Assembly (NCBI GenBank): GCA_031119525.1
Contig: JAVHXO010000004.1
Coordinates: 1 to 64,000 of the forward strand
Length of the DNA: 64,000 nt
DNA from: Spiroplasma sp.
GTDB lineage: Bacteria; Bacillota_I; Bacilli_A; Mycoplasmatales; VBWQ01
Direction of reading: 5' to 3'
In this document: piece by piece, positions 1-64,000 of the stretch
How the letters are laid out: every line of letters starts with the position of its first letter
How positions within the stretch are numbered: position 1 is the first letter of the stretch
The notes under the pieces: generated by a model
The model's database searches: none
Told to the model about the DNA's origin: nothing
What the model saw: the letters and a program-made list of their open reading frames with translations, nothing else
Made by a program: the position numbers and the translations under genes

Positions 1-692
1 GTTTGGTGATGCATTGTCGTAATTTTGGTTTTTTCTGGTTCTGATAGTTGGCTTGAATTACCCAATAAGAATTGATCTAATTTTTGGTAGGTAAAACCTA
101 AATCTGCTTCATCAGTTTGTCCTTCTCATAAACTAGCAGTCGGTTTTCGATCAATTATTTCTTTCGTAACATTCAACATTTTAGCTGCTTGAAAGATATC
201 TTGTTTCAATAAATTAACAAGTGGCAGTAAATCAGCACCACTATCACCATATTTGGTGAAATAACCAGTGTATCACTCATCAGCATTACCTGTGCCAATA
301 ACTAAATAATTATAAGATTGACCATAAGCATACAAAGTACTCATTCTCAATCTAGCTTTAGCATTACCTAAAACTGTTCTTTGTTTAATTTCAGGTAAAT
401 TTAGTGGTAAATTTCTTTTAAAAGTAAGAAAAACATCATCTAAATTAACTAATTTAGCCGTCAGTTTATGTTTATTAACTAAATTATTAGCATAATCTAA
501 ATCAATTTTTGGTGATAAACAAGGCATCAACAAAACTAAATGGTTGTTGGGGAAGGCTTTTTGCATTAATAAAGCAGCAACAGCCGAATCAACACCACCA
601 CTTAAACCAACAATTAATCCTTTAGCATTAGCTTTTTTTACTTCATCTTGGAGAAATTTAACAATTTCATCTAAATATTGTTTTAAATTCAT
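1..692 (-). CDS. nadE: NAD+ synthetase, C-terminus beyond window
   Basis: Makes NAD+ from nicotinate adenine dinucleotide, ATP and ammonia in the cytoplasm. The N-terminal half shows the N-type ATP-pyrophosphatase P-loop SGGVDSA near residue 31 and the GTGNADEW motif near residue 135, where the Trp is a TGA codon. The frame continues in family-like sequence (YTGYFTKYGDSGADL, then a KPTASLWEGQTDE-type motif) to the window edge, so only the last residues are missing. It is the ammonia-using short form, since no glutaminase domain precedes it. It starts 2 bases after the rmuC stop, so the two are probably co-transcribed. A nicotinamidase-like gene at 12913 could supply the same salvage route. 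Confidence 0.95.
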
Positions 693-694
693 AA

Positions 695-1849
695 TTATTC
701 ACTTTCTTTTGCATCATCTGTTATTGTTTCTGACAATAAAATATTATTATACTGATTAGCAAGTTTATTATGGGTTTTATCAAGATTATTAATTGCTGTA
801 TTAGTTGTGTTAAAACCTTTTTTAACTGCTTCTCACCGATCAATTCAACGATCAAACTCAGTCTTAATTTTCAATAAATTAGTACGAATTTTTTCAATAT
901 TACGATTAAATTGGATATCTTTCATATTTTTATCAATCGCAAATAAGATTGCTGCTAAAGTTGTTGGTGAGGTAATTCATACTCGTTTATTAAAAGCATA
1001 ATCAACCACCTCTTCTTGATAATTAGCATAAATAAAAGCAAAAATTTCTTCTGATGGCACAAACATAACAGCACTAGAAATATCATTTTTCGGGTTAATA
1101 TACTTTGCTACTTCATTAATCCGATTTTTAATATCAGTACGAAAAGTTTTTAAATAAGTATTTTTAATATTAGCATCTTCAGTAGCAAAATATTTTTGAT
1201 AATTATCAGTTGAAAACTTTGAATCAACAGCAATTCCCTGTTTTGTCTCCTCAGTTTTAATATAAGCATCAACAATTTTACCATCAGCAGTTTTATATTG
1301 TTTTTCCCATAACTTTTGATTATTACCTAACATATTAGTTAAAATTTTTTCTAATAAATATTCGCCAACATTACCACGTTTTTTAGTATTAACAAATACT
1401 TGCTGCAAACTTTGAATATTATCATTAATTGTTCCTAAAACATTTGATGATTCTTTTAACGTTGCTAAATCAGTAATTACAGCACCAACTTGTTTTTTAA
1501 TTTCTTCAGCATTTAATTTATAATCTGCTTCTTTTTTATTTAAAGAACCTTGAAAACCTTGTAATGCAGTAATTAACGTAGTAATTTTTTGATTATTATC
1601 ACGATCATTAACATTTCAATTTTCTTTAAAAGTATTAATAATTGTATTTTGTACTTCCAATTGTTCTTTTAAATTTTTAACCTGATTTTCTAAAATCTCT
1701 TTTGAGTGGTTAATATCTTTTTGGATTGGTTCAATATTAATTGTTGATTGATTATTTCTTTTTAGAAAATAAATAAATCACCCAATAAAACTAATAATTA
1801 CTACACCAATAATTGATACAATAAGAATAATTACTGTCATATCATTCAT
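695..1849 (-). CDS. rmuC: DNA recombination protein RmuC
   Basis: 384 residues. One N-terminal membrane helix (about residues 3-25) is followed by a long coiled-coil-like stretch and then the conserved RmuC nuclease-fold domain, recognisable by KKRGNVGEYLLEKIL, AVDSKFS and AVMFVPSEE. The family is linked to limiting recombination between inverted repeats, but its biochemistry is poorly known. The start at 1849 is chosen because AAAGGTGGG lies just upstream. Two residues downstream of the AVMFVPSEE region and beyond, Trp is coded by TGA. The stop is 2 bases before the nadE start, suggesting one transcript from obgE through nadE. Confidence 0.9.
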
Positions 1850-1892
1850 AATTTTCACCCACCTTTAAATTATCTTTTAATTAATTTATTTT

Positions 1893-3170
1893 TTAATCTT
1901 CTTCTCAAATCATATCATAATTATAAATCTTAACACTATCACCTTTTTTAACGCCTTTTTTTCTTAATTGCTCAAAAACACCCAAATCTTGAAGTTTAAT
2001 TCTAAATAACAAAATATTTTGGTAAGTATTTAAAGGATTTCTTTCCGCAATCTTAGCAACAGCAGAACCCGTAACTTGCCAATCATGTTCTTTAAGCTTT
2101 TTAACAATTACTTCTGACTCAATAACTTTTGATTGATATTTATATAATACATGGTCTTCTTTGATTATTTCTGGTTCTTGGGTTTGCACTTTTTTAACAA
2201 TATTAGCAATCTCAGTAATTAATGGTTGTAAACTAGTTTTTTTTAATGCAGAAATAGCAAAGATTGGTTTTTTAATTGCTTTTTCTAGTTTTTTAACTGC
2301 TGATAAATCATCAAGCAGATCAATTTTATTAGCAACAACAATTTCAGGTTTATCTAAAATCTTTTTATTATACTTACTTAATTCTTGTTTGATTAATTGA
2401 TAAGTTAAAAAGTGATCGCTTTTTTTATCACTAATATCAACGATATGAACTAAAACTTGACAACGTTCAATATGTTTTAAAAATTGTAATCCTAATCCTT
2501 TACCATCACTAGCACCAGCAATCAAACCTGGTAAATCAGCAATGACAAAACTGTCATTATTATTTTTCACTACCGCCAAATGTGGATCTAAAGTTGTAAA
2601 TGGATAATCAGCAATTAATGGTTTAGCAGCTGAAATTGAATTAATTAAAGTTGATTTACCAGCGTTAGGTAACCCAATTAGTCCAGCATTAGCTAATAAT
2701 TTTAATTCACAAATTATTTCTAATTCATGACCTGCTGTACCATTTTCTGAAATTTTTGGTACTCGATTAGTTGACGAAGCAAATTTAGCATTACCACGAC
2801 CACCAATACCACCTTTAGCAATGACTGCCGTTTGTTTGTTTTTTGTAATATCAGCAATAATTTCACCTGATTTAGCATCTTTAATAATTGTCCCTAATGG
2901 TACTCGCACAGTTGTGCTAACACCATTTTTACCATGCATATTTTTTGGTTTACCATTTTCCCCTGGTCAAGCTTTGATTTCACGATTTTTCCTTAAATCT
3001 AATAAGGTATTTAATCCTTCATCACCAACAAAAATAACACTACCACCATTGCCACCATCGCCACCACTTGGCCCACCTTTAGGAACATATAATTCACGAC
3101 GAAAAGCGATGATACCATCACCGCCTTTACCTGCTTTAACTTTTAATTTAATCAAATCAATAAACTTCAT
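1893..3170 (-). CDS. obgE: GTPase Obg (CgtA), ribosome-associated
   Basis: Essential GTPase acting in large-subunit ribosome maturation and stress control. 425 residues in the usual three parts. The glycine-rich Obg fold comes first ([23 protein letters not shown]). The G domain follows (Walker [10 protein letters not shown], switch region [21 protein letters not shown]). The C-terminal OCT domain ends in YNYDMIWEED. The final Trp and one in the Obg fold are TGA codons, which is why a standard-code translation breaks the gene. Its neighbours are rmuC downstream and an unknown gene upstream, all on the same strand. Confidence 0.97.
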
Positions 3171-3296
3171 CGTAATTTTTTCCTAAACTTTAATATTTAA
3201 CATTTGATTTTTCCTAAACAAAATAAGAAAAAATCGTTCTTCACAATAAATAATACCTTGAAAATCACAATAAATAAATATATATCATTATTAATT

Positions 3297-4163
3297 CTAA
3301 TATTCTGAAAAATCTAATTCACGAATTTCTAAATTAGGATTTTCTAAATCTACAATAACTAAAGGATAATCATCAGTTGTTACTTCTTGGTTTTCAGTTG
3401 TTAACTTTTCTAAATCTTGCGGTGCATTAGGAGTTAATGACGCAATATTTGGCTTTAATGCCATTGAAGTTTCTTGTTTTAATTCACTAACTACTTGATG
3501 ATCGCCTTGGAAATCTTTTGGTAAAGTTTCAAAATTTTTAAATAATTGATTCAAAGGTTCAAATAAAATATCTACTTCTTGTTGATAATTTTTCATTGAG
3601 ATTGTAAAATAATCTTTTACTTTTGAAAAATTTTCAACTTCTGTTGTTTTAATTTCAAAATTTTCATAATAAAGATCAAGATTTCTACTTAAAGGCATAA
3701 TTTTTTTAAATAAAAAATCAGCTTGATTTTTGAAATCAATATTTTTTGGATTAAAAGATGCCGGTTGATTAATTAAAAAATCAATTTTTAATTTTAATAA
3801 TAAACTTTGCTGATATAAATTTTCTTGATCAATTAATTTAGGTAATTCCTTAAGTAAGGAGATTTGATTATTATAATCTAATTTAGTTTTAAAATTAATT
3901 CAATTTTTACCTCAATGACTACTTGTTTTTTTAATTCCTGATAAATAAAAATAAAAATTATCATTATCTAATTGTAAAACTAAACGAGATTCATTCGTTG
4001 TTTTATGTTCTTTATTTGTTCCAAATCAAATTAAAGGACGATTATCATGATATTTTAATAAAATTACTTTAGTTTTTTTATTCTTTTTTGCAAGTAATAA
4101 TTGTTTTTGTTCTAACTTTGATAATTTACCTTTTTTTATGATATTTTTTTTAACGTTTGGCAT
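3297..4163 (-). CDS. Hypothetical protein, 288 aa
   Basis: I do not recognise this protein. It has a very basic N-terminus (residues 1-32, Lys-rich), no signal peptide and no membrane helix. The middle is of mixed alpha/beta character, with a KTSSHWGKNW stretch whose Trp codons are TGA, and the C-terminus is acidic (DLENPNLEIRELDFSEY). The start at 4163 follows an AGAGGGGG ribosome site and keeps the whole frame. It lies 126 bases upstream of obgE on the same strand, with no clear terminator between them, so it may share that transcript. The basic head and acidic tail suggest a cytoplasmic binding protein, but this is only a guess. Confidence 0.7.
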
Positions 4164-4267
4164 GTTTGCCCCCTCTCTTCAAAGTTCCCAAACACCCACT
4201 AACAGACTTTTATTATTATAATATAAAATAATAAAATGAAATAAATTATTTGTTAACAACTTTCAAT

Positions 4268-4301
4268 AAAAAATCCCTATCCATTAAAATAGGGATTTTT
4301 T
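4268..4301 (-). terminator. Rho-independent terminator
   Basis: A 12-bp stem (AAAAATCCCTAT/ATAGGGATTTTT) around an 8-base loop, with A- and T-tracts on both sides. It follows the secreted-protein gene ending at 4388 on the minus strand. A near copy lies at 5158-5195. Confidence 0.7.
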
Positions 4302-4387
4302 ATCTTGTTAATTGTTAAGGAACTAAAAAAAGAATAAAATTATTAATTTGAATAGTATTACTTTTAATATATTTTATAATCTAAATT

Positions 4388-4987
4388 TTAAGAAAATGTT
4401 ACTTTTGAACCAATTGATATTGCAGAAAATGCTGTACTAAAAGAATTATAAGCATTTGATTCTAATAATAATAATCATTGGACATAAAACATACCATCTT
4501 GCTGATAATAAGTGAAACCATCAAAAAAAGCAACCGCAGCTTTTGCTAAACCAGATGATTCTCGTTCAACCATTAAAGTGTTGACATTTTGTCTTATTTC
4601 ACTAGTAGTTGTTATTTTAGCATGTTGAACAATATTAATACGTCTTTTATTATCTTGAAATAATTTATTATTATAATTATATGTGTCACTACCTCATTGC
4701 ATTAAAAACATATTACTTGAAGTATAATCATTTTTTATATAATTAAAATCTCATGGATTAGTAAATCAAAAATTAAAAGTTATAATAAAACCTCTATCAG
4801 AATTTTCTGCTGTTAATTTTATATCACTCAGATCATTATTAAGATTGAAACTAAGGTCTTGCGGACTAACTTTGTCAATATTTTGAGTTGAAAAATCTTT
4901 CGATAATTCAGGATTAGGAATTAAATTTAATCCTAATCCAGTTGATAATACTGTTATTGCTATTGTTGTGATAATTTTTTTAAGCAT
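4388..4987 (-). CDS. Putative secreted protein, 199 aa
   Basis: Function unknown. The N-terminus (MLKKIITTIAITVLSTGLG, then NLIPNP) is a typical signal peptide: two lysines, about 15 hydrophobic residues and no lipobox Cys, so the protein is probably secreted or anchored by its leader. The rest is polar and Asn/Ser-rich, with no second membrane segment. It contains several TGA-coded Trp residues (FWFTNPWDF, LMQWGSDTY, FYVQWLLLLES). A strong AAAGGGGG ribosome site precedes the ATG. It stands alone, with a terminator on each side, so it is probably monocistronic. Similar small secreted proteins are common in Spiroplasma, but I cannot name a family. Confidence 0.75.
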
Positions 4988-5157
4988 ATTAAACCCCCTT
5001 TATTCTTTTACCCTCAATTTTAAATTTTATTCTTTATTGTTATTCTAAAGTTAAATTTTAAAAAAATCTATAAAATATTATAAATAAAAAAAGATTAGAG
5101 CAATTAAAAAAATATATCTGAAGATATTAAATTGCTAATTAATATCAAAAGAATATA

Positions 5158-5195
5158 TAAAAAATCCCTATTCATTAAAAAATTAGGGATTTATA
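5158..5195 (-). terminator. Terminator of the rplU-prp-rpmA operon
   Basis: Inverted repeat AAATCCCTA/TAGGGATTT with flanking A and T tracts, about 20 bases after the rpmA stop. Its stem matches the terminator at 4268. Confidence 0.65.
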
Positions 5196-5215
5196 TTAAT
5201 TAATTATTAATTATA

Positions 5216-5503
5216 TTATTTTTTTGCTTCTAAAATATTAACTTTAGTTTTATTTTTTGCAAATTTAACATACTTAACAATACCAGTTTTTAAAGCAAAC
5301 AAAGTATCATCACCACCACGACCAACATTTACTCCTGGGTGAACTTTAGTTCCTCTTTGACGGTAAATAATTGTTCCTTCGTGGATTAATTGTCCATCAC
5401 TTGCCTTGGCTCCTAAACGCTTAGAATGTGAATCTCTTCCATTACGAGTTGACCCAACTCCTTTTTTAGAAGCAAAGAATTGTAAATTTAATTGAAAACG
5501 CAT
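5216..5503 (-). CDS. rpmA: 50S ribosomal protein L27, cleaved-precursor type
   Basis: 95 residues of standard L27 ([20 protein letters not shown], then [13 protein letters not shown]). It begins with the extra leader [11 protein letters not shown] that Firmicutes and Mollicutes remove between FFA and SKK. The mature N-terminus reaches the peptidyl-transferase centre, so cleavage is known to be essential in relatives. The cleaving protease Prp is encoded immediately upstream. The ribosome site AAGGAGG lies inside the last codons of prp, so translation of the two is probably coupled. Confidence 0.97.
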
Positions 5504-5504
5504 T

Positions 5505-5819
5505 TTAGTAAACCTCCTTAATGATAATGTTTTTAGTGTATTGACTACTAATTGTCTTTAATTGTCAGAACATTGTTTGTAAAATCATTTGATTATCATC
5601 TGTTACTTTTAAAATATCAATCGTAATTTTATTTTTTGCTTCAATAATTTTAACTTCATTTTTTGAAATTAGATTATCAAGAGCATTCAAAGTACCAAAG
5701 ATAACGGCAGAAATTCCTGCACAAACAATATCTTTACCAACCTGATCAAAATTAGCATGACCACTAACTTCTAGTTTAACAATCTTATCTTGTTGATAAT
5801 ATAAATTAACTTTTACCAT
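5505..5819 (-). CDS. prp: L27-processing cysteine protease Prp
   Basis: 104 residues of the Prp (YsxB) family. The signature [18 protein letters not shown] carries the catalytic pair His21 and Cys33. It removes the leader of L27. The reading frame crosses one TGA (FWQLK, near residue 85) and ends 1 base before the rpmA ATG. The gene order rplU-prp-rpmA is the standard Firmicute arrangement, which supports the call strongly. Confidence 0.93.
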
Positions 5820-5824
5820 AATAA

Positions 5825-6382
5825 CTATTTTTTAGTAGGATTGTTTACTTCTGCTTTTTTCGCAGTTGATGGTTTTTTAGGATCAGTTTTAACTACTTTT
5901 TTTTCACCGGTTGCTACTTTAACACTAGGTTTTTTAGTTGCAGCAACTTTTGTAGTTGGTTCTTTAACTATTTTAGTTACTTTTTTTGTAGTTTCTTGTT
6001 CTGTTGTTTTTGGTTTTTTACTTGTTGTAGCTTCGGTTGTTGTTTTTTTTACTGTTGATTTAGTTGCTGGTTTTGGTTTACCACTCAACAAAATATCAGT
6101 AATTTTAACCTTAGTATATGGCTGACGATGACCATATTTAGTCTTTGAATTTTTCTTTGGTTTATATTTAAAAACAACAATTTTTTTTGCTTTATCTTGT
6201 TTGATAATGATTCCGTGAACACTAGCACCTTTAATTATCGGGTTACCAACCGTTCCGTCAATCATTAATACTTGGTCAAAAACCACTTTATCTTCAGCAT
6301 CACCTGCTAATTTTTCGATAAAATATTCTTTCCCAACTTCAACATTAATTTGTTTGCCACCGGTTTTAATTATTGCAAACAT
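5825..6382 (-). CDS. rplU: 50S ribosomal protein L21 with long Lys/Thr-rich tail
   Basis: Residues 1-102 are a complete L21 (MFAIIKTGGKQINVEVG, then YKPKKNSKTKYGHRQPYT), which binds 23S rRNA in the large subunit. A tail of about 83 residues follows, made almost only of Lys, Thr, Ala, Val, Pro and Glu (KKTTTEATTSKKPKTTEQ-like). Normal L21 stops near residue 103, so the tail is an accessory extension, probably disordered and RNA-binding by charge. A leader RNA upstream probably controls the whole operon. Confidence 0.95.
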   Translation of the reverse strand: MFAIIKTGGKQINVEVGKEYFIEKLAGDAEDKVVFDQVLMIDGTVGNPIIKGASVHGIIIKQDKAKKIVVFKYKPKKNSKTKYGHRQPYTKVKITDILLSGKPKPATKSTVKKTTTEATTSKKPKTTEQETTKKVTKIVKEPTTKVAATKKPSVKVATGEKKVVKTDPKKPSTAKKAEVNNPTKK

Positions 6383-6385
6383 CTT

Positions 6386-6474
6386 GCACCTCCAGCTTAG
6401 ACTCGCCTTATGAGGTGGTTTTGATAAAAACGCTTAAATACCTAAAAAGTGCGGTTGCAACTGTTTTCACAGCA
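6386..6474 (-). promoter_or_regulatory. L21-type ribosomal protein leader RNA
   Basis: The transcribed leader contains GCTGTGAAAACAG and GTTGCAACCGCACTTTTTAG. It ends in CCACCTC, ATAAGGCGAG and CTGGAGGTG. The CACCTC block can pair with GAGGTG, which is the rplU ribosome site, so the leader can hide its own start site. This agrees from memory with the Rfam L21 leader of Firmicutes. No covariance search was possible. Confidence 0.65.
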
Positions 6475-6480
6475 TTAATA

Positions 6481-6509
6481 ATTATAATTATATTTATTAA
6501 TAAAATCAA
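6481..6509 (-). promoter_or_regulatory. rplU operon promoter
   Basis: On the minus strand, TTGATT (-35) and TATAAT (-10) are separated by exactly 17 bases. They lie just upstream of the L21-type leader. Confidence 0.7.
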
Positions 6510-6717
6510 GATAAACTATAAGAATTAATGATTTTTGTCTAGGAAATAACGGATAAATGACATCCTTAAACCATTAAAAATTAAAAAGAATGCCATTATG
6601 GTTAATATTAACAAAATTGCCCTTAGTTAAAATTGAACTAATTTCTCAAATTTTATTATTCTTGATCTTTTTTTTGTTCAATATTGAGAACAAGATAAAA
6701 GAAGATTCTTAAGAAAA

Positions 6718-7266
6718 TTATCTTTCCAATTTAATATCATCAGTATTTATTTCAATAATTTGATCTGGTTTAATTTCAGCTACTGTTATAGTAATTGGTT
6801 GTAATACTTCGGCATTCTCTGCATTAACAAAAAAAACTGATGTTTCATTTTCCATTGCTGTATCTTTTACTTTAATATACAATGATTTCTTTAATTCATC
6901 GATTCCATAAATAAAATCGTCTCTACCACTATTTCAAGAAAAATTTATATTTACTAAATCATCGTAATTAAGAACTTTTATATATAATTTTTGATTTCTA
7001 AATCCAATTAAGTTGTTCTTTTCTAAATTAACTCTAATGTTAGCATATTCTACAATAATTTTAATTTTAACCTCTTCTTTGGCATTTACTGCTGAAATTA
7101 TTAATTCTGTTTCGCCATTCTTATTTTTTGCTTTAACAATAACTTCATCTTCTTCTAATGTTGCTGTAACTAATTCTTCATCTAAAACTTCTAATGATAC
7201 ATCTTTTAGTTCTTGAAAATTAGTAATTTGTCGTCTTACTTCGGTATTTGCAAATAATTTAATCAT
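6718..7266 (-). CDS. Hypothetical protein with Ig-like beta repeat, 182 aa
   Basis: Function unknown. Residues 20-80 alternate in the manner of a bacterial Ig-like (Big) domain: DEELVTATLEEDEVIVKAK, then NGETELIISAVNAKEEVKI. The second half (residues 100-182) is also strand-rich and acidic. There is no signal peptide or membrane segment, so it is predicted cytoplasmic, which is unusual for Big domains. The start at 7266 is preferred over one 24 bases upstream because AGGAGGAG stands 6 bases before it. A divergent pair of small genes begins 349 bases away. Between 6510 and 6717 I see no gene, only a weak hairpin near 6673-6705. Confidence 0.7.
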
Positions 7267-7614
7267 TATTCTCCTCCTATTTTTAATCATTTATTGTCAC
7301 TTAATTAATATTTCTGTTTTCTTTCTTTGTTAGCCATAATTTTTTCCAAGTACTTGTATACAAAGTATAACTAAGCAAAAATAAATTGTCATAGTTTCGC
7401 AATTCACTTATCCAAGGAAAATTTTATTTAAATCAAGAATTGATAATGATTTAAAATTTTTAACAAAACTACTAAAAAAGACAAAGATATATTACGTATA
7501 TAAAATATATATCGTAAGAAAGGAGGGATACTTTTCTTTAAAATATTTTATTAAAAAAATTATGAAATTTAAAATAATAAGATGAAACTAACTAAAGAGA
7601 AAGAAGGAAAAAAA
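7267..7614. other. Divergent intergenic region with candidate operator
   Basis: No gene is visible in these 348 bases. A near-palindrome, ACTTGTATACAAAGT, lies at 7352-7366. A strong ribosome site, AAAGGAGGG, sits at 7519-7527 without a usable start codon behind it. It may be the remnant of an older start or part of a leader for the paralogous genes downstream. Confidence 0.35.
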
Positions 7615-8013
7615 ATGTCTATAAGAGAAAAAACAATTTATGTAAATCAAGATAATATCGGTCCCCAAATTAATCTAGGAAAAGAATATCGATTTTTTAA
7701 CATCAGTAATACTTCTACAAACTTAAATGATATATGTGTAATTGAAGGAAGAGCTGGAGATACATTAGTTACTATGTTAAATGAAGAAGTTTCATATGGT
7801 AAAGACTTTTTTGAAACTCTTAAAAATGATTTAAAAGATGATAAACAATTTTTTAGAAACTATTTTCATATTTTAAATTTAGAGTTTCTTGAAAGAGCTG
7901 GGCTTCAAGGCGAAGAAACTATTTTTATTTTCAATAAAGGTCTTTCAGGGACATTTCAAATAAAATTAGGCAAAAGCGCTTGAGATGAATTTAATAAACA
8001 TCTTGACAAATAG
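7615..8013 (+). CDS. Hypothetical protein, paralogue 1 of a tandem pair
   Basis: 132 residues, about 60 percent identical by eye to the next gene. There is no signal peptide or membrane helix, and the protein is acidic and strand-rich. The pattern NLNDI(C/R)xIExRxGDTLVT, followed by EVSYGKxFF, faintly resembles the beta/gamma-crystallin repeat, but I would not assign that family without a profile search. The start at 7615 is chosen over an upstream ATG at 7582, because GAAGGAAAAAAAATGTCT is identical before both paralogues. The gene runs through one TGA (SAWDEFNKHL) to a TAG at 8011. Confidence 0.75.
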
Positions 8014-8076
8014 GAAATTGAAAAATAATTTCAAACTAAGATTATTTCTATCATACAAAAGAAAGAAGGAAAAAAA

Positions 8077-8478
8077 ATGTCTGCAAGAGAAAAAACAATT
8101 TATGTAAATCAAGATAATATCGGTCCCCAAATTAATCTAGGAAGAGGATTTAGATTTTTAAAAAACTATAATGTTTCTGTAAATTTAAATGATATACGTG
8201 CAATTGAACTTAGATCTGGCGATACATTAGTTACTTTTATGAATGAAGAAGAAGTCTCATATGGTAAAGAATTCTTCGACACTACTGTAGACGCAGTAAA
8301 AAATGATAAACAATTTTTTAGAAATGATAATCATATTATAAACTTAGATTTTCTTGCAAGAGTTGTAGCTGAAGGAGACAAAACTCTTTTTATCCTTGAT
8401 AAAGGTCTTTCAGGGACATATACAGCAAAATTAGGTAAAGGTGCTTGAGAAGAATTCAAAAAACATCTTAATAAATAA
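8077..8478 (+). CDS. Hypothetical protein, paralogue 2 of a tandem pair
   Basis: 133 residues. The first 20 codons and the ribosome-site region are almost base-for-base the same as in the preceding gene (REKTIYVNQDNIGPQINLG), while the middle has diverged (FRFLKNYNVSVNLNDIRAIE). The C-terminus AWEEFKKHLNK includes a TGA-coded Trp. This pattern fits a recent tandem duplication with the 5' end conserved. A strong terminator follows at 8518, so the pair probably forms one transcript starting upstream of 7615. Function unknown. Confidence 0.75.
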
Positions 8479-8517
8479 TAACGATAAATCAAACCCTAAA
8501 AAATGAAAAAAACAACT

Positions 8518-8553
8518 TAAAAAGTTTTGCAAAATTTTGCAAAACTTTTTTTC
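8518..8553 (+). terminator. Terminator of the tandem paralogue unit
   Basis: AAAAAGTTTTGC-AAAATTTT-GCAAAACTTTTTTT hairpin with a T-tract, 40 bases after the second paralogue. Confidence 0.8.
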
Positions 8554-8606
8554 TCTAATATGACAATAAAAAAATGCTCATAAAATCAATTTTAACTTTA
8601 ATTTTA

Positions 8607-9068
8607 TTACATTTTATCCTTCAAATTTTTTTTCTTCACCACCAATAACAAAACCAAACTCGCAATGAAAATCCCAATAATCGCCAACACAAAACCAATA
8701 ATAAAACGAACTAGAAAATAATCACCAGCCAATCAATAACTAGATAAATACAAACCAACAATTAAAAAAACAAATGGTACCACATAAGTAAATTGATCCA
8801 ATTGATGCAGTTTGCATTTATAAGTTATTAAAGTAACAATAATCGCAAATAAGATTAACGCAAATGATAAAACAAACATCAACCATAACGGCAGATGGAA
8901 ACTAAAAGTAAAATCATTTGATGTTAAAAAATATAAAATTAAACCAGGAATTAAAACTTGAATAATTAAATAAGCAAAACTAATAATAAATCTAGTTCGT
9001 TTTAATGGCGAACCTACAACATTTTGATTTGTTTGATTATTCAAATTTAATTCATCATTATTAGTCAT
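8607..9068 (-). CDS. Putative membrane protein, four TM helices, 153 aa
   Basis: A hydrophilic, Asn-rich N-terminus (residues 1-25) is followed by four hydrophobic helices: about residues 27-47, 58-82, 94-110 and 118-142. The last helix ends in a positively charged KKKNLKDK tail. The frame crosses one TGA near residue 112 (SSYWLAGDY). I do not recognise a family. It sits between the tandem paralogues and tRNA-Gly and appears to be a single-gene unit. Confidence 0.7.
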
Positions 9069-9130
9069 AATTATTTCTTTCTCTAAATTTTTTTAATTAA
9101 CTATCAACATTATATAACAAAGACCCAAAA

Positions 9131-9158
9131 ATAAAAAAAAGATGTTCAAAAAACATCA
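9131..9158 (-). terminator. Terminator downstream of tRNA-Gly
   Basis: On the minus strand, GATGTTTTTTGAACATC followed by TTTTTTTTATTTTT, just past the tRNA 3' end. Confidence 0.65.
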
Positions 9159-9174
9159 ATAAATAAATGGAAAA

Positions 9175-9249
9175 TGGAGCGGGTAATGGGAATTGAACCC
9201 ATATCGCTAGTTTGGAAGACTAGAATAATAACCGTTATACTACACCCGC
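9175..9249 (-). tRNA. tRNA-Gly (TCC)
   Basis: Full cloverleaf on the minus strand. The acceptor GCGGGTG pairs with TACCCGC, the anticodon stem/loop is CTAGT-CTTCCAA-ACTAG giving TCC, the T loop is GGGTTCAATTCCC, and the CCA end is encoded. It stands alone, away from the main tRNA cluster. Confidence 0.95.
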
Positions 9250-9314
9250 AAGTCCACTAGTTAGTTATACCAGTTATTGCCAAGAAAGTCAATATTTAAT
9301 TCCAGTTTGATTAA

Positions 9315-9803
9315 TTAGCTTTGGTTATGTAAATGAACCACACTAATTAATGTAAAAATAATTACTGAACAACTAATAATATTAACTAACAATCAAACAA
9401 ATCAAGAAATTGTAATCAGCAAAAAAGCTAGAAAAACAAAAGTTAAGATAAAAATTAAAAAAGAAAGAATTAAAAAAGTAAGTAAAAACTTTAAACTAGT
9501 TGATGATCAAATCGGCATAATAAAAACAAAAAGAGCAAGAAAAGTAATTGGTCAAATTGCTGCTTCAACTGGAACACTCAACAATTTAGCGGCAATATTA
9601 TCTTCATTTCGTGGATAAAAATTGTTGGTACTAAATATTAATCAAATTAAGAAAAAACTAATACCAACAAGCGTTAACAAAATTCGATTAAGCAACAAAA
9701 GCTTTTTAGTACCAAGTTTATTTAAATTTGTCTCAATCAAATTTTCCTTTTTTGTTGTATTATTCTTTTTAATTGAACTTTTTGTTTCCTTCATTTCTTT
9801 CAT
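9315..9803 (-). CDS. Putative membrane protein, 162 aa
   Basis: A Lys/Asn-rich cytoplasmic head (residues 1-30) is followed by about four hydrophobic segments: LLNRILLTLVGISFFLIWLI, a helix near 72-90, and two long ones from about 95 to 155. Several Trp residues are TGA-coded. The start at 9803 follows AAAGAGG; an ATG three codons downstream is also possible. It lies 57 bases after the 43-residue transporter partner and may belong to that operon. No family recognised. Confidence 0.65.
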
Positions 9804-9860
9804 TCTTGTTTGCCTCTTTTAAGGTTTTCCAACCTTTTAAACTACAAGTAAAATTTCTAA

Positions 9861-9992
9861 TTAATGATCATTATTTTTACTTTTACTTTTTGATTTTTTA
9901 TGATTCTTTAAATCCATAATAATAAAGAAAATAAAACCACCAATTAAAATTCCTAATAAAACTACTAAATAAATAATTGCAGCAACTGACAT
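9861..9992 (-). CDS. Small one-helix protein, probable transporter subunit (MetS-like)
   Basis: 43 residues: MSVAAIIYLVVLLGILIGG, a further hydrophobic stretch FIFFIIM, then a basic tail rich in Lys, Ser and Asn. It starts 9 bases after the stop of the neurotransmitter:sodium symporter-family gene. In other bacteria, NSS transporters such as MetP have a tiny membrane subunit, MetS, encoded directly downstream, and this gene matches in size, topology and position. No sequence motif confirms it, so the MetS link is inference from context. The intact frame, the start position and the hydrophobic pattern argue that it is a real gene. Confidence 0.65.
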   Translation of the reverse strand: MSVAAIIYLVVLLGILIGGFIFFIIMDLKNHKKSKSKSKNNDH

Positions 9993-10001
9993 AATTTTAT
10001 T

Positions 10002-11531
10002 TTACCCTACTTTCTTCTTTTTATGGAATCAAAGGCGAATCTCTTTTTGATAAGTAAAAATTAAAGCTAAGATTACTGGGATTGCAATCCCGACAATTAA
10101 AGCAACTAGCGCATTAGTGAAAGCATTTTTTTGAATCCCTAAACCAACATCATAAATTCCAGCACCAATATTAATTAAGATAATAATTGGCGCCAACGCT
10201 AAAATAAAGACTGTATAAACTTTTGTTCATTTAATTCAAGAATATTGATCATTATATTTTTTTAATGATGGGAATAGTTTTCAACCTCAAGGACCAAGGC
10301 CAATCAATAAAATTAAACCAAAAATTAATAATCATATTTGAGCAATTCAAGTACCAACAGCATTAATTAAAGCTGGTGAATTATCAAAAGTAAATAAAAT
10401 TGAAATAATCATAGCAAAGAATGCTGAAAATAGTAAAGCAGCAATTCTTGGCATCTTAACATCATATTCCAAAGCATTAACCATCGATTCTACTTGACCA
10501 ATTAATGATGAAATACCAGCAAATGCTAACGTTAAAAAGAAAATAACAGCAACAACATTACCAAAACCATATAATGATTGATTAATAATTGCAAATAATT
10601 GGGGAAAAACTTGGAAGATCAATGCTGGCCCACCACTTCCAAATACTTCATCAAATGATTTGTTTGGAGTTTGAGCAGCAATATTACCAATCGCACTAAA
10701 AACAATCATCGCGGTAAAAAAACCAACTAAACTAGTTCCTAACCCAACAACAAAAGCATGATTAGTATTATCTTGATTCTTTGGAGCATGAGCTGAATAA
10801 ATATAAATTGTCCCAGTACCAGTTGATAACATAAAGAATGCTTGACCAAACGCATCCTTCCATAAAGTTGGACTCAATAATTCTTTACCATTAAATTCCA
10901 GCATAACATTTAAACCATTACCAGCGCCTGTCAAAGTACTAGTATAAATTACTAAGAAAATAATCATTACAAATAACGATGGAATAAAGACCTGATTAAC
11001 TTTATTAATCCCTTTATCAACACCACCAATTAAAATAATAATTAAAATAACTCAAACAACTAAAGTTGCCACCAAAACTTTTCAGTTTAAATTACCTAAA
11101 GCACCAAAACTGGTTGGATCATCATTAGTAATATTCAAAATATTATCATAAAAAAAGTTGGGTTGATTTAAACTTGATGTAAACCCAATAATAATATTAA
11201 TTAACGTTCAACCAATTAAAACACTATAATAACTACTCAAAATTAAAACAATACTTGATTGTAATCAACCAAAAATTGCCCCTTTTTTACCTGCATTCTC
11301 AGTAAAAAATTCAATATGATTTTGCCGTGATTTATTACCAATTGTCATCTCCAAAAATAATACTGGAATCGCACAAATTACCATACAAATAATAAATGGA
11401 ATAAAAAAAGCCCCACGATGTAAATACATCTGAGTTGGAAACCCTCAAATTCCGCCAAGGCCAACCGTTGATCCAATTACTGATAAAAGAAAACCAAATT
11501 TCCCAATTGTCTTCCTCTTTTTAACTGCCAT
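10002..11531 (-). CDS. Sodium-dependent transporter, neurotransmitter:sodium symporter (NSS/SNF) family
   Basis: 509 residues with about 11-12 membrane helices, the usual size for bacterial NSS proteins. The family signature in the first helix is visible as GFLLSVIGSTVGLGGIWGFP, including the unwound glycine-rich stretch that binds Na+ and substrate. TAFAGISSLIGQVE-like sequence near residue 375 matches helix 8. It imports an amino acid or similar solute using the Na+ gradient; the substrate cannot be read from sequence. Several Trp residues are TGA-coded. The small membrane gene at 9861 is probably its partner. Confidence 0.9.
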
Positions 11532-11602
11532 AAAATTTGTCTCCTAATCATCTATTTTTTAATAATACTATACTTTAATCAATTTTGTCTAATAAAAATA
11601 CT

Positions 11603-11642
11603 TTAATAAAAAAACATACTATATAAAGAATAGTATGTTTGA
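11603..11642 (-). terminator. Terminator of the tRNA cluster
   Basis: Perfect 11-bp stem AAACATACTAT/ATAGTATGTTT with TTTTTTTATT following on the minus strand, just past tRNA-Leu(CAA). Confidence 0.8.
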
Positions 11643-11662
11643 TAAAAAACTAATATTTTAAA

Positions 11663-11744
11663 TGGTACCCAGAGTGGGACTTGAACCCACACGATTTCTC
11701 GGCAGATTTTGAATCTGCTGCGTCTACCATTCCGCCATCTGGGT
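11663..11744 (-). tRNA. tRNA-Leu (CAA)
   Basis: Class II tRNA with a variable arm. Acceptor ACCCAGA/TCTGGGT, anticodon loop TTCAAAA in a GCAGA/TCTGC stem giving CAA, encoded CCA. Last gene of the cluster in transcription order. Confidence 0.95.
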
Positions 11745-11807
11745 ATTAATATTTAGAAAAAAAAGAAAGAGTTAAATCTTTCTTAATTATTAAATTAACA
11801 TAAAATA

Positions 11808-11896
11808 TGGTGCCCAGAGCGAGACTCGAACTCGCACGACCGTTAAAGGCCACCGAATCTTAAGCCCGACGTGTCTACCGATTCCACCACCTGGGC
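11808..11896 (-). tRNA. tRNA-Leu (TAA)
   Basis: Class II tRNA. Acceptor GCCCAGG, with an anticodon loop CTTAAGA giving TAA. The variable arm GGTGGCCTTTAACGGTCGT is long, and CCA is encoded. Confidence 0.95.
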
Positions 11897-11922
11897 AGGT
11901 AAATATTTTATATTAATGGTAA

Positions 11923-11997
11923 TGGTGCCCCCGGCAAGGCTCGAACTTGCGACCCCCCGATTAAAAGTCGGATGCTCTGCCACTGAGCTACGAAGGC
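11923..11997 (-). tRNA. tRNA-Lys (TTT)
   Basis: Acceptor GCCTTCG pairs with CGGGGGC using two G-T pairs. The anticodon stem/loop CCGA-CTTTTAA-TCGG gives TTT. CCA encoded. Confidence 0.95.
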
Positions 11998-12011
11998 AAA
12001 AAATAACCATA

Positions 12012-12089
12012 TGGCTGGGATGGATGGATTCGAACCATCGCATGCAGATATCAAAAACCTGTGCCTTAACCAAACTTGGCGACATCCCA
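12012..12089 (-). tRNA. tRNA-Gln (TTG)
   Basis: Acceptor TGGGATG/CATCCCA, a weak first pair typical of tRNA-Gln. Anticodon stem/loop CAGGT-TTTTGAT-ATCTG gives TTG. CCA encoded. Confidence 0.93.
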
Positions 12090-12097
12090 ATAACTAC

Positions 12098-12182
12098 TGG
12101 TGGAAGGGGAGGGATTCGAACCCCCGAACTCATTGAGATCTAATCTACAGGCAGACGCGTTTAACCACTTCGCTACCCTTCC
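12098..12182 (-). tRNA. tRNA-Tyr (GTA)
   Basis: Class II tRNA with variable arm TCTCAATGAGTTC and a D arm, GCGAAGTGGTTAAACGC, typical of bacterial tRNA-Tyr. The loop CTGTAGA gives GTA. The anticodon stem TCTGC/TTAGA has one C-T mismatch at the base next to the loop. CCA encoded. Confidence 0.88.
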
Positions 12183-12223
12183 ATGAAAATATGAAAATAT
12201 AATGAATGTAATAAATACATTAA

Positions 12224-12299
12224 TGGTGCTAGCGACAGGAATCGAACCTGCAACCCCTTGATTACAAATCAAGTGCTCTACCTGTTGAGCTACGCCAGC
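12224..12299 (-). tRNA. tRNA-Thr (TGT)
   Basis: Acceptor GCTGGCG/CGCTAGC, anticodon stem/loop CTTGA-TTTGTAA-TCAAG giving TGT, CCA encoded. Confidence 0.95.
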
Positions 12300-12312
12300 A
12301 ATTAAAATTAAA

Positions 12313-12386
12313 TGGTGGAGCATAGCGGAATCGAACCACTGTGACTTGGTTGTAAGCCAAGTATTTTACCATTAAATCAATGCTCC
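12313..12386 (-). tRNA. tRNA-Val (TAC)
   Basis: Acceptor GGAGCAT/ATGCTCC, anticodon stem/loop CTTGG-CTTACAA-CCAAG giving TAC, CCA encoded. First gene of the cluster in transcription order (Val-Thr-Tyr-Gln-Lys-Leu-Leu). Confidence 0.95.
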
Positions 12387-12570
12387 ATATAATATATATA
12401 TCATAGATAATTCTAAAAATCTAAAAATGTTTTTTACTTTCACAGTTTAAAAACCTTAATTATTATAATAGATAATTGCGTTATTTACAATTATTTTTTA
12501 ATGAATTTTAAAAAAAATGAAACTTCCTTAAAAAGTAAATGACAATATCTTATAATGATATAATTAATAT

Positions 12571-12894
12571 ATGACAAAACAAGTACCATTAAAAAATAAA
12601 TGACAAAAATTACCAATTGGTGAAAAAACGATTATTATTTTGTTTTTAATAGCTTTATTTTGTTTAATCGCAGGGATTATCATTTTATTAACAGTAAAAG
12701 TTAATCATGGTCTTTTTAATGGCTTTAATATGGTAAGGAATGTTGGAGTAATTCCAAGCTTAAAATATTATGAACCAAATAATCTTGTTAATTTAATTTT
12801 TCTAAAAATTGGAATTATTATGACAATTTTCCTAATGCCAATTTGTGCTGGTATTAGCATATCGTGATTTGCAATTAATCGTTTATTTTTTTAA
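12571..12894 (+). CDS. Putative membrane protein, two TM helices, 107 aa
   Basis: A short basic head (MTKQVPLKNKWQKLPIGEK) is followed by a helix at about 21-43, a loop of about 35 residues, and a helix at about 78-102. Two Trp codons are TGA. No ribosome site precedes the ATG. Instead TATAATGATATAATT lies only 7-20 bases upstream, so the mRNA may be leaderless or very short-leadered. The nicotinamidase-like gene follows after 18 bases and is likely co-transcribed. Function unknown. Confidence 0.65.
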
Positions 12895-12912
12895 TCATTG
12901 AAGGATTTTATT

Positions 12913-13545
12913 ATGGCAGTTAAAATTGAACAATTTTATCAATCAATTACCGAAACTTTAAAAGAAAAACAAACTACTTTAGATTTGAAAACTTTATTAG
13001 GAAAAACAGTTATTTTTGTGATTGATATGGTTAACGGTTTTTGTAATCAAGGCAATCTTGCATCACCAATGATTAAAGCATTAATTCCAAAAATTGAAAG
13101 TTTAATTAAAAAAGCAAATAATACCAAAATTAAAGTTATCGCATTAAATGATCATCATCAAGCAAATAATCCCGAATTTAACAGTTACCCATCTCATTGT
13201 TTAGAAAATTCAATTGAATCAGAATTAGTACCAGAATTAAAACTTGCTAAAATTAAAGTTATTAAAAAAAATAGTACTAATGGTTTTTTTGTTGTTAAAC
13301 AAAAAAAGTTACTACACTACCAAAATATTATTATTATTGGTTGCTGCACTGATATTTGTATTTTACAATTTGCTTTAAATTGTAAAACTTGGGCTAACCA
13401 AAATAATAAAGATTGCAACATTATTGTGCCAATGTTTCTAACAACAACCTTTGATAATCTTAACCACCCCAATAAAATTATCAATGATCTAGCATGATAT
13501 ACAATGTTAAAAAATGGTATTAACATTGTTGCAGATATTAAATAA
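12913..13545 (+). CDS. Cysteine hydrolase, nicotinamidase/isochorismatase family
   Basis: 210 residues. The three catalytic elements of the family are present: Asp in FVIDMVNGFCNQG (about residue 39), Lys in KVIKKNST (about residue 117), and the nucleophile Cys in GCCTDICILQFA (about residue 145). The metal and substrate region NDHHQANNPEFNSYPSHC is typical of nicotinamidase, which turns nicotinamide into nicotinate for NAD salvage. Nicotinamidase is therefore more likely than other isochorismatase-fold enzymes, but the substrate is inferred. The start at 12913 has GAAGGA 7 bases upstream, better than a TTG at 12898. Confidence 0.82.
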
Positions 13546-13561
13546 TTGTGAATAATAATTA

Positions 13562-13592
13562 AAAAAGTTCTTATTAGAAAAATAAGAACTCG
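13562..13592 (-). terminator. Terminator between convergent genes
   Basis: AGTTCTTATT/AATAAGAACT hairpin. The T-tract (TTTTTTAATT) is on the minus strand, so it serves mainly the gene ending at 13618. Confidence 0.7.
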
Positions 13593-13617
13593 CATAAAAT
13601 AAATATTTTTAATCTTT

Positions 13618-13860
13618 TCATAAATATAATTTGATATTACAACGTTTGCCACAACCACAAACTTCTGGATAAACACCTTCTGAAGCTATGGCAATATTTG
13701 CTTGAAAATAATCTGAATAACCTTTTGTTAATGATGCTTTAACTATTGGTCCTTTATGTGCTGATAGAAGTAAAGTTTTACCCTTATTTAATAACTCAGT
13801 AATTTCATCTTTTGATGTATCTTCAGTAATTACAATAACATCATCTAAATTTTTCGCCAC
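13618..13860 (-). CDS. Hypothetical protein with CGCGxxC motif, 80 aa
   Basis: A small cytoplasmic protein. Residues 1-65 look like a compact alpha/beta domain (DDVIVITEDTSKDEITELL, then GPIVKASLTKGYSDYFQANI). The end carries VCGCGKRC, a three-cysteine cluster suited to Zn or Fe-S binding. The start is a GTG with AAGGAG 8 bases upstream. It lies just upstream of its own terminator and 114 bases from pgi on the same strand. I do not know the family. Confidence 0.65.
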   Translation of the reverse strand: MAKNLDDVIVITEDTSKDEITELLNKGKTLLLSAHKGPIVKASLTKGYSDYFQANIAIASEGVYPEVCGCGKRCNIKLYL

Positions 13861-13974
13861 GTTATTTTCTCCTTATTTTTTTATAATTTTGATTTTTTTA
13901 TCTTAACTTTTTATCAATAAAAATCAATCAACAATAAGTGGTAATTTTAATAGTAAAAAACAACTTTTAAATCG

Positions 13975-15285
13975 TTATTTTTTACCTAATAGTTGAAACA
14001 TATTTTTTTTGTAAACTTCAACTCCGGGTTGATTAAAAGGATTTACTTGTAATAAACTAGCACTCATAGCACAAGCACGCATGAAGAAATAAGAAGCAAA
14101 ACCAAACATCTCACTATCCATTTTTTCTCACTCAAGAACAATATTAGGAATATTACCTGTTTGATACCCACTATGGGCAGCAATTGTTGCTTGGCAAGCT
14201 TTATTATTAATATCATTTAATGAATATTTGGTTAGATAGTTTAATTGATCATCATCATTTTCTGAACTAGGAATACTAACATCAAGATTTGGTTCTTTAA
14301 TTGTAATAACTGTTTCAAAGAAAATTTTTGATCCTTCTTGAATAAATTGACCCAGAGAATGTAAATCAGTTGTGAAAAGCACACTTGCAGGAAATAATCC
14401 TTTATTTTCTTTACCCTCTGATTCACCAAATAATTGTTTTCATCATTCAGCAAACATTTGCAATTGTAATTCATAAGTTACTAAAATTTCAATACTTTTA
14501 TTTTTTTCTTGGTATAAATGATAACGACTAACAGCATATTTATATGCAGGGTTAGCTAAAATTTTATCAGTTTTACATTCTTGATAAGCTTTTTGGGCGC
14601 CAATCATTACCCTTTCAACATCGATTCCCGCAACTAACATCGGAAAAATTCCAACTGGTGTTAAAACCGAATAACGACCACCAATATCATTAGGAACAAC
14701 AAAAGTTTGGTAACCTTCTTCTTTTGCTAAATTATGTAAAACTCCGGTTTCTTTATCAGTTGTTACAACAATCCGATTTTTAACAACCTCACTTGATTTC
14801 TTTTGTTCATTAACCATCAAGTCACGAAATAAACGAAAAGCAATTGCTGGTTCAGTCGTTGTGCCAGATTTTGAAATAACATTAATAGCAAATTCTTTAT
14901 CAGCTAAATAATCTAATAATTGGGCATTATAAGTTGAACTTAAAGTATTACCACAATAAATAACTTTAACTGGAGCTTTTTTATTATAAAAACCTTGAAT
15001 CATTTCAACTGCTGCTCTTGCACCTAAATATGAACCACCAATACCAATTACTAATAAAATGTCAACTTCTTCTTGTAATTTTAAGGCTAAAGTATTCATT
15101 TTTTGTCAAGCAGCTTGATAAGTTAAATCTTGCTGATAACGTAATGGCATATCAATTCAACCGCAAAACTCATCTTCATTTAAAATGTTAGTATCTAATT
15201 TTTGGTGAATTATTGATACTTGATCTTGATATTTTAATAGTTCTTCAATTTTAATTTGAGCATTTTTTAAATCAACATTTATCAT
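13975..15285 (-). CDS. pgi: Glucose-6-phosphate isomerase
   Basis: Converts glucose-6-phosphate and fructose-6-phosphate in glycolysis. 436 residues, the Firmicute/Mollicute short form. Family signatures are [13 protein letters not shown] (about residues 73-85), [10 protein letters not shown] (phosphate binding), [11 protein letters not shown], and the catalytic-region [11 protein letters not shown] and [13 protein letters not shown]. Three Trp codons are TGA (AEWWKQLFGE and an N-terminal one). The start at 15285 follows TAGGGGG. It is probably transcribed alone, with hairpins up- and downstream. Confidence 0.96.
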
Positions 15286-15313
15286 TTTTTCCCCCTATTA
15301 ATTACCTGAACAA

Positions 15314-15343
15314 GAAACAGCAACCGATTAAAGTTGCTGTTTA
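15314..15343 (-). terminator. Possible terminator before pgi
   Basis: AAACAGCAAC/GTTGCTGTTT hairpin between the S1-domain gene and pgi. The T-tract is short, so it could instead be a leader structure. Confidence 0.5.
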
Positions 15344-15404
15344 CCTATTAAAGAATTTAACTTTTTCAATATTTTTATTAAATAATTCGATAATTTATAT
15401 TAAG

Positions 15405-15737
15405 TTATGCTCTTTTTGATTCTAAGTTAAATGCTAAAGTACTTAAACTCAACTTTTTAGTTTCTTCATGAACTTCTTTAATTTTAGCAGTAAATGGCTG
15501 ACCAATAGTAAAATAATCAGAAACGTTACGCACAAACTTTGAAGTAATGCTGCTAATATGTAATAACCCTGTATAACCATTGCCACAGTCACAAAAAACG
15601 CCATATTCTTTAAAACCAGTTGGTGTTACTTGAATTTCTTGATCAACTACAAAAAGTGGCTTCTTTGATGTTTCATCAATTACTTGATTATCTGTTGTAC
15701 TATTATGTTCAACAGATTTATCATTTTTTATAATCAT
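15405..15737 (-). CDS. S1-domain RNA-binding protein
   Basis: 110 residues. Residues 30-105 form one S1 OB-fold domain: EIQVTPTGFKEYGVFCDCG, then GYTGLLHISSI, then KIKEVHEETKKLSLS. The domain binds RNA. The size and single domain resemble Firmicute general stress protein 13 (YugI/CvfD), which associates with ribosomes. The first 30 residues are polar and probably disordered. AGAGGAAAG precedes the ATG. Confidence 0.85.
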   Translation of the reverse strand: MIIKNDKSVEHNSTTDNQVIDETSKKPLFVVDQEIQVTPTGFKEYGVFCDCGNGYTGLLHISSITSKFVRNVSDYFTIGQPFTAKIKEVHEETKKLSLSTLAFNLESKRA

Positions 15738-15905
15738 AATAATTACTTTCCTCTTTCTTTAATAAAAATTACTTTTATTAATATATTTTATTTATTATAC
15801 AAAAGTAATTATACCATTATATTAATTTTATCAATGCCTAATTTAAGAAATATTTATTATTTTTGATAATCTTTCAATAATTTGATTATTTAATTAATAA
15901 CATAA

Positions 15906-16463
15906 TTAATTAGTAATTAAAATATCAAAAGAAATATCTCAATTATCATTAAAATTCAGTTTTTCAGTGATTTTTTGCACTTTATAAGCTAAAACTAATT
16001 TTACAGCACTAAAATCAGAATTACCTAAAAAACGATCATAATAACCTTGACCATGACCAATCCGATTATAATTACTATTATAAGCAACTAAAGGAAGAAT
16101 AATAAGATCAATTTTTGTAAGATCAGCAATCTGACTATCAATTTTTGGCTGATAAATCTTTCATTGATTATCAACAATTAAATCAGAAAGACTATTAATA
16201 TAAAAGAATTCCAGATTATTATCTTTCATTCGTGGTAAAACAACCTTTTTCTGTGCGTTTAATAAAGCAGTAATAATTTTAGTTGTATTAACTTCATAAG
16301 GTAATGAATAATATAAAGCAAAAATTTGATTATTAGCAAAATATTTACTATTAATAAATGTTTGATAAATTGCTTCATCTCATTGTTTTTTTTGACCAGG
16401 AGTAATATTTTTTAAAATTTGCAAATATTTCTTTCGCAATTGTTGCTTAATATCTTGACTCAT
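15906..16463 (-). CDS. 5-formyltetrahydrofolate cyclo-ligase
   Basis: 185 residues. It converts 5-formyl-THF to 5,10-methenyl-THF with ATP, keeping the one-carbon pool usable. The family motif near the C-terminus is RIGHGQGYYDRFL, and the central DLIILPLVAYN and LPRMKDNNLEFFYI also match. The start overlaps the end of sufU by 17 bases, so it is the third gene of a sufS-sufU-cyclo-ligase operon. Several Trp codons are TGA. Confidence 0.9.
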
Positions 16464-16929
16464 TAGTTTTACCTTTATTATCTTTAATTCCCTTTGATTG
16501 CATTAAAAAAATTTCATTAATTGCTTCAGCAACAATTAAAGCACACTTAATACGGTTTGGTTGTTTTATAACATTTTTAAATGCTACTAAATCCTGCAAG
16601 GATTTTTCATGATATTTTTGACCCTGCAACATTGCTTGATAATGATGATTAATATTTTTTACTTGCTTGATTGTTTGATTAATAATTAAAGTGGCAAAAA
16701 TATCAATTGCAGCAGTTGAAATTGCACAACCAATCCCTTCAAATCGAGCATTAATAATTGTATCGTGATCAAAAGTTAATTCAAAATAAAAATCGTCAAC
16801 ACAAGAATTATGATCATGATGAAAAACTAAACTATTTTTTGTCTTCAACAATCCTTTATTAACTGGATTACTATAATGGTTAATAATTAATTGGCGATAA
16901 TATTGATTTTCTTTATTTGAAGAAGTCAT
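16447..16929 (-). CDS. sufU: Fe-S cluster assembly protein SufU (IscU-like)
   Basis: 160 residues. It takes sulfur from SufS and passes it to Fe-S cluster assembly. The three conserved cysteines are visible: SCVDDFY (about residue 43, followed by the usual Asp), GIGCAISTAA (about 68) and RIKCALI (about 129). It overlaps the sufS stop by 17 bases, so translation is coupled. With only SufS and SufU present, this looks like the reduced Mollicute version of the system. Confidence 0.92.
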   Translation of the reverse strand: MTSSNKENQYYRQLIINHYSNPVNKGLLKTKNSLVFHHDHNSCVDDFYFELTFDHDTIINARFEGIGCAISTAAIDIFATLIINQTIKQVKNINHHYQAMLQGQKYHEKSLQDLVAFKNVIKQPNRIKCALIVAEAINEIFLMQSKGIKDNKGKTNESRY

Positions 16930-18205
16930 TTAAAAAATCACCACCATCTTTAAAACCTTGTTGTAATGCTAAAACTAACTTATCAATATCTGTTTCATTA
17001 TTATAAACAAAAAAACTAACTCGTAAACTTGAGGCACATTTAATTACTGTTGATAATAATTTGGCACAAAAATTGCCACTCCTTAAACAAATATTTTTAT
17101 GTCCTAAATAGTTAGCAACATCTTCAGCAAAAACATTATTAACATTAAATAATAAAGTCCCTGTTGCTTGGTTTTCATTATAAATGATAATTTGATTAGG
17201 AAAATGTTTTTTAAATTCTCGAACAGCATACTGTTTTAATTGAATTTGATGTTGAGCAATATTAGTAACACCTATCTTTAATAAATATTCAATTGCTGCT
17301 TGCAAACCAAATACACCAGCAATGTTTGGACTACCGCCTTCAAAAACATCAGGAGGATTTAAGAAAGTAAAATTACCATCTTGATAAATTCGACCATTCA
17401 TCCCACCACCTAAAATTAATGGTTTTAATAATCGTAATCATTGTTTTTTGCCTCATCAGACAGCAATACCTGTTGGACCAAAAATCTTATGACCAGAAAA
17501 AGCTAAAAAATCAACTGCTCAATCTTGAACATTAGTTTTAATATGACTAATACTTTGAGCAGCATCAATTAAAACCAAAATTTTTTTAAATGGTCAAACA
17601 GCATCGGATAAATTTTTTAACGAATAGTGATTAATGACTTTCGTTAATTGTTTAACATCATTAACTGTACCTAAAGAATTATTAACATTAGCAAATGCAA
17701 CAATTCGAGTTTTATTAGTTAAAACTTTGGTTAAATTCTCAACAGTAATTAAACCATCAGAAGCTACTTCAATAAATTTTAAAACAATCTTCTTTTCTTG
17801 TGCTAAACGATAAAAAGGTAGTAATAGTGAACTATGTTCACAAGCTGTTAAAATTACTTCATCGCCAGGTTTTAAATAAAATCCTAGACTATAAGCAATT
17901 TGGTTCAAAGCAAATGTTGCTGAAGGGCAAAAAACTATTTCATCTGCCTGACAATTAAGTAATTGTGCAACAATTTTGCGAGTATCTTGATAAATTGTAT
18001 TTGTATCAAGGGCAACGGGAAAATCAATACTATGAGTATTAGTACTATATTTTTGATAATAATTACTGATGGCATTAATTACTACTTGTGGTTTTAAAGT
18101 TGTTGCAGCACTATCAAAAAAAACTAAATCACGATGATTTTTAAATCAGGGGAAATCATTTTTTAGATTTTTTAGTTTTGAAAAATTAGAATTTTTATTA
18201 GCCAT
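16913..18205 (-). CDS. sufS: Cysteine desulfurase SufS
   Basis: 430 residues; a PLP enzyme that takes sulfur from cysteine as a persulfide. Family marks are FFDSAATTLKPQ at the N-terminus, FCPSATFALN, DAAQS, the PLP lysine in FLAFSGHKIFGPTG, and the persulfide Cys in LRSGNFCAKLL. This is the group II (SufS) pattern. Trp in this region (GIAVWWGKKQW) is TGA-coded. It is the first gene of the operon; about 245 bases upstream a divergent lipoprotein operon begins, and the gap contains AT-rich promoter-like sequence only. Confidence 0.95.
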
Positions 18206-18451
18206 TATTACTCCATTTAAAATTACTTCAAGTTTATCTATATAAGATATATATACTATATATAATCAAATTATAAAGCATTCTAACTGATATATTTGAA
18301 AAAACTAATAAAACTGTGCTTTTTAATTTATTAAAAGTAATTAATTAAACAAGAAAATTTGGCTGAACAAGGTTTATTAATTAAAACTTTATGATAATAT
18401 AATTTAGTAAACTTATTTGTAAATATTTACTTTATGAACGGAAGTGAAAAA

Positions 18452-20524
18452 ATGCGCAGTATGCTGGGATTGCTTGCAGCTTTTACATTATCGACTTCTG
18501 CTGCAGCAACGGCCGTTGCTTGTGGTAGTACATCAAATCAAACAACACCAGATGTTTTTAAATGAAATGATGTTATTAATGGTGAAAATGGTAAAACAGC
18601 AAGTGATTTTTTTGAATATTTATTAAAAAATCCTGATTTAGGTATTGGCCAAACCTTATATAAAGATATTGTTGATTATATTAGTCTTTCAATTTTAAAA
18701 ACTAATGCAATTTTTGATAGTGACTACCAATTTGCTAAATTATCCGTTGAAAATCAAATTGCTAATATTGAAAATTCATTAAAAGCAAAATATGGCCGCA
18801 GTTGAGAAAAACATTGACAAGACTTTTTAAAAGATCCAGCACAAGGTGGCGATGGTAAAACTGGTAGTTACCAACGTTATTTTGATATTTTATTAAAAAG
18901 TAAAGCTAACACAATTGTTAGCCAATATTATGTTGGTGATAATTATCATAATTATCAATACTATAACAGTACTGAAATTAGTATTTGATTGAATGATATT
19001 TATAATTATCAAATTAGAAATAAGCACCAAAGTTTGGTAAATTATCGTTTGGATGGAGTTTATGGTAATAAGTTATGAATTGTTGCTAAAAGTGTGAAAG
19101 ACGATGATGTTGATGATACCACTGACCCTTTTCCAAACCTTCGTGCAACAATTGAAAAGGCGCCAAGTGCTAGCAGTATTTCATTAAATTATAAAGTAGC
19201 AAAAACTAAAGATGACACACCATTAGAAGATGGTGATAATTATTTAATTGATCCTTCAAATACAATTAAAGGATTACTAAGTAATCAACAAACAAAAATT
19301 GCCCAAGTATGAATGAAAAATCAGGGTCCAATTTGAACACGACAAATTGTTATCCCTTTTAATGATAATGATAAAAATAATGCCTTAAAAACTTCAATTA
19401 CCGCAGAAAAGTTTTCTGATCGTAAAACAACATTAGTAAATGTTATTAATACCATTAAAACTGATGGATTTGAAGCAGCATTAAAAAGTCAAGGTGATAT
19501 TAAAAATATTACTAGTTCAGCAGAAACTGGTGATTTAGGGTTAGTAACATTAAATAGTGATACTAATAATGTTAAAGCTTCATTTTTATATTATTTATAT
19601 CGTTATATAACAAGTAACCAAGGCGTTGGGCAAAATAATAATACAACGATTCCTTATCAATTATCAGAATATAAACCAGATGGTGGTTCTGATATTAACT
19701 TAACAGCATTAATTAATACAATAAATCGCACAAGAACGACTGATGGTTCACAACAAACAAGCGATTATCATGATTTAGTTTGAATGACTGATAAAGATTC
19801 AAAGAAAAAATATAGTGGTACCGATAATAATGGTAAATCTGATAATAAAGTCGCAATCTTCATTGATGCTGATGGTATTCACTTTATCCAAACTCCAGGC
19901 ATTACTTATACTTCAACAGTAAGTACTGAACCAATTCAAACAACAATTACTAACTATACGCAATTAATTTCAGACTCATCAAAAACAGCAACCTGGGATG
20001 ATGTTAAAAACCTAAGTGACCGACCAGGAGGATTAACCAATACTCCTTACCTTAATTTTTTACAAACTCAATATCTATTATGAAATACTAATAATGAAAC
20101 AACTTATTTTGATTTAAATAGTAGTTTAAAAAATTTTACTAGTGGTTCAAATGATATTGCTAGCAATGCTTGATGAGACTATATTTTATATTTCAATAAA
20201 AATATTGATAATATTCATTGAAATTTGCCTACTGTGTTAAATACTAATGTCTCAGCATCACAAGGAAAAATTGATACATTCATCTTGTTAATGAAAAACT
20301 GATTCACAACAACATTTGACACACGATGAAATACTCTCCAAGGTACTAACCTTGATACTTTAATAACAAATATTAATCAATTAAATACCACCTGAGATAA
20401 TGATCCAGATATGAAAGAAAATGGTCCACCAGCAAGATTAAATGCTGAGGATATTAAAATTTATTTAGACCAAGTTGCTGGACAAACTATTTGATGATAT
20501 GATCCAAATAGTATTCAAAATTAG
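18452..20524 (+). CDS. Lipoprotein, HinT-interacting complex P80-like
   Basis: 690 residues. The Spiroplasma-type lipoprotein leader MRSMLGLLAAFTLSTSAAATAVAC ends in a lipobox Cys. The mature part is large, polar, extracellular and Trp-rich, with many TGA codons. It is the first gene of a lipoprotein-lipoprotein-HIT cluster. In Mycoplasma hominis a cluster of P60, P80 and HinT encodes a membrane complex bound by HinT, so order and size support a P80-like role. I could not align it, so the name rests on context. GGAAGTG sets the start at 18452; an ATG six codons upstream is in frame. TATAAT at 18398 may be its -10. Confidence 0.65.
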
Positions 20525-20544
20525 AAAAGAAAGGATTAATTAAC

Positions 20545-22239
20545 ATGAAAAAAAAGAAAAAATTACTACCATTAATTAGTTCTTTAACTTTACTATCAGC
20601 ACCAATTGTTTTAGTAACTGCTTGTAGTTATGAAATTAATCGTTACCAAGCAGCCCTACCAAATGATTTACAAAATCGAATTCTATTTGATTTTATTGGC
20701 GTTAATTATAGTGTTGATGCTAAATCGCACTTTAGTTCAATTTATAAACAAGGAATGGAATTTATTAAAAAAGAAGTTGAAGGAATTATGGCGCAACAAG
20801 AATTTTTTAATTTTTTCACTAAAAAATTAGGTTATTCTGATGATTTAGCTAATGCCACCTTCACTGAAATTAAAGATACTCTTGGACTTAATATTCTAGC
20901 AGCTGATTATTTTAATACCATTAATAGTGGTAAAAGTTTTGATAGCAAAGATACAACAAAATTAATTTTCCAAACTGATAACTGACATCAATTTGGAACA
21001 ACACGATTTGATTATCAAAATACTGAATTTTATCGCAAAAATAATCCTAACGAAATTTTTACAGCTTCATATTTATATAGTGATTTAACTGATCAAACAA
21101 AAGACGATACTATTAAAGAAGTTGCTAAACATGCTGATGATCAATATCATAATGAAATTAGTAAACTAACAGAAAACAAACTAAAATGGGATAGTCCAAC
21201 AACTCCTGTGCAAACAGTGCCAGACTTTGATTCAACAGCACCTAATGGTGTTCAAGAATATCAAAAAAAATTAGAACGTTTTAAATGATGATTACGTTTT
21301 CGTTATCAACAATACTACTACTCAGTTATTTTGCCAGAATTAAATCAAACATTATTTTCAATGGCAAACATTTTAGACACAATTTTAAGAATTAATGTTG
21401 ATGGTAATAAGCGCACAGTGCAAATTGACAATAGTAAGTATGCTGGGCAATTACAAAAATGAGGGCCTAATGAAACTTGAACTTCAAACTATCGTTTTGT
21501 TTGAGATTATACAACTAATAAAAATACTGCCTTAGCAATCAATAAAGACTGAAGTAACCCTGATGAAACAAAAAATACAGCGCTACCTGATTTAATGTTA
21601 GATGAAAAAACTTTAAATCCTAAATTTTTAAATCGTTTAGCAGCAACTGATAAAACATTAAAAACTACTGTTGACCCAGTCTTTGGTATTAATGGGTTTG
21701 TTAGTGATCCTAGTTCAAAACCTTACAGTACTAACGTTCAAGAGCGAATTACTAGTGGGTGACCAAATAATACCGATGGTACTCACTTCTGAATTAAAGA
21801 TAATAAAGGAAGTTTCGCCTATGCTGCACCAATTTACTGAATTGATGTCGTACAAAATCTTAACTTTAACTTTTATCAAAAACAATCAACTGAAAATCAA
21901 TTAATTGTTAATACAGCAGATGATTATAAAGGGCTAATTTCTCGTTGAAAACTTCCTGAAAATAGTTCAACATCTAATTCTAAATTCTCGCAATACCTTC
22001 GTGCTGATTATTTATCTTCAACAACACCAAGTGATCAGTATATAACTACCCAAAAAATGAAATGAAATCTTTTCTGACAAATGATTTACTCACTTGCAGC
22101 ACAAGTTGATAGTAATGCTAATAAAAAAGTAGCTGAAGAAAACTTCACTGCAGCAGCTAAAGTATTATTTCCAAAATATATTAAAAAAGAAAACATTTAC
22201 AATATTGACTTTTGAAATGCCGTAAGTTCATATTACTAG
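20545..22239 (+). CDS. Lipoprotein, HinT-interacting complex P60-like
   Basis: 564 residues. Leader MKKKKKLLPLISSLTLL, then SAPIVLVTAC with a clear lipobox. The mature protein is extracellular and has long helix-rich stretches and many TGA-coded Trp. The C-terminus (KVLFPKYIKKENIYNIDFWN) resembles what I remember of the P60 family. It starts 20 bases after the P80-like gene, with its own AAAGGA site, and is followed by a terminator before the HIT gene. P60 and P80 form a surface complex with cytoplasmic HinT in Mycoplasma hominis. The biological role of the complex is not settled. Confidence 0.65.
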
Positions 22240-22249
22240 TCAATAAAAT

Positions 22250-22282
22250 AAAAAACCATGATGAAATTCATGGTTTTTTATT
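22250..22282 (+). terminator. Terminator after the P60-like gene
   Basis: AAAAACCATG/CATGGTTTTTTATT hairpin with T-tract, 12 bases after the stop. Confidence 0.75.
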
Positions 22283-22350
22283 GCATTATATGATATTTTA
22301 CTTTACTTTTATTATATAAGATATAATTAAATTATGAATGAGGTGGAAAA

Positions 22351-22788
22351 GTGTTAGAAAAACCTGATTGTCTTTTTTGTCAAATTATTAAAGATAAAGA
22401 AAATCTGATTTATCAAGATAAAAATACAGCAGCATTTTTAGATATATTCCCAGTTGAAAAAGCTCATATCTTAGTTGTTCCCAAAAAACATTCCGATACT
22501 TGACTTGCAACTGATGAAGGAGATTTGATTGCAACAAATATTACCGCACAAAAATTAGCTAAGAAGTTGTTGAAAGTTTTTCCCAATAAAATTCAAGGTT
22601 TTAATATCGTGATTAATAACGGAAAAATCGCCAACCAAGTGGTCTTCCATTTTCATATTCATGTTATTCCAAAATTTAATGCTAACCAAGGATTTGAAAT
22701 TATTCATAAAGAAAATGATGCAGAAATGAAAGAACTTGAAATAACAAGAAAAATATTAAAAGAAAATTTAAATGAAAGAGGGAATTAG
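22351..22788 (+). CDS. hinT: HIT family hydrolase (HinT)
   Basis: 145 residues. The histidine-triad motif HFHIHVIP lies near residue 110. Family features CLFCQIIKD (Zn cysteines), FLDIFPVEKAHILVVPKKH and GFNIVINNG are all in order. HinT-type proteins hydrolyse purine nucleoside phosphoramidates. The start is a GTG with AGGTGG 5 bases upstream. It follows the P80/P60-like lipoproteins as in the Mycoplasma hit locus, but a terminator separates them, so it may have its own promoter (TATAAT near 22320). Confidence 0.93.
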
Positions 22789-22791
22789 TAT

Positions 22792-23160
22792 ATGAAAAAA
22801 GCTATCAAAAATCAATTAACAGTTGGTAAAATTCTAATTATCCTGGGTGGTTTATGAATTATTATTTACAGCATCCTTTCTGCTGCTAATGTTTATAAAC
22901 CAGATCATTATGGCTGATTACTTTCTTGACAAATAATGTTGGTTATGGGAATTATTTATTTTATTACACCATACTCAGTTAAACCAGATATTTGAACAAG
23001 ACTTTGAGCAATTGCCATTTGTGCTTTATCAGTGTACATCATCGTTTATTGTTTCACACGCCCTGAGCTTGATTACAATTTAGTTTGAACTTATTTGAAT
23101 CCATTACCACATTTTGTTGTTGTGATTGGTACTGTGTTCTGATTTATTCAAGGTAAATAA
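22792..23160 (+). CDS. Putative membrane protein, four TM helices, 122 aa
   Basis: Four hydrophobic segments (about residues 10-29, 44-60, 68-88 and 100-118). It has an unusually high number of Trp residues, almost all coded by TGA, so it disappears under the standard code. It starts 3 bases after the hinT stop with AAAGAGGG upstream, so it is co-translated with hinT. No family recognised; the link to HinT is only positional. Confidence 0.75.
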
Positions 23161-23184
23161 AATAAATATTGTTGGGGTAATAAA

Positions 23185-23220
23185 AAATGAGTAATTGATT
23201 ACTCATTTTTTATTTTATTA
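23185..23220. terminator. Terminator between convergent genes
   Basis: TGAGTAAT/ATTACTCA stem with A-tract before and TTTTTTATTTTATT after. It can serve both the hinT unit and the yhaM unit. Confidence 0.7.
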
Positions 23221-23222
23221 AA

Positions 23223-24185
23223 TTATTTTGGTTGTTTTTTGGGTGGTTTATAAAAATTCCGACCCTCCAAAACTACTAAACGACTTGTCATCTCACCAGG
23301 GTTAATTTCTTTTAAGTTTTCATCAATGATTGTTATTTTGGCATCCAAATTATCAATTTGATGGACAAGCTCAGCTTCCATTGTTTTTGGTAGGACGGGT
23401 GAACCAAAATCATGTTTACCATGACTTGCTAAAATCATATGTTGTAATAAAATAACACTAGAATCCTGATCATTAATTTTTAAGTCATGGCAGGCAACTT
23501 TAATTTGCTCACTACCAATAACAATATGACCAACCATCGCCCCTTGGAAGGTAAAACTAGTTACTAATTGCGGACCTAATTCTCAAATTTTACCAAAATC
23601 ATGCATAATAATTCCAGCATAAAGTAAATCTTGGTTGATATCACGATCATGATAAATCTTAACAAGTTCTTTAGCAACTTTTAACATTGTTGCTGTATGC
23701 CATAATAATCCACTGCGAACACTATGATGAACACGAACGGCTGCTGGGCGAATAGTAAATTCTTCTTGATATTTTTTTAATAAATATAAAACAATTTTTT
23801 TTAGGATTGGATCAGCAAAACTTTCAACGGTGTGAATAATATCTTTCCATTCTTTTTCAATTTTAATTGGCGCACTTAAAATTAAATCTTGATAATATTG
23901 TTCAGCTTCTTTATCTGATAAAACTTGATAATGATTAATTTTTAATTGTAAGTCATTATTATAACGCAAACTATTAACTTCAAATTTAACTACTTTACCC
24001 AACTTCAATGCTTGAATATCTTCTTCTTTAGCATCCCATAATCGAGCATTAATCATCCCAGAGTTATCTTGTAAGAATAAATTAAGATAAGTATTATTGT
24101 TGTTAGCAACACCTTGTCAAACACGTTTAACCAAAGTCACTAACTCATACTTATTATTTTCAACAATATCTTTAATTTTAATCAT
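23223..24185 (-). CDS. yhaM: 3'-5' exoribonuclease YhaM (CbfA family)
   Basis: 320 residues, the family's usual length. An N-terminal OB-fold nucleic-acid-binding domain (YLNLFLQDNSGMINARLWDA) is followed by an HD phosphohydrolase domain with HHSVRSGLLWHTATM, IIMHDFGKI and ILASHGKHDFGSPV. It degrades RNA from the 3' end in the cytoplasm. Its ATG overlaps the phosphohexomutase stop by 8 bases. The C-terminus (KPPKKQPK) is basic. Confidence 0.9.
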
Positions 24186-25875
24186 CTTTTAAATGCTCCT
24201 TATTTACTGGAATTTTTAGATATTTTTTTGCTAATTCAAAATACATATTATTCATTTTTGTTTTTGCTGCGTCAATACTTTTATCAATACAAACAAAATA
24301 AAACTTAATTTTCGGTTCAGTACCACTTGGTCGAACAGCAAATCAAGAACCATCAGCAAAATAAAACTTTAATAAATTTTGCCCTGGCATCTGATAAAGA
24401 CCATGAAGATAATCTTCTTTTTTTGTTAAAGTAATATTTGCCAAACTAGGAATTTGTGTTGTTCTTAAAGTATCAATCATATTACTAATTTGTTTTTGCC
24501 CCTGTTGTCCCTTTAAAATAATATTAACCGTATAGCAATAATAATAGCCAAATTTTTGATAAATGCAAGTTAAAACATCAACCAAGGTTTTTTGTTGTTG
24601 TAAATAATATCAAGTAGCTTCAGCTAAAACCATCGCTGCTTGAATTCCATCTTTATCTCGGGTAATATCTTTAATAACATAACCATAAGCTTCTTCAAAA
24701 CCAAATACAAAATTAAGATCACGAGTTTGTTCTTTTGCGATTTCACCACCAATTCATTTAAAACCAGTTAAGGTTTTAATTACTTGACAACCATAACTCT
24801 CAGCCACTTGATCTGATAAAGTACCAGTAACAAAAGTGTTATACATAACAGGATTTTTGGGGATAATTTTTCGCGTTTGATAATGACTTAAAAGATATTC
24901 TAACAAAATTGGTGCTGTTTCATTACCATTCAATAAAACATAATCACCTTGATGACGAACTGCAATTCCAATCCGATCAGCATCGGGATCATTCAAAATT
25001 ACTAAATCAGCATGATGTTTTTTAGCATACTTAATTGCTAAATTGAAAGTTGCTTTAACTTCAGGATTCGGCGAAACAACACCTTTAAAATCAGGATCAT
25101 AATCTGCTTGTTCTTTTACAATAATTACTCGATAACCCGCTTGTTCTAAAATTGGCACAACTCATTGTCTTGAAGTACCATGCAAGTTTGAAAAAATAAT
25201 TTTAATATTCCGTTTTTTATTAGGATAAAATTGTAAATTTTTAATATCAGTGCGATATTGATTTTCAATTGTAATTGGAACTTCTTTAATTAAGTTTTTA
25301 TTATATTGAAAATTAAAATCAAATTGTTCTGGTAATGTTTTCATATTTTTAGCAATAATATTAGTTACATTGGGTAAAAATTGACACCCATTTTCATCAT
25401 AAATTTTATAACCATTATATTCTGGAGGATTATGACTAGCAGTAATGACAATTCCTGCTAAAGCATTAAGTTTTCTAATACTATAAGATAATACTGGCGT
25501 TGGACGTAATTCATTATCTTTAAACAAATAAGCATTAATATTATGATAGGCTAAAACTTTAGCTGTTAATAAAGCAAATTCTGCTGAGAAATGACGATTA
25601 TCATGAGCAACAACAACCCCACGATTTGCTAATTCTTGTTGGGAAAAAACAGCAAGCAAATATTTAATAACTGCAGTTGTTGCTTTAATAATTGTTACTT
25701 CATTAATTTTACTTGTTCCTGGACCTACTGTTGCTCGTAATCCAGCAGTACCAAATTCTAAATCATCACTGAAAGCTTCAATAATTTCTTTTTTATTCAT
25801 CTTATTTAATTGATCTTGCAAATGTTTTGGCAAAACTTGTTGTTTTCAAATTTGAAAATTTTCAGGTAAACTCAT
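24178..25875 (-). CDS. Phosphoglucomutase/phosphomannomutase
   Basis: 565 residues of the alpha-D-phosphohexomutase family. The phosphoserine loop is [15 protein letters not shown] (about residue 145). The Mg2+ loop is [10 protein letters not shown], and the sugar-phosphate loop near the end is [26 protein letters not shown] is the usual N-terminal signature. It interconverts hexose 1- and 6-phosphates, linking glycolysis to glycolipid or polysaccharide precursors. The start at 25875 follows GAAAGGAACC. It is first in an operon with yhaM. Confidence 0.93.
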
Positions 25876-25961
25876 ATGGTTCCTTTCTTAAAATACTTTA
25901 CTATTTTAATTATATAATAATTCAATTAGCTAAAAGTGTTTAATTTTAATTCTCATTGTTA

Positions 25962-25998
25962 ATAAAAATGTGTTTTATGATAAAAATAAAACACATCG
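25962..25998 (-). terminator. metK terminator
   Basis: Perfect 11-bp stem ATGTGTTTTAT/ATAAAACACAT with TTTTTATT on the minus strand, 9 bases past the metK stop. Confidence 0.8.
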
Positions 25999-26006
25999 GC
26001 AATTAT

Positions 26007-27215
26007 TTAAATTATTGGCAATTTAGGCAAGTATTTTTGTAGCTGTTTAACTTTATCCAATTTTTCCCATGGTAAATTTAAATCATCACGACCAAAGTGA
26101 CCAAAAACTGCTAATGGTTGATATTTTTGATTTAATAAGTTCAATTGATTAATAATGCCACTAATACTTAAATCAAAATTTTGATAAATAATTTCAATTA
26201 ACTGTGGTTCAGTTAATCCTGTTGCCACAGTATCATAAGTGTTAACAAAGACTGAAATTGGTTTAGGTAGTCCAATCGCATAAGCAATTTGAATTTGACA
26301 AACATCTGCTAAACGAGCAGCAACAATATTTTTGGCAATATAGCGAGCAAAATAAGCACCACTACGATCAACCTTCGTTGGATCTTTACCAGAAAAAGCC
26401 CCACCACCATGTGCTGTTTTACCACCATAAGTATCAACAATAATTTTTCTGCCAGTTAATCCTGTATCACTCGCTGGACCACCAATGACAAAATTTCCTG
26501 CTGGGTTAATTAAAGTTTCAAAATCTGTGTTTAACTTATATTTATTAACAACAAATAAAATAATTTCTTTTTTAATAAATTCTTCAAATTTCTTTTTATG
26601 ATAATTTTCTGTATGTTGAATACTCATTAAAATAGTATTAATCTTTAAATGATTTGGATTTTCTTGATCAATTGTTACTTGTGCCTTCATATCTGGTCTT
26701 GCATCTTTGAATAAACCCTTTTTTCTTAAATCATTGGCTCTAATTAATAATTGATGAGCTAAAACAATTGGTAGTGGCATATAATCTTTTGTTTCTAAAC
26801 AAGCAAAACCAAACATCATACCTTGATCACCAGCTCCAATTTCTCGATCTTTTTTTTCTACTGCATGCAAAATATCTGGTGATTGTTCATGAATTAAAAC
26901 TTTAATTTCACAAGTATTAACATTAAAACCTATGTCATCAGCCACATAACCTAAATCAGTTAAAATTTTAATGGCAGTTTTCTTTGCTAACTCCCGCACA
27001 TTAAGCATTTGCAATTTAACACTATGAACTTCACCACCAATTAAAAGAAAATTCTTGGTGATAAAAGTTTCACAAGCAACTTTAGCATTTTTATCAACGG
27101 CCAAAATTGCATCCAAAATCCCATCAGAAATTTGATCACAAATTTTATCTGGATGACCTGGGGCGACTGATTCACTTGTGAATAAATGGTGATTTGAATA
27201 AGTTTTACTTGTCAT
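26007..27215 (-). CDS. metK: S-adenosylmethionine synthetase
   Basis: 402 residues, full length. Makes SAM from methionine and ATP. The N-terminal motif is SESVAPGHPDKICDQISDG, the central ATP hexapeptide region is GAGDQGMMFGFAC, and the phosphate loop is GGGAFSGKDPTKVDRS. It has no TGA codon; its one Trp near the C-terminus (LPWEKLDK) is TGG. Monocistronic, with its own terminator. I saw no SAM riboswitch in the short upstream gap. Confidence 0.97.
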   Translation of the reverse strand: MTSKTYSNHHLFTSESVAPGHPDKICDQISDGILDAILAVDKNAKVACETFITKNFLLIGGEVHSVKLQMLNVRELAKKTAIKILTDLGYVADDIGFNVNTCEIKVLIHEQSPDILHAVEKKDREIGAGDQGMMFGFACLETKDYMPLPIVLAHQLLIRANDLRKKGLFKDARPDMKAQVTIDQENPNHLKINTILMSIQHTENYHKKKFEEFIKKEIILFVVNKYKLNTDFETLINPAGNFVIGGPASDTGLTGRKIIVDTYGGKTAHGGGAFSGKDPTKVDRSGAYFARYIAKNIVAARLADVCQIQIAYAIGLPKPISVFVNTYDTVATGLTEPQLIEIIYQNFDLSISGIINQLNLLNQKYQPLAVFGHFGRDDLNLPWEKLDKVKQLQKYLPKLPII

Positions 27216-27289
27216 AATAGTTCCTCTTTCTTAAATTTCTTAATCTTCTTAGGTTCTTACTTTCCTTTGTTGGCCTTACTAATTTAATT

Positions 27290-28261
27290 TTAAACAACAT
27301 TAACTACCCAAGGTTGAATTTCAGTTTTAAAAATATCTTTGATTTCTGGCTCATTAATTAATGCATGTTTACCAGTAAAAATAAAATGATATTTCTGATG
27401 TGGTTTTCATTTTTTATTTAAAACTCGCAATTGATGAAAATCGCTAAAAACATCATCACCACTTTGCAAGATTAAAGTTGGTTGGGTTAAATTACGAATA
27501 ATCTTCGGAGTTTTTTTATTCAATTGTTTAAATTGTCATAAAAAATTTAAACTTCAAACTTGTTTTAAAGTATATCTTTGTTTCATATTAGTAATGTAAG
27601 CATTATTATTAGAAATATCTTCAGGTTCAATATAAATTGGTAATTTAACATTCCGATTAAAGAAAAAGGCAATAATAACTTTAAAAAATAATAATAAAGA
27701 AAACGGATAAAGATTATTTTTCGTAATTAAATTACTAATAATTAATCCATCAACTTGTTGATTATCTTGGCAAGCAGAACTAGCAATGCAAGCACCAATT
27801 GCTTCACCAAATAAAATAATTTTATGATTAGGATATTTAGTTTTAATTGCTTTAACAACATCCTTAGTATCATTAATATCAGTATTTAATGATTGAAATT
27901 TTCAATCAGTAAGATTTTTACCAACACCACGGCGATCATAAGCAATTAACGATCACTGTTCTTGGTAACAAAGATTACTTAAAAATTTGAAATCATCTTT
28001 TTGTCCTTGCAAATCATGAATTCCAACAATAATAACATTACTTTTTTGATTAATTTGCTGATAAATTTTTAATTGATACTGATCTCTTGTCAAAATAAAT
28101 TTGTCACGGAATTCTGGAGCTTGATTAATACTAACCTTATCTTTAGGAATTTTTTTAAGTTTGATTATTCGTAAAATAATCAAAAATAAAACTAATAAAA
28201 TTAATGCAATAATGCCATATAATTCATGATTAGCAAGAAAGAAATTAAAAAAACCTTTCAT
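27290..28261 (-). CDS. Alpha/beta hydrolase-fold membrane protein lacking the usual serine
   Basis: 323 residues. One N-terminal membrane helix (about residues 15-33) anchors a cytoplasmic alpha/beta hydrolase domain: IVGIHDLQGQKDDF, then SLIAYDRRGVGKN. Where serine hydrolases have GxSxG, this protein reads FGEAIGACIA, so the nucleophile is Ala. The acid (QSGDDVFSDF) and the histidine (TGKHALINEPE) are kept. It is related to the S33 peptidase/monoacylglycerol lipase group, but may be a pseudoenzyme. It sits 24 bases downstream of ymdB on the same strand and is likely co-transcribed. Confidence 0.75.
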
Positions 28262-28285
28262 TTTTAGTTCTTCACCACCTAGTTT

Positions 28286-29119
28286 TTAAAATAAAATTAA
28301 TTGTTGTTTTTCTGGAGTAATAAAAATTCGCTCTAACTTAATTGGTAAGTTAGTTTGATCATCAACTGTTAGAAGGACAGCACAAAATTGCCCTTGACCA
28401 GTTGCTGGTTGAAATTTAGCTGGTAATAATGTTTTTTCTCGATAAATAACTTCATCGGGATTAGCACCAATAATTGAATCATAAACACCAGTCATACCAA
28501 TATCACTAATATAAGCAGTTTTTTTGGGAAGTAATCGATTATCAGCAGTCTGAACATGAGTGTGAGTACCAACAAGAGCAGTAATTTTACCATCAAAATA
28601 TCAAGCTAAAGCTAACTTCTCAGCCGTTGCTTCAGCATGAAAATCAATAATATGAATATCACTCCGCTCTTTTTTGTTTTTTGCTTCAAATTGTAATAAA
28701 GTTTCTAAAGCAAAATAAGGGTTATCAGATTTATCCATGAAGGTACGACCAATTAAATTAGTTACACGAACTTTTTTCTTGTTTTTTGTTGTTACTAAAA
28801 TCGTACCGTTACCTGGATGATAAGGATTAAAGTTTAATGGACGCAACAAATCTTTGTGGTCTTTAATATAATTAATAACATTAGTTGTTGGAGCAAAAAT
28901 ATGATTACCTGAAGTAATAACATCAACGCCAATTTTTTTTAATTCTTGATAATGTTGGAGTGAAATTGATTTACCATGAGTAACATTTTCACCATTAGCA
29001 ATAATAAAATCAAGGTTTTCATTACAATCTTGTAAATAATTTTTAATCTTGGGAATTCATTCTTGCGTTACTTTTCTTCCCTCTTGACCATAAATATCGC
29101 CAATTATTAAAAATTTCAT
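28286..29119 (-). CDS. YmdB-family metallophosphodiesterase
   Basis: 277 residues. The metal-binding residues of the family are all visible: GDIYG (residue 7), NGENVTHG, SGNHIF, DFHAEATAEK and GTHTHVQTAD. The IGMTG and GVYDSIIG motifs also match. In Bacillus the enzyme hydrolyses 2',3'-cAMP and affects RNA decay and biofilm genes; the Mollicute role is unproven. It lies between ylxM-ftsY upstream and the hydrolase downstream. GENVT and GNHIF are small changes from the usual GENAA and GNHTW. Confidence 0.88.
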
Positions 29120-29154
29120 TATTTTTACTCCTTATTTTAATTTTTGCCACTTAG

Positions 29155-29469
29155 TTATATTTTATCAATTTCTTGTAATTTTAAAACAAATTGTTCTTCT
29201 TTATGTTGATCATAAATACTTTTTCTTGCTTGATACTTTTTAAATAATTGTAATTTTACTTCATAATCATCTAATATTTTAATTGTTTTAATTAAACTAT
29301 CATAAACAGCATTACGAGATACACCTAGTAATTTAGCAATTTCTTGTAAAGAATGGTTTTTAAAAACATACTGGTGAAAATATTCTTGTTGTTTTGCTGT
29401 TAATAAATTTTTATAAAGTAAAAATAAACTATAATAACGCTCAATTTTTGTTAAATCCAAATTACTCAT
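29155..29469 (-). CDS. ylxM: Putative SRP-associated HTH protein YlxM
   Basis: 104 residues of the UPF0122 (YlxM/p13) family. A winged-helix/sigma-like HTH spans about residues 22-72 (LTAKQQEYFHQYVF, then SLQEIAKLLGVSRNAVYDSL). The family stimulates the SRP GTPase Ffh in streptococci and is usually encoded beside ftsY or ffh. Here it overlaps the ftsY stop by 8 bases, which supports the call. Confidence 0.9.
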   Translation of the reverse strand: MSNLDLTKIERYYSLFLLYKNLLTAKQQEYFHQYVFKNHSLQEIAKLLGVSRNAVYDSLIKTIKILDDYEVKLQLFKKYQARKSIYDQHKEEQFVLKLQEIDKI

Positions 29470-30475
29470 TTTCTACTCCAACACTTGTTTGACTAAATAA
29501 ATCACGAGTTAAATTATATAAGTACTCTTCTAAATTGAACTCTTCTAAATCAGTAACTTTTTCTCCTAAACCAACTAGTTTAACTGGAATATCCAAATAT
29601 TCTTTAATTGCTAAAATAATACCACCTTTTGCTGTACCATCCATTTTTGTTAAAGCAATCGCTGAAACGGGAACAATTTTTTCAAATTCTTGTGCTTGAA
29701 TTATCCCATTTTGTCCGGTTGTTGCATCCAAAACTAAAATTACTTCATCTGGTTGATGTCCTAATTTTTGGTTAATAATTTTATTAATTTTATTTAATTC
29801 CTGCATTAAATTAGCTTTGTTTTCTAATCTACCCGCTGTATCTATTAAAACAACATCATAATCATTTTTTAAAGCTTGATCAAGACCTTGATAAACAACA
29901 CTAGCTGGATCTTGTTTAGAATTTGCTGGTTCTTGAATTGCTACATCAATTTTTTGCGCTCAAAGTTTTAATTGTTGCACAGCCCCAGCACGAAAAGTAT
30001 CAGCAGCAATCAATAACGGCTTCTTACCTTGAATTTTTAATTTTGCTGCTAACTTTGCGATTGTTGTTGTTTTACCATTACCATTAACACCAACAACTAA
30101 AAAACATGATAAAGATTGCTGATTGAAATTAAGTTTTGTTGAAAGTACTTCACCATCAGTATAAATTGTAAACATTTTATCTAAAATAATATCGTTAATA
30201 TCTGAAGAATTAGTAATTTTAAGAATTCTCGTTTCATCAGCAATTTCTTTAACAATCTTAGCAGAAACCTTTGGTCCAACATCAGCACCAATTAAAATTT
30301 CTTCCAATTCATCAAAATATGCTTGGTTAATTGTTCGATGCCTACTTGCTAATAATTTTAATTTTGTTGTAAACGATGAACGAGATTTTTTTAATCCTTG
30401 TTGATAATTATTATCTTGTGCTTTTTGATTTTTATCACGAAATAATTTTGCTTTTAACTTTGCAAAAAATGCCAT
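29462..30475 (-). CDS. ftsY: Signal recognition particle receptor FtsY
   Basis: 337 residues. Receptor GTPase for co-translational targeting of membrane proteins. A short basic N-terminal region (residues 1-45) replaces the long acidic A domain of enterobacteria. The NG domain shows [15 protein letters not shown] (G1), [16 protein letters not shown] (G3), [10 protein letters not shown] (G4) and [13 protein letters not shown] (G5). Trp after QLKL is TGA. It is translationally coupled to ylxM. Confidence 0.96.
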
Positions 30476-30644
30476 TTGTAATCACCTTATATTTTTAATA
30501 TCACATAACAATAATTATACAATAAAGCAAAGTAATTAATAAAGATATCAAATTAAGTTTATTGTTTATTAAATTGAAAAGTAATATCATTATAATTATC
30601 TAAGTTCAACATTTAACAAACAAAAAAATTAAAGGAGGTTATTA

Positions 30645-31313
30645 ATGAAAGAAAAAAATTCGTTGTTAGCAACTTTTGAAAAAATTGTTCGTGCCAGAAG
30701 ATCAATTAGAAAATTTACTAATCAAAAAATTGATGACAAAACATTAAATTCAATTTTAACTTCAGCTAATTATTGCCCAAGTTCTTTTGGTTTAGAACCA
30801 TGAAAAGTTTTAGTAATTAAAAATCAAACATTAAAGGCAGAATTACAAAAATTTTGCTTTAATCAAATACAAGTTACTAGTTGTTCACACTTTCTTGTAA
30901 TTTTAACATGTAAGAAAAAAATGTTTGCTCAAGATCATCCGTGATTTTTAAAACGTATGAAAGACAAAAGAAGTATGACTAATGTCAATGAAATAAATGA
31001 TTTCTACCAAAATCGCTTCATGATTTATATGAAAGAAATTAGTGATTGAGATCAATGAGCAATTCGGCAAAGTTATATTCTATTGCAAACAATCTTATTG
31101 GCAACAACAGCACATAATATTGCAACTAGTCCCATGGAAGTAACTGATACTCAGGGACTAATTAATTATTTAGAAGAGAATGTTCTTCACCCAAATGAAA
31201 AAGGAAATTATAATAGCCCAGTAACAATCGCCTTGGGTTATCGTGATCCTGATTATCAGCCTAGGAAGAAAATAATTAATCCGTTAAATGAAACTTTTAC
31301 TATTATTGAATAA
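30645..31313 (+). CDS. FMN-dependent nitroreductase family protein
   Basis: 222 residues. Typical nitroreductase start RARRSIRKFTNQKID (FMN phosphate-binding arginines) and SSFGLEPWKVLVI, followed by ATTAHNIATSPMEV and an ending with IALGYRDPDYQPRKK. It reduces nitro compounds, quinones or similar with NAD(P)H; the natural substrate is unknown. AAAGGAGG 7 bases before the ATG is a near-perfect ribosome site. Monocistronic, divergent from ftsY. Confidence 0.9.
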
Positions 31314-31345
31314 AAAAGAGTAAGTTAACTTACTCTTTTTTATTT
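31311..31345. terminator. Bidirectional terminator
   Basis: AAAAAAGAGTAAGTTAACTTACTCTTTTTTATTT, a near-perfect palindrome between convergent genes. It overlaps both stop regions. Confidence 0.8.
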
Positions 31346-34300
31346 AATTTGTTTGCAATAGTGAAATTAAATTCATTTTGTTTAATTGGATTGTATTTAT
31401 GATAAAGGTTGAGAAATAAATTAAAGCAATAATTGCAAAACTAACTGGAATTATTCATCAAATAAAGGTGAAGGGTAAAGCTAAACCAGTTAATGAAGTA
31501 ACAAGTTTAATAAACCCAAAAACAATTAAGTATCCTAACCCATAACCAGCAGCATAACCTAAGAAAACTCAAGGAGTAAATATGCCTAAGGTGAAGGAAT
31601 TAATTTCTTGATTAGTATATCCTTCAGCTTTCATTTGACTCATAAACTTGCGAAACTGTTCTAAGAACGCATCAGTAATCATCACAACTATTAAAATTGA
31701 ACATAAAATTGTTGTCACAATAAATAAAGTACTAGCAAGAAAAGCAATATCAGCCATTTTATTTAACATTTCTTGCTTTCTTGTTAATAAGTCATTATTA
31801 GCAATTAGAGGTTCTTCAACATTACCATTTAAACTAGACATTGCATACATCGTGTAATCATCAGCACTTCGTTTAAAACTCATTCGACCAATAATATCAT
31901 AAATATCATTGGCAGCACTAAGTTTACCACTAAATCATTGATTAATTCCGTTATTATATACTGGGTCTTTTAATGGTCCACGGTCATTATAATAACTATA
32001 ACCAGCAACTAAATTAGCTCATTTTTGATCAATATAAGCGCGTGGTGTATCATAAGAATCCTGAATACCAATAATTTTATACTTAGTAATTGGGCTATAA
32101 GTGCCCACAATATTTTCTCATCATGTTGGGAAATTATTAGTAAATTCTTTTTTTAAAGAACCAAGGTGGAAAGATTGATCAGATAATAAAATTCCTTGAT
32201 CAAGCATTGCACCATACCACTCAGGATTTTTAGCTGTTAATAATCCGGTTGGATTAATGATTGCATCTTTGTAATCATCAGCAACCTGATAAGAAAATGG
32301 TTTAATTCAATTACTATCACTTTTAGAAGCAATATTAGCAGTATCAAAAGTTAAATTACCACTAGCATCAGCAGTTCGTAATGAACCTTTTTTTGATTTT
32401 GCATCAATATCTTCAGGTAATTTTAATCAAATTTGATTAACATCAGTTCAAGCTTCTGGTTCATCATTGACAATTTGATTGCCATCACGATCATAAAATC
32501 CTTCATAGGTATAACCAAAAGAATCATAAAAACTTGTATTTTCAATTGCTTGTTGACCACGATAATTTCATCTGCTAACATGATTATTTCAAATCTTTTT
32601 TTTATCTTCCTGACCTGTTGTCGGATTTGAACCATAATATCAACTACTCTTTGGGATTGGTTGATAATCGCCTTCTTTAGTTCGATAAAGTAATGTTTTA
32701 ACATTCGGTGCCCCGTTGATTGTTCCACCAATCGATAATTTATATTTAGCAGCAAAAGATTGATTTATTACCATTGGAATAACTGCTGAAGAACTATCAT
32801 ACCTTAAATTTTGGGTTAATTCTGGCTTGATAACTAACATTTTAGTATTAGGATCAATTCCTTGCACCTCAAGAAAATCTTTATCTAAACCACTATCAGT
32901 TGAAGCTAATTGTAATTGTGTTACTAATTCTTCTTGTGCGCCACCAACTAAACTATCATATAGTGGATTATAAGCGACAGTATTGTGGCCAATACTAAAA
33001 TAATCATAAGCATTAGGTCCTTGACGATCTAAAATTTGGCGAATAAATCCTGGTAAAGTTAATTTTAAAATCTCAGTAATTGCATCAGGACCAGGGTCAA
33101 CACCTGGATCAGCAACATTAAGTAAACTTGGTAATAATTTACTAGCAAAAGTTATTAAACCAGTAGAAAAATTTTTATCAAGCGTATTATCTAACCGCGC
33201 TAAATCTTTTAATAAAGCATTACTAAATCCTCGCCCACCTAATCAACTATAAGATCAAGTTAAAAAAGTCATATCCAATGGACCATTAGGCAATGATGGA
33301 GAAACTAAACGATTACCTACTTGTTCAATAATTGCTTGCCGTTGTGCTTCACCAGCAGGAGAAAAAGTAAGAATTGATTCAAAATTATTACTATTGTTAG
33401 TTTTTTGATAATCTAGCGGGTTATATCAAGCTAACTTTTGACCATTATCATCATTAATAATAATCGTATCTGGTCAAGGCATAATTGATGCAACTGGATA
33501 ATAATTTTGATTCTGAGAATTATCTAAATTATTTCACGCATACAAGCCATATTTGCTTAGTGGCATATTGGGAATTGGTGTTTGATATTGATAATAATTT
33601 TTATATTTTTGGGTTTTAAAATAATTATCCTTCATTCCCGTAATTGTTGCAGGAATTGAAATTGTAGCAGTAATTGCTAAAGTAGCAATTGAAATTACTA
33701 CAGCAGTCATTGTAATTTTTTTCCAATTAGTTTTTGATAACGATAAAAGAAAACGTCCTTTAAAACCTAATTTTGATTTTGAATTAGCAGTTTTATGATG
33801 GATTTGCCCAAGAGCAATATCGCTATCATTTTTAATTAACGATAAAGGTTCTTTTTGCAATAAACGGAAACCAGCAACTAAAGTAGTTAATAAAACAAAA
33901 CCACCAATAAGTGCTAAAGCAATGAATAACGGAATAATATTAAAACTTAAAACATTATAAGGTAAGATGAAAATTGTATTAAAAAGTTCCGTAAAGTAAA
34001 CTTGGATTGCCAAACCGATAATTCAGCCAATTGGTATCGCCAATAAAACAACTAAAATTGGGTACGCTAAATAACCACGCAGAATTTTTGCCGTTGAATA
34101 ACCAGCAGATTTTAAAATTCCCAACGATACTTGATCTTTTTGAATTGCTTTTTTAATAATTAAATAAGTAATAAAAATTACAATTGTCACTAAAAAGACA
34201 ACTCCACCAATTCCAGCATATTTAAATCCAGCTAAAGTAGAAGCAAGAATTGTTCGCCCTTTATTATAAACTGAAAATTGACTATCATCTTTAGTAATAA

Positions 34301-36038
34301 CTAAATTTGTATCAAGTTGATATTTGCTTTGATAATCAGGATTATCATTGAAGTATTTTTCAATTAAATAATTATTATAATCATACTGATTACGATCACT
34401 GATTTTATTATTATTAAAAAGCGTTTTTTGAAAATAATCATTAAAATAATCATGATCAAAACTAGTAACAGGCACATTAGCTCAAGGCAGAAAATAAATG
34501 ACACTAATATCAGTTTTATCATTACTATTAAACCAATCCCAAGAATGGAAAACATCTGGATAAACATAAGCAATAAATTCTGTTCTTGTATTAGGCACTG
34601 GATCAAGTTGGTTAATCGTTGGATAAATATTGTATGCATCACCACCAATCCCAGACACAAGAAAATCTTTATTACTAATATTGATTGTATCACCTGGTTT
34701 AATTCTCTTTTTTCTAGCATACTGTGGTGAAATAGCAATTTCATTTTTACTTGTCGGAGCAATTCCTTCAAAGATTTTTAAATTAACATTATTATGATTC
34801 CTTGCAACTCCTAAATCAACAACTTTAACACTAACTGATTGGCCAGTTTCATTATCATAACCAGCTGCACCAACAAATTGATTAATAACATTAATTGTTC
34901 GATTTTGTAAGGCAGCGGCTGCTTGAGCAAAACTATAAGAGTATATATTTGGTTCGCTACCATCAGTAACATTGTTATATTCGCTTGGTGACAAATAATT
35001 TTTTGAAAAATTACTTAATACATCTTTTGTAGGTACTGGTGTAAGATCAAAAGTACGATTAATAGTCATTCATTGGCCATTCATCCCAAAATTATCGCTC
35101 CTACTTGAAGTTAATCGTGGATTAACATCGTCAACTTTAACTAGTTTTGTTGCTAAAATACCATTTGATTGTTTAATATCTTCAGCAATATTAACATCAT
35201 CAGAAATTGTTAAATCATTAGGACCAGAACCACGATAAATAACTTTATTATTAATTAATCAATTAGTAAAATCATCATCAGTTTCATTTAACATTGGATC
35301 ATCATTATTTGCTTCAATTCAATCCTTAAAATAAGTGTTTAAAGCGTTCAAAATTTGATTAGCAGAAAAATTAACAAATAAGCTTTGATATAATTGCCTT
35401 GCTGCTGTGCGATAATTATTTGCCAATAATGGATTAGTTGTTTGCCTTGCTTTTAATAATAATTGACCATAAACACTAGATTGCACAAAACGATTACTTA
35501 AATTAAAAGTTAAGGGTTCACTAGGATTTCTTCACTCAAAATGAGAAAGTTTTGTAATTGTATTACCAGTTCTTTGATACTTAACAATTAAGTCATTACT
35601 ACTCAAATTAATTTCACGGCCAAGAAATGAATTATCAAAGTAAACTGCTGTTGAAGAATCAGAATTTGAATTTTCTGGATAATAAAGTCGACCAAGCCTT
35701 AAACTAAAAGCTTGATTAGCAATTTGTGTTGCCCCACCTTTGGGTGGACTATATGGTAAAACAGCATCAAAATTAGCTTTATCTAACTCCAAAAATATTT
35801 CGCCTTGGTGAATTCTTTGATAAGAAATTCATAATCCAGTAACTAATGAAGTTGAAAAAGTAGTTAGTAATAATAAAATTACTAATTGTAATTTAGTTTT
35901 TCATGCTGATATTAAAGTTTGCTTTAATAATAAAGCATGATTTAAAAAAGCAAGTTTTGCTTTTTTTTTGCGTTTTGGTTTTTCTTGTTCTTGGTTAAGA
36001 AGTAAAATTTCTTGTTGACCTTTTTTTGATTTACGCAT
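31344..36038 (-). CDS. Very large FtsX-type ABC transporter permease, 1564 aa
   Basis: One intact table-4 frame of 1564 residues. A basic head (KPKRKKKAK) precedes the first helix at about residues 53-73. A long extracellular region follows. A first cluster of helices lies near residues 600-760 (GVVFLVTIVIFITYLIIKKA, PLFIALALIGGFVLL). A second large outer domain follows, and a final group of helices lies in the last 150 residues (IAFLASTLFIVTTILCSIL and two more). This is a duplicated FtsX/MacB permease layout. Its ATPase is not adjacent. Likely substrates in relatives are lipids or lipoproteins, but this is not shown here. The outer regions carry many TGA-coded Trp. Confidence 0.82.
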
Positions 36039-36301
36039 AATCTTACCTAGCCTATCAAAATATTACATAAATAAGTTATTTAAATGATAACATAATTTAA
36101 CTTTAAAGCATTATTGAATTATTTTTGCTTTTTAATAATATCAAATTATTAAATAATCATCATTTTAGATTAATGTTATAATTAACAAAACATTAAAATA
36201 CAAGAATTTATTTACCTTGCTTTTATTAGTTCAATTAAGTAAAATAGTTCTAATTGTATAATTAAAAAATTGAAAAATTATTTAATTAATGTGGTGAAAT
36301 A

Positions 36302-38314
36302 ATGAAAAAATGATTAATCAACATAACAGGAATTTTAACTATTAGTAGTAGTGCTCTACCATTAACTGGCTGTACCTTTAATTTTTATGTTAATAATGTT
36401 AAAGCAAAAGTCGCAAAAAATTTAGCAATCCAATCAAGTAATGTTATTAAATCATTAATCGCCTCAAAGCATCTTAATTCTGATACTCAAACAACAATTA
36501 ATGATGCTTTTAGTGGTGCTGGTGATACAATAATTAAAAACCAAACTAACTCAGCAACAATTAATGATTGAGGTGAATTTCGCAATAACTGAGGATTTAA
36601 CCAAGAAATTAAGATTAAAGGATTTGATCAAGATAGCTTCATTGTTCCCAATGGTCAAGGCAGTTTAACAAAACAAATTAACAGTTTAAAAAATACTAAT
36701 TCAACCTTGCAATATCTTAATTATATTAATACCTTAAATGTCATTGATAATCAAACACTTCATGGTGTTGTGCTTGGAAAAAATGCAATTGCTAAACCGA
36801 TAATTAGCGATTTTCTTAAAAGTTTGAAAAATAAAACTTTGCCAGAACCATATTTATCATTAGTTGAAAATTTAATTCTTAATTATCAAACAAATTTTTT
36901 AACACCAATTACTGATTTATTAAACGAATTAACTAATGGCTGAAATGATGTTAGTGATCCAAAAAATAATTTAAAACCATATATGGAAGCTTACAAAGAT
37001 GCTGATGGCCAAACATACAGTGAATGAACTGAAAACGGTCAATGAGAATTGGCGAGCACTTATTTTGAAGATTGAAAACCAAATGACCTTAATCTTTATC
37101 ATGGTGGGGTATTAATTAATTATCTTTTTAAAAAAATTGGCATTGATAATCCCGATAAAATTCCAAATCCCCAATACTTGGGGGCAATTATTACTGATAA
37201 TATTAATGCTGAAAAACCAGATGAAGCAATTTTAGCAGCACTACAACCTTACCTTGATTTATTACTAACTAATCCAAAATATCTTTTATTGTTAATTAAT
37301 GGCGTAATCCCATTAATTAAACAAGTAATTTTTAATGCCGATGATTTAACGCAAGGAATTAAAAATTTAACATTAGGCAATCACTATCCAACTGACAAAA
37401 CAACAAATAGTTATAATTTAAAAGAAGTTCTTACTGACTTAAAAAATCTTTTAACTGATAAAGATAAAACGGCAAAAACAATTGAAAACATTTTAACCTC
37501 ACCATTACTTTTTGATGTTAAAATTAAATATTCATTTTTTACATTACCTTTGGGGTTAGCATTAAAACTACCAATTGAACCAGTTCCAACAATAAAAAAA
37601 CAACTAATTGAAACAATAACTGGGTTTTTAACTGGTGATCAATTTACTAATATTTTTAACGATGTTTATAATATTGTAAGGACATTAAATGATCAATTTC
37701 AAAATTCAGATGGCATTAATTTAAGTTTAGACAATTTAAAAAATCTTTTACTTAATGAAAAAAATGGTCTTTTAGTATTATTAAAAGAGGTTGCAACAAC
37801 AATCGCCAATATTATTAGACCTACTGAATTTTATGCAGATGACGATCAAGATGAAATTACCGATCAAGATTTAGAGAAGTTATATCAAAGTATTGGTGGT
37901 CAACTAGCAAAAGATGGCATAATACCAATTGGATTTAAAGAAAATTCAATTCTTTGAGTTTTAAAAAATGAATCATCAAACAGCTCATCAGATTTAAGTA
38001 ACGTAATTAAAATTATTACAAGGGATGATCAATATCAAGGTGTAGCTAATATTATAGTTAAACAAAATGAAGATTGAATTAAAACCAATTATACGAATTA
38101 TTTACTTCCAAATTATGTAAAATCAAAAATAACTAATATTAAATATGAAAGAACAGAAAATAGTACGGAACAAATTATTAAACTAAGTTATGATTTCTTC
38201 TATGAAATTAAGGGAGTTGAATATAATTTCTTAATTAAAGGAATTATCATCAACAATAAAGATAGTTTCCTTGGTACTCATAACTTTAAATTCACGGACA
38301 TTAACCGTCTATAA
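36302..38314 (+). CDS. Large lipoprotein, 670 aa
   Basis: The leader MKKWLINITGILTISSSALPLTGC ends in a lipobox Cys at residue 24. The mature part is Asn/Lys/Leu-rich and helical, with Leu-rich stretches (PYLDLLLTNPKYLLLLING) and a strand-rich C-terminal 100 residues. It could belong to the large paralogous lipoprotein families of Spiroplasma (MOLPALP-like), but I cannot confirm this. GTGGTG precedes the ATG, and an extended -10 (TTGTATAAT) lies at 36254-36262. It stands alone, divergent from the giant permease. Confidence 0.75.
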
Positions 38315-38453
38315 GTTTAAAAAATAATTCTTTTCCCTAATTTATTTAATCTAAAGTTTGAATTTATTAGATAAAACGGAAAAATATATTTATTTTAAAA
38401 AAAATAATAAAAAATTTCCTTGATTTTTTATTATTATTTGTTAAAATTTTTAT

Positions 38454-38482
38454 AAGGATTTAAGAAATCTTGAATCCTTTTT
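38454..38482 (+). terminator. Possible terminator of the large lipoprotein
   Basis: AAGGATT/AATCCTT stem, 12-base loop, then TTTTTAAT. It lies 140 bases after the lipoprotein stop. Confidence 0.5.
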
Positions 38483-38666
38483 AATAAGGTAATATGTAAC
38501 TTTTTAAGAATACTTGAATATATAAACAATATATAATAATTTAAATTAAAAATTAATCTAAAACCCCTAATTTAAACTCTATACCCCAATAACCTTAAGT
38601 TTTATTTATAAAATAAATTAATCCCCCTTTTTTTATAATTCATATTGCCTTAGATATTCTTGTATC

Positions 38667-38697
38667 ACAAGACTCACCAGAGTCTTGTTTTTTTTAT
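38667..38697 (+). terminator. Strong plus-strand terminator
   Basis: Perfect 9-bp stem ACAAGACTC/GAGTCTTGT with a 4-base loop and TTTTTTTATTTT. A second hairpin, AAAGGCATTCAA/TTGAATGCCTTT, follows at 38717-38742 inside the 3' end of the minus-strand RloB-like gene. Confidence 0.7.
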
Positions 38698-38698
38698 T

Positions 38699-39403
38699 TT
38701 AATTTTTAAATATTTTAAAGGCATTCAAACTTGAATGCCTTTTATTTAATATTCATATTCTTCTTTTTTTTGTTGAAATTTCTTGTTGTTCAATTTGTTC
38801 AACTTTCTTAACTCTTTTTGTTCTTTCTTTAACTTTTTCTTCAAAATTAAATAAAGTAATATTTGATCCTAAAGATTTTAATTTTGAATGCAAATTTTTA
38901 AAGTGTTTTTCAGTAAATATTTTATTAATAAAATGATTATGTTCTTTAAACTTTTCTTTTAAATCTCTATCACTACAATCCAAAATTTTTAAATGATGCC
39001 ATCTATAAAAAGTTTCAAAATTTCATCGTTCCGGCAATAATCAAATTTTAAAGTTTTCTTTTTTGATTTTGTTTTCAGATAAGTATTTTTTCAAATCTTC
39101 AAAAAGTTCATTCTCAATTGCTAGCATCTGTTCATTTTCTTTTTTAATACTAATTTGTTCATCATTATCTTTTCAAATAGCAATAAAAGCATACTTTGAA
39201 AGTTTTGTTCCTGTTCTTTTTAAATATTTAACTAATTTGTCAATGGTTAAAATTTGATTAATATCTCTTTTAATAAATGTAATCTCAGTAAATTTAATAA
39301 ATTTAGGTTTATTTTGTTTAATATAATTATTCAATTGTTGAAAATATTTTTCTTCTGCTAAATGTTTTGTTTTTCCCTCACAACAAATTAATAATAAAGC
39401 TAT
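38699..39403 (-). CDS. RloB-like protein (Toprim-like), partner of AAA ATPase
   Basis: About 234 residues. The N-terminus SIALLLICCEGKTKHLAEEKYF matches the RloB pattern (VCEGxxTExxYF). AFIAIWKDND fits the acidic strand, and FKIWLLPERWNFETFYRWHH fits the conserved FELWLLLHF region. All Trp but one are TGA. RloB-like proteins pair with AAA ATPases in bacterial defence modules (RloAB, AbiL). There is no ATG, GTG or TTG near the start. AAAAGGGGG stands before ATA codons at 39412 and 39403, and the second has normal spacing. The last 17 residues run through a hairpin and may not be functional. Confidence 0.6.
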
Positions 39404-39427
39404 TGACTCTATACCCCCTTTTCTGCA

Positions 39428-40657
39428 TTACATTAAATTCGATTCATCTTTTTTATTACTAAAATTTTCATAAATTTGATAAATATTATTAGATTCTGGA
39501 TGTGAATTGATTATTTCTAATATATAATTTTTTGAAAATAATTTATCATTTCTTTTATAATCATTAAAATTACTTAACTTCGCAAAGTTTTCATCAGAAT
39601 TATATAAACTAATATTAATACAACTATTGTGAAGTTCTATCTGATCAAAAATATAAGGATTATGTGTTGTGAAAAATAATTGTGAATTATTAAGATTAGT
39701 ATCATTAAAATAAAATAATCTTAAAATTGTATCAATAAGTGTTGGGTGTAAAGAATTTTCTATTTCATCAATTAAATAGAAATTTGTTTCATTTTTTCTT
39801 AAAATAATAGGTAACATAATAAAAATAAATCTTTTTGTTCCCACAGAAATATTATCTAACAAAACTTTAACAACTTTATCATTTTCTTGAACAAGAACAA
39901 TAATTTCATCTCTTAATTGATCGTATTCAAAATCAATAATATTAGGATCAACAGCAGAAATTAAATCTTTAATTAAATCAAATCGATTTTGAGTTTCTGA
40001 ATTTTTATTAAGAAAAAAATATTTTAAATCTTGTACTAATAAAGGTAACAACATATTATTTTCAAAAATACCTAAATTATTATTAAAAAATACAATATGT
40101 TTAATAAATTCAAAAAGTTTTTTAATTAAACTAATTTGCACTGAATTTAAATTAAACGATTCATCTTTTTCATATTGAGAAATTTCATTAAGTCGTCACA
40201 ATAATGAATATTTGTAGTTATTTTGAAAAATAAGACTTCAAGAATTATCTTTTTTTGCTTTATTTAAAATTGATAATTTTTCACAAGTAATTTGAAAATT
40301 TTCATTTAAATTAACTTCATGTTTTAAAACATTATCATCAATTAAGTATTCAAAATTAAATTGTTTTGGTTTTTTTTCTAATTCAAAAAAAAATCTAAAT
40401 TCTGGTTTATTAATATCAAAGTAGTGATTAAGTACAATAGTCTTATAAATAAGAATTGCCTCCAAAAATGAAGATTTACCTGTAGCATTAGCACCAATAA
40501 GCCCTGCAAGATTAAAAGTATAAGCAAAACCACCGTTAAGTAATTGATGCTTTCTAGTAACATCCTTATTTTTATCAGCAATATTTTTCTTAGTATAAAA
40601 TTCAACTTCAGCATTTTTTAAAGATTTAAAACCTTTAATATTAATTTTTGTAATCAT
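39428..40657 (-). CDS. AAA family ATPase (AAA_21/OLD-like), probable defence gene
   Basis: 409 residues. The N-terminus MITKINIKGFKSLKNAEVEF is typical of RecF/OLD-type ATPases. Walker A is GANATGKSSFLEAI (about residue 55). SVGTKRFIFIMLPIIL stands for the signature helix, and Walker B is FYLIDEIENSLHP. The switch histidine is in FFTTHNPYIFDQ. The gene is complete in table 4 (two TGA codons). AAGGGGGTGT precedes the ATG. The RloB-like gene follows at once, giving the two-gene layout of AbiL/RloAB-type phage defence. It separates the lipoprotein gene from the polA replication cluster, consistent with an inserted module. Confidence 0.82.
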
Positions 40658-40848
40658 ATTACACCCCCTTATTTAACTTTGTATTACGAAAATATTGTAG
40701 CACAAATTTTAAAATAATCATGCAAAAAATTAATTATTATTAATAGATTTTTTTATTTTAAAAAAAGATTTAAAAACTAATTTCAATGCCATAGTTCCCA
40801 AGATTGTTTGTTATAATTAAAAAGAAAAATATCGTACTTGGTGGAAAA

Positions 40849-43488
40849 ATGAAGAATAATAAAAAAGCATTAATAATTGATGGTAATAATTTAATTTACA
40901 AAGCATATTATGCAACAGCATATCAAGGTGCTAATTTACATTCATTCAGTGGTGTACCAACTAATGCTTTATATGCCTTCATTAGAATGATTAATAAGTT
41001 TATAACAGCAAATCATTATGATGCAATATTTGTTGCTTTTGATGCTGGTAAAACTACTTTTCGTAATGAAGTTTATCAAGGTTATAAAGCAACTCGGAAA
41101 GGAACACCAAATGAATTATTAGTGCAAATTGATTTAGTAAAACAATTCTTAAATTTAGCAGAAATTCCCTGAGCACAAGAACCAAATTATGAAGCTGATG
41201 ATTTAATTGGCACAATTAGTAAAAATCCAGACGCTAAAAATTATCATATCCATATTATTAGTAGTGATAAAGATTTATATCAATTATTAGATGATAATAT
41301 TGAAATTTTATTGCCACAAAAAGGTTTAAGTGATTTAAAAACATTTAATCAAGATGGTTTAAAACAAGAATACACACTAGAACCAAAACAAATTCCTGAT
41401 TATAAAGGATTAATTGGTGATAGTTCTGATAATCTGCCAGGAATTAAGGGGATTGGGCCAAAAACAGCAGAAAAATTATTAGAAAAGTATCAAAGTTTAG
41501 AAAATATTATTGTTCATGTTGATGAGTTAACAAAAAAAGAAAGTACTTTAATTAAAGCTAATAGCGAGAATGGTCGATTAACAAAGAAACTTGCAACAAT
41601 TCAATTAGATGCACCAATCAAAAAAACCTTAAAAACTTGCCATTATGATATTAATTTATTAAAAAAACAAGAATTACAAAACTTTTATCAAAAATACGAT
41701 ATGAAAAGTTTAATTAACTCTGATAACAACGTTAAAAAAGTTAAAGCAAAACAGAATAGTAAAATTAAAATCATTGATAAATGAGACCCAAAATGAAATG
41801 ATCAAATTAACTACTTATGAACTGAAATTTTTGACAATAATTATCATCGTGATCCGTTATTAGCAATTGCCATTAAAAATCAATTTGGTATTTTTTATTG
41901 CCCCAAAAATATTATTGGTCAAGACCAAGCCCTACAAGATTTTTTAGCTAATAAAAAATATCAAAAAATTACTTGAGATATTAAAAAAACTGTTGTTGCC
42001 ATTAAAAAGAATTTTAATCTTCCTGTTGCTGGGTTTACTTTTGATCATATGTTGGCTAGTTATTTATTATATGCTAATGAAAATATTACATTAGATAATA
42101 CTGTAGGAATGTTACAAATAAAAAATAATGATAATTTAAATGATGATGATTTTTATGGTAAAGGAAGTAAAAAAAAGCTACCGGATTCAGAAATTGCAAT
42201 TGCCCAACATTTAGAAGCAAAATTAGATTTTTTAGTTACATCATATCCAATTTTAGTTGAAAAATTAAAAACCAATAATAATTGAAAATTATATCAAGAA
42301 ATTGAGTTACCAACCGTTTATCCATTAATTACTATGGAGGTTAATGGCATTGCAGTTGATCGTCAACAATTAAAAACTTTGACAGAACAAACAAAAATTA
42401 GCTTAGAAAAAAATGAAGGTGAAATTAATAAAATTGCCAAACAAAAAATCAATTTAAATTCACCAAAACAAGTTAGTAATTATTTATTCAATCAACTAAA
42501 ATTACCTAATGTCAAAAAAGGTAGTACTGCTTTTGATGTTTTAATCACCTTAAAAAATCAACATCCAGTGATTAAAATTTTATTAGAGCACCGTAAATTA
42601 CAAAAACTTTATGCTACTTATCTTAATGGTTTAGAAAAATACATTTATCCAGATAATAAAATTCATACAATTTATAATCAAGTTCAAACAAGTACTGGCC
42701 GTTTATCTTCAATTGACCCTAATATGCAAAATATTAGCGTTCGAGATAGTGAGCAAAGGGTGGTTAGAAAAATTTTTGTTGCTAGTAATAAAGATTCAAA
42801 AATTCTTTCCTGTGATTATTCACAAATTGAATTAAGAATTCTCGCCCATATTAGTAATGATGAAAATTTAATTAAGGCATTTAGACAAAATCATGATATT
42901 CATGCTGAAACAGCAAGTAAAATTTTTAATGTGCCATTAAAGCAAGTAACGAAAGAGCAAAGAAATCGTGCTAAAACTGTTAACTTTGGTATTGTTTATG
43001 GGATTTCTAGTTTTGGGTTAGCACAACAATTAAAAATTTCGCAAAAAGAAGCGAAAGAATTTATTAATAAATATTTTGCAGTTTATCCTAAAATTAAAGC
43101 GTATATGAATGAAAAAATTAAGTTTTGTCAAACATATGGTTATGTTGAAACACTTGCTCATCGTCGTAGAGAAGTACCTGAAATTAATAATCAAAATTCT
43201 CTAATTCGCGAATTTGGCCAAAGAATTGCAATTAACACACCAATCCAAGGAACAGCGGCAGATATTATTAAAATTGCGATGGTAAAAATTAATAATGACA
43301 TTAATGAGAGTAAAATTAAAGCAAAACTAATTGCCCAAATTCATGATGAATTAATCTTTGAAGTTAATGAAAAAAATGTTGTTAGTGAAACCAAAAAAAT
43401 TATCGCAATTATGAGTGATGTAATTAAACTAAAAGTACCATTAGTTGTTAATAATGTTTGTGGTAATAATTGATACGATTTAAAATAA
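40849..43488 (+). CDS. polA: DNA polymerase I
   Basis: 879 residues. Residues 1-290 form the 5'-3' exonuclease (LIIDGNNLIYKAYYA, YEADDLIG, DNLPGIKGIGPKTA). Residues 310-480 are a degenerate proofreading domain: where active enzymes have DTE, this reads YLWTEIF, so the first catalytic Asp is missing. The polymerase domain has STGRLSSIDPNMQNI, SCDYSQIELRILAH (motif A), RNRAKTVNFGIVYG (finger helix) and IAQIHDELIFEV (motif C). It fills gaps in repair and removes Okazaki primers. The start at 40849 (GGTGG upstream) is preferred to a TTG at 40804. It leads a polA-mutM pair. Confidence 0.97.
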
Positions 43489-43506
43489 AATAAAGGAAAT
43501 TAAATA

Positions 43507-44337
43507 ATGCCAGAATTACCAGAAGTTGAAACGGTTCGCAAAACTTTAGAACCATTATTAATTAATCATAAAATTATTGGAGTACGAATCTTACTTAACA
43601 AAGTTATTAAAGATCCTGATATTTTAATTTTTAAAAAAAGAATTTTAAATCAAACAATTAGGCAAGTACAAAGAAAAGCAAAACTGTTAATCTTTGTTTT
43701 GGATGATGATGTCTTATTAAGTCACCTGCGAATGGAAGGAAAATATTATTACCAAAAACAAGATGATTTAATTAATTGAAAGCATGTCCTTTTAGTTTTA
43801 GATTTAGATAATGGCTATCAATTACGTTATCATGATACAAGAAGATTTGGTACTTTTCATTTACAAACAAAAACAACATATCAATCACTAAAACCCTATA
43901 TTAACATTGGTCCAGAACCATGAAGTCAAGAAGTAACAAGTGATTATTTAAAAAATAAATGAAAAAATAAAAAACAAAAAGTAAAAACAGCTTTATTAGA
44001 TCAAACAACAATTAGCGGCCTTGGTAATATTTATGTCGATGAAGTTTTATTTGCTGCCAAAATTCACCCCGAAACAACAGTTAATAAATTAAATAATCAA
44101 AATTTAACAGCAATTATTAGTAATGCTAGTAAAATTTTAAAATTATCAATTGAACTTGGTGGTTCAACAATTGCAACTTACACTTCAAGTTTAGGTGTTA
44201 GAGGCAGCTTCCAAGACTATTTACAAGTTCATATGAGAGTAAATCAACAATGTTTTACCTGCAAAAATATTATTCAAAAAAGTAAAGTCAATAATCGCGG
44301 AACTTACTTTTGCAATCATTGTCAAGTTAAAAAATAA
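43507..44337 (+). CDS. mutM: Formamidopyrimidine-DNA glycosylase
   Basis: 276 residues. It removes oxidised purines such as 8-oxoguanine and cuts the backbone. The N-terminus MPELPEVETVRKTL provides the catalytic Pro1 and Glu2. LSHLRMEGKY and RYHDTRRFGTFHL match the family. The C-terminal zinc finger is complete (CFTCKN, CNHCQVKK), and GLGNIYVDEVLFAAKIHP is the helix-two-turn-helix. It starts 18 bases after polA, a common Firmicute pairing for base excision repair. Confidence 0.96.
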
Positions 44338-44519
44338 TTTAATTATTGTGGAAAAAAATATAATAATTATTAATTATAGATTATTAGCGTAATTTATTGG
44401 GGATAAAATGTGAATAAAGGTGTGAACTTATGTTATTTCTTTATTTATCTTTTATTATTAATATAATTAGTGGTAGGTCTAATATTAAAACAAATTTTTA
44501 GTGACGAAGGAAGAAAAAA

Positions 44520-45623
44520 ATGCAAAGAATAATTAATGAAACTGATACCTTTCAGGTAATCCTAAAAGAAAATATTGATCATGCCGACTATCAATATCTT
44601 TTTATGTTATATCAACCAATAATTGGTGTTAATGCGATAAATTTATATTTAACTTTAGTGCAAGAAAAAAATTTAACTAATCGAATTAATCTGGAATTTA
44701 ATCATAAAAGATTAATGTTATTACTAAATCTTAACGAAATTGAATTATTAGAGGCATTCCAAAAGTTGGAAGTTTATAAATTACTTATTAGTTATTACTA
44801 TCAATTGAAATCTACTTACATTTATCAATTACAAAAACCAATTATGCCAAAACATTTTTTTGCAAATCCTGAATTTGAAAATAATTTAATTAATAAACTA
44901 GGAAGCTTACAATTTGAAAGACAAAAATATTATTTTTTAAAGTCCCAACCAGAAGTCACAGAAGATTTTACTAATATTAGTCATAGTATCGACGAAAAAA
45001 TTAGCCCTTCAAGAGTTAATTTACAACAATTAATTAATAAATTAAACCAAACTAAATCGGAAATTATTATCAAACAATCTAGGGTAAAAACAAAACCTCA
45101 TCAATTAAGAGCAAATTCACAAGTTGCAACACAAAATCTTAATATTAATAGCAAAAATATTTTAAATGAAATGTTAAATTTAATGCAAGAAAAAAATCCT
45201 GAAGAATATTTAACTCATTTAACAAAAAAACCAATTGACAATAAATTAAAAAATACTCTAAAACAATTAAGTTTAACTTATCATCTTAACAATGAAGTAA
45301 TTAATTGTTTAATTGAATACGCTTGATTTAAAAATGATAAACGGATTGAACCTAATTATATTTTTAAAATTGCGCAAACCTTTCAAGAAAACAAAATTGA
45401 CAATATTAATGATGCTTGAAAACATTTAAAATTAGCTTATTTAAAAAGTAAAAAAAATTCTTTCAGTTATGGTAAAACTTATCATCAGGATGTTTTGTGA
45501 ACTAATGATCAAATTGATTTTGATTTTAATAACGAGACGATAAACGATAATCAAACAAAAAATGACCAAAAAAATTTAATGACTGAAAAAGAAATTACAA
45601 AAATTTTAGAGGAATTTGATAAA
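44520..45623 (+). CDS. Replication initiation/membrane attachment protein DnaB (DnaD-like)
   Basis: 367 residues related to Bacillus DnaB, which loads the replicative helicase with DnaI. Residues 1-140 resemble the winged-helix DDBH1 domain (YQYLFMLYQPIIGVNAINLYLTL). Residues 215-330 are the DDBH2 domain ending in the YIFKIAQTFQEN and NDAWKHLK motifs. Directly downstream is dnaI, the classic pair. At the very 3' end, an A6 tract at 45599-45604 decides the tail. In the current frame it ends TKNFRGIW, but one base fewer would give ILEEFDKH, which looks more natural. The 180-base upstream gap holds only short frames and a possible DnaA box. Confidence 0.85.
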
Positions 45624-45677
45624 CATTAATTATAATTATTAATAGTAAATAATTATTTTTAACTAGGAGTTTAGACT

Positions 45678-46556
45678 ATGGCAGAAAATCTAAGCCAAAT
45701 AATAAAAACAAACGAGAATAATAAAGAATTAACAGAATTTATTGCAACAAATAAAATTACTAATAAATTGTTTAATAACTATTATCAGTTATTCCAAGAT
45801 TATTTGACGAGTTATAATTTATGTAAAAAAAGAGAAAATCTTAATAAATGCCAGCAAGAAATTCCTGGATATCGCCTAAAATTAATTATTAATAATCAAA
45901 AAATTACAACAGTTTTAACTGATTGTTTACATCGGATTAATAATTTAGATCAAAAACAAGTAATGAATAAATTTTTAATTCGCCATTATGATGACTCATT
46001 ATTATCACTTTCTTGAAGTAAAGATTTTCTTGTTGTTGGTCAAGAACGACAAGAAATTGTTAATTACTTGAAACAAACACTAAAATTAAAAAGTTATCCT
46101 GGCTTATATTTATATGGTGAATCACAAGTTGGCAAAACTTTTATTTTTATTTTATTCGCTAATAAATTAATTCAAAAAAAGCATACAGTTTGTTTTATTT
46201 CATGGCCAGAATTTATTATTGAAATTAAAAAAAATTTTAGTAATAAAACTGAAAATGATAATAATAGCAAAATGGAACAAATGAAAAATTGTGATTTTCT
46301 TTTCATTGATGATTTGGGTGGCGAATCAATTACTGCTTGAGAACGGGATGAATTATTATTTCCAATTCTTAATGCTCGAGTTTTACCTTTAAAAACAACA
46401 TTCATTAATTCCAGTTATAACATTAATGAATTAATGCAATGTTATCGTTTACAAGCAAATAAAATTGAAACAATTAAAGTTAAAAGATTAATTGAAAGAA
46501 TTAAAAAATTAACAAAACCAATCGAATTAACAAAACAAAATTTAATTGCACAATAA
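45678..46556 (+). CDS. dnaI: Primosomal protein DnaI, helicase loader
   Basis: 292 residues. N-terminal helical region with a possible zinc site (YNLCKKRENLNKC), then an AAA+ ATPase domain. Walker A is GLYLYGESQVGKT (about residue 145), Walker B is FLFIDDLGGE, and NSSYNINEL is the sensor region. DnaI loads the replicative helicase onto DNA with DnaB/DnaD. TAGGAGT precedes the ATG. Trp residues SWSKDF and TAWERDE are TGA. Confidence 0.93.
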
Positions 46557-46586
46557 AATTCAGAATAGAAACTGAATTTTTTTATT
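46555..46586 (+). terminator. Terminator after dnaI
   Basis: AAATTCAG/CTGAATTTTTTTATT hairpin beginning at the dnaI stop. Confidence 0.75.
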
Positions 46587-46655
46587 AAAAACCTAATAAA
46601 ATCTCATCAAAACTAAAAAATATTAACAAACTCCCTTATATTAGTTATGAGATTT

Positions 46656-46664
46656 TGCTATAAT
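46656..46664 (+). promoter_or_regulatory. gap promoter, extended -10
   Basis: TGCTATAAT about 38 bases before the gap ATG, an extended -10 element. No good -35 is visible. Confidence 0.6.
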
Positions 46665-46666
46665 AA

Positions 46667-47710
<1,044 letters not shown>

Positions 47711-47725
47711 AAAAATAAAACTTAT

Positions 47726-47753
47726 AATGCATCTTGAAAAGATGCATTTTTAT
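47726..47753 (+). terminator. gap terminator
   Basis: AATGCATCTT/AAGATGCATTTTTATT hairpin 16 bases after gap. Confidence 0.75.
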
Positions 47754-47819
47754 TAACCAATATTGCAAATTTAAGAATAAATTATAAAATATAATAGTTA
47801 GTATAAAAGGAGAAAAAGA

Positions 47820-49022
47820 ATGAATAAAAAAACTTTAAAAGATATTAATTTTGAAAATAAAAAAGTAATTGTTCGCTTAGATTTAAATGTACCAATTGCC
47901 AATAATCAAATTACTGATGATACAAGAATTAAAGCAGCATTAGCAACAATTAAATATTTGCAAAGTCAAAATGCAAAAATTATTATGTTATCTCATTTGG
48001 GGCGAATTAAAACACCAGCAGATAAAAAAACTCATAGTTTGGTGTTAGTAGCAAAAAAATTGCAAGAATTAATTAACCACCCAGTTGTTTTTATTAATGA
48101 AACTCGCGGTAAAACTTTAGAAACAGCAATTAATAAACTAAAACCACAAGATTTATTGTTAGTTGAAAATACTCGTTTTGAAGATTTGGAGGGCAAAAAA
48201 GAAAGCGGTAATAACCCTGAATTAGGTCAGTATTGAGCTAACCTTGGTGATGTTTTTGTTAATGATGCTTTTGGTACCGCCCATCGTGCTCACGCATCTA
48301 ATGTTGGCATTGCAACGTATATTAAAGATAGTTGTATTGGTTTACTAATTGAAAAAGAACTACAAATGTTAAATAAAGTTGTTATTAACCCCGCTAAACC
48401 ATTTGTTGCTGTGATTGGTGGTGCTAAAGTTTCTGATAAAATTGATGTTATCAAACAATTATTAACTAAAGCCGATACAGTTTTAATTGGTGGGGGTATG
48501 GCATTTACTTTTATGAAAGCTTTAGGATATAAGATTGGTAAATCATTAGTTGAAAACGACAAAGTTGATTTAGCCAAAGAATTAATTAATCTTGGTAAAA
48601 ACAAATTAGTGCTACCAGTTGATTATATTACTAGTCCAGAATTTAAAGATATTAAAGGGACAAATACCAAAGATCAAAATATTGCTGACAATCAAATGGG
48701 CTTAGATATTGGGATTAAAACCGAAAAACTATTCCAAGAAAAATTAAGAGCAGCAAAAACAATTATTTGAAATGGACCAATGGGAGTTTTTGAAATGAAT
48801 AATTTTGCTCATGGTACAAAAGCAATTTGTGAAGCAATTGTTAATTTAAAAAATGCTTTCAGTTTAATTGGTGGTGGCGATAGTGCTGCTGCGGTAACTA
48901 AATTTCACTATCAAGATAAAGTTAGTTTTATTTCAACTGGCGGCGGCGCTTCATTAGAGTATCTTGAAGGTAAACCATTACCAGGAATTACAGCAATCAA
49001 AGATAAAGAAACTAAAGAATAA
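47820..49022 (+). CDS. pgk: Phosphoglycerate kinase
   Basis: 400 residues. It makes ATP from 1,3-bisphosphoglycerate, the first substrate-level step after GAPDH. Family marks: [30 protein letters not shown]-like [50 protein letters not shown] and [17 protein letters not shown] lies 7 bases before the ATG. TATAAT at 47790 may be its -10. The next gene follows after 6 bases. Confidence 0.97.
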
Positions 49023-49028
49023 AAACTG

Positions 49029-49709
49029 ATGACAACAAAACCTGAAACTGATAATATCTTCATCATTGTAAGTTTATTTTTATTAACTGTAATTGCTGTT
49101 ATGGCAATCATCCAATTAATTATCTGAGCAATTACTATTGGCAGAGCAAAAAAATCTAAAGTTAAATTAACAACTAAGTCATATCAAACTTTATTGGCAA
49201 ATCAAGAAGTTCAAGATATGCCAGTTAAAGTTAAACAAGTGAAAACAACAATAAAATTTGCAAATTATAATCAGAAAAAGAATTGTTTAAAATTATCAAA
49301 ACGTAATTTTGAAGAAAAAACAGTTTGAAATATTTACCAAAATTTAATTAATATTGTTTTAATTAAATGAAAGCAAGGTAATCGCAAAACTAATATTACT
49401 TTAATTGTTAGCACGATAATTTTTTACTTAAGTGCTTTTGGCACAATTGTTGTAACTTTAATTTATTATTTTTATTGCACAACGGGAAAAATTAATCAAA
49501 TTGATATTAATATCTTAAGTATTTTAAGTTTTATCATTTTATTCTTTTTAGTTTTAAGTTGATTGCTTTGAACAATGACCTATGAAAAATTAAGAAAAGA
49601 TGTTATTGATTTAGCAAAAACTTTGAATAATCAGAATTTAGTAAAAATTGTCAGAAGAATTAGCGGATACAAAACTTTGTTCCCAAGTTCAGAACTATTG
49701 TTTTTATAA
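49029..49709 (+). CDS. Putative membrane protein, three TM helices, 226 aa
   Basis: One N-terminal helix (about residues 9-36) is followed by a basic cytoplasmic region of about 90 residues (KVKLTTKSYQTLL, KQVKTTIKF). Two helices (about 123-145 and 157-180) and a basic tail complete it. Trp residues are TGA-coded. It starts 6 bases after pgk, so it is translated from the same mRNA. No known family recognised; a role in glycolysis is not implied. Confidence 0.75.
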
Positions 49710-49743
49710 AAAAAGAGTTGTTAGTTAACAACTCTTTTTTTAT
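49707..49743. terminator. Bidirectional terminator
   Basis: AAAAAAGAGTTGTTAGTTAACAACTCTTTTTTTATC, a long palindrome between convergent genes. Confidence 0.8.
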
Positions 49744-49744
49744 C

Positions 49745-50581
49745 TTATTTTTTTTCACCCTCAATCAAAATTAAAATCTGCAAGATAAATCTTAATACTT
49801 CATAAATCATGCGAATTAAATAATAAATAAATTTAATTTGGAAGATTCAACTAATTGCTTTAATTTCTTTTGGTTGTAAGAATCCCTTTAAATTTTCAGT
49901 AATTTCTTTCCGTGATTTACTATAAAAAACTAACTGTGATATTGAAAAACCAATTAAAAAGACCGCTCCTAAAACTGATAAAATAATTGCCATAACATTA
50001 GAATTAACACCAACAAAACCAGATCAATTAAAGTAAGGTGCTAAAGCAAAAATTGCTGCAAATATTAATGGTATCAAAACCAAAAGCAAAGAAATTTTTC
50101 GCGCAAAATCTCATCAAAAACTATTAAATCGGGTACTTTTTGAACTACTAACTGCCCAAGTATTCTCCATTGCCATTGCCAAACTATAAATTGAACTACG
50201 ATGATAAGTTCATGGTAGTAATCTTAATGTTAAACTATTTTCATGAACAATGTACGGACTCAAATAAAAGAATTTTGATTCAACATTTACTTGATTAATT
50301 GATCCATCACCTTTCGTTTTCAAGCGAACTCTTTTCGCATTAACACCATATCTTTGTAAATATTTTTGTGATAACTCACCACCAGTTAAATTAGCACTAT
50401 TAGTTCGTTGGACCCATGAATATTTAATTCAAGTAATAAATCAAATTATTGTTACAATAAATAAAATTAACCCAATAAAACCAACAACTGATGCAAAAGC
50501 AATTAAACCAGTACTTCATGTTTCAGGATTACTAGGATTACCAGAATTACCAGGATCAAAACTAGCATTCAAATGATTCAT
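49745..50581 (-). CDS. Membrane protein resembling YugP zinc metallopeptidase, zinc motif lost
   Basis: 278 residues. Helix at about 26-48, a soluble loop, two helices at about 167-188 and 194-216, and a hydrophobic C-terminus. The loop reads NLTGGELSQKYLQRYGV, followed by a long strand region and FYLSPYIVHENS and YHRSSIYSLAMAMENTWAV. This follows the order of the YugP family (TGAEVARKIL, VRLSEGVY, HGRSIAAIGVAAHEAGHA). Where YugP has the HEAGH zinc motif, this has MENTW, so peptidase activity is unlikely. The match is by eye only. GAAAGGA precedes the ATG. Confidence 0.6.
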
Positions 50582-50728
50582 ATTAATATCCTTTCTTAAT
50601 TTAATAAATTCATTAATTTTGTTAAATTATCAATTAATAACTCAATTATATAATATAGAACGGTAAAAGAAAAACAACTTTTTAATATTGCAAAAAATAT
50701 TAATAATTAGTAAATCAAATAAAAATAA

Positions 50729-50762
50729 AAAAATAGCTAAATAATTAGCTATTTTTATTATC
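50729..50762 (-). terminator. Terminator overlapping a stop codon
   Basis: AAAAATAGCTA/TAGCTATTTTT hairpin. On the minus strand it is followed by TTTTTTTATTTTTATTT and contains the TAA of the Dph6-like gene. Confidence 0.75.
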
Positions 50763-51347
50763 AAAAAGTAAACAATCAACAACCATTGTATGATACTCAC
50801 CAGCTTCACCAGATAAATCAATTGGCAATTTTTGCATCTTAGCAATTAAATCCTCATCAATAATTTTGCCAACTAAAAGATCTTGATACTCTTGCTTATC
50901 ACTTCAAGTAATTAATGCTTTAATTTGATATTTGAATAATAATGCCATTAATTCAAACCGATCTTTTTTTCACAATGGCTGAATAAATTCTAAGTTATTA
51001 GTTTGACAAGCAGTTTCAACAAGATTACAACAATAATTAATATACTCAATATCACCAGTATAAACAGTCTTAACTTGATATTGATCTTTTAATTGCAAAA
51101 ATCCTTGGTTATAACCTTGATCATAAGGCTGATTTATTTCAATAAACACTAATGGTAACAATAATTTTCTCGCTTGTTCTTTCATTAAAGGGATTTTATG
51201 TGCTTTAAATGAATCATCAGTAAAATTTTTTGGTACTAAAGTTACTAAATAATCTACTTGCTTTTCAAGTAAATGTAAAACTAAACAACAATCTTTGCCC
51301 CCAGTTCATAATAAGGCAATTTTATTTGACTGATCTTTTTTTATCAT
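50745..51347 (-). CDS. Dph6-like N-type ATP pyrophosphatase (ATP_bind_4)
   Basis: 200 residues. The PP-loop near the N-terminus is ALLWTGGKDCCLVLH (usual SGGKDS, here with TG and Cys). TVYTGDIEYINYC and the C-terminal SGEAGEYHTMVVD are the family marks. Relatives in eukaryotes and archaea are diphthine-ammonia ligases. Bacteria do not make diphthamide, so the substrate here is unknown. The last codons and the stop lie in a terminator hairpin. It starts 8 bases after fakA, so the two are co-transcribed. Confidence 0.8.
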
Positions 51348-51355
51348 TAAATTCT

Positions 51356-53017
51356 TTATTCAACAACAAATAAAAAGTTATAAACATTTTGTTGGCCGTC
51401 AACAAATTCATACTCAATATCATAATTATCTTCAAGCATTTTAGTCAATTCAGCAACCTCGTTATCAGTAGCAGTTCTACCTTTAAAAATTGTAATAATT
51501 TCTGCTGAATTTCATAAAATTTTAGCTAATAATTTTTTTAGCGGGATGTTTAAATCTTTATTAGAGGCAAGAATTTTTAATTTTGGATGATTTTTAAAAG
51601 TTCCTGCTGTAATATAATTATCTTTTTTAATGTTGACATCATCAATCTCAACATCACGATCAGCAATCGATAAATAACCATAATTAACATTTTTAATTTC
51701 ATTACTCATAATGCGATTATTTTCTTTACTGCTCAAACTAGAATTAAAACTTAAAGCAGAACGCATGCCTTGAGCAATATTAACAGTTGGAATAATAAAT
51801 ACTTTTGATTTCTTTTCTAATTTTTTAGCTTGCTCCGCTGTCAACAATAAATTACTATCATTAGGAAGAATATAAACCACTTTTGCATCCACTTTAGCAA
51901 TTGTTCTTAAAATATCATCCGTTGATGGATTTACTTTATTAGAATAAAAAATTGTTTCAGTAACATTTAATTGTTCTCTAAAAAATACATCAATTCCTTT
52001 CCCTGGAACAAAGGCAATCAAAGCAGATTGATTTTTTAATTTTCTTGGACCAGTAATTGATGGTTGATGTGCTTTAGCTTGTTCAGTCATATTTTCAATT
52101 TTTACTGTTAGAAAATCACCAAATTTTTGTAAATAATTTAAAATATCACCTGGCTGTAAAGTGTGAATATGAACTTTAAGTAAATTTTGATCTTCAACAA
52201 CAACTAATGATTGACCATTCATACCTTCCAAATCAGTTCGTGTTTTACCTAAATCAAAATCAGGATTATTCATTTGATTTAATTTAACAATTAGTTCCGT
52301 ACAATATCCAAACTCTTCTTCATTATTAATTGAAAAGTTAAATTTATTATTTTCTGGTGATAATTTTTTGTTAACTGTCATTGGTTTATTATGTTTTAAC
52401 CCATAAACCATCCCTTCAATAACATAAACTAACCCAGCACCACCTGAATCAACAACACCAACTTTCCTTAAAATTGGTAATAAAGCTGGAGTTAAAGTCA
52501 ATGATTCTTGCATTGCTTTTAATAACGTTTGGAAAACAATTAATGGATCTTTCTCATCAATACACTCTTCATTAACTTTATTGGCGCCATCTTTAATAAC
52601 TGTCAAAATAGTGCCTTCAACTGGTTTCATAACCGCCTTATAAGCAAAATCTTTTGCTTGGATTAAAGCTTTTAAAATATCTGCTGGTTTAAGAATCTTC
52701 ATATCAGCATAATCTTTATTATGAACAAACTCATGAAAGAAACCACGAAAAATTTGCGATAAAATTACCCCAGAATTACCTCGAGCACCCATAATTAAAC
52801 CACGAGAAAACTCTTTACCAAATTCTTTAAAAGTTTTAAATTCTTTACTTTCTAATGCTTTAATACCATTCATCATTGTTAAATTCATATTAGTTCCAGT
52901 ATCACCATCAGGGACTGGGAAAACATTTAATTTGTCAACTTCATAATGATGATTATATAAATTGTTAGCCCCACTAATTAACATTACTTTTAAGATCTTT
53001 AGATCAATTTTTTTCAT
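51356..53017 (-). CDS. fakA: Fatty acid kinase subunit FakA (DAK2 domain)
   Basis: 553 residues. The N-terminal DhaL-type ATP-binding domain has NVFPVPDGDTGTNMNLTM, GARGNSGVILSQI and KVGVVDSGGAGL. The middle and C-terminal domains bind the fatty-acid carrier FakB (DegV family). It phosphorylates exogenous fatty acids so they can enter phospholipid synthesis, important in cells that scavenge host lipids. The final Trp and beyond (ILWNSAEIITIFKG) lie after a TGA. It is followed by the Dph6-like gene. Confidence 0.9.
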
Positions 53018-53414
53018 TCTATTATCACCTATTCATATACTAATAAATTTCTAATTAATAAAATTTAAAAATATTTTTTTCTCCAATATTTAGTAATAAT
53101 ATTTTTTTGTTTGTTTTAAGTTAATTAATTTCTTTTTAAAAAGTGCTGAAAAAAAGAAATTAACTTTTGATATATTATTATTGAAAATTATTTTTAATTT
53201 AAGAAATTTTTATAACTTTTAATGCTAAATTTTATTAGAAATAAATTATATCTTTTAAAATTATGCTCTTACTAATTGAAATATTTAGACTTTTTAAGTC
53301 ATTTATTATTATACATTAAACTATTTAATATTAATACAATAACTATTTAAAATGTTATCAATTAATGATTAATTAAAATTTGAAAAAACCTACTAAAAAT
53401 AGTAGGTTTTAAAT
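53018..53414. other. AT-rich intergenic region with a long hairpin
   Basis: No gene is visible. GTTAATTAATTTCTTTTT pairs with AAAAAAGAAATTAAC across 53113-53167, an unusually long AT hairpin. The terminator of hpf lies at 53383-53412. Confidence 0.5.
53383..53412 (-). terminator. hpf terminator
   Basis: AAAACCTACTA/TAGTAGGTTTT hairpin with a T-tract on the minus strand, 3 bases after the hpf stop. Confidence 0.75.
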
Positions 53415-53855
53415 TTAATTAGCAAAATTTTCTGTCTGATCATTTTGTCAAGCATCTTGATCATCATTGTCAAAATCATCTAACTCTTCAACTTGCGAAC
53501 CAAAATTTGAATCTTGCATTTTTTCTAAAATTGCTGTCCCAGTCTTAATGGTATTTTTACTTTCCGTTTGAGTTTTAATGTAACTCAATTGTTGGGTTAA
53601 AGGATTAACAATTTGTTTAATTGCCAAATACAAATCATCATGTTTAACTTGACACTGTAAATGTTTATTAAAAGGGATATTAATGCTAACAGTAATTCGA
53701 TAAAGTTTTTCAGGATAACTACGAATTTCTACTTTAGCGCGTGTATTAGGATGAATATATTTTTTATATTTTTCTAAGCGACTTAAACTTGCCTCAACTG
53801 ACTTACTAATTGCTGGAGTAATTTCCATATTCTTACCATGGATAGTTATAATCAT
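53415..53855 (-). CDS. hpf: Ribosome hibernation-promoting factor (HPF/RaiA family)
   Basis: 146 residues. The first 95 form the double-stranded-RNA-like HPF fold: MIITIHGKNMEITPAISKSVE, then ASLSRLEKYKKYI and KHDDLYLAIKQIV. It binds the 30S decoding region in starved or stationary cells. The tail (residues 110-146) is acidic (EELDDFDNDDQDAW) and does not match the dimerisation domain of long HPF, so this appears to be a short form with an odd tail. GTGGGAGAA precedes the ATG. Confidence 0.88.
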
Positions 53856-53933
53856 AATTTTCTCCCACTTTCTTTACAGAGTTGTATATTATTATTTTCC
53901 CATGAAAAAAATATTTTTGAAAAAAAATAATTA

Positions 53934-55331
53934 TTAAGTAAAATCACGACGATTAAAAATATATCAGCTTGTCGTAAGCAATCCAAGACCAATAACTAAA
54001 TAAACACCAAGTAAAACTGGAAAATTAAGAATTTTATTTTTACCTGAATTAAGATCAACTTGATATTTTTTAACTGGTTCACCTGCATCAACTTCTTTGA
54101 AAGAAATTAAATATGGATCATTCTGCGATTGATAATCAGAAACATATAATGAATTATTATCTCCCCAAGCACCGGTTCATAAATAATAAAAATGATAAAA
54201 AATATTGAAATAACGTAACATTTGCTTTTGAAAAACTTTAGTATTAATTTCTTCAATTTCTTGTTGTGAGAAATTATAATTAAGTTCTTTATGAACATCA
54301 AAAAAACTATAATTAGCACGATCACTAGGAAAAACACCACCAACTGAAAAATGAGTCATTAAAACAGAATAACTTTGTGTTTGTCATTGACGGAAAACAT
54401 TAGAAATATTAACAATATGAGTAATTAAATTAACTTCTTCAGTACTATAATTTTTGGTAATCTGATGATTTTTAATCTTGTTTAAAACTTCTTGTTCTTT
54501 GATTGGATCAAAACTTTCTGGATATGATGGTACATCAGGAATATCTTGTTGGTAAACTTTAGTCAAAATATCAGTAATATCTTTTTCATAAGCATCACTA
54601 GTTCTTACTAATTGTGTTTTAATTCAATCAATATCACTGCCATCTACTTTGCGTTCAAGATCATGAAACACAGCTACGGCTTGAGATACCGAGAAATAAC
54701 TTCCTGGGATGACAATTAAAAATTCAAGTGTTTGGGAAAAAATATTAATTAAAGCAGCAAAACCAATTGATATTGCAATGGTTGCCTTACTATTAAGTAC
54801 TAAAGATAATAATAAAACAATTGAGGAAATAATTAAGTCAAAAAGTAAAGCAATGCCAAACAAAAGCCCCATATAAGGTAAAAAAGTTAAATAAATTGTT
54901 GAATTACCAATCTTAGGAATTATTAAAAATAAACCACCAAATAAAATTGTTATAAAAACATACAAAATTAAAGTAAATTGAAAAGATAATCATTTTTCTA
55001 ACCAAATACGATTACGACTAATTGGTTTTGAAACTAAAATTAATAAAGTTCCATCCTCAATTTCGTCACGAAAAATTTGGGTTGCTTTAACACCAATGAA
55101 AACAATTAACATGAAACTAATAAAACCAGAAAAAGCAAACATTTTTCAACTACTTAAAAATAATGATAAAACTAAATCTTTAGTCCATGGAATTACAATC
55201 TTACTTTCAGCATTAATAATAAGAAAAGGTAAACCTCAACTTAACCCTAAAATTAAAATACTAAGGATTAAAATCACTCAAGTTGAAGGCGAAATAAAAA
55301 TTTTCTTAGTTGTATAACGAAATATTGGCAT
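53934..55331 (-). CDS. ABC-2 type transporter permease
   Basis: 465 residues. Helices lie at about 18-38, 50-80 and 125-215. A large outer loop (about 230-430) is followed by a last helix near 440-457. The ABC-2 permease motif is FRDEIEDGTLLILVSKPISRNRI, which sits after the second helix and faces the ATPase. The partner ATPase is directly upstream. It is probably an exporter; the substrate is unknown. The ATG is 3 bases after the ATPase stop. Confidence 0.88.
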
Positions 55332-55334
55332 TTC

Positions 55335-56441
55335 TTATTTCCTCAACTTTCCTGGTTTTTCAATTTGTTCAGGTTTGTTAGCCATAACAATTTTTTCATA
55401 CATTTCTTGTAAATCAAGAATATAAGGTTTTAAAAATGTAATAGTAATTTTTTCTTTCAAAGCTAAAGCAAGAATTATATTAAGGTCTGTTGTAACTTTT
55501 TGTGAAACTTCAACTAATAAATATTCTTGATCAACTTCAACATGATATTTGTTAGCTAACAATAACTTGAGAAATTTCTTATTATTAGTAGTATTAATTT
55601 GGTATTTTTGACCAGTTTGATTTACTGTACCCTGAAAGACAACCTTACTATAATTTAAAATTGTAATTTCATCGGCCAATGTTTGTAATTCTGACAAAAT
55701 ATGGGAAGAAATAAATACTGTTTTACCTTGTTCCCGCAATTTTTTTAACTCATTAAATAATTCAGTTCTTGCTGTTGGATCTAAATTTGCGGCTGGTTCA
55801 TCCAAAATTAAAACATCAGGATTATTTAATAATGATTCTGCTAATAATAGTTTCTTTTTCATACCCGATGAGTAATTATTAGGGTTAACCTTACGTTTAT
55901 CTCATAATTTTAAATCCATTAGGATTTGTTGTGCTTTACTCCGCGCTTCTTTTGCTTTAACACCACTAACTTGTGCCATTGAAACTAAATAATCATAAGC
56001 TGAAATCTTTCTTGGAAATCTTGCTGCTTCTGGAATATAACCAACATGCTTTTTTGCTGCAACAGTGCCAGAGTTTTGACCATGAATTAATAATTCACCA
56101 CTACTTGGTACCATAGCACTAATTAAACACTTAATAGTTGTTGTTTTACCAGAGCCATTAGGACCAATAAACCCATGAATTGTGCCCTTCTTTACTTTAA
56201 TTGTTGCATTATCAACCGCTTTGAATTTTTTAAATTTCTTAGTAAAAGCTTTAATATAAATTGCATAATCATCATATTTTTGATTAACTTGTTTTTCCTT
56301 ACGTGATTTAAAAATCCCCTTAAATTTTGCCTTAAAGGAAGTTTTATTTTGCTCATTTGATTGATCAATTTCATCAGGTGTATCTTGATCAACACTTTTA
56401 AAAATTTGATTTTGTGCGGTAAGATTAATTTTTTGAACCAT
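55335..56441 (-). CDS. ABC transporter ATP-binding protein
   Basis: 368 residues. A Lys-rich N-terminal extension of about 60 residues (SFKAKFKGIFKSRKEKQ) precedes the ATPase domain. Walker A is GFIGPNGSGKTTTIK (about residue 92). The Q-loop lies in VGYIPEAARF, and the signature is NYSSGMKKK. Walker B is VLILDEPAANLD, with the H-loop in SSHILSEL. The C-terminal 90 residues are accessory. It pairs with the ABC-2 permease. The signature SSGMKKK differs a little from LSGGQ, as usual for ABC-2 exporters. Confidence 0.92.
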
Positions 56442-56559
56442 TAATTTAATCCTTTCTGATATTTTTGCACGAATGATATTTATATAATATTGTACCTTGC
56501 TTTTATATAAAAAAAATAAACTTTTAATAAAGTTTATTTTAAGAAAATATTTATTTCAA

Positions 56560-56636
56560 TGGTGGGACTGATTGGACTTGAACCAACGACCTCACGCTTA
56601 TCAAGCGTGCGCTCTAACCAGCTGAGCTACAATCCC
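56560..56636 (-). tRNA. tRNA-Ile (GAT)
   Basis: Acceptor GGGATTG/CAGTCCC with one G-T pair, anticodon stem/loop CACGC-TTGATAA-GCGTG giving GAT, encoded CCA. Confidence 0.95.
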
Positions 56637-56697
56637 AGAAAAAGCAACAAAATAATTATATCTGTTCTGATTTGTGAATGCAATAAATAATTAAAAT

Positions 56698-56731
56698 AAA
56701 AAAAGAGTTTTTGGATTAAAACTCTTTTTTA
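56698..56731 (-). terminator. rpsI terminator
   Basis: AAAAAAGAGTTTT/AAAACTCTTTTTT hairpin overlapping the rpsI stop codon. Confidence 0.7.
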
Positions 56732-57133
56732 ACGTTTTGAGAATTGTGGTGCTTTTCTAGCTGCTTTTAAACCATATTTCTTACGTTCTTTAATTCTAGC
56801 ATCTCTAGTTAATAATCCATTATCACGTAATAAATCTTTATATTCTTTCGATACTTTGATTAAAGTTTTAGCAATTGCTAAACGTGCTGCGCCTGCTTGA
56901 CCTGATTTTCCGCCACCATCAACATTAATTCGAACATCAAATTTAGTTAAAGTATTAGTTACATTTAAAGGTAATAACATATCCTTAACTAATAATTCTT
57001 GCGTAAAGAACTTCATTGGCTCAATGCCATTAACTAAAACACTACCTTGATTGTTAGTATTTGTCATATGAACACGAGCAATTGAACTTTTTCTTCCACC
57101 AGAACTACTGTAAGTAGTAATTTTATTAGTCAT
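56729..57133 (-). CDS. rpsI: 30S ribosomal protein S9
   Basis: 134 residues. Family marks are SGGRKSSIARVHM, the glycine-rich VDGGGKSGQAGAARLAIAK and the C-terminal KKYGLKAARKAPQFSKR. The last Lys-Arg reaches the tRNA in the P site. The partner rplM lies 17 bases upstream, the conserved L13-S9 operon. Confidence 0.97.
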   Translation of the reverse strand: MTNKITTYSSSGGRKSSIARVHMTNTNNQGSVLVNGIEPMKFFTQELLVKDMLLPLNVTNTLTKFDVRINVDGGGKSGQAGAARLAIAKTLIKVSKEYKDLLRDNGLLTRDARIKERKKYGLKAARKAPQFSKR

Positions 57134-57150
57134 TTTTTATTACTCCCCGA

Positions 57151-57585
57151 TTAATTTTTTAATACTCAAACGTCAGGATTTTGAGCTTGATGTTGATGTT
57201 GATCAGAATTATAAACATGTAAATGAGTAAGTTGTTTACGTCCTAAAGTTGTGTTTGGTAACATCCCTTTAATCGCAAGTTCAACTACTTCAGCAGCATT
57301 TTTATTTAACATGTCTCCAGCTTTACGAACTCTTAACCCACCTGGATATTGTGAGTGGTTGTAATACTTTTTGTCTTGCAGTTTTTTACCTGTTAATTTG
57401 ATTTTGTTAGCATTAATAATAATAACAAAATCACCACAGTCAATATATGGTGTAAAGATTGCTTTATCTTTACCACGTAATTTTTTAGCAACTTCAGTTG
57501 CTAAACGTCCCAAAACAAGTCCACTTGCATCAATAACATATCATTTTTTTTCAATGTTATCAAATTTCATCGTTGTTTGACGCAT
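57151..57585 (-). CDS. rplM: 50S ribosomal protein L13
   Basis: 144 residues. [23 protein letters not shown], then [28 protein letters not shown] and [13 protein letters not shown] match L13. The Trp in KKWYV is TGA, so a standard-code start would fall 24 codons late. It is the first gene of the rplM-rpsI operon, with AAGGAG 8 bases upstream. Confidence 0.97.
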
Positions 57586-57589
57586 ATTT

Positions 57590-57640
57590 GTTTCTCCTTG
57601 CATTTGTAACTTTACCGGGGCTACAATTGCTTAAAGCACT
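57590..57640 (-). promoter_or_regulatory. Possible L13 leader RNA
   Basis: The transcribed leader reads AGCAATTGTAGCCCCGGT, then AAAGTTACAAATGCAAGGAG. TTGTA pairs with TACAA around a GC-rich loop, and the ribosome site follows directly. It resembles the L13 leader of Firmicutes in position and content. I could not test it against the covariance model. Confidence 0.45.
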
Positions 57641-57645
57641 AGTAA

Positions 57646-57674
57646 ATTATATATAATATTACTAATTTAAGCAA
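57646..57674 (-). promoter_or_regulatory. rplM-rpsI promoter
   Basis: On the minus strand, TTGCTT and TATAAT are separated by exactly 17 bases, in the 137-base gap before rplM. Confidence 0.65.
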
Positions 57675-57722
57675 GCATTAGTTAACAAATAAGTTTAAAT
57701 TATAAATTTTTAAAGATTAGTA

Positions 57723-58151
57723 TTAATTGATTTTTTTATTTTTAAATATTCACTCAAATTTTTTTATCGTAATTCAACATAAGGGTAAATAATGTGTATG
57801 ATTTTGACATACTTTTATGCTTTCCACACAAAAAAACTTTTTTTCATTTACTTTATTAAATAAAAAATCTAAATTTTGCTTTAAAACTTCAATATCATTG
57901 TTAATAAATGGCGGAAGAAATTCATTTAAATCAACAATTATTTTTTTAAAATTATTCGGATATTTTGATAATATCGTATTTAAATCTTTTTTATCAATAT
58001 TTATTTCTATTAATAATTTAACTATATTATTAATTTCTTGATCGCTTGCTCCTAAATTTTTTGCTTTTTTAACACATTTATTAATTTTATTTAAATTTTC
58101 TTTATAAATTTTAATAAAAATATTTAAATTTTTGTAAACAGAATTTGACAT
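57723..58151 (-). CDS. C-terminal part of a broken membrane protein next to the Panacea antitoxin
   Basis: 142 residues from the ATG at 58151. The open frame itself begins at about 58293, giving another 46 residues rich in Lys, Phe and Ile (KEEFIYQYQYIIQFIKFF). It is helical, with charged repeats (NKCVKKAKNLGASDQEINNIVKLL, LSKYPNNFKKIIVDLNEFL), and two TGA-coded Trp near the end. No ribosome site is seen for the 58151 start. Removing one A from the A7 tract at 58286-58292 joins it in frame to the two-TM gene upstream, making a 283-residue protein. I read it as the second half of the probable toxin. Confidence 0.55.
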
Positions 58152-58266
58152 TTTTCATTTTTCCATAAAAATTAAATCTACTTCTTGTGCTTCAAATTTC
58201 TGAATAAAAAATTTTATAAATTGAATTATATATTGATATTGATAAATAAACTCTTCTTTAAATTTA

Positions 58267-58575
58267 TTAATAATTTTTTTGTAAATTTTTTTGCGTTATT
58301 TTAATATCTTTAATATAAAATCTAATTCTTTCATTTTTTTCTCTTTTTAAAGAAGCAAAATTTCCTCAATAATAAGCAACAGCAAGAGAAAGAAAAGAAA
58401 TAAAAACACCAGTTATTGCATTAAATATTTCTGGATTTGGTCATTGAATTGAATTTCAAATTATTACTAAAAGAGCCAAAAATATTCAAACAAATAACGT
58501 TACATAAAACATTTTATTTAAAAGAAAACAACTAATAAAATTACTATTTTCTAATTTTTGTTTTAATATTTTCAT
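58267..58575 (-). CDS. Two-TM membrane protein, N-terminal part of probable toxin
   Basis: 102 residues. Helix 1 is about 22-41 (FYVTLFVWIFLALLVIIW) and helix 2 about 52-70 (ITGVFISFLSLAVAYYW). The charged stretch FASLKREKNERIRFYIKDIK follows, and the frame ends soon after an A7 tract (58286-58292). The next frame continues the protein. The gene overlaps the Panacea (DUF4065) antitoxin gene by 32 bases. In PanAT systems that position is occupied by the toxin, often a membrane-active one, so a toxin is inferred. All four Trp are TGA. Confidence 0.6.
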
Positions 58576-58990
58576 TTAAATGTTTTTTAATATTTAATTT
58601 GTTATTACTTGGTTCAAATTCATCTAAACCATTTCTTGCTTTTTGTCAAATAAAATGCTCATGAGATATTTTAACTAATTCAAATGCTCCTTTATTGTCA
58701 TATTCTTTAATAACTTCATTTAATACATCTTTAATGTTTTTATCTTTAATATTTTGATCATCTTTATTATCTTCAATCAAAAATAATCTATAAAATGAAT
58801 AATATAAATCAGGTAATACAGGACCATATACTCAGGCTTCAAATTCATCATCAAATAATTCTTCGCCATATTTTTCATAATATTTAATATATGCAAAAAA
58901 CATCATTTTTTGTAATTTTAAATTACTCATATTATTATTTGTATTCTGATACAAATATTTTGCTACATCCATGTAATTTAACTTTGCCAT
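58544..58990 (-). CDS. Panacea-domain antitoxin (DUF4065, SocA-like)
   Basis: 148 residues. Nearly all is one Panacea domain: YMDVAKYLYQNTNNN, then MSNLKLQKMMFFAYIKYYE, FEAWVYGPVLPDLYYSF, and a C-terminal helix VKISHEHFIWQKAR. The (A/E)xWVYGPVxPxxY motif is the family hallmark. Panacea proteins are versatile antitoxins paired with many unrelated toxins. AGAGGTGG precedes the ATG. Its 3' end overlaps the two-TM gene, so the pair is translationally linked in the antitoxin-toxin order. Confidence 0.88.
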
Positions 58991-59414
58991 GATGCCACCT
59001 CTTCTGCCTTTCTATCTAAATAGTAACATGAAATCAAACTAGTAAAAAATAAAATTTATATCTTTAATAACTATTTTATTTTAAAAGTTATTATATTAAT
59101 TGACATACACTTAAAATTTGGTAAAGATAAATTTAAGTTATTAAGAACAATAAGCTACAACCCTCCATTTATAAGTAAAATTTGACAAATAAACCTGAAT
59201 TTCATATAATAAAAAAAGCAAATCACAAAAGCAGCAAATAAATATTATTAAGTTTAAAATAGTTTTTCCCTTTAGATAAATCATATGATTTATCATATTA
59301 ATTCTCATAAGTAATCTGAGCTGTTCAGACGAAAGAAAAACTCTCTTAATAAGGATTTATTAACTCTCTTTGTGTTTGTTCACTTATTTCATACATACAT
59401 AAGGAGGTTTTTTT
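58991..59414. other. Divergent intergenic region and rpsD leader
   Basis: No gene visible. It holds a consensus plus-strand promoter at 59182 and a transcribed leader of about 200 bases before rpsD. The leader includes the palindrome AAATCATATGATTT and a pyrimidine-rich stretch, and may carry S4 autoregulation. Confidence 0.55.
59182..59210 (+). promoter_or_regulatory. rpsD promoter
   Basis: Perfect TTGACA and TATAAT with a 17-base spacer, the strongest promoter match in the window. It lies about 205 bases upstream of the rpsD ATG. Confidence 0.85.
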
Positions 59415-60026
59415 ATGGCAAGATATACAGGACCAATGTTTAAGAAATCAAGAAGATTAAGTTTTTCTGTTTTAGAATCAGGTAAGGAATTTACTAAAGG
59501 TAAAAAACGTAGTTATCCGCCTGGACAACACGGAACAAAAAAAATTAAACTTTCAACTTATGGGCAACAATTACAAGAAAAACAAAAAATTCGTTTTGCA
59601 TATGGAATTAATGCCCGTCAATTAAAAAACTTATTCAATAAAGCAAAGTTACAACATGGTGTTACTGGGACAAACTTATTAATTCTTTTAGAATCAAGAT
59701 TAGATAATATTATTTTCCGTTTTGGTTTAGCAACAACAAGAAATGCTGCTCGTCAATTAGTAAATCATGATCACGTATTAGTTAATGGGAAAAAAATTAA
59801 TATCCCTTCATACTTGGTAAAAGTTGGAGATACAATTACAATTGATGAAAAATCAAAGAAAAATGTTAAGATTTTAGAATCACTACAAATTAATGCAACA
59901 ACATTACCCTTCGTTGAATTCGACAAAAAAACATTCACTGGTAAATACTTGAGAGCACCATTAAGAGAAGAATTAAATTCTGATCTTCATGAAGCTTTAG
60001 TAATTGAATCATATGGTCGAGCTTAA
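59415..60026 (+). CDS. rpsD: 30S ribosomal protein S4
   Basis: 203 residues. Primary 16S rRNA-binding protein that starts 30S assembly and often represses its own mRNA. N-terminal MARYTGPMFKKSRRLSFS, then YPPGQHG, and the S4 RNA-binding domain LESRLDNIIFRFGLATTRNAARQLVNHDHVLVNGK. AAGGAGG is placed ideally before the ATG. It is a stand-alone gene with a long leader and its own terminator. Confidence 0.97.
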   Translation: MARYTGPMFKKSRRLSFSVLESGKEFTKGKKRSYPPGQHGTKKIKLSTYGQQLQEKQKIRFAYGINARQLKNLFNKAKLQHGVTGTNLLILLESRLDNIIFRFGLATTRNAARQLVNHDHVLVNGKKINIPSYLVKVGDTITIDEKSKKNVKILESLQINATTLPFVEFDKKTFTGKYLRAPLREELNSDLHEALVIESYGRA

Positions 60027-60065
60027 ACCTTTTAAAAAACTTTAAAAGATTGAATTATAAAAAAC

Positions 60066-60107
60066 TAAAAAACTCATAGCAATTAAATTACTATGAGTTT
60101 TTTTATT
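60066..60107. terminator. Terminator between rpsD and tyrS
   Basis: AAAAACTCATAG/CTATGAGTTTTT hairpin with T-tract on the plus strand and A-tract on the other, so it can serve both convergent genes. Confidence 0.8.
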
Positions 60108-60123
60108 ATAAAAATTGAAGCCA

Positions 60124-61734
60124 TTATTGATGGAAAACCAAATAATAATTTCTTTTACCCTTCCTAATCAAGGTAATTTGTTTATTGATAGCAGTTTTTT
60201 TACTAATAATAAAGTTTTCATCATTAATTTTTTGACCATTAACACTAATTGCTTGGTCTTGAATTAACTCACGAACTTGCCTTTTTGAATTACAAATTTT
60301 ATGATCAACCAAAATTGTCATTAAAGTTTGATCACTATTTTGTTTAATTGTTGGAACATCTTTAAAAATTGATAAAATTTCTGATGTTGTTAATTGATTA
60401 ATTTCATTATTAAATAAGGCGTTAGTAATCTTCAAAGCTTTAAAATATCCTGGTAATTGATGAATAAAAATTGTTAAAGTTGCTGCCAACACTTTTTGAC
60501 CAATCCTTAATGTTGGATTTTTTTTATGTAATTGACTAATAAAAGCAATTTGTTTTTGATTAAAAAAAGTTAAACTAGCAAACAATTTTTCTAAGTCTTT
60601 ATCTTCTTGATTAAATAAAAACTGATACAATTCGTAAGTTGAAGTTTTTGTTTGTGATAAAAAGATTGCACCTTTCTCACTTTTACCAAATTTTTCACCA
60701 TTAGCTTTTGTTAATAAATTAATTGTTAACCCAGCAGCATTTGATTCTGGACCAACTTTTTTGTGAATTAAATCAAGACCAGCAGTAATATTACCTCATT
60801 GATCAGAACCACCTGATTGTAAGTAACAATTTTCTTTGTTATATAAATGATAAAAATCAAATCCCTGCAAAATCATATAAGAAAATTCGGTGTAAGAAAT
60901 ACCAGTTTCCAACCGTTTAGCAACCATTTCTTTGCCCAGCATTTGATTAATATTAAAATCTTTACCGACATCACGCAAAAAATCGAAAAGTTTAAAATTT
61001 GATAATCAATCAGCATTATTTAAAATTTTAATCGCTTTAATCTTCGTTGCCTTATTATGTTGCCCCCAAGTTAATTGACAAAATTCTTTTCAAGCTGCAA
61101 TTCAAAAATTTAAATACTTTAATAGTTGCTGAAAAGTTAAATTTGCTAAATTTGCTTGTTGTTGCAAATAATTAACATCTAAACTTAAAATTTGATAAAG
61201 ACTATGCAACTCTGATGCTGATAAATTTAATTCTTGTAGTGGCAATGGCAATTTTTTTAAAATTACTACTAAAGAATCTTTATATTGCGCGTTAGGATTA
61301 ATACTTTTAAAAACCATATCCAAAATTTGAAAATCATGATTATTTAAAATTTTAAAATCACGAATTAAATCTAACGGATTAAAATCACTAAACTCTTGTT
61401 GATTAATTAAATCAGTTAATTGTTTAGCAATAGCTTTCATATTAGTTCTTAATTGTTCTTGTGATAGTAAATTTCGTTCTTGACTTTTACCACTTGGATC
61501 GCCAATCATCGCAGTCGCACCACCAATTAACGCAATTGATTGAAAACCAAACAAGGCAAATCTTCGCAATAAAATAACTTGAATTAAATTACCTAAATGT
61601 AAAGAATCATTAGTTGGGTCAAAGCCACAATAAATTGCTTTTTGCAATTTTTGAGCAAGCAAAACTTTATCAGTGTTGCTAATATCTTTAATTAACTTCC
61701 GTCAATTTAATTCATCAATAATATTATTTATCAT
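60124..61734 (-). CDS. tyrS: Tyrosyl-tRNA synthetase with large insertion
   Basis: 536 residues against the usual 410-425. Class I signatures are [15 protein letters not shown] (HIGH equivalent), [25 protein letters not shown] and KFGKSEKG (KMSKS equivalent). The C-terminal S4-like domain ([21 protein letters not shown]) binds tRNA-Tyr. Between the GKSQERNLL region and [20 protein letters not shown], where other enzymes need only a short link, there are about 115 extra residues (roughly 115-232; 61039-61392). They are Leu/Gln-rich and helical. The frame is continuous, with several TGA Trp. Confidence 0.93.
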
Positions 61735-61796
61735 TATTACTCCAGTTCTTCCAGCTTTACTATTTTTTATTAATATTTAATAAATATATAATAAAC

Positions 61797-62228
61797 CTAA
61801 TCAGAAAAAATATCATCAACAATTTCTGAAATTGAATTGCTAATAATTTCAGTAGTTGCATCAAAATCAGAAATAATCGATAAATCATCAGTGTTTTTTT
61901 CTAAACTATCGCGAAAATTTAAATAATTGGATGGTAACGCAGCTTGAAGTTCTTTTGCTTCTTTTTCTTTGTGATATTGCTTTAACACATCAGTATTTGA
62001 TTTAAAACTTTCTTGATATTCTTTTTCTTTAGCAATTTTATTTTTTGCTTCCAATTCTTCTTCAATTTGTTTTTCTAAATAATTAGTGTCTTGGGAATTA
62101 TTCACATGATCAGAAACTAAATTTTTATTCTCAACAATCCGATTTTTATACTCATGACCAAAAATTGGTGAAATAATTTCATCTAAAAGAAAATTATTTT
62201 TTTTATTATCATAATTATGATTATTCAC
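61797..62228 (-). CDS. Hypothetical acidic protein, about 143 aa
   Basis: Function unknown. The N-terminal third is Asn/Lys-rich, the middle is a charged coiled-coil-like helix (EKQIEEELEAKNKIAKEKEYQESFK), and the end is acidic (ISDFDATTEIISNSISEIVDDIF). It has no membrane segment or Trp. Three start codons lie close together: GTG 62237, ATG 62234 and GTG 62228. GAGGTG has correct spacing only for 62228, but ATG 62234 cannot be excluded. It sits between tyrS and the XRE regulator, which has its own terminator. Confidence 0.6.
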   Translation of the reverse strand: MNNHNYDNKKNNFLLDEIISPIFGHEYKNRIVENKNLVSDHVNNSQDTNYLEKQIEEELEAKNKIAKEKEYQESFKSNTDVLKQYHKEKEAKELQAALPSNYLNFRDSLEKNTDDLSIISDFDATTEIISNSISEIVDDIFSD

Positions 62229-62313
62229 TTTCATCACCTCATAAAAACTAAATCAATTTATTTAAATTATAACACTTTTAACAATGATTTCATTTAGTGA
62301 GAATTAACAATTA

Positions 62314-62347
62314 ATAAAAAAGAGTTTCTTAAATTAAGAAACTCTTA
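62314..62347 (-). terminator. Terminator after the XRE regulator
   Basis: AAGAGTTTCTT/AAGAAACTCTT hairpin with TTTTTTATT on the minus strand. Confidence 0.8.
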
Positions 62348-62369
62348 TGAAAATAAAAATAATTATCTT

Positions 62370-62666
62370 TTATTTGTTTTCGTTGTCAAATCCTTCAGCA
62401 AAAAAATCTGCCATAGAAATATCTAAACTTTCAATAATTTTAAGCATCGCCACCAAAGAAACATTTCTTGTGCCTCTCTCAACATCAGAAATGTAATTAC
62501 GATGCAGCCCACTTATTTCACTCAATTTTTCTTGAGAAAATTTTTTGCCCTTACTATGACGTAATGTTTTCATCCGTTTGCCAAAAGCATCTAATAATGC
62601 TTTTCTTTCTTCTGCTTCTTGTTCGTTAATTTCAGTAATTTCCTTATTCTTATTAACCTTAATCAT
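62370..62666 (-). CDS. XRE-family helix-turn-helix regulator
   Basis: 98 residues. The Cro/C1-type HTH spans about residues 29-85: GKRMKTLRHSKGKKFSQEKLS, then SGLHRNYISDVERGTRNVSLVAMLKIIESL. DNA-binding transcription factor; the target is unknown. The N-terminal 28 residues are charged, and the end is acidic. AGAGGTG precedes the ATG. It follows whiA on the same strand by 31 bases, possibly co-transcribed with whiA. Confidence 0.9.
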   Translation of the reverse strand: MIKVNKNKEITEINEQEAEERKALLDAFGKRMKTLRHSKGKKFSQEKLSEISGLHRNYISDVERGTRNVSLVAMLKIIESLDISMADFFAEGFDNENK

Positions 62667-62697
62667 TTTTTCACCTCTATATTAAAAAACTAAAAAT

Positions 62698-63612
62698 TTA
62701 CATTGATAACAATTCACGATATGTTTTTTTTAGTTCTCGCATTAAGTGATTAACACCTGACTTAGTAATCATTTCACCAGTTTTTTCATAATAAAAGATA
62801 CTTAATTCAGTTAAAGAAGCATCTTGGTTGATTAATCTTAAATCAGCCAAAATTTGGCATTTATCAGATAATTGATTAAAACCATTCAATTCTTTAATCT
62901 TAGTAATCATTTTTACTTGTTCTAAACTTGCAACAAGTGTTTTTTGCTGGTTGGAAATGTCAATGTTATTAAATCGATTAATCGTATTTAATAATTCTCG
63001 CTTAATTCTTTGATCTTCAAAACTGAATACCGCTTGTGGGCAATCTAATAATTTTAAAAACTCAGAAATATCATTTGATTTCTTTAAATAAAGAATAAAT
63101 TTATTTCTGCGAATAATAATTTTAAAATCTAAATTAAAATTATCTAACAATAACTTTTGGATTGTCTTCACAAATTGATAATCATTAAATTGTAATTCTA
63201 GATGATAGTTTGAAGTCGTTGGTGAATTAATGCTCCCTGAAACCAAAAAAATTCCAGCAATATATGCCCTAAGACAATGCTTTTTAACATTTTTATTGGT
63301 AATGTCAAAATCTTTGCTTTTTAATCAAATACCATTACTTAAATTATTAACTTCAATTAGATATCTATTAGCTTTTTTATATTTTTTTGTTAATATTTCA
63401 GAATAATTTTCTCAGCCTTGATTTTTTAATAATTGAAAAATTAAATTAATTGTTGGTTCATGAAAACTATATAATTTAATTTCTTGATTTTCTTTGTTGT
63501 TATTAGTTAATTTATTTAATCTAACAAAAGCAGATAGTAACGATTTTTGGCAGCAATCTTCAAAAGATTTTTGACAAATTTCATCTTTTATCATCATTGT
63601 AAATGATGACAT
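62698..63612 (-). CDS. whiA: Sporulation/division regulator WhiA
   Basis: 304 residues. The N-terminal part is a degenerate LAGLIDADG homing-endonuclease fold (LRAYIAGIFLVSGSINSP), and the C-terminal HTH is recognisable in LADLRLINQDASLTELS and MITKSGVNHLMRELKK. In Firmicutes WhiA affects division and chromosome segregation. Mollicutes keep it, and in Mycoplasma it is linked to ribosomal gene control. AGAGGTG 6 bases before 63612 fixes the start; a GTG at 63621 is less likely. It lies 27 bases from trxB. Confidence 0.9.
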
Positions 63613-63639
63613 TGTTATCACCTCTTTATTTTACCGATA

Positions 63640-64000
63640 TTAGTTAATATTATCAATATAATTAATAATATATTGTGCTGCAATAGCTCCATCATTAGTA
63701 GCAGTAACAATTTGTCGTAATTTTTTTCTTACAACATCACCTGCAGCAAATAAGCCAGGAATTTTTGTTTGACAAATTTCATCAACTAAAATGTAACCTT
63801 CTTGATCACAAATACCTAAGTCTTTAACAAACTCAGTAATTGGTTCACTACCAATATAAGGAAACAAAGCATCGGTTTTAATTTCTTTAATTTCTTTAGT
63901 TTTATTATTAAACAATTTTACAGCAACTACTTTATCAAGATTTTTATCACCAATAACTTCTTTTACTTCTCAATTAAGGTGTAATTTAATATTAGGATTA
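63640..64000 (-). CDS. trxB: Thioredoxin reductase, N-terminus beyond window
   Basis: Only the C-terminal 119 or so residues are here. ALFPYIGSEPITEFV and the FAD-binding PGLFAAGDVVRKKLRQIVTATNDGAIAA are the family's terminal signature. It keeps thioredoxin reduced with NADPH. The CxxC and N-terminal FAD motifs should lie just past base 64000. A TGA-coded Trp (HLNWEVKEVIGD) precedes the visible part. It is followed by whiA, so it may head that operon. Confidence 0.9.

What the first reader, a model, noticed from the sequence alone, without database searches (positions are those of the whole stretch)
38699..40657. AAA ATPase plus RloB-like pair: candidate AbiL/RloAB-type phage defence
An OLD/AAA_21-type ATPase with complete Walker motifs is followed directly by a protein with the RloB pattern CEGxxT and the WLL-region signature. 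Such pairs are known in abortive-infection and RloAB modules. Phage defence is little studied in wall-less bacteria, whose known viruses are small. The module sits between a lipoprotein gene and the conserved polA cluster, as an inserted accessory unit would.
Basis: partly seen in the sequence, partly recalled or inferred. Interest (0 to 1): 0.75.

Follow-up and report, generated by a model that had tools for sequence, protein, structure and literature searches.

The report
AbiL phage-defence pair with broken effector
A two-gene phage-defence cassette of the known AbiL type sits beside the DNA polymerase I gene of a Spiroplasma related to ant symbionts; its killing gene carries a one-base frameshift here, and it lies next to a previously undescribed, strongly conserved small RNA gene.

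Summary
The gene pair is real. ORF 40657-39428(-) is an AbiLi-type AAA ATPase (PADLOC AbiLi E=1.9e-40, Pfam AAA_21 6e-25) with all motifs intact. The next frame, 39427-38699(-), is a divergent AbiLii/RloB-like Toprim protein (PADLOC AbiLii 1.4e-4; below the Pfam RloB cut-off) that keeps the E...DxD residues.

(1) The effector has no in-frame start before its catalytic motif. The ATG overlapping the abiLi stop is one base out of frame, because of an extra G in a G-run that is one shorter in the intact orthologue of Spiroplasma sp. JKS002669. The system is therefore probably effector-dead here, unless recoded or mis-assembled.
(2) A third genome of the genus has the empty site, so the cassette is an insert. 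The same interval carries other mobile elements in relatives.
(3) The "gap" beside it (38450-38692, +) is a single-copy structured small RNA gene in all 9 family genomes (fold z=-6.8, covarying helices, no Rfam match). It has 12 nt of perfect complementarity to the abiLii start. Regulation is possible but unproven.

AAA+RloB pairs also occur in other Mycoplasmatales. Verdict: a new member of a known kind; the RNA is the more novel by-product.

The parts
39428..40657 (-). abiLi: AAA_21/OLD-type ATPase, 409 aa (code 4), strong SD AAGGGGG at 40664-40670
   Evidence: PADLOC AbiLi 1.9e-40; Pfam AAA_21 6.4e-25; Walker A/B, signature and switch His conserved
38699..39427 (-). abiLii frame: 242 codons, RloB/Toprim-like effector, open but without an in-frame standard start before CEGKT
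   Evidence: PADLOC AbiLii 1.4e-4; E (CEG) and DxD (KDND) kept; 60% identical to the intact 200-aa orthologue in L003
39426..39428 (-). ATG overlapping the abiLi stop (TAATG); out of frame with the abiLii coding frame
   Evidence: the orthologue uses an ATG at the equivalent place in frame
39414..39418 (-). GGGGG run; one G longer than in the intact orthologue (frameshift site)
38717..38742 (.). hairpin inside the C-terminal extension of the abiLii frame; the position matches a terminator-like hairpin of L003, where the orthologue has already stopped
38450..38692 (+). conserved small RNA gene, convergent to abiL: 5' hairpin, 12-bp long-range helix, C-rich unpaired core, terminator
   Evidence: 9/9 family genomes, fold z -6.8, 99.5% of helix cells paired
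38420..38447 (+). promoter of the small RNA (TTGATT-16-TAAAAT, extended -10), conserved in relatives
38667..38688 (+). intrinsic terminator of the small RNA; stem changes in a compensated way between genomes
38576..38587 (+). ACUCUAUACCCC, C-rich segment of the invariant core of the small RNA, complementary to the abiLii start
39406..39417 (-). GGGGUAUAGAGU at the start of abiLii (about codons 4-8): 12-nt perfect complement of the small RNA

Best explanation
It is an AbiL-type abortive-infection cassette inserted between a resident small RNA gene and polA in the common ancestor of two related Spiroplasma lineages, at least one of them an ant symbiont. By analogy with AbiL and PARIS (inferred, not shown here), the AAA ATPase AbiLi senses infection and holds the Toprim-like nuclease AbiLii inactive. 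Release of AbiLii would then cleave RNA or DNA and stop the infected cell. In the genome of this window the effector start is frameshifted by one base, so the pair is most likely an effector-dead remnant. The intact form is in Spiroplasma sp. JKS002669.
For: Family: AbiLi E=1.9e-40 and AbiLii E=1.4e-4; the intact orthologue hits Pfam RloB at 0.002 and AbiLii at 0.003. Catalytic-type acidic residues are kept across nine Mycoplasmatales relatives. Pairing: AAA plus RloB-like frames are adjacent in about ten further Mycoplasmatales loci. Insertion: a 65% identical copy at the same place in G001/L003; none in congener G002, where the element and polA are adjacent. Frameshift. abiLii dN/dS between G000 and G001 is 0.45, so it was constrained for most of its history. 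Mechanism by analogy: PMC10440598 (AbiLii as TOPRIM_OLD toxin, AAA as neutraliser), PMC12409363 (AriA holds and releases AriB, a Toprim tRNase).
Against: AbiLii is below the Pfam RloB cut-off, and the hhalign comparison with RloB proteins is weak. Both AlphaFold models failed (pLDDT 41 and 38), so the Toprim fold is not shown structurally. The frameshift rests on one assembly. No phage data exist for this host.
Confidence: 0.72

Rival explanations
1. The effector is intact in the living organism; the extra G is an assembly or amplification error, and this is a working AbiL system.
For: The rest of the frame is open for 240 codons and constrained; single-base indels in G-runs are a common error type.
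Against: If the window is the EntAcro10 draft (inference from genus, size and contig number), it was assembled from 2x250 MiSeq reads with error checks (PMC6245734), and a 5-G run is short for an Illumina indel. The frame also runs about 43 codons past the stop of the orthologue into a hairpin, a second anomaly.
Confidence: 0.2
2. AbiLii is still made from the frameshifted gene, by +1 frameshifting on AAAAGGGGG or by a non-standard start codon, as a low-level expression control.
For: The frame stays open and constrained; G-runs can cause slippage; ATA/ATT codons lie just after the G-run.
Against: The orthologue starts normally with ATG; no conserved recoding signal is visible with two sequences; 5 Gs is short for phase variation.
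Confidence: 0.12
3. The neighbouring small RNA represses abiLii by pairing its ACUCUAUACCCC segment with the start of the gene, acting as an RNA brake on the toxin.
For: 12-nt perfect match at the start of abiLii in both genomes that have it; the exact 12-mer occurs only at these two places in G000 and in G001. It is the longest contiguous match among 212 start regions and ranks 2nd by duplex energy. The site uses rare codons ATA (7% of Ile) and GAG (10% of Glu). A tandem paralogous RNA in G005 and G007 keeps CUCUAUACCCC.
Against: The RNA is present in 7 family genomes without AbiL, and the longer seed of genus g2 has no start-site target. Shuffled-RNA p is only about 0.01. A similar match before an Abi_2 gene in G001 is not kept in its orthologues. 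Synonymous conservation of abiLii is high everywhere (80%), so conservation of the site adds little. C-rich RNAs match G-rich Shine-Dalgarno sites by composition.
Confidence: 0.22
4. The pair is not defence but a housekeeping or selfish OLD-like module.
For: AAA_21 ATPases match dozens of systems, and function has not been tested in mollicutes.
Against: Patchy presence (14 of 320 order genomes), insertion at one site, and pairing with an RloB-like protein are typical of defence modules.
Confidence: 0.12

Closest known systems
AbiL of Lactococcus lactis (AbiLi + AbiLii)
   Same: Gene order, AAA ATPase then RloB/Toprim-like effector; best PADLOC matches for both proteins
   Different: Weak AbiLii similarity; chromosomal site next to polA rather than plasmid; effector frameshifted in this genome
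RloA/RloB
   Same: AAA ATPase plus RloB-like CEG...DxD protein
   Different: RloB Pfam model scores below its cut-off (18.8 vs 31.5 bits for the intact orthologue); no restriction genes directly beside it
PARIS (AriA/AriB)
   Same: AAA_15/AAA_21 sensor with a Toprim-type partner (AriA-model hit 3.6e-28); used as the mechanistic analogue
   Different: Partner hits AbiLii, not AriB; AbiLi model scores better than AriA
AbiF-RCd22 of C. difficile (Abi_2 protein with RNA antitoxin, PMC12373285)
   Same: An abortive-infection gene beside a non-coding RNA
   Different: There the RNA binds the protein; here the RNA predates the cassette and the idea is mRNA pairing only

Membership tests
AbiL | AbiLi ATPase | tested here: met
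   PADLOC AbiLi E=1.9e-40, 136.9 bits; motifs intact
AbiL | AbiLii effector directly downstream | tested here: inconclusive
   PADLOC AbiLii E=1.4e-4; the frame is present but its start is frameshifted
AbiL | Phage protection or toxicity of AbiLii | not testable with these tools
   needs an experiment
RloB (PF13707) | Match above the curated cut-off | tested here: not met
   no hit for the window frame; 18.8 of 31.5 bits for the intact orthologue
Toprim | Conserved E and DxD acidic residues | tested here: met
   CCEGKT and KDND; E16, E24 and D85 invariant in 9 relatives
Toprim | Toprim fold | tested here: inconclusive
   AlphaFold pLDDT 41, unusable
PARIS | AriB partner | tested here: not met
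   no AriB-model hit for the second protein
known RNA families (Rfam 15), for the neighbouring RNA | Match to any family | tested here: not met
   none at E<=10 for the region or E<=1 for relatives

The most novel reading that the evidence does not exclude
A resident, structured, C-rich small RNA of this Spiroplasma family silences the effector of an AbiL cassette that landed beside it, by pairing with the effector's translation start; acquired abortive-infection genes in wall-less bacteria would then be tamed by a host small RNA.
Probability: 0.2. Interest if true: 0.65.

Novelty: new member of a known kind. Interest (0 to 1): 0.38.

Why it matters
It documents AbiL-type defence in an insect-associated wall-less bacterium, with an empty site, an intact orthologue in a cultured relative and a broken effector, so gain and loss of a defence module can be followed. 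In the passages I read, the genome papers on the ant symbionts report only restriction and CRISPR systems as phage defences (PMC6245734, PMC12239587). The small RNA next to it is a lineage-conserved structured RNA with no Rfam family, in a group where regulatory RNAs are hardly studied.

Tried and rejected
Structure prediction of AbiLii and AbiLi with two-sequence alignments gave pLDDT 41 and 38, so no fold search was run. A profile scan of viral contigs with the distant effector alignment could not be made, and the ATPase found no viral relative. No plasmid carries an AbiLii relative by tblastn, and neither phages nor plasmids carry the RNA. The idea of an Abi regulon of the RNA (abiLii plus Abi_2 in G001) was dropped, because Abi_2 is present in all 9 genomes and its orthologues lack the site. 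The RNA as a known family was rejected, and so was the RNA as an order-wide feature: outside the family only 3-mismatch matches were found, at chance level. Conservation of the pairing site as an argument was weakened by high synonymous identity throughout the gene.

Full report
Observation. Under the Spiroplasma code, the window holds two co-directional minus-strand frames, 40657-39428 and 39427-38699. The first is a 409-aa ATPase with all P-loop motifs. The second is a 242-codon frame with CCEGKT, KDND and WNFE. The biologically expected start is the ATG of the TAATG overlap at 39428-39426, and it is out of frame.

Family. PADLOC models give AbiLi 1.9e-40 for the ATPase and AbiLii 1.4e-4 for the second frame. 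Pfam gives AAA_21 6.4e-25 for the first and nothing relevant for the second. The intact orthologue of the second gene reaches RloB at E=0.002, below the cut-off. Profile comparison with three AbiLii-like proteins of other mollicutes aligns most of the length at E=7.8e-4. The acidic residues typical of Toprim (E, and DxD) are kept across nine relatives. Published work places RloB and AbiLii among OLD_TOPRIM domains paired with AAA neutralisers (PMC10440598), and gives the best mechanistic analogue in AriA/AriB, where the ATPase holds a Toprim tRNase and releases it on sensing a phage protein (PMC12409363). That step is inferred here, not shown.

Distribution. The same cassette, 65% identical, stands at the same place in G001, which matches the contig of Spiroplasma sp. 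JKS002669 (L003); [quoted passage not shown] attinicola of that paper (PMC12239587). The third genome of the genus, G002 (744 kb, perhaps S. platyhelix; inference), has the empty site: the element ends at 615192 and polA starts at 615285. In the second genus of the family the same interval carries a phage-like insert, one of whose proteins weakly resembles M13 protein I (G007), or transposase-like genes (G008), so it is a recurrent insertion site. In the order, 14 of 320 genomes have an AbiLi-like ATPase and 12 have a Pfam RloB protein, and the two kinds of gene are adjacent in about ten loci.

Frameshift. Where the orthologue reads ATG TGA AGG GGT ATA GAG, the window has one more G in the run (39414-39418) and the ATG frame closes after about 33 codons. 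The correct frame has no ATG, GTG or TTG before the catalytic motif. The frame also runs about 43 codons beyond the orthologue's stop, into a hairpin. Between the two genomes abiLii has dN/dS 0.45, abiLi 0.65 and polA 0.24, so the gene was constrained for most of its history and the break is recent. If the window is the EntAcro10 draft (inferred from genus, size and contig number), it comes from MiSeq reads, which makes a homopolymer error less likely but does not exclude it.

The neighbour. Between the lipoprotein gene and abiLii lies a DNA element far more conserved than the genes around it: 96% identical in G001 and 75-80% in the other genus. It has a conserved extended -10 promoter (38420-38447), a 5' hairpin, a 12-pair long-range helix, an unpaired C-rich core that is almost invariant for about 35 nt, and a terminator whose stem changes in a compensated way. 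The window RNA folds at -47.4 kcal/mol, z=-6.8. In nine genomes 99.5% of helix cells are paired, the covariation score exceeds all 500 shuffles, and sliding the helix destroys pairing. Rfam has no match. The core is single-copy in all nine family genomes; outside the family it gives only 3-mismatch hits, as does the control pattern. I regard it as a real, undescribed small RNA gene on the plus strand, convergent to abiL.

Possible link. The conserved core contains ACUCUAUACCCC, the exact complement of GGGGUAUAGAGU at the start of abiLii in both genomes that have the gene. The exact 12-mer occurs nowhere else in G000 or G001. Among 212 start regions sampled from G000 it is the longest contiguous match (12 against 10 nt) and second by duplex energy; shuffling the RNA gives p near 0.01. 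Against this, the RNA exists in seven genomes without AbiL, no comparable start-site target was found in the other genus, and a second promising site before an Abi_2 gene is not conserved. The link is a testable hypothesis, not a result.

Verdict. An AbiL-type defence cassette, a new member of a known kind, probably disabled in this genome. The conserved small RNA is the more novel finding.

Noticed in passing
38420-38692 (+): Single-copy structured small RNA gene (promoter, covarying helices, C-rich conserved core, terminator), present in 9/9 genomes of the family, no Rfam match, usually next to polA.
   Followed up: yes
L029:3300-3520 (G005) and near G007:C1:265858: A second, tandem small RNA-like gene between the first RNA and polA that keeps CTCTATACCCC and ends in its own terminator; apparently a diverged duplicate.
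   Followed up: partly
L028 (G007:C1:265700-272450): A phage-like insert (a protein weakly similar to M13 protein I, and a replication-protein-like frame) between the small RNA and polA; in G008 transposase-like genes sit at the same place. The interval is a recurrent insertion site.
   Followed up: partly
L072 (G002:C1:729272): A mobile-looking 155-aa frame whose leader is complementary to three successive segments of the small RNA (11+5+12 nt), directly before its ATG.
   Followed up: partly
G000:C4:27145 and G000:C5:123613: Two Abi_2 (PF07751) genes in the window's genome; an Abi_2 gene is present in every genome of the family, unusual for an abortive-infection gene.
   Followed up: partly
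window 6389-6466 (-): Ribosomal protein L21 leader (Rfam RF00559, 59 bits).
   Followed up: no
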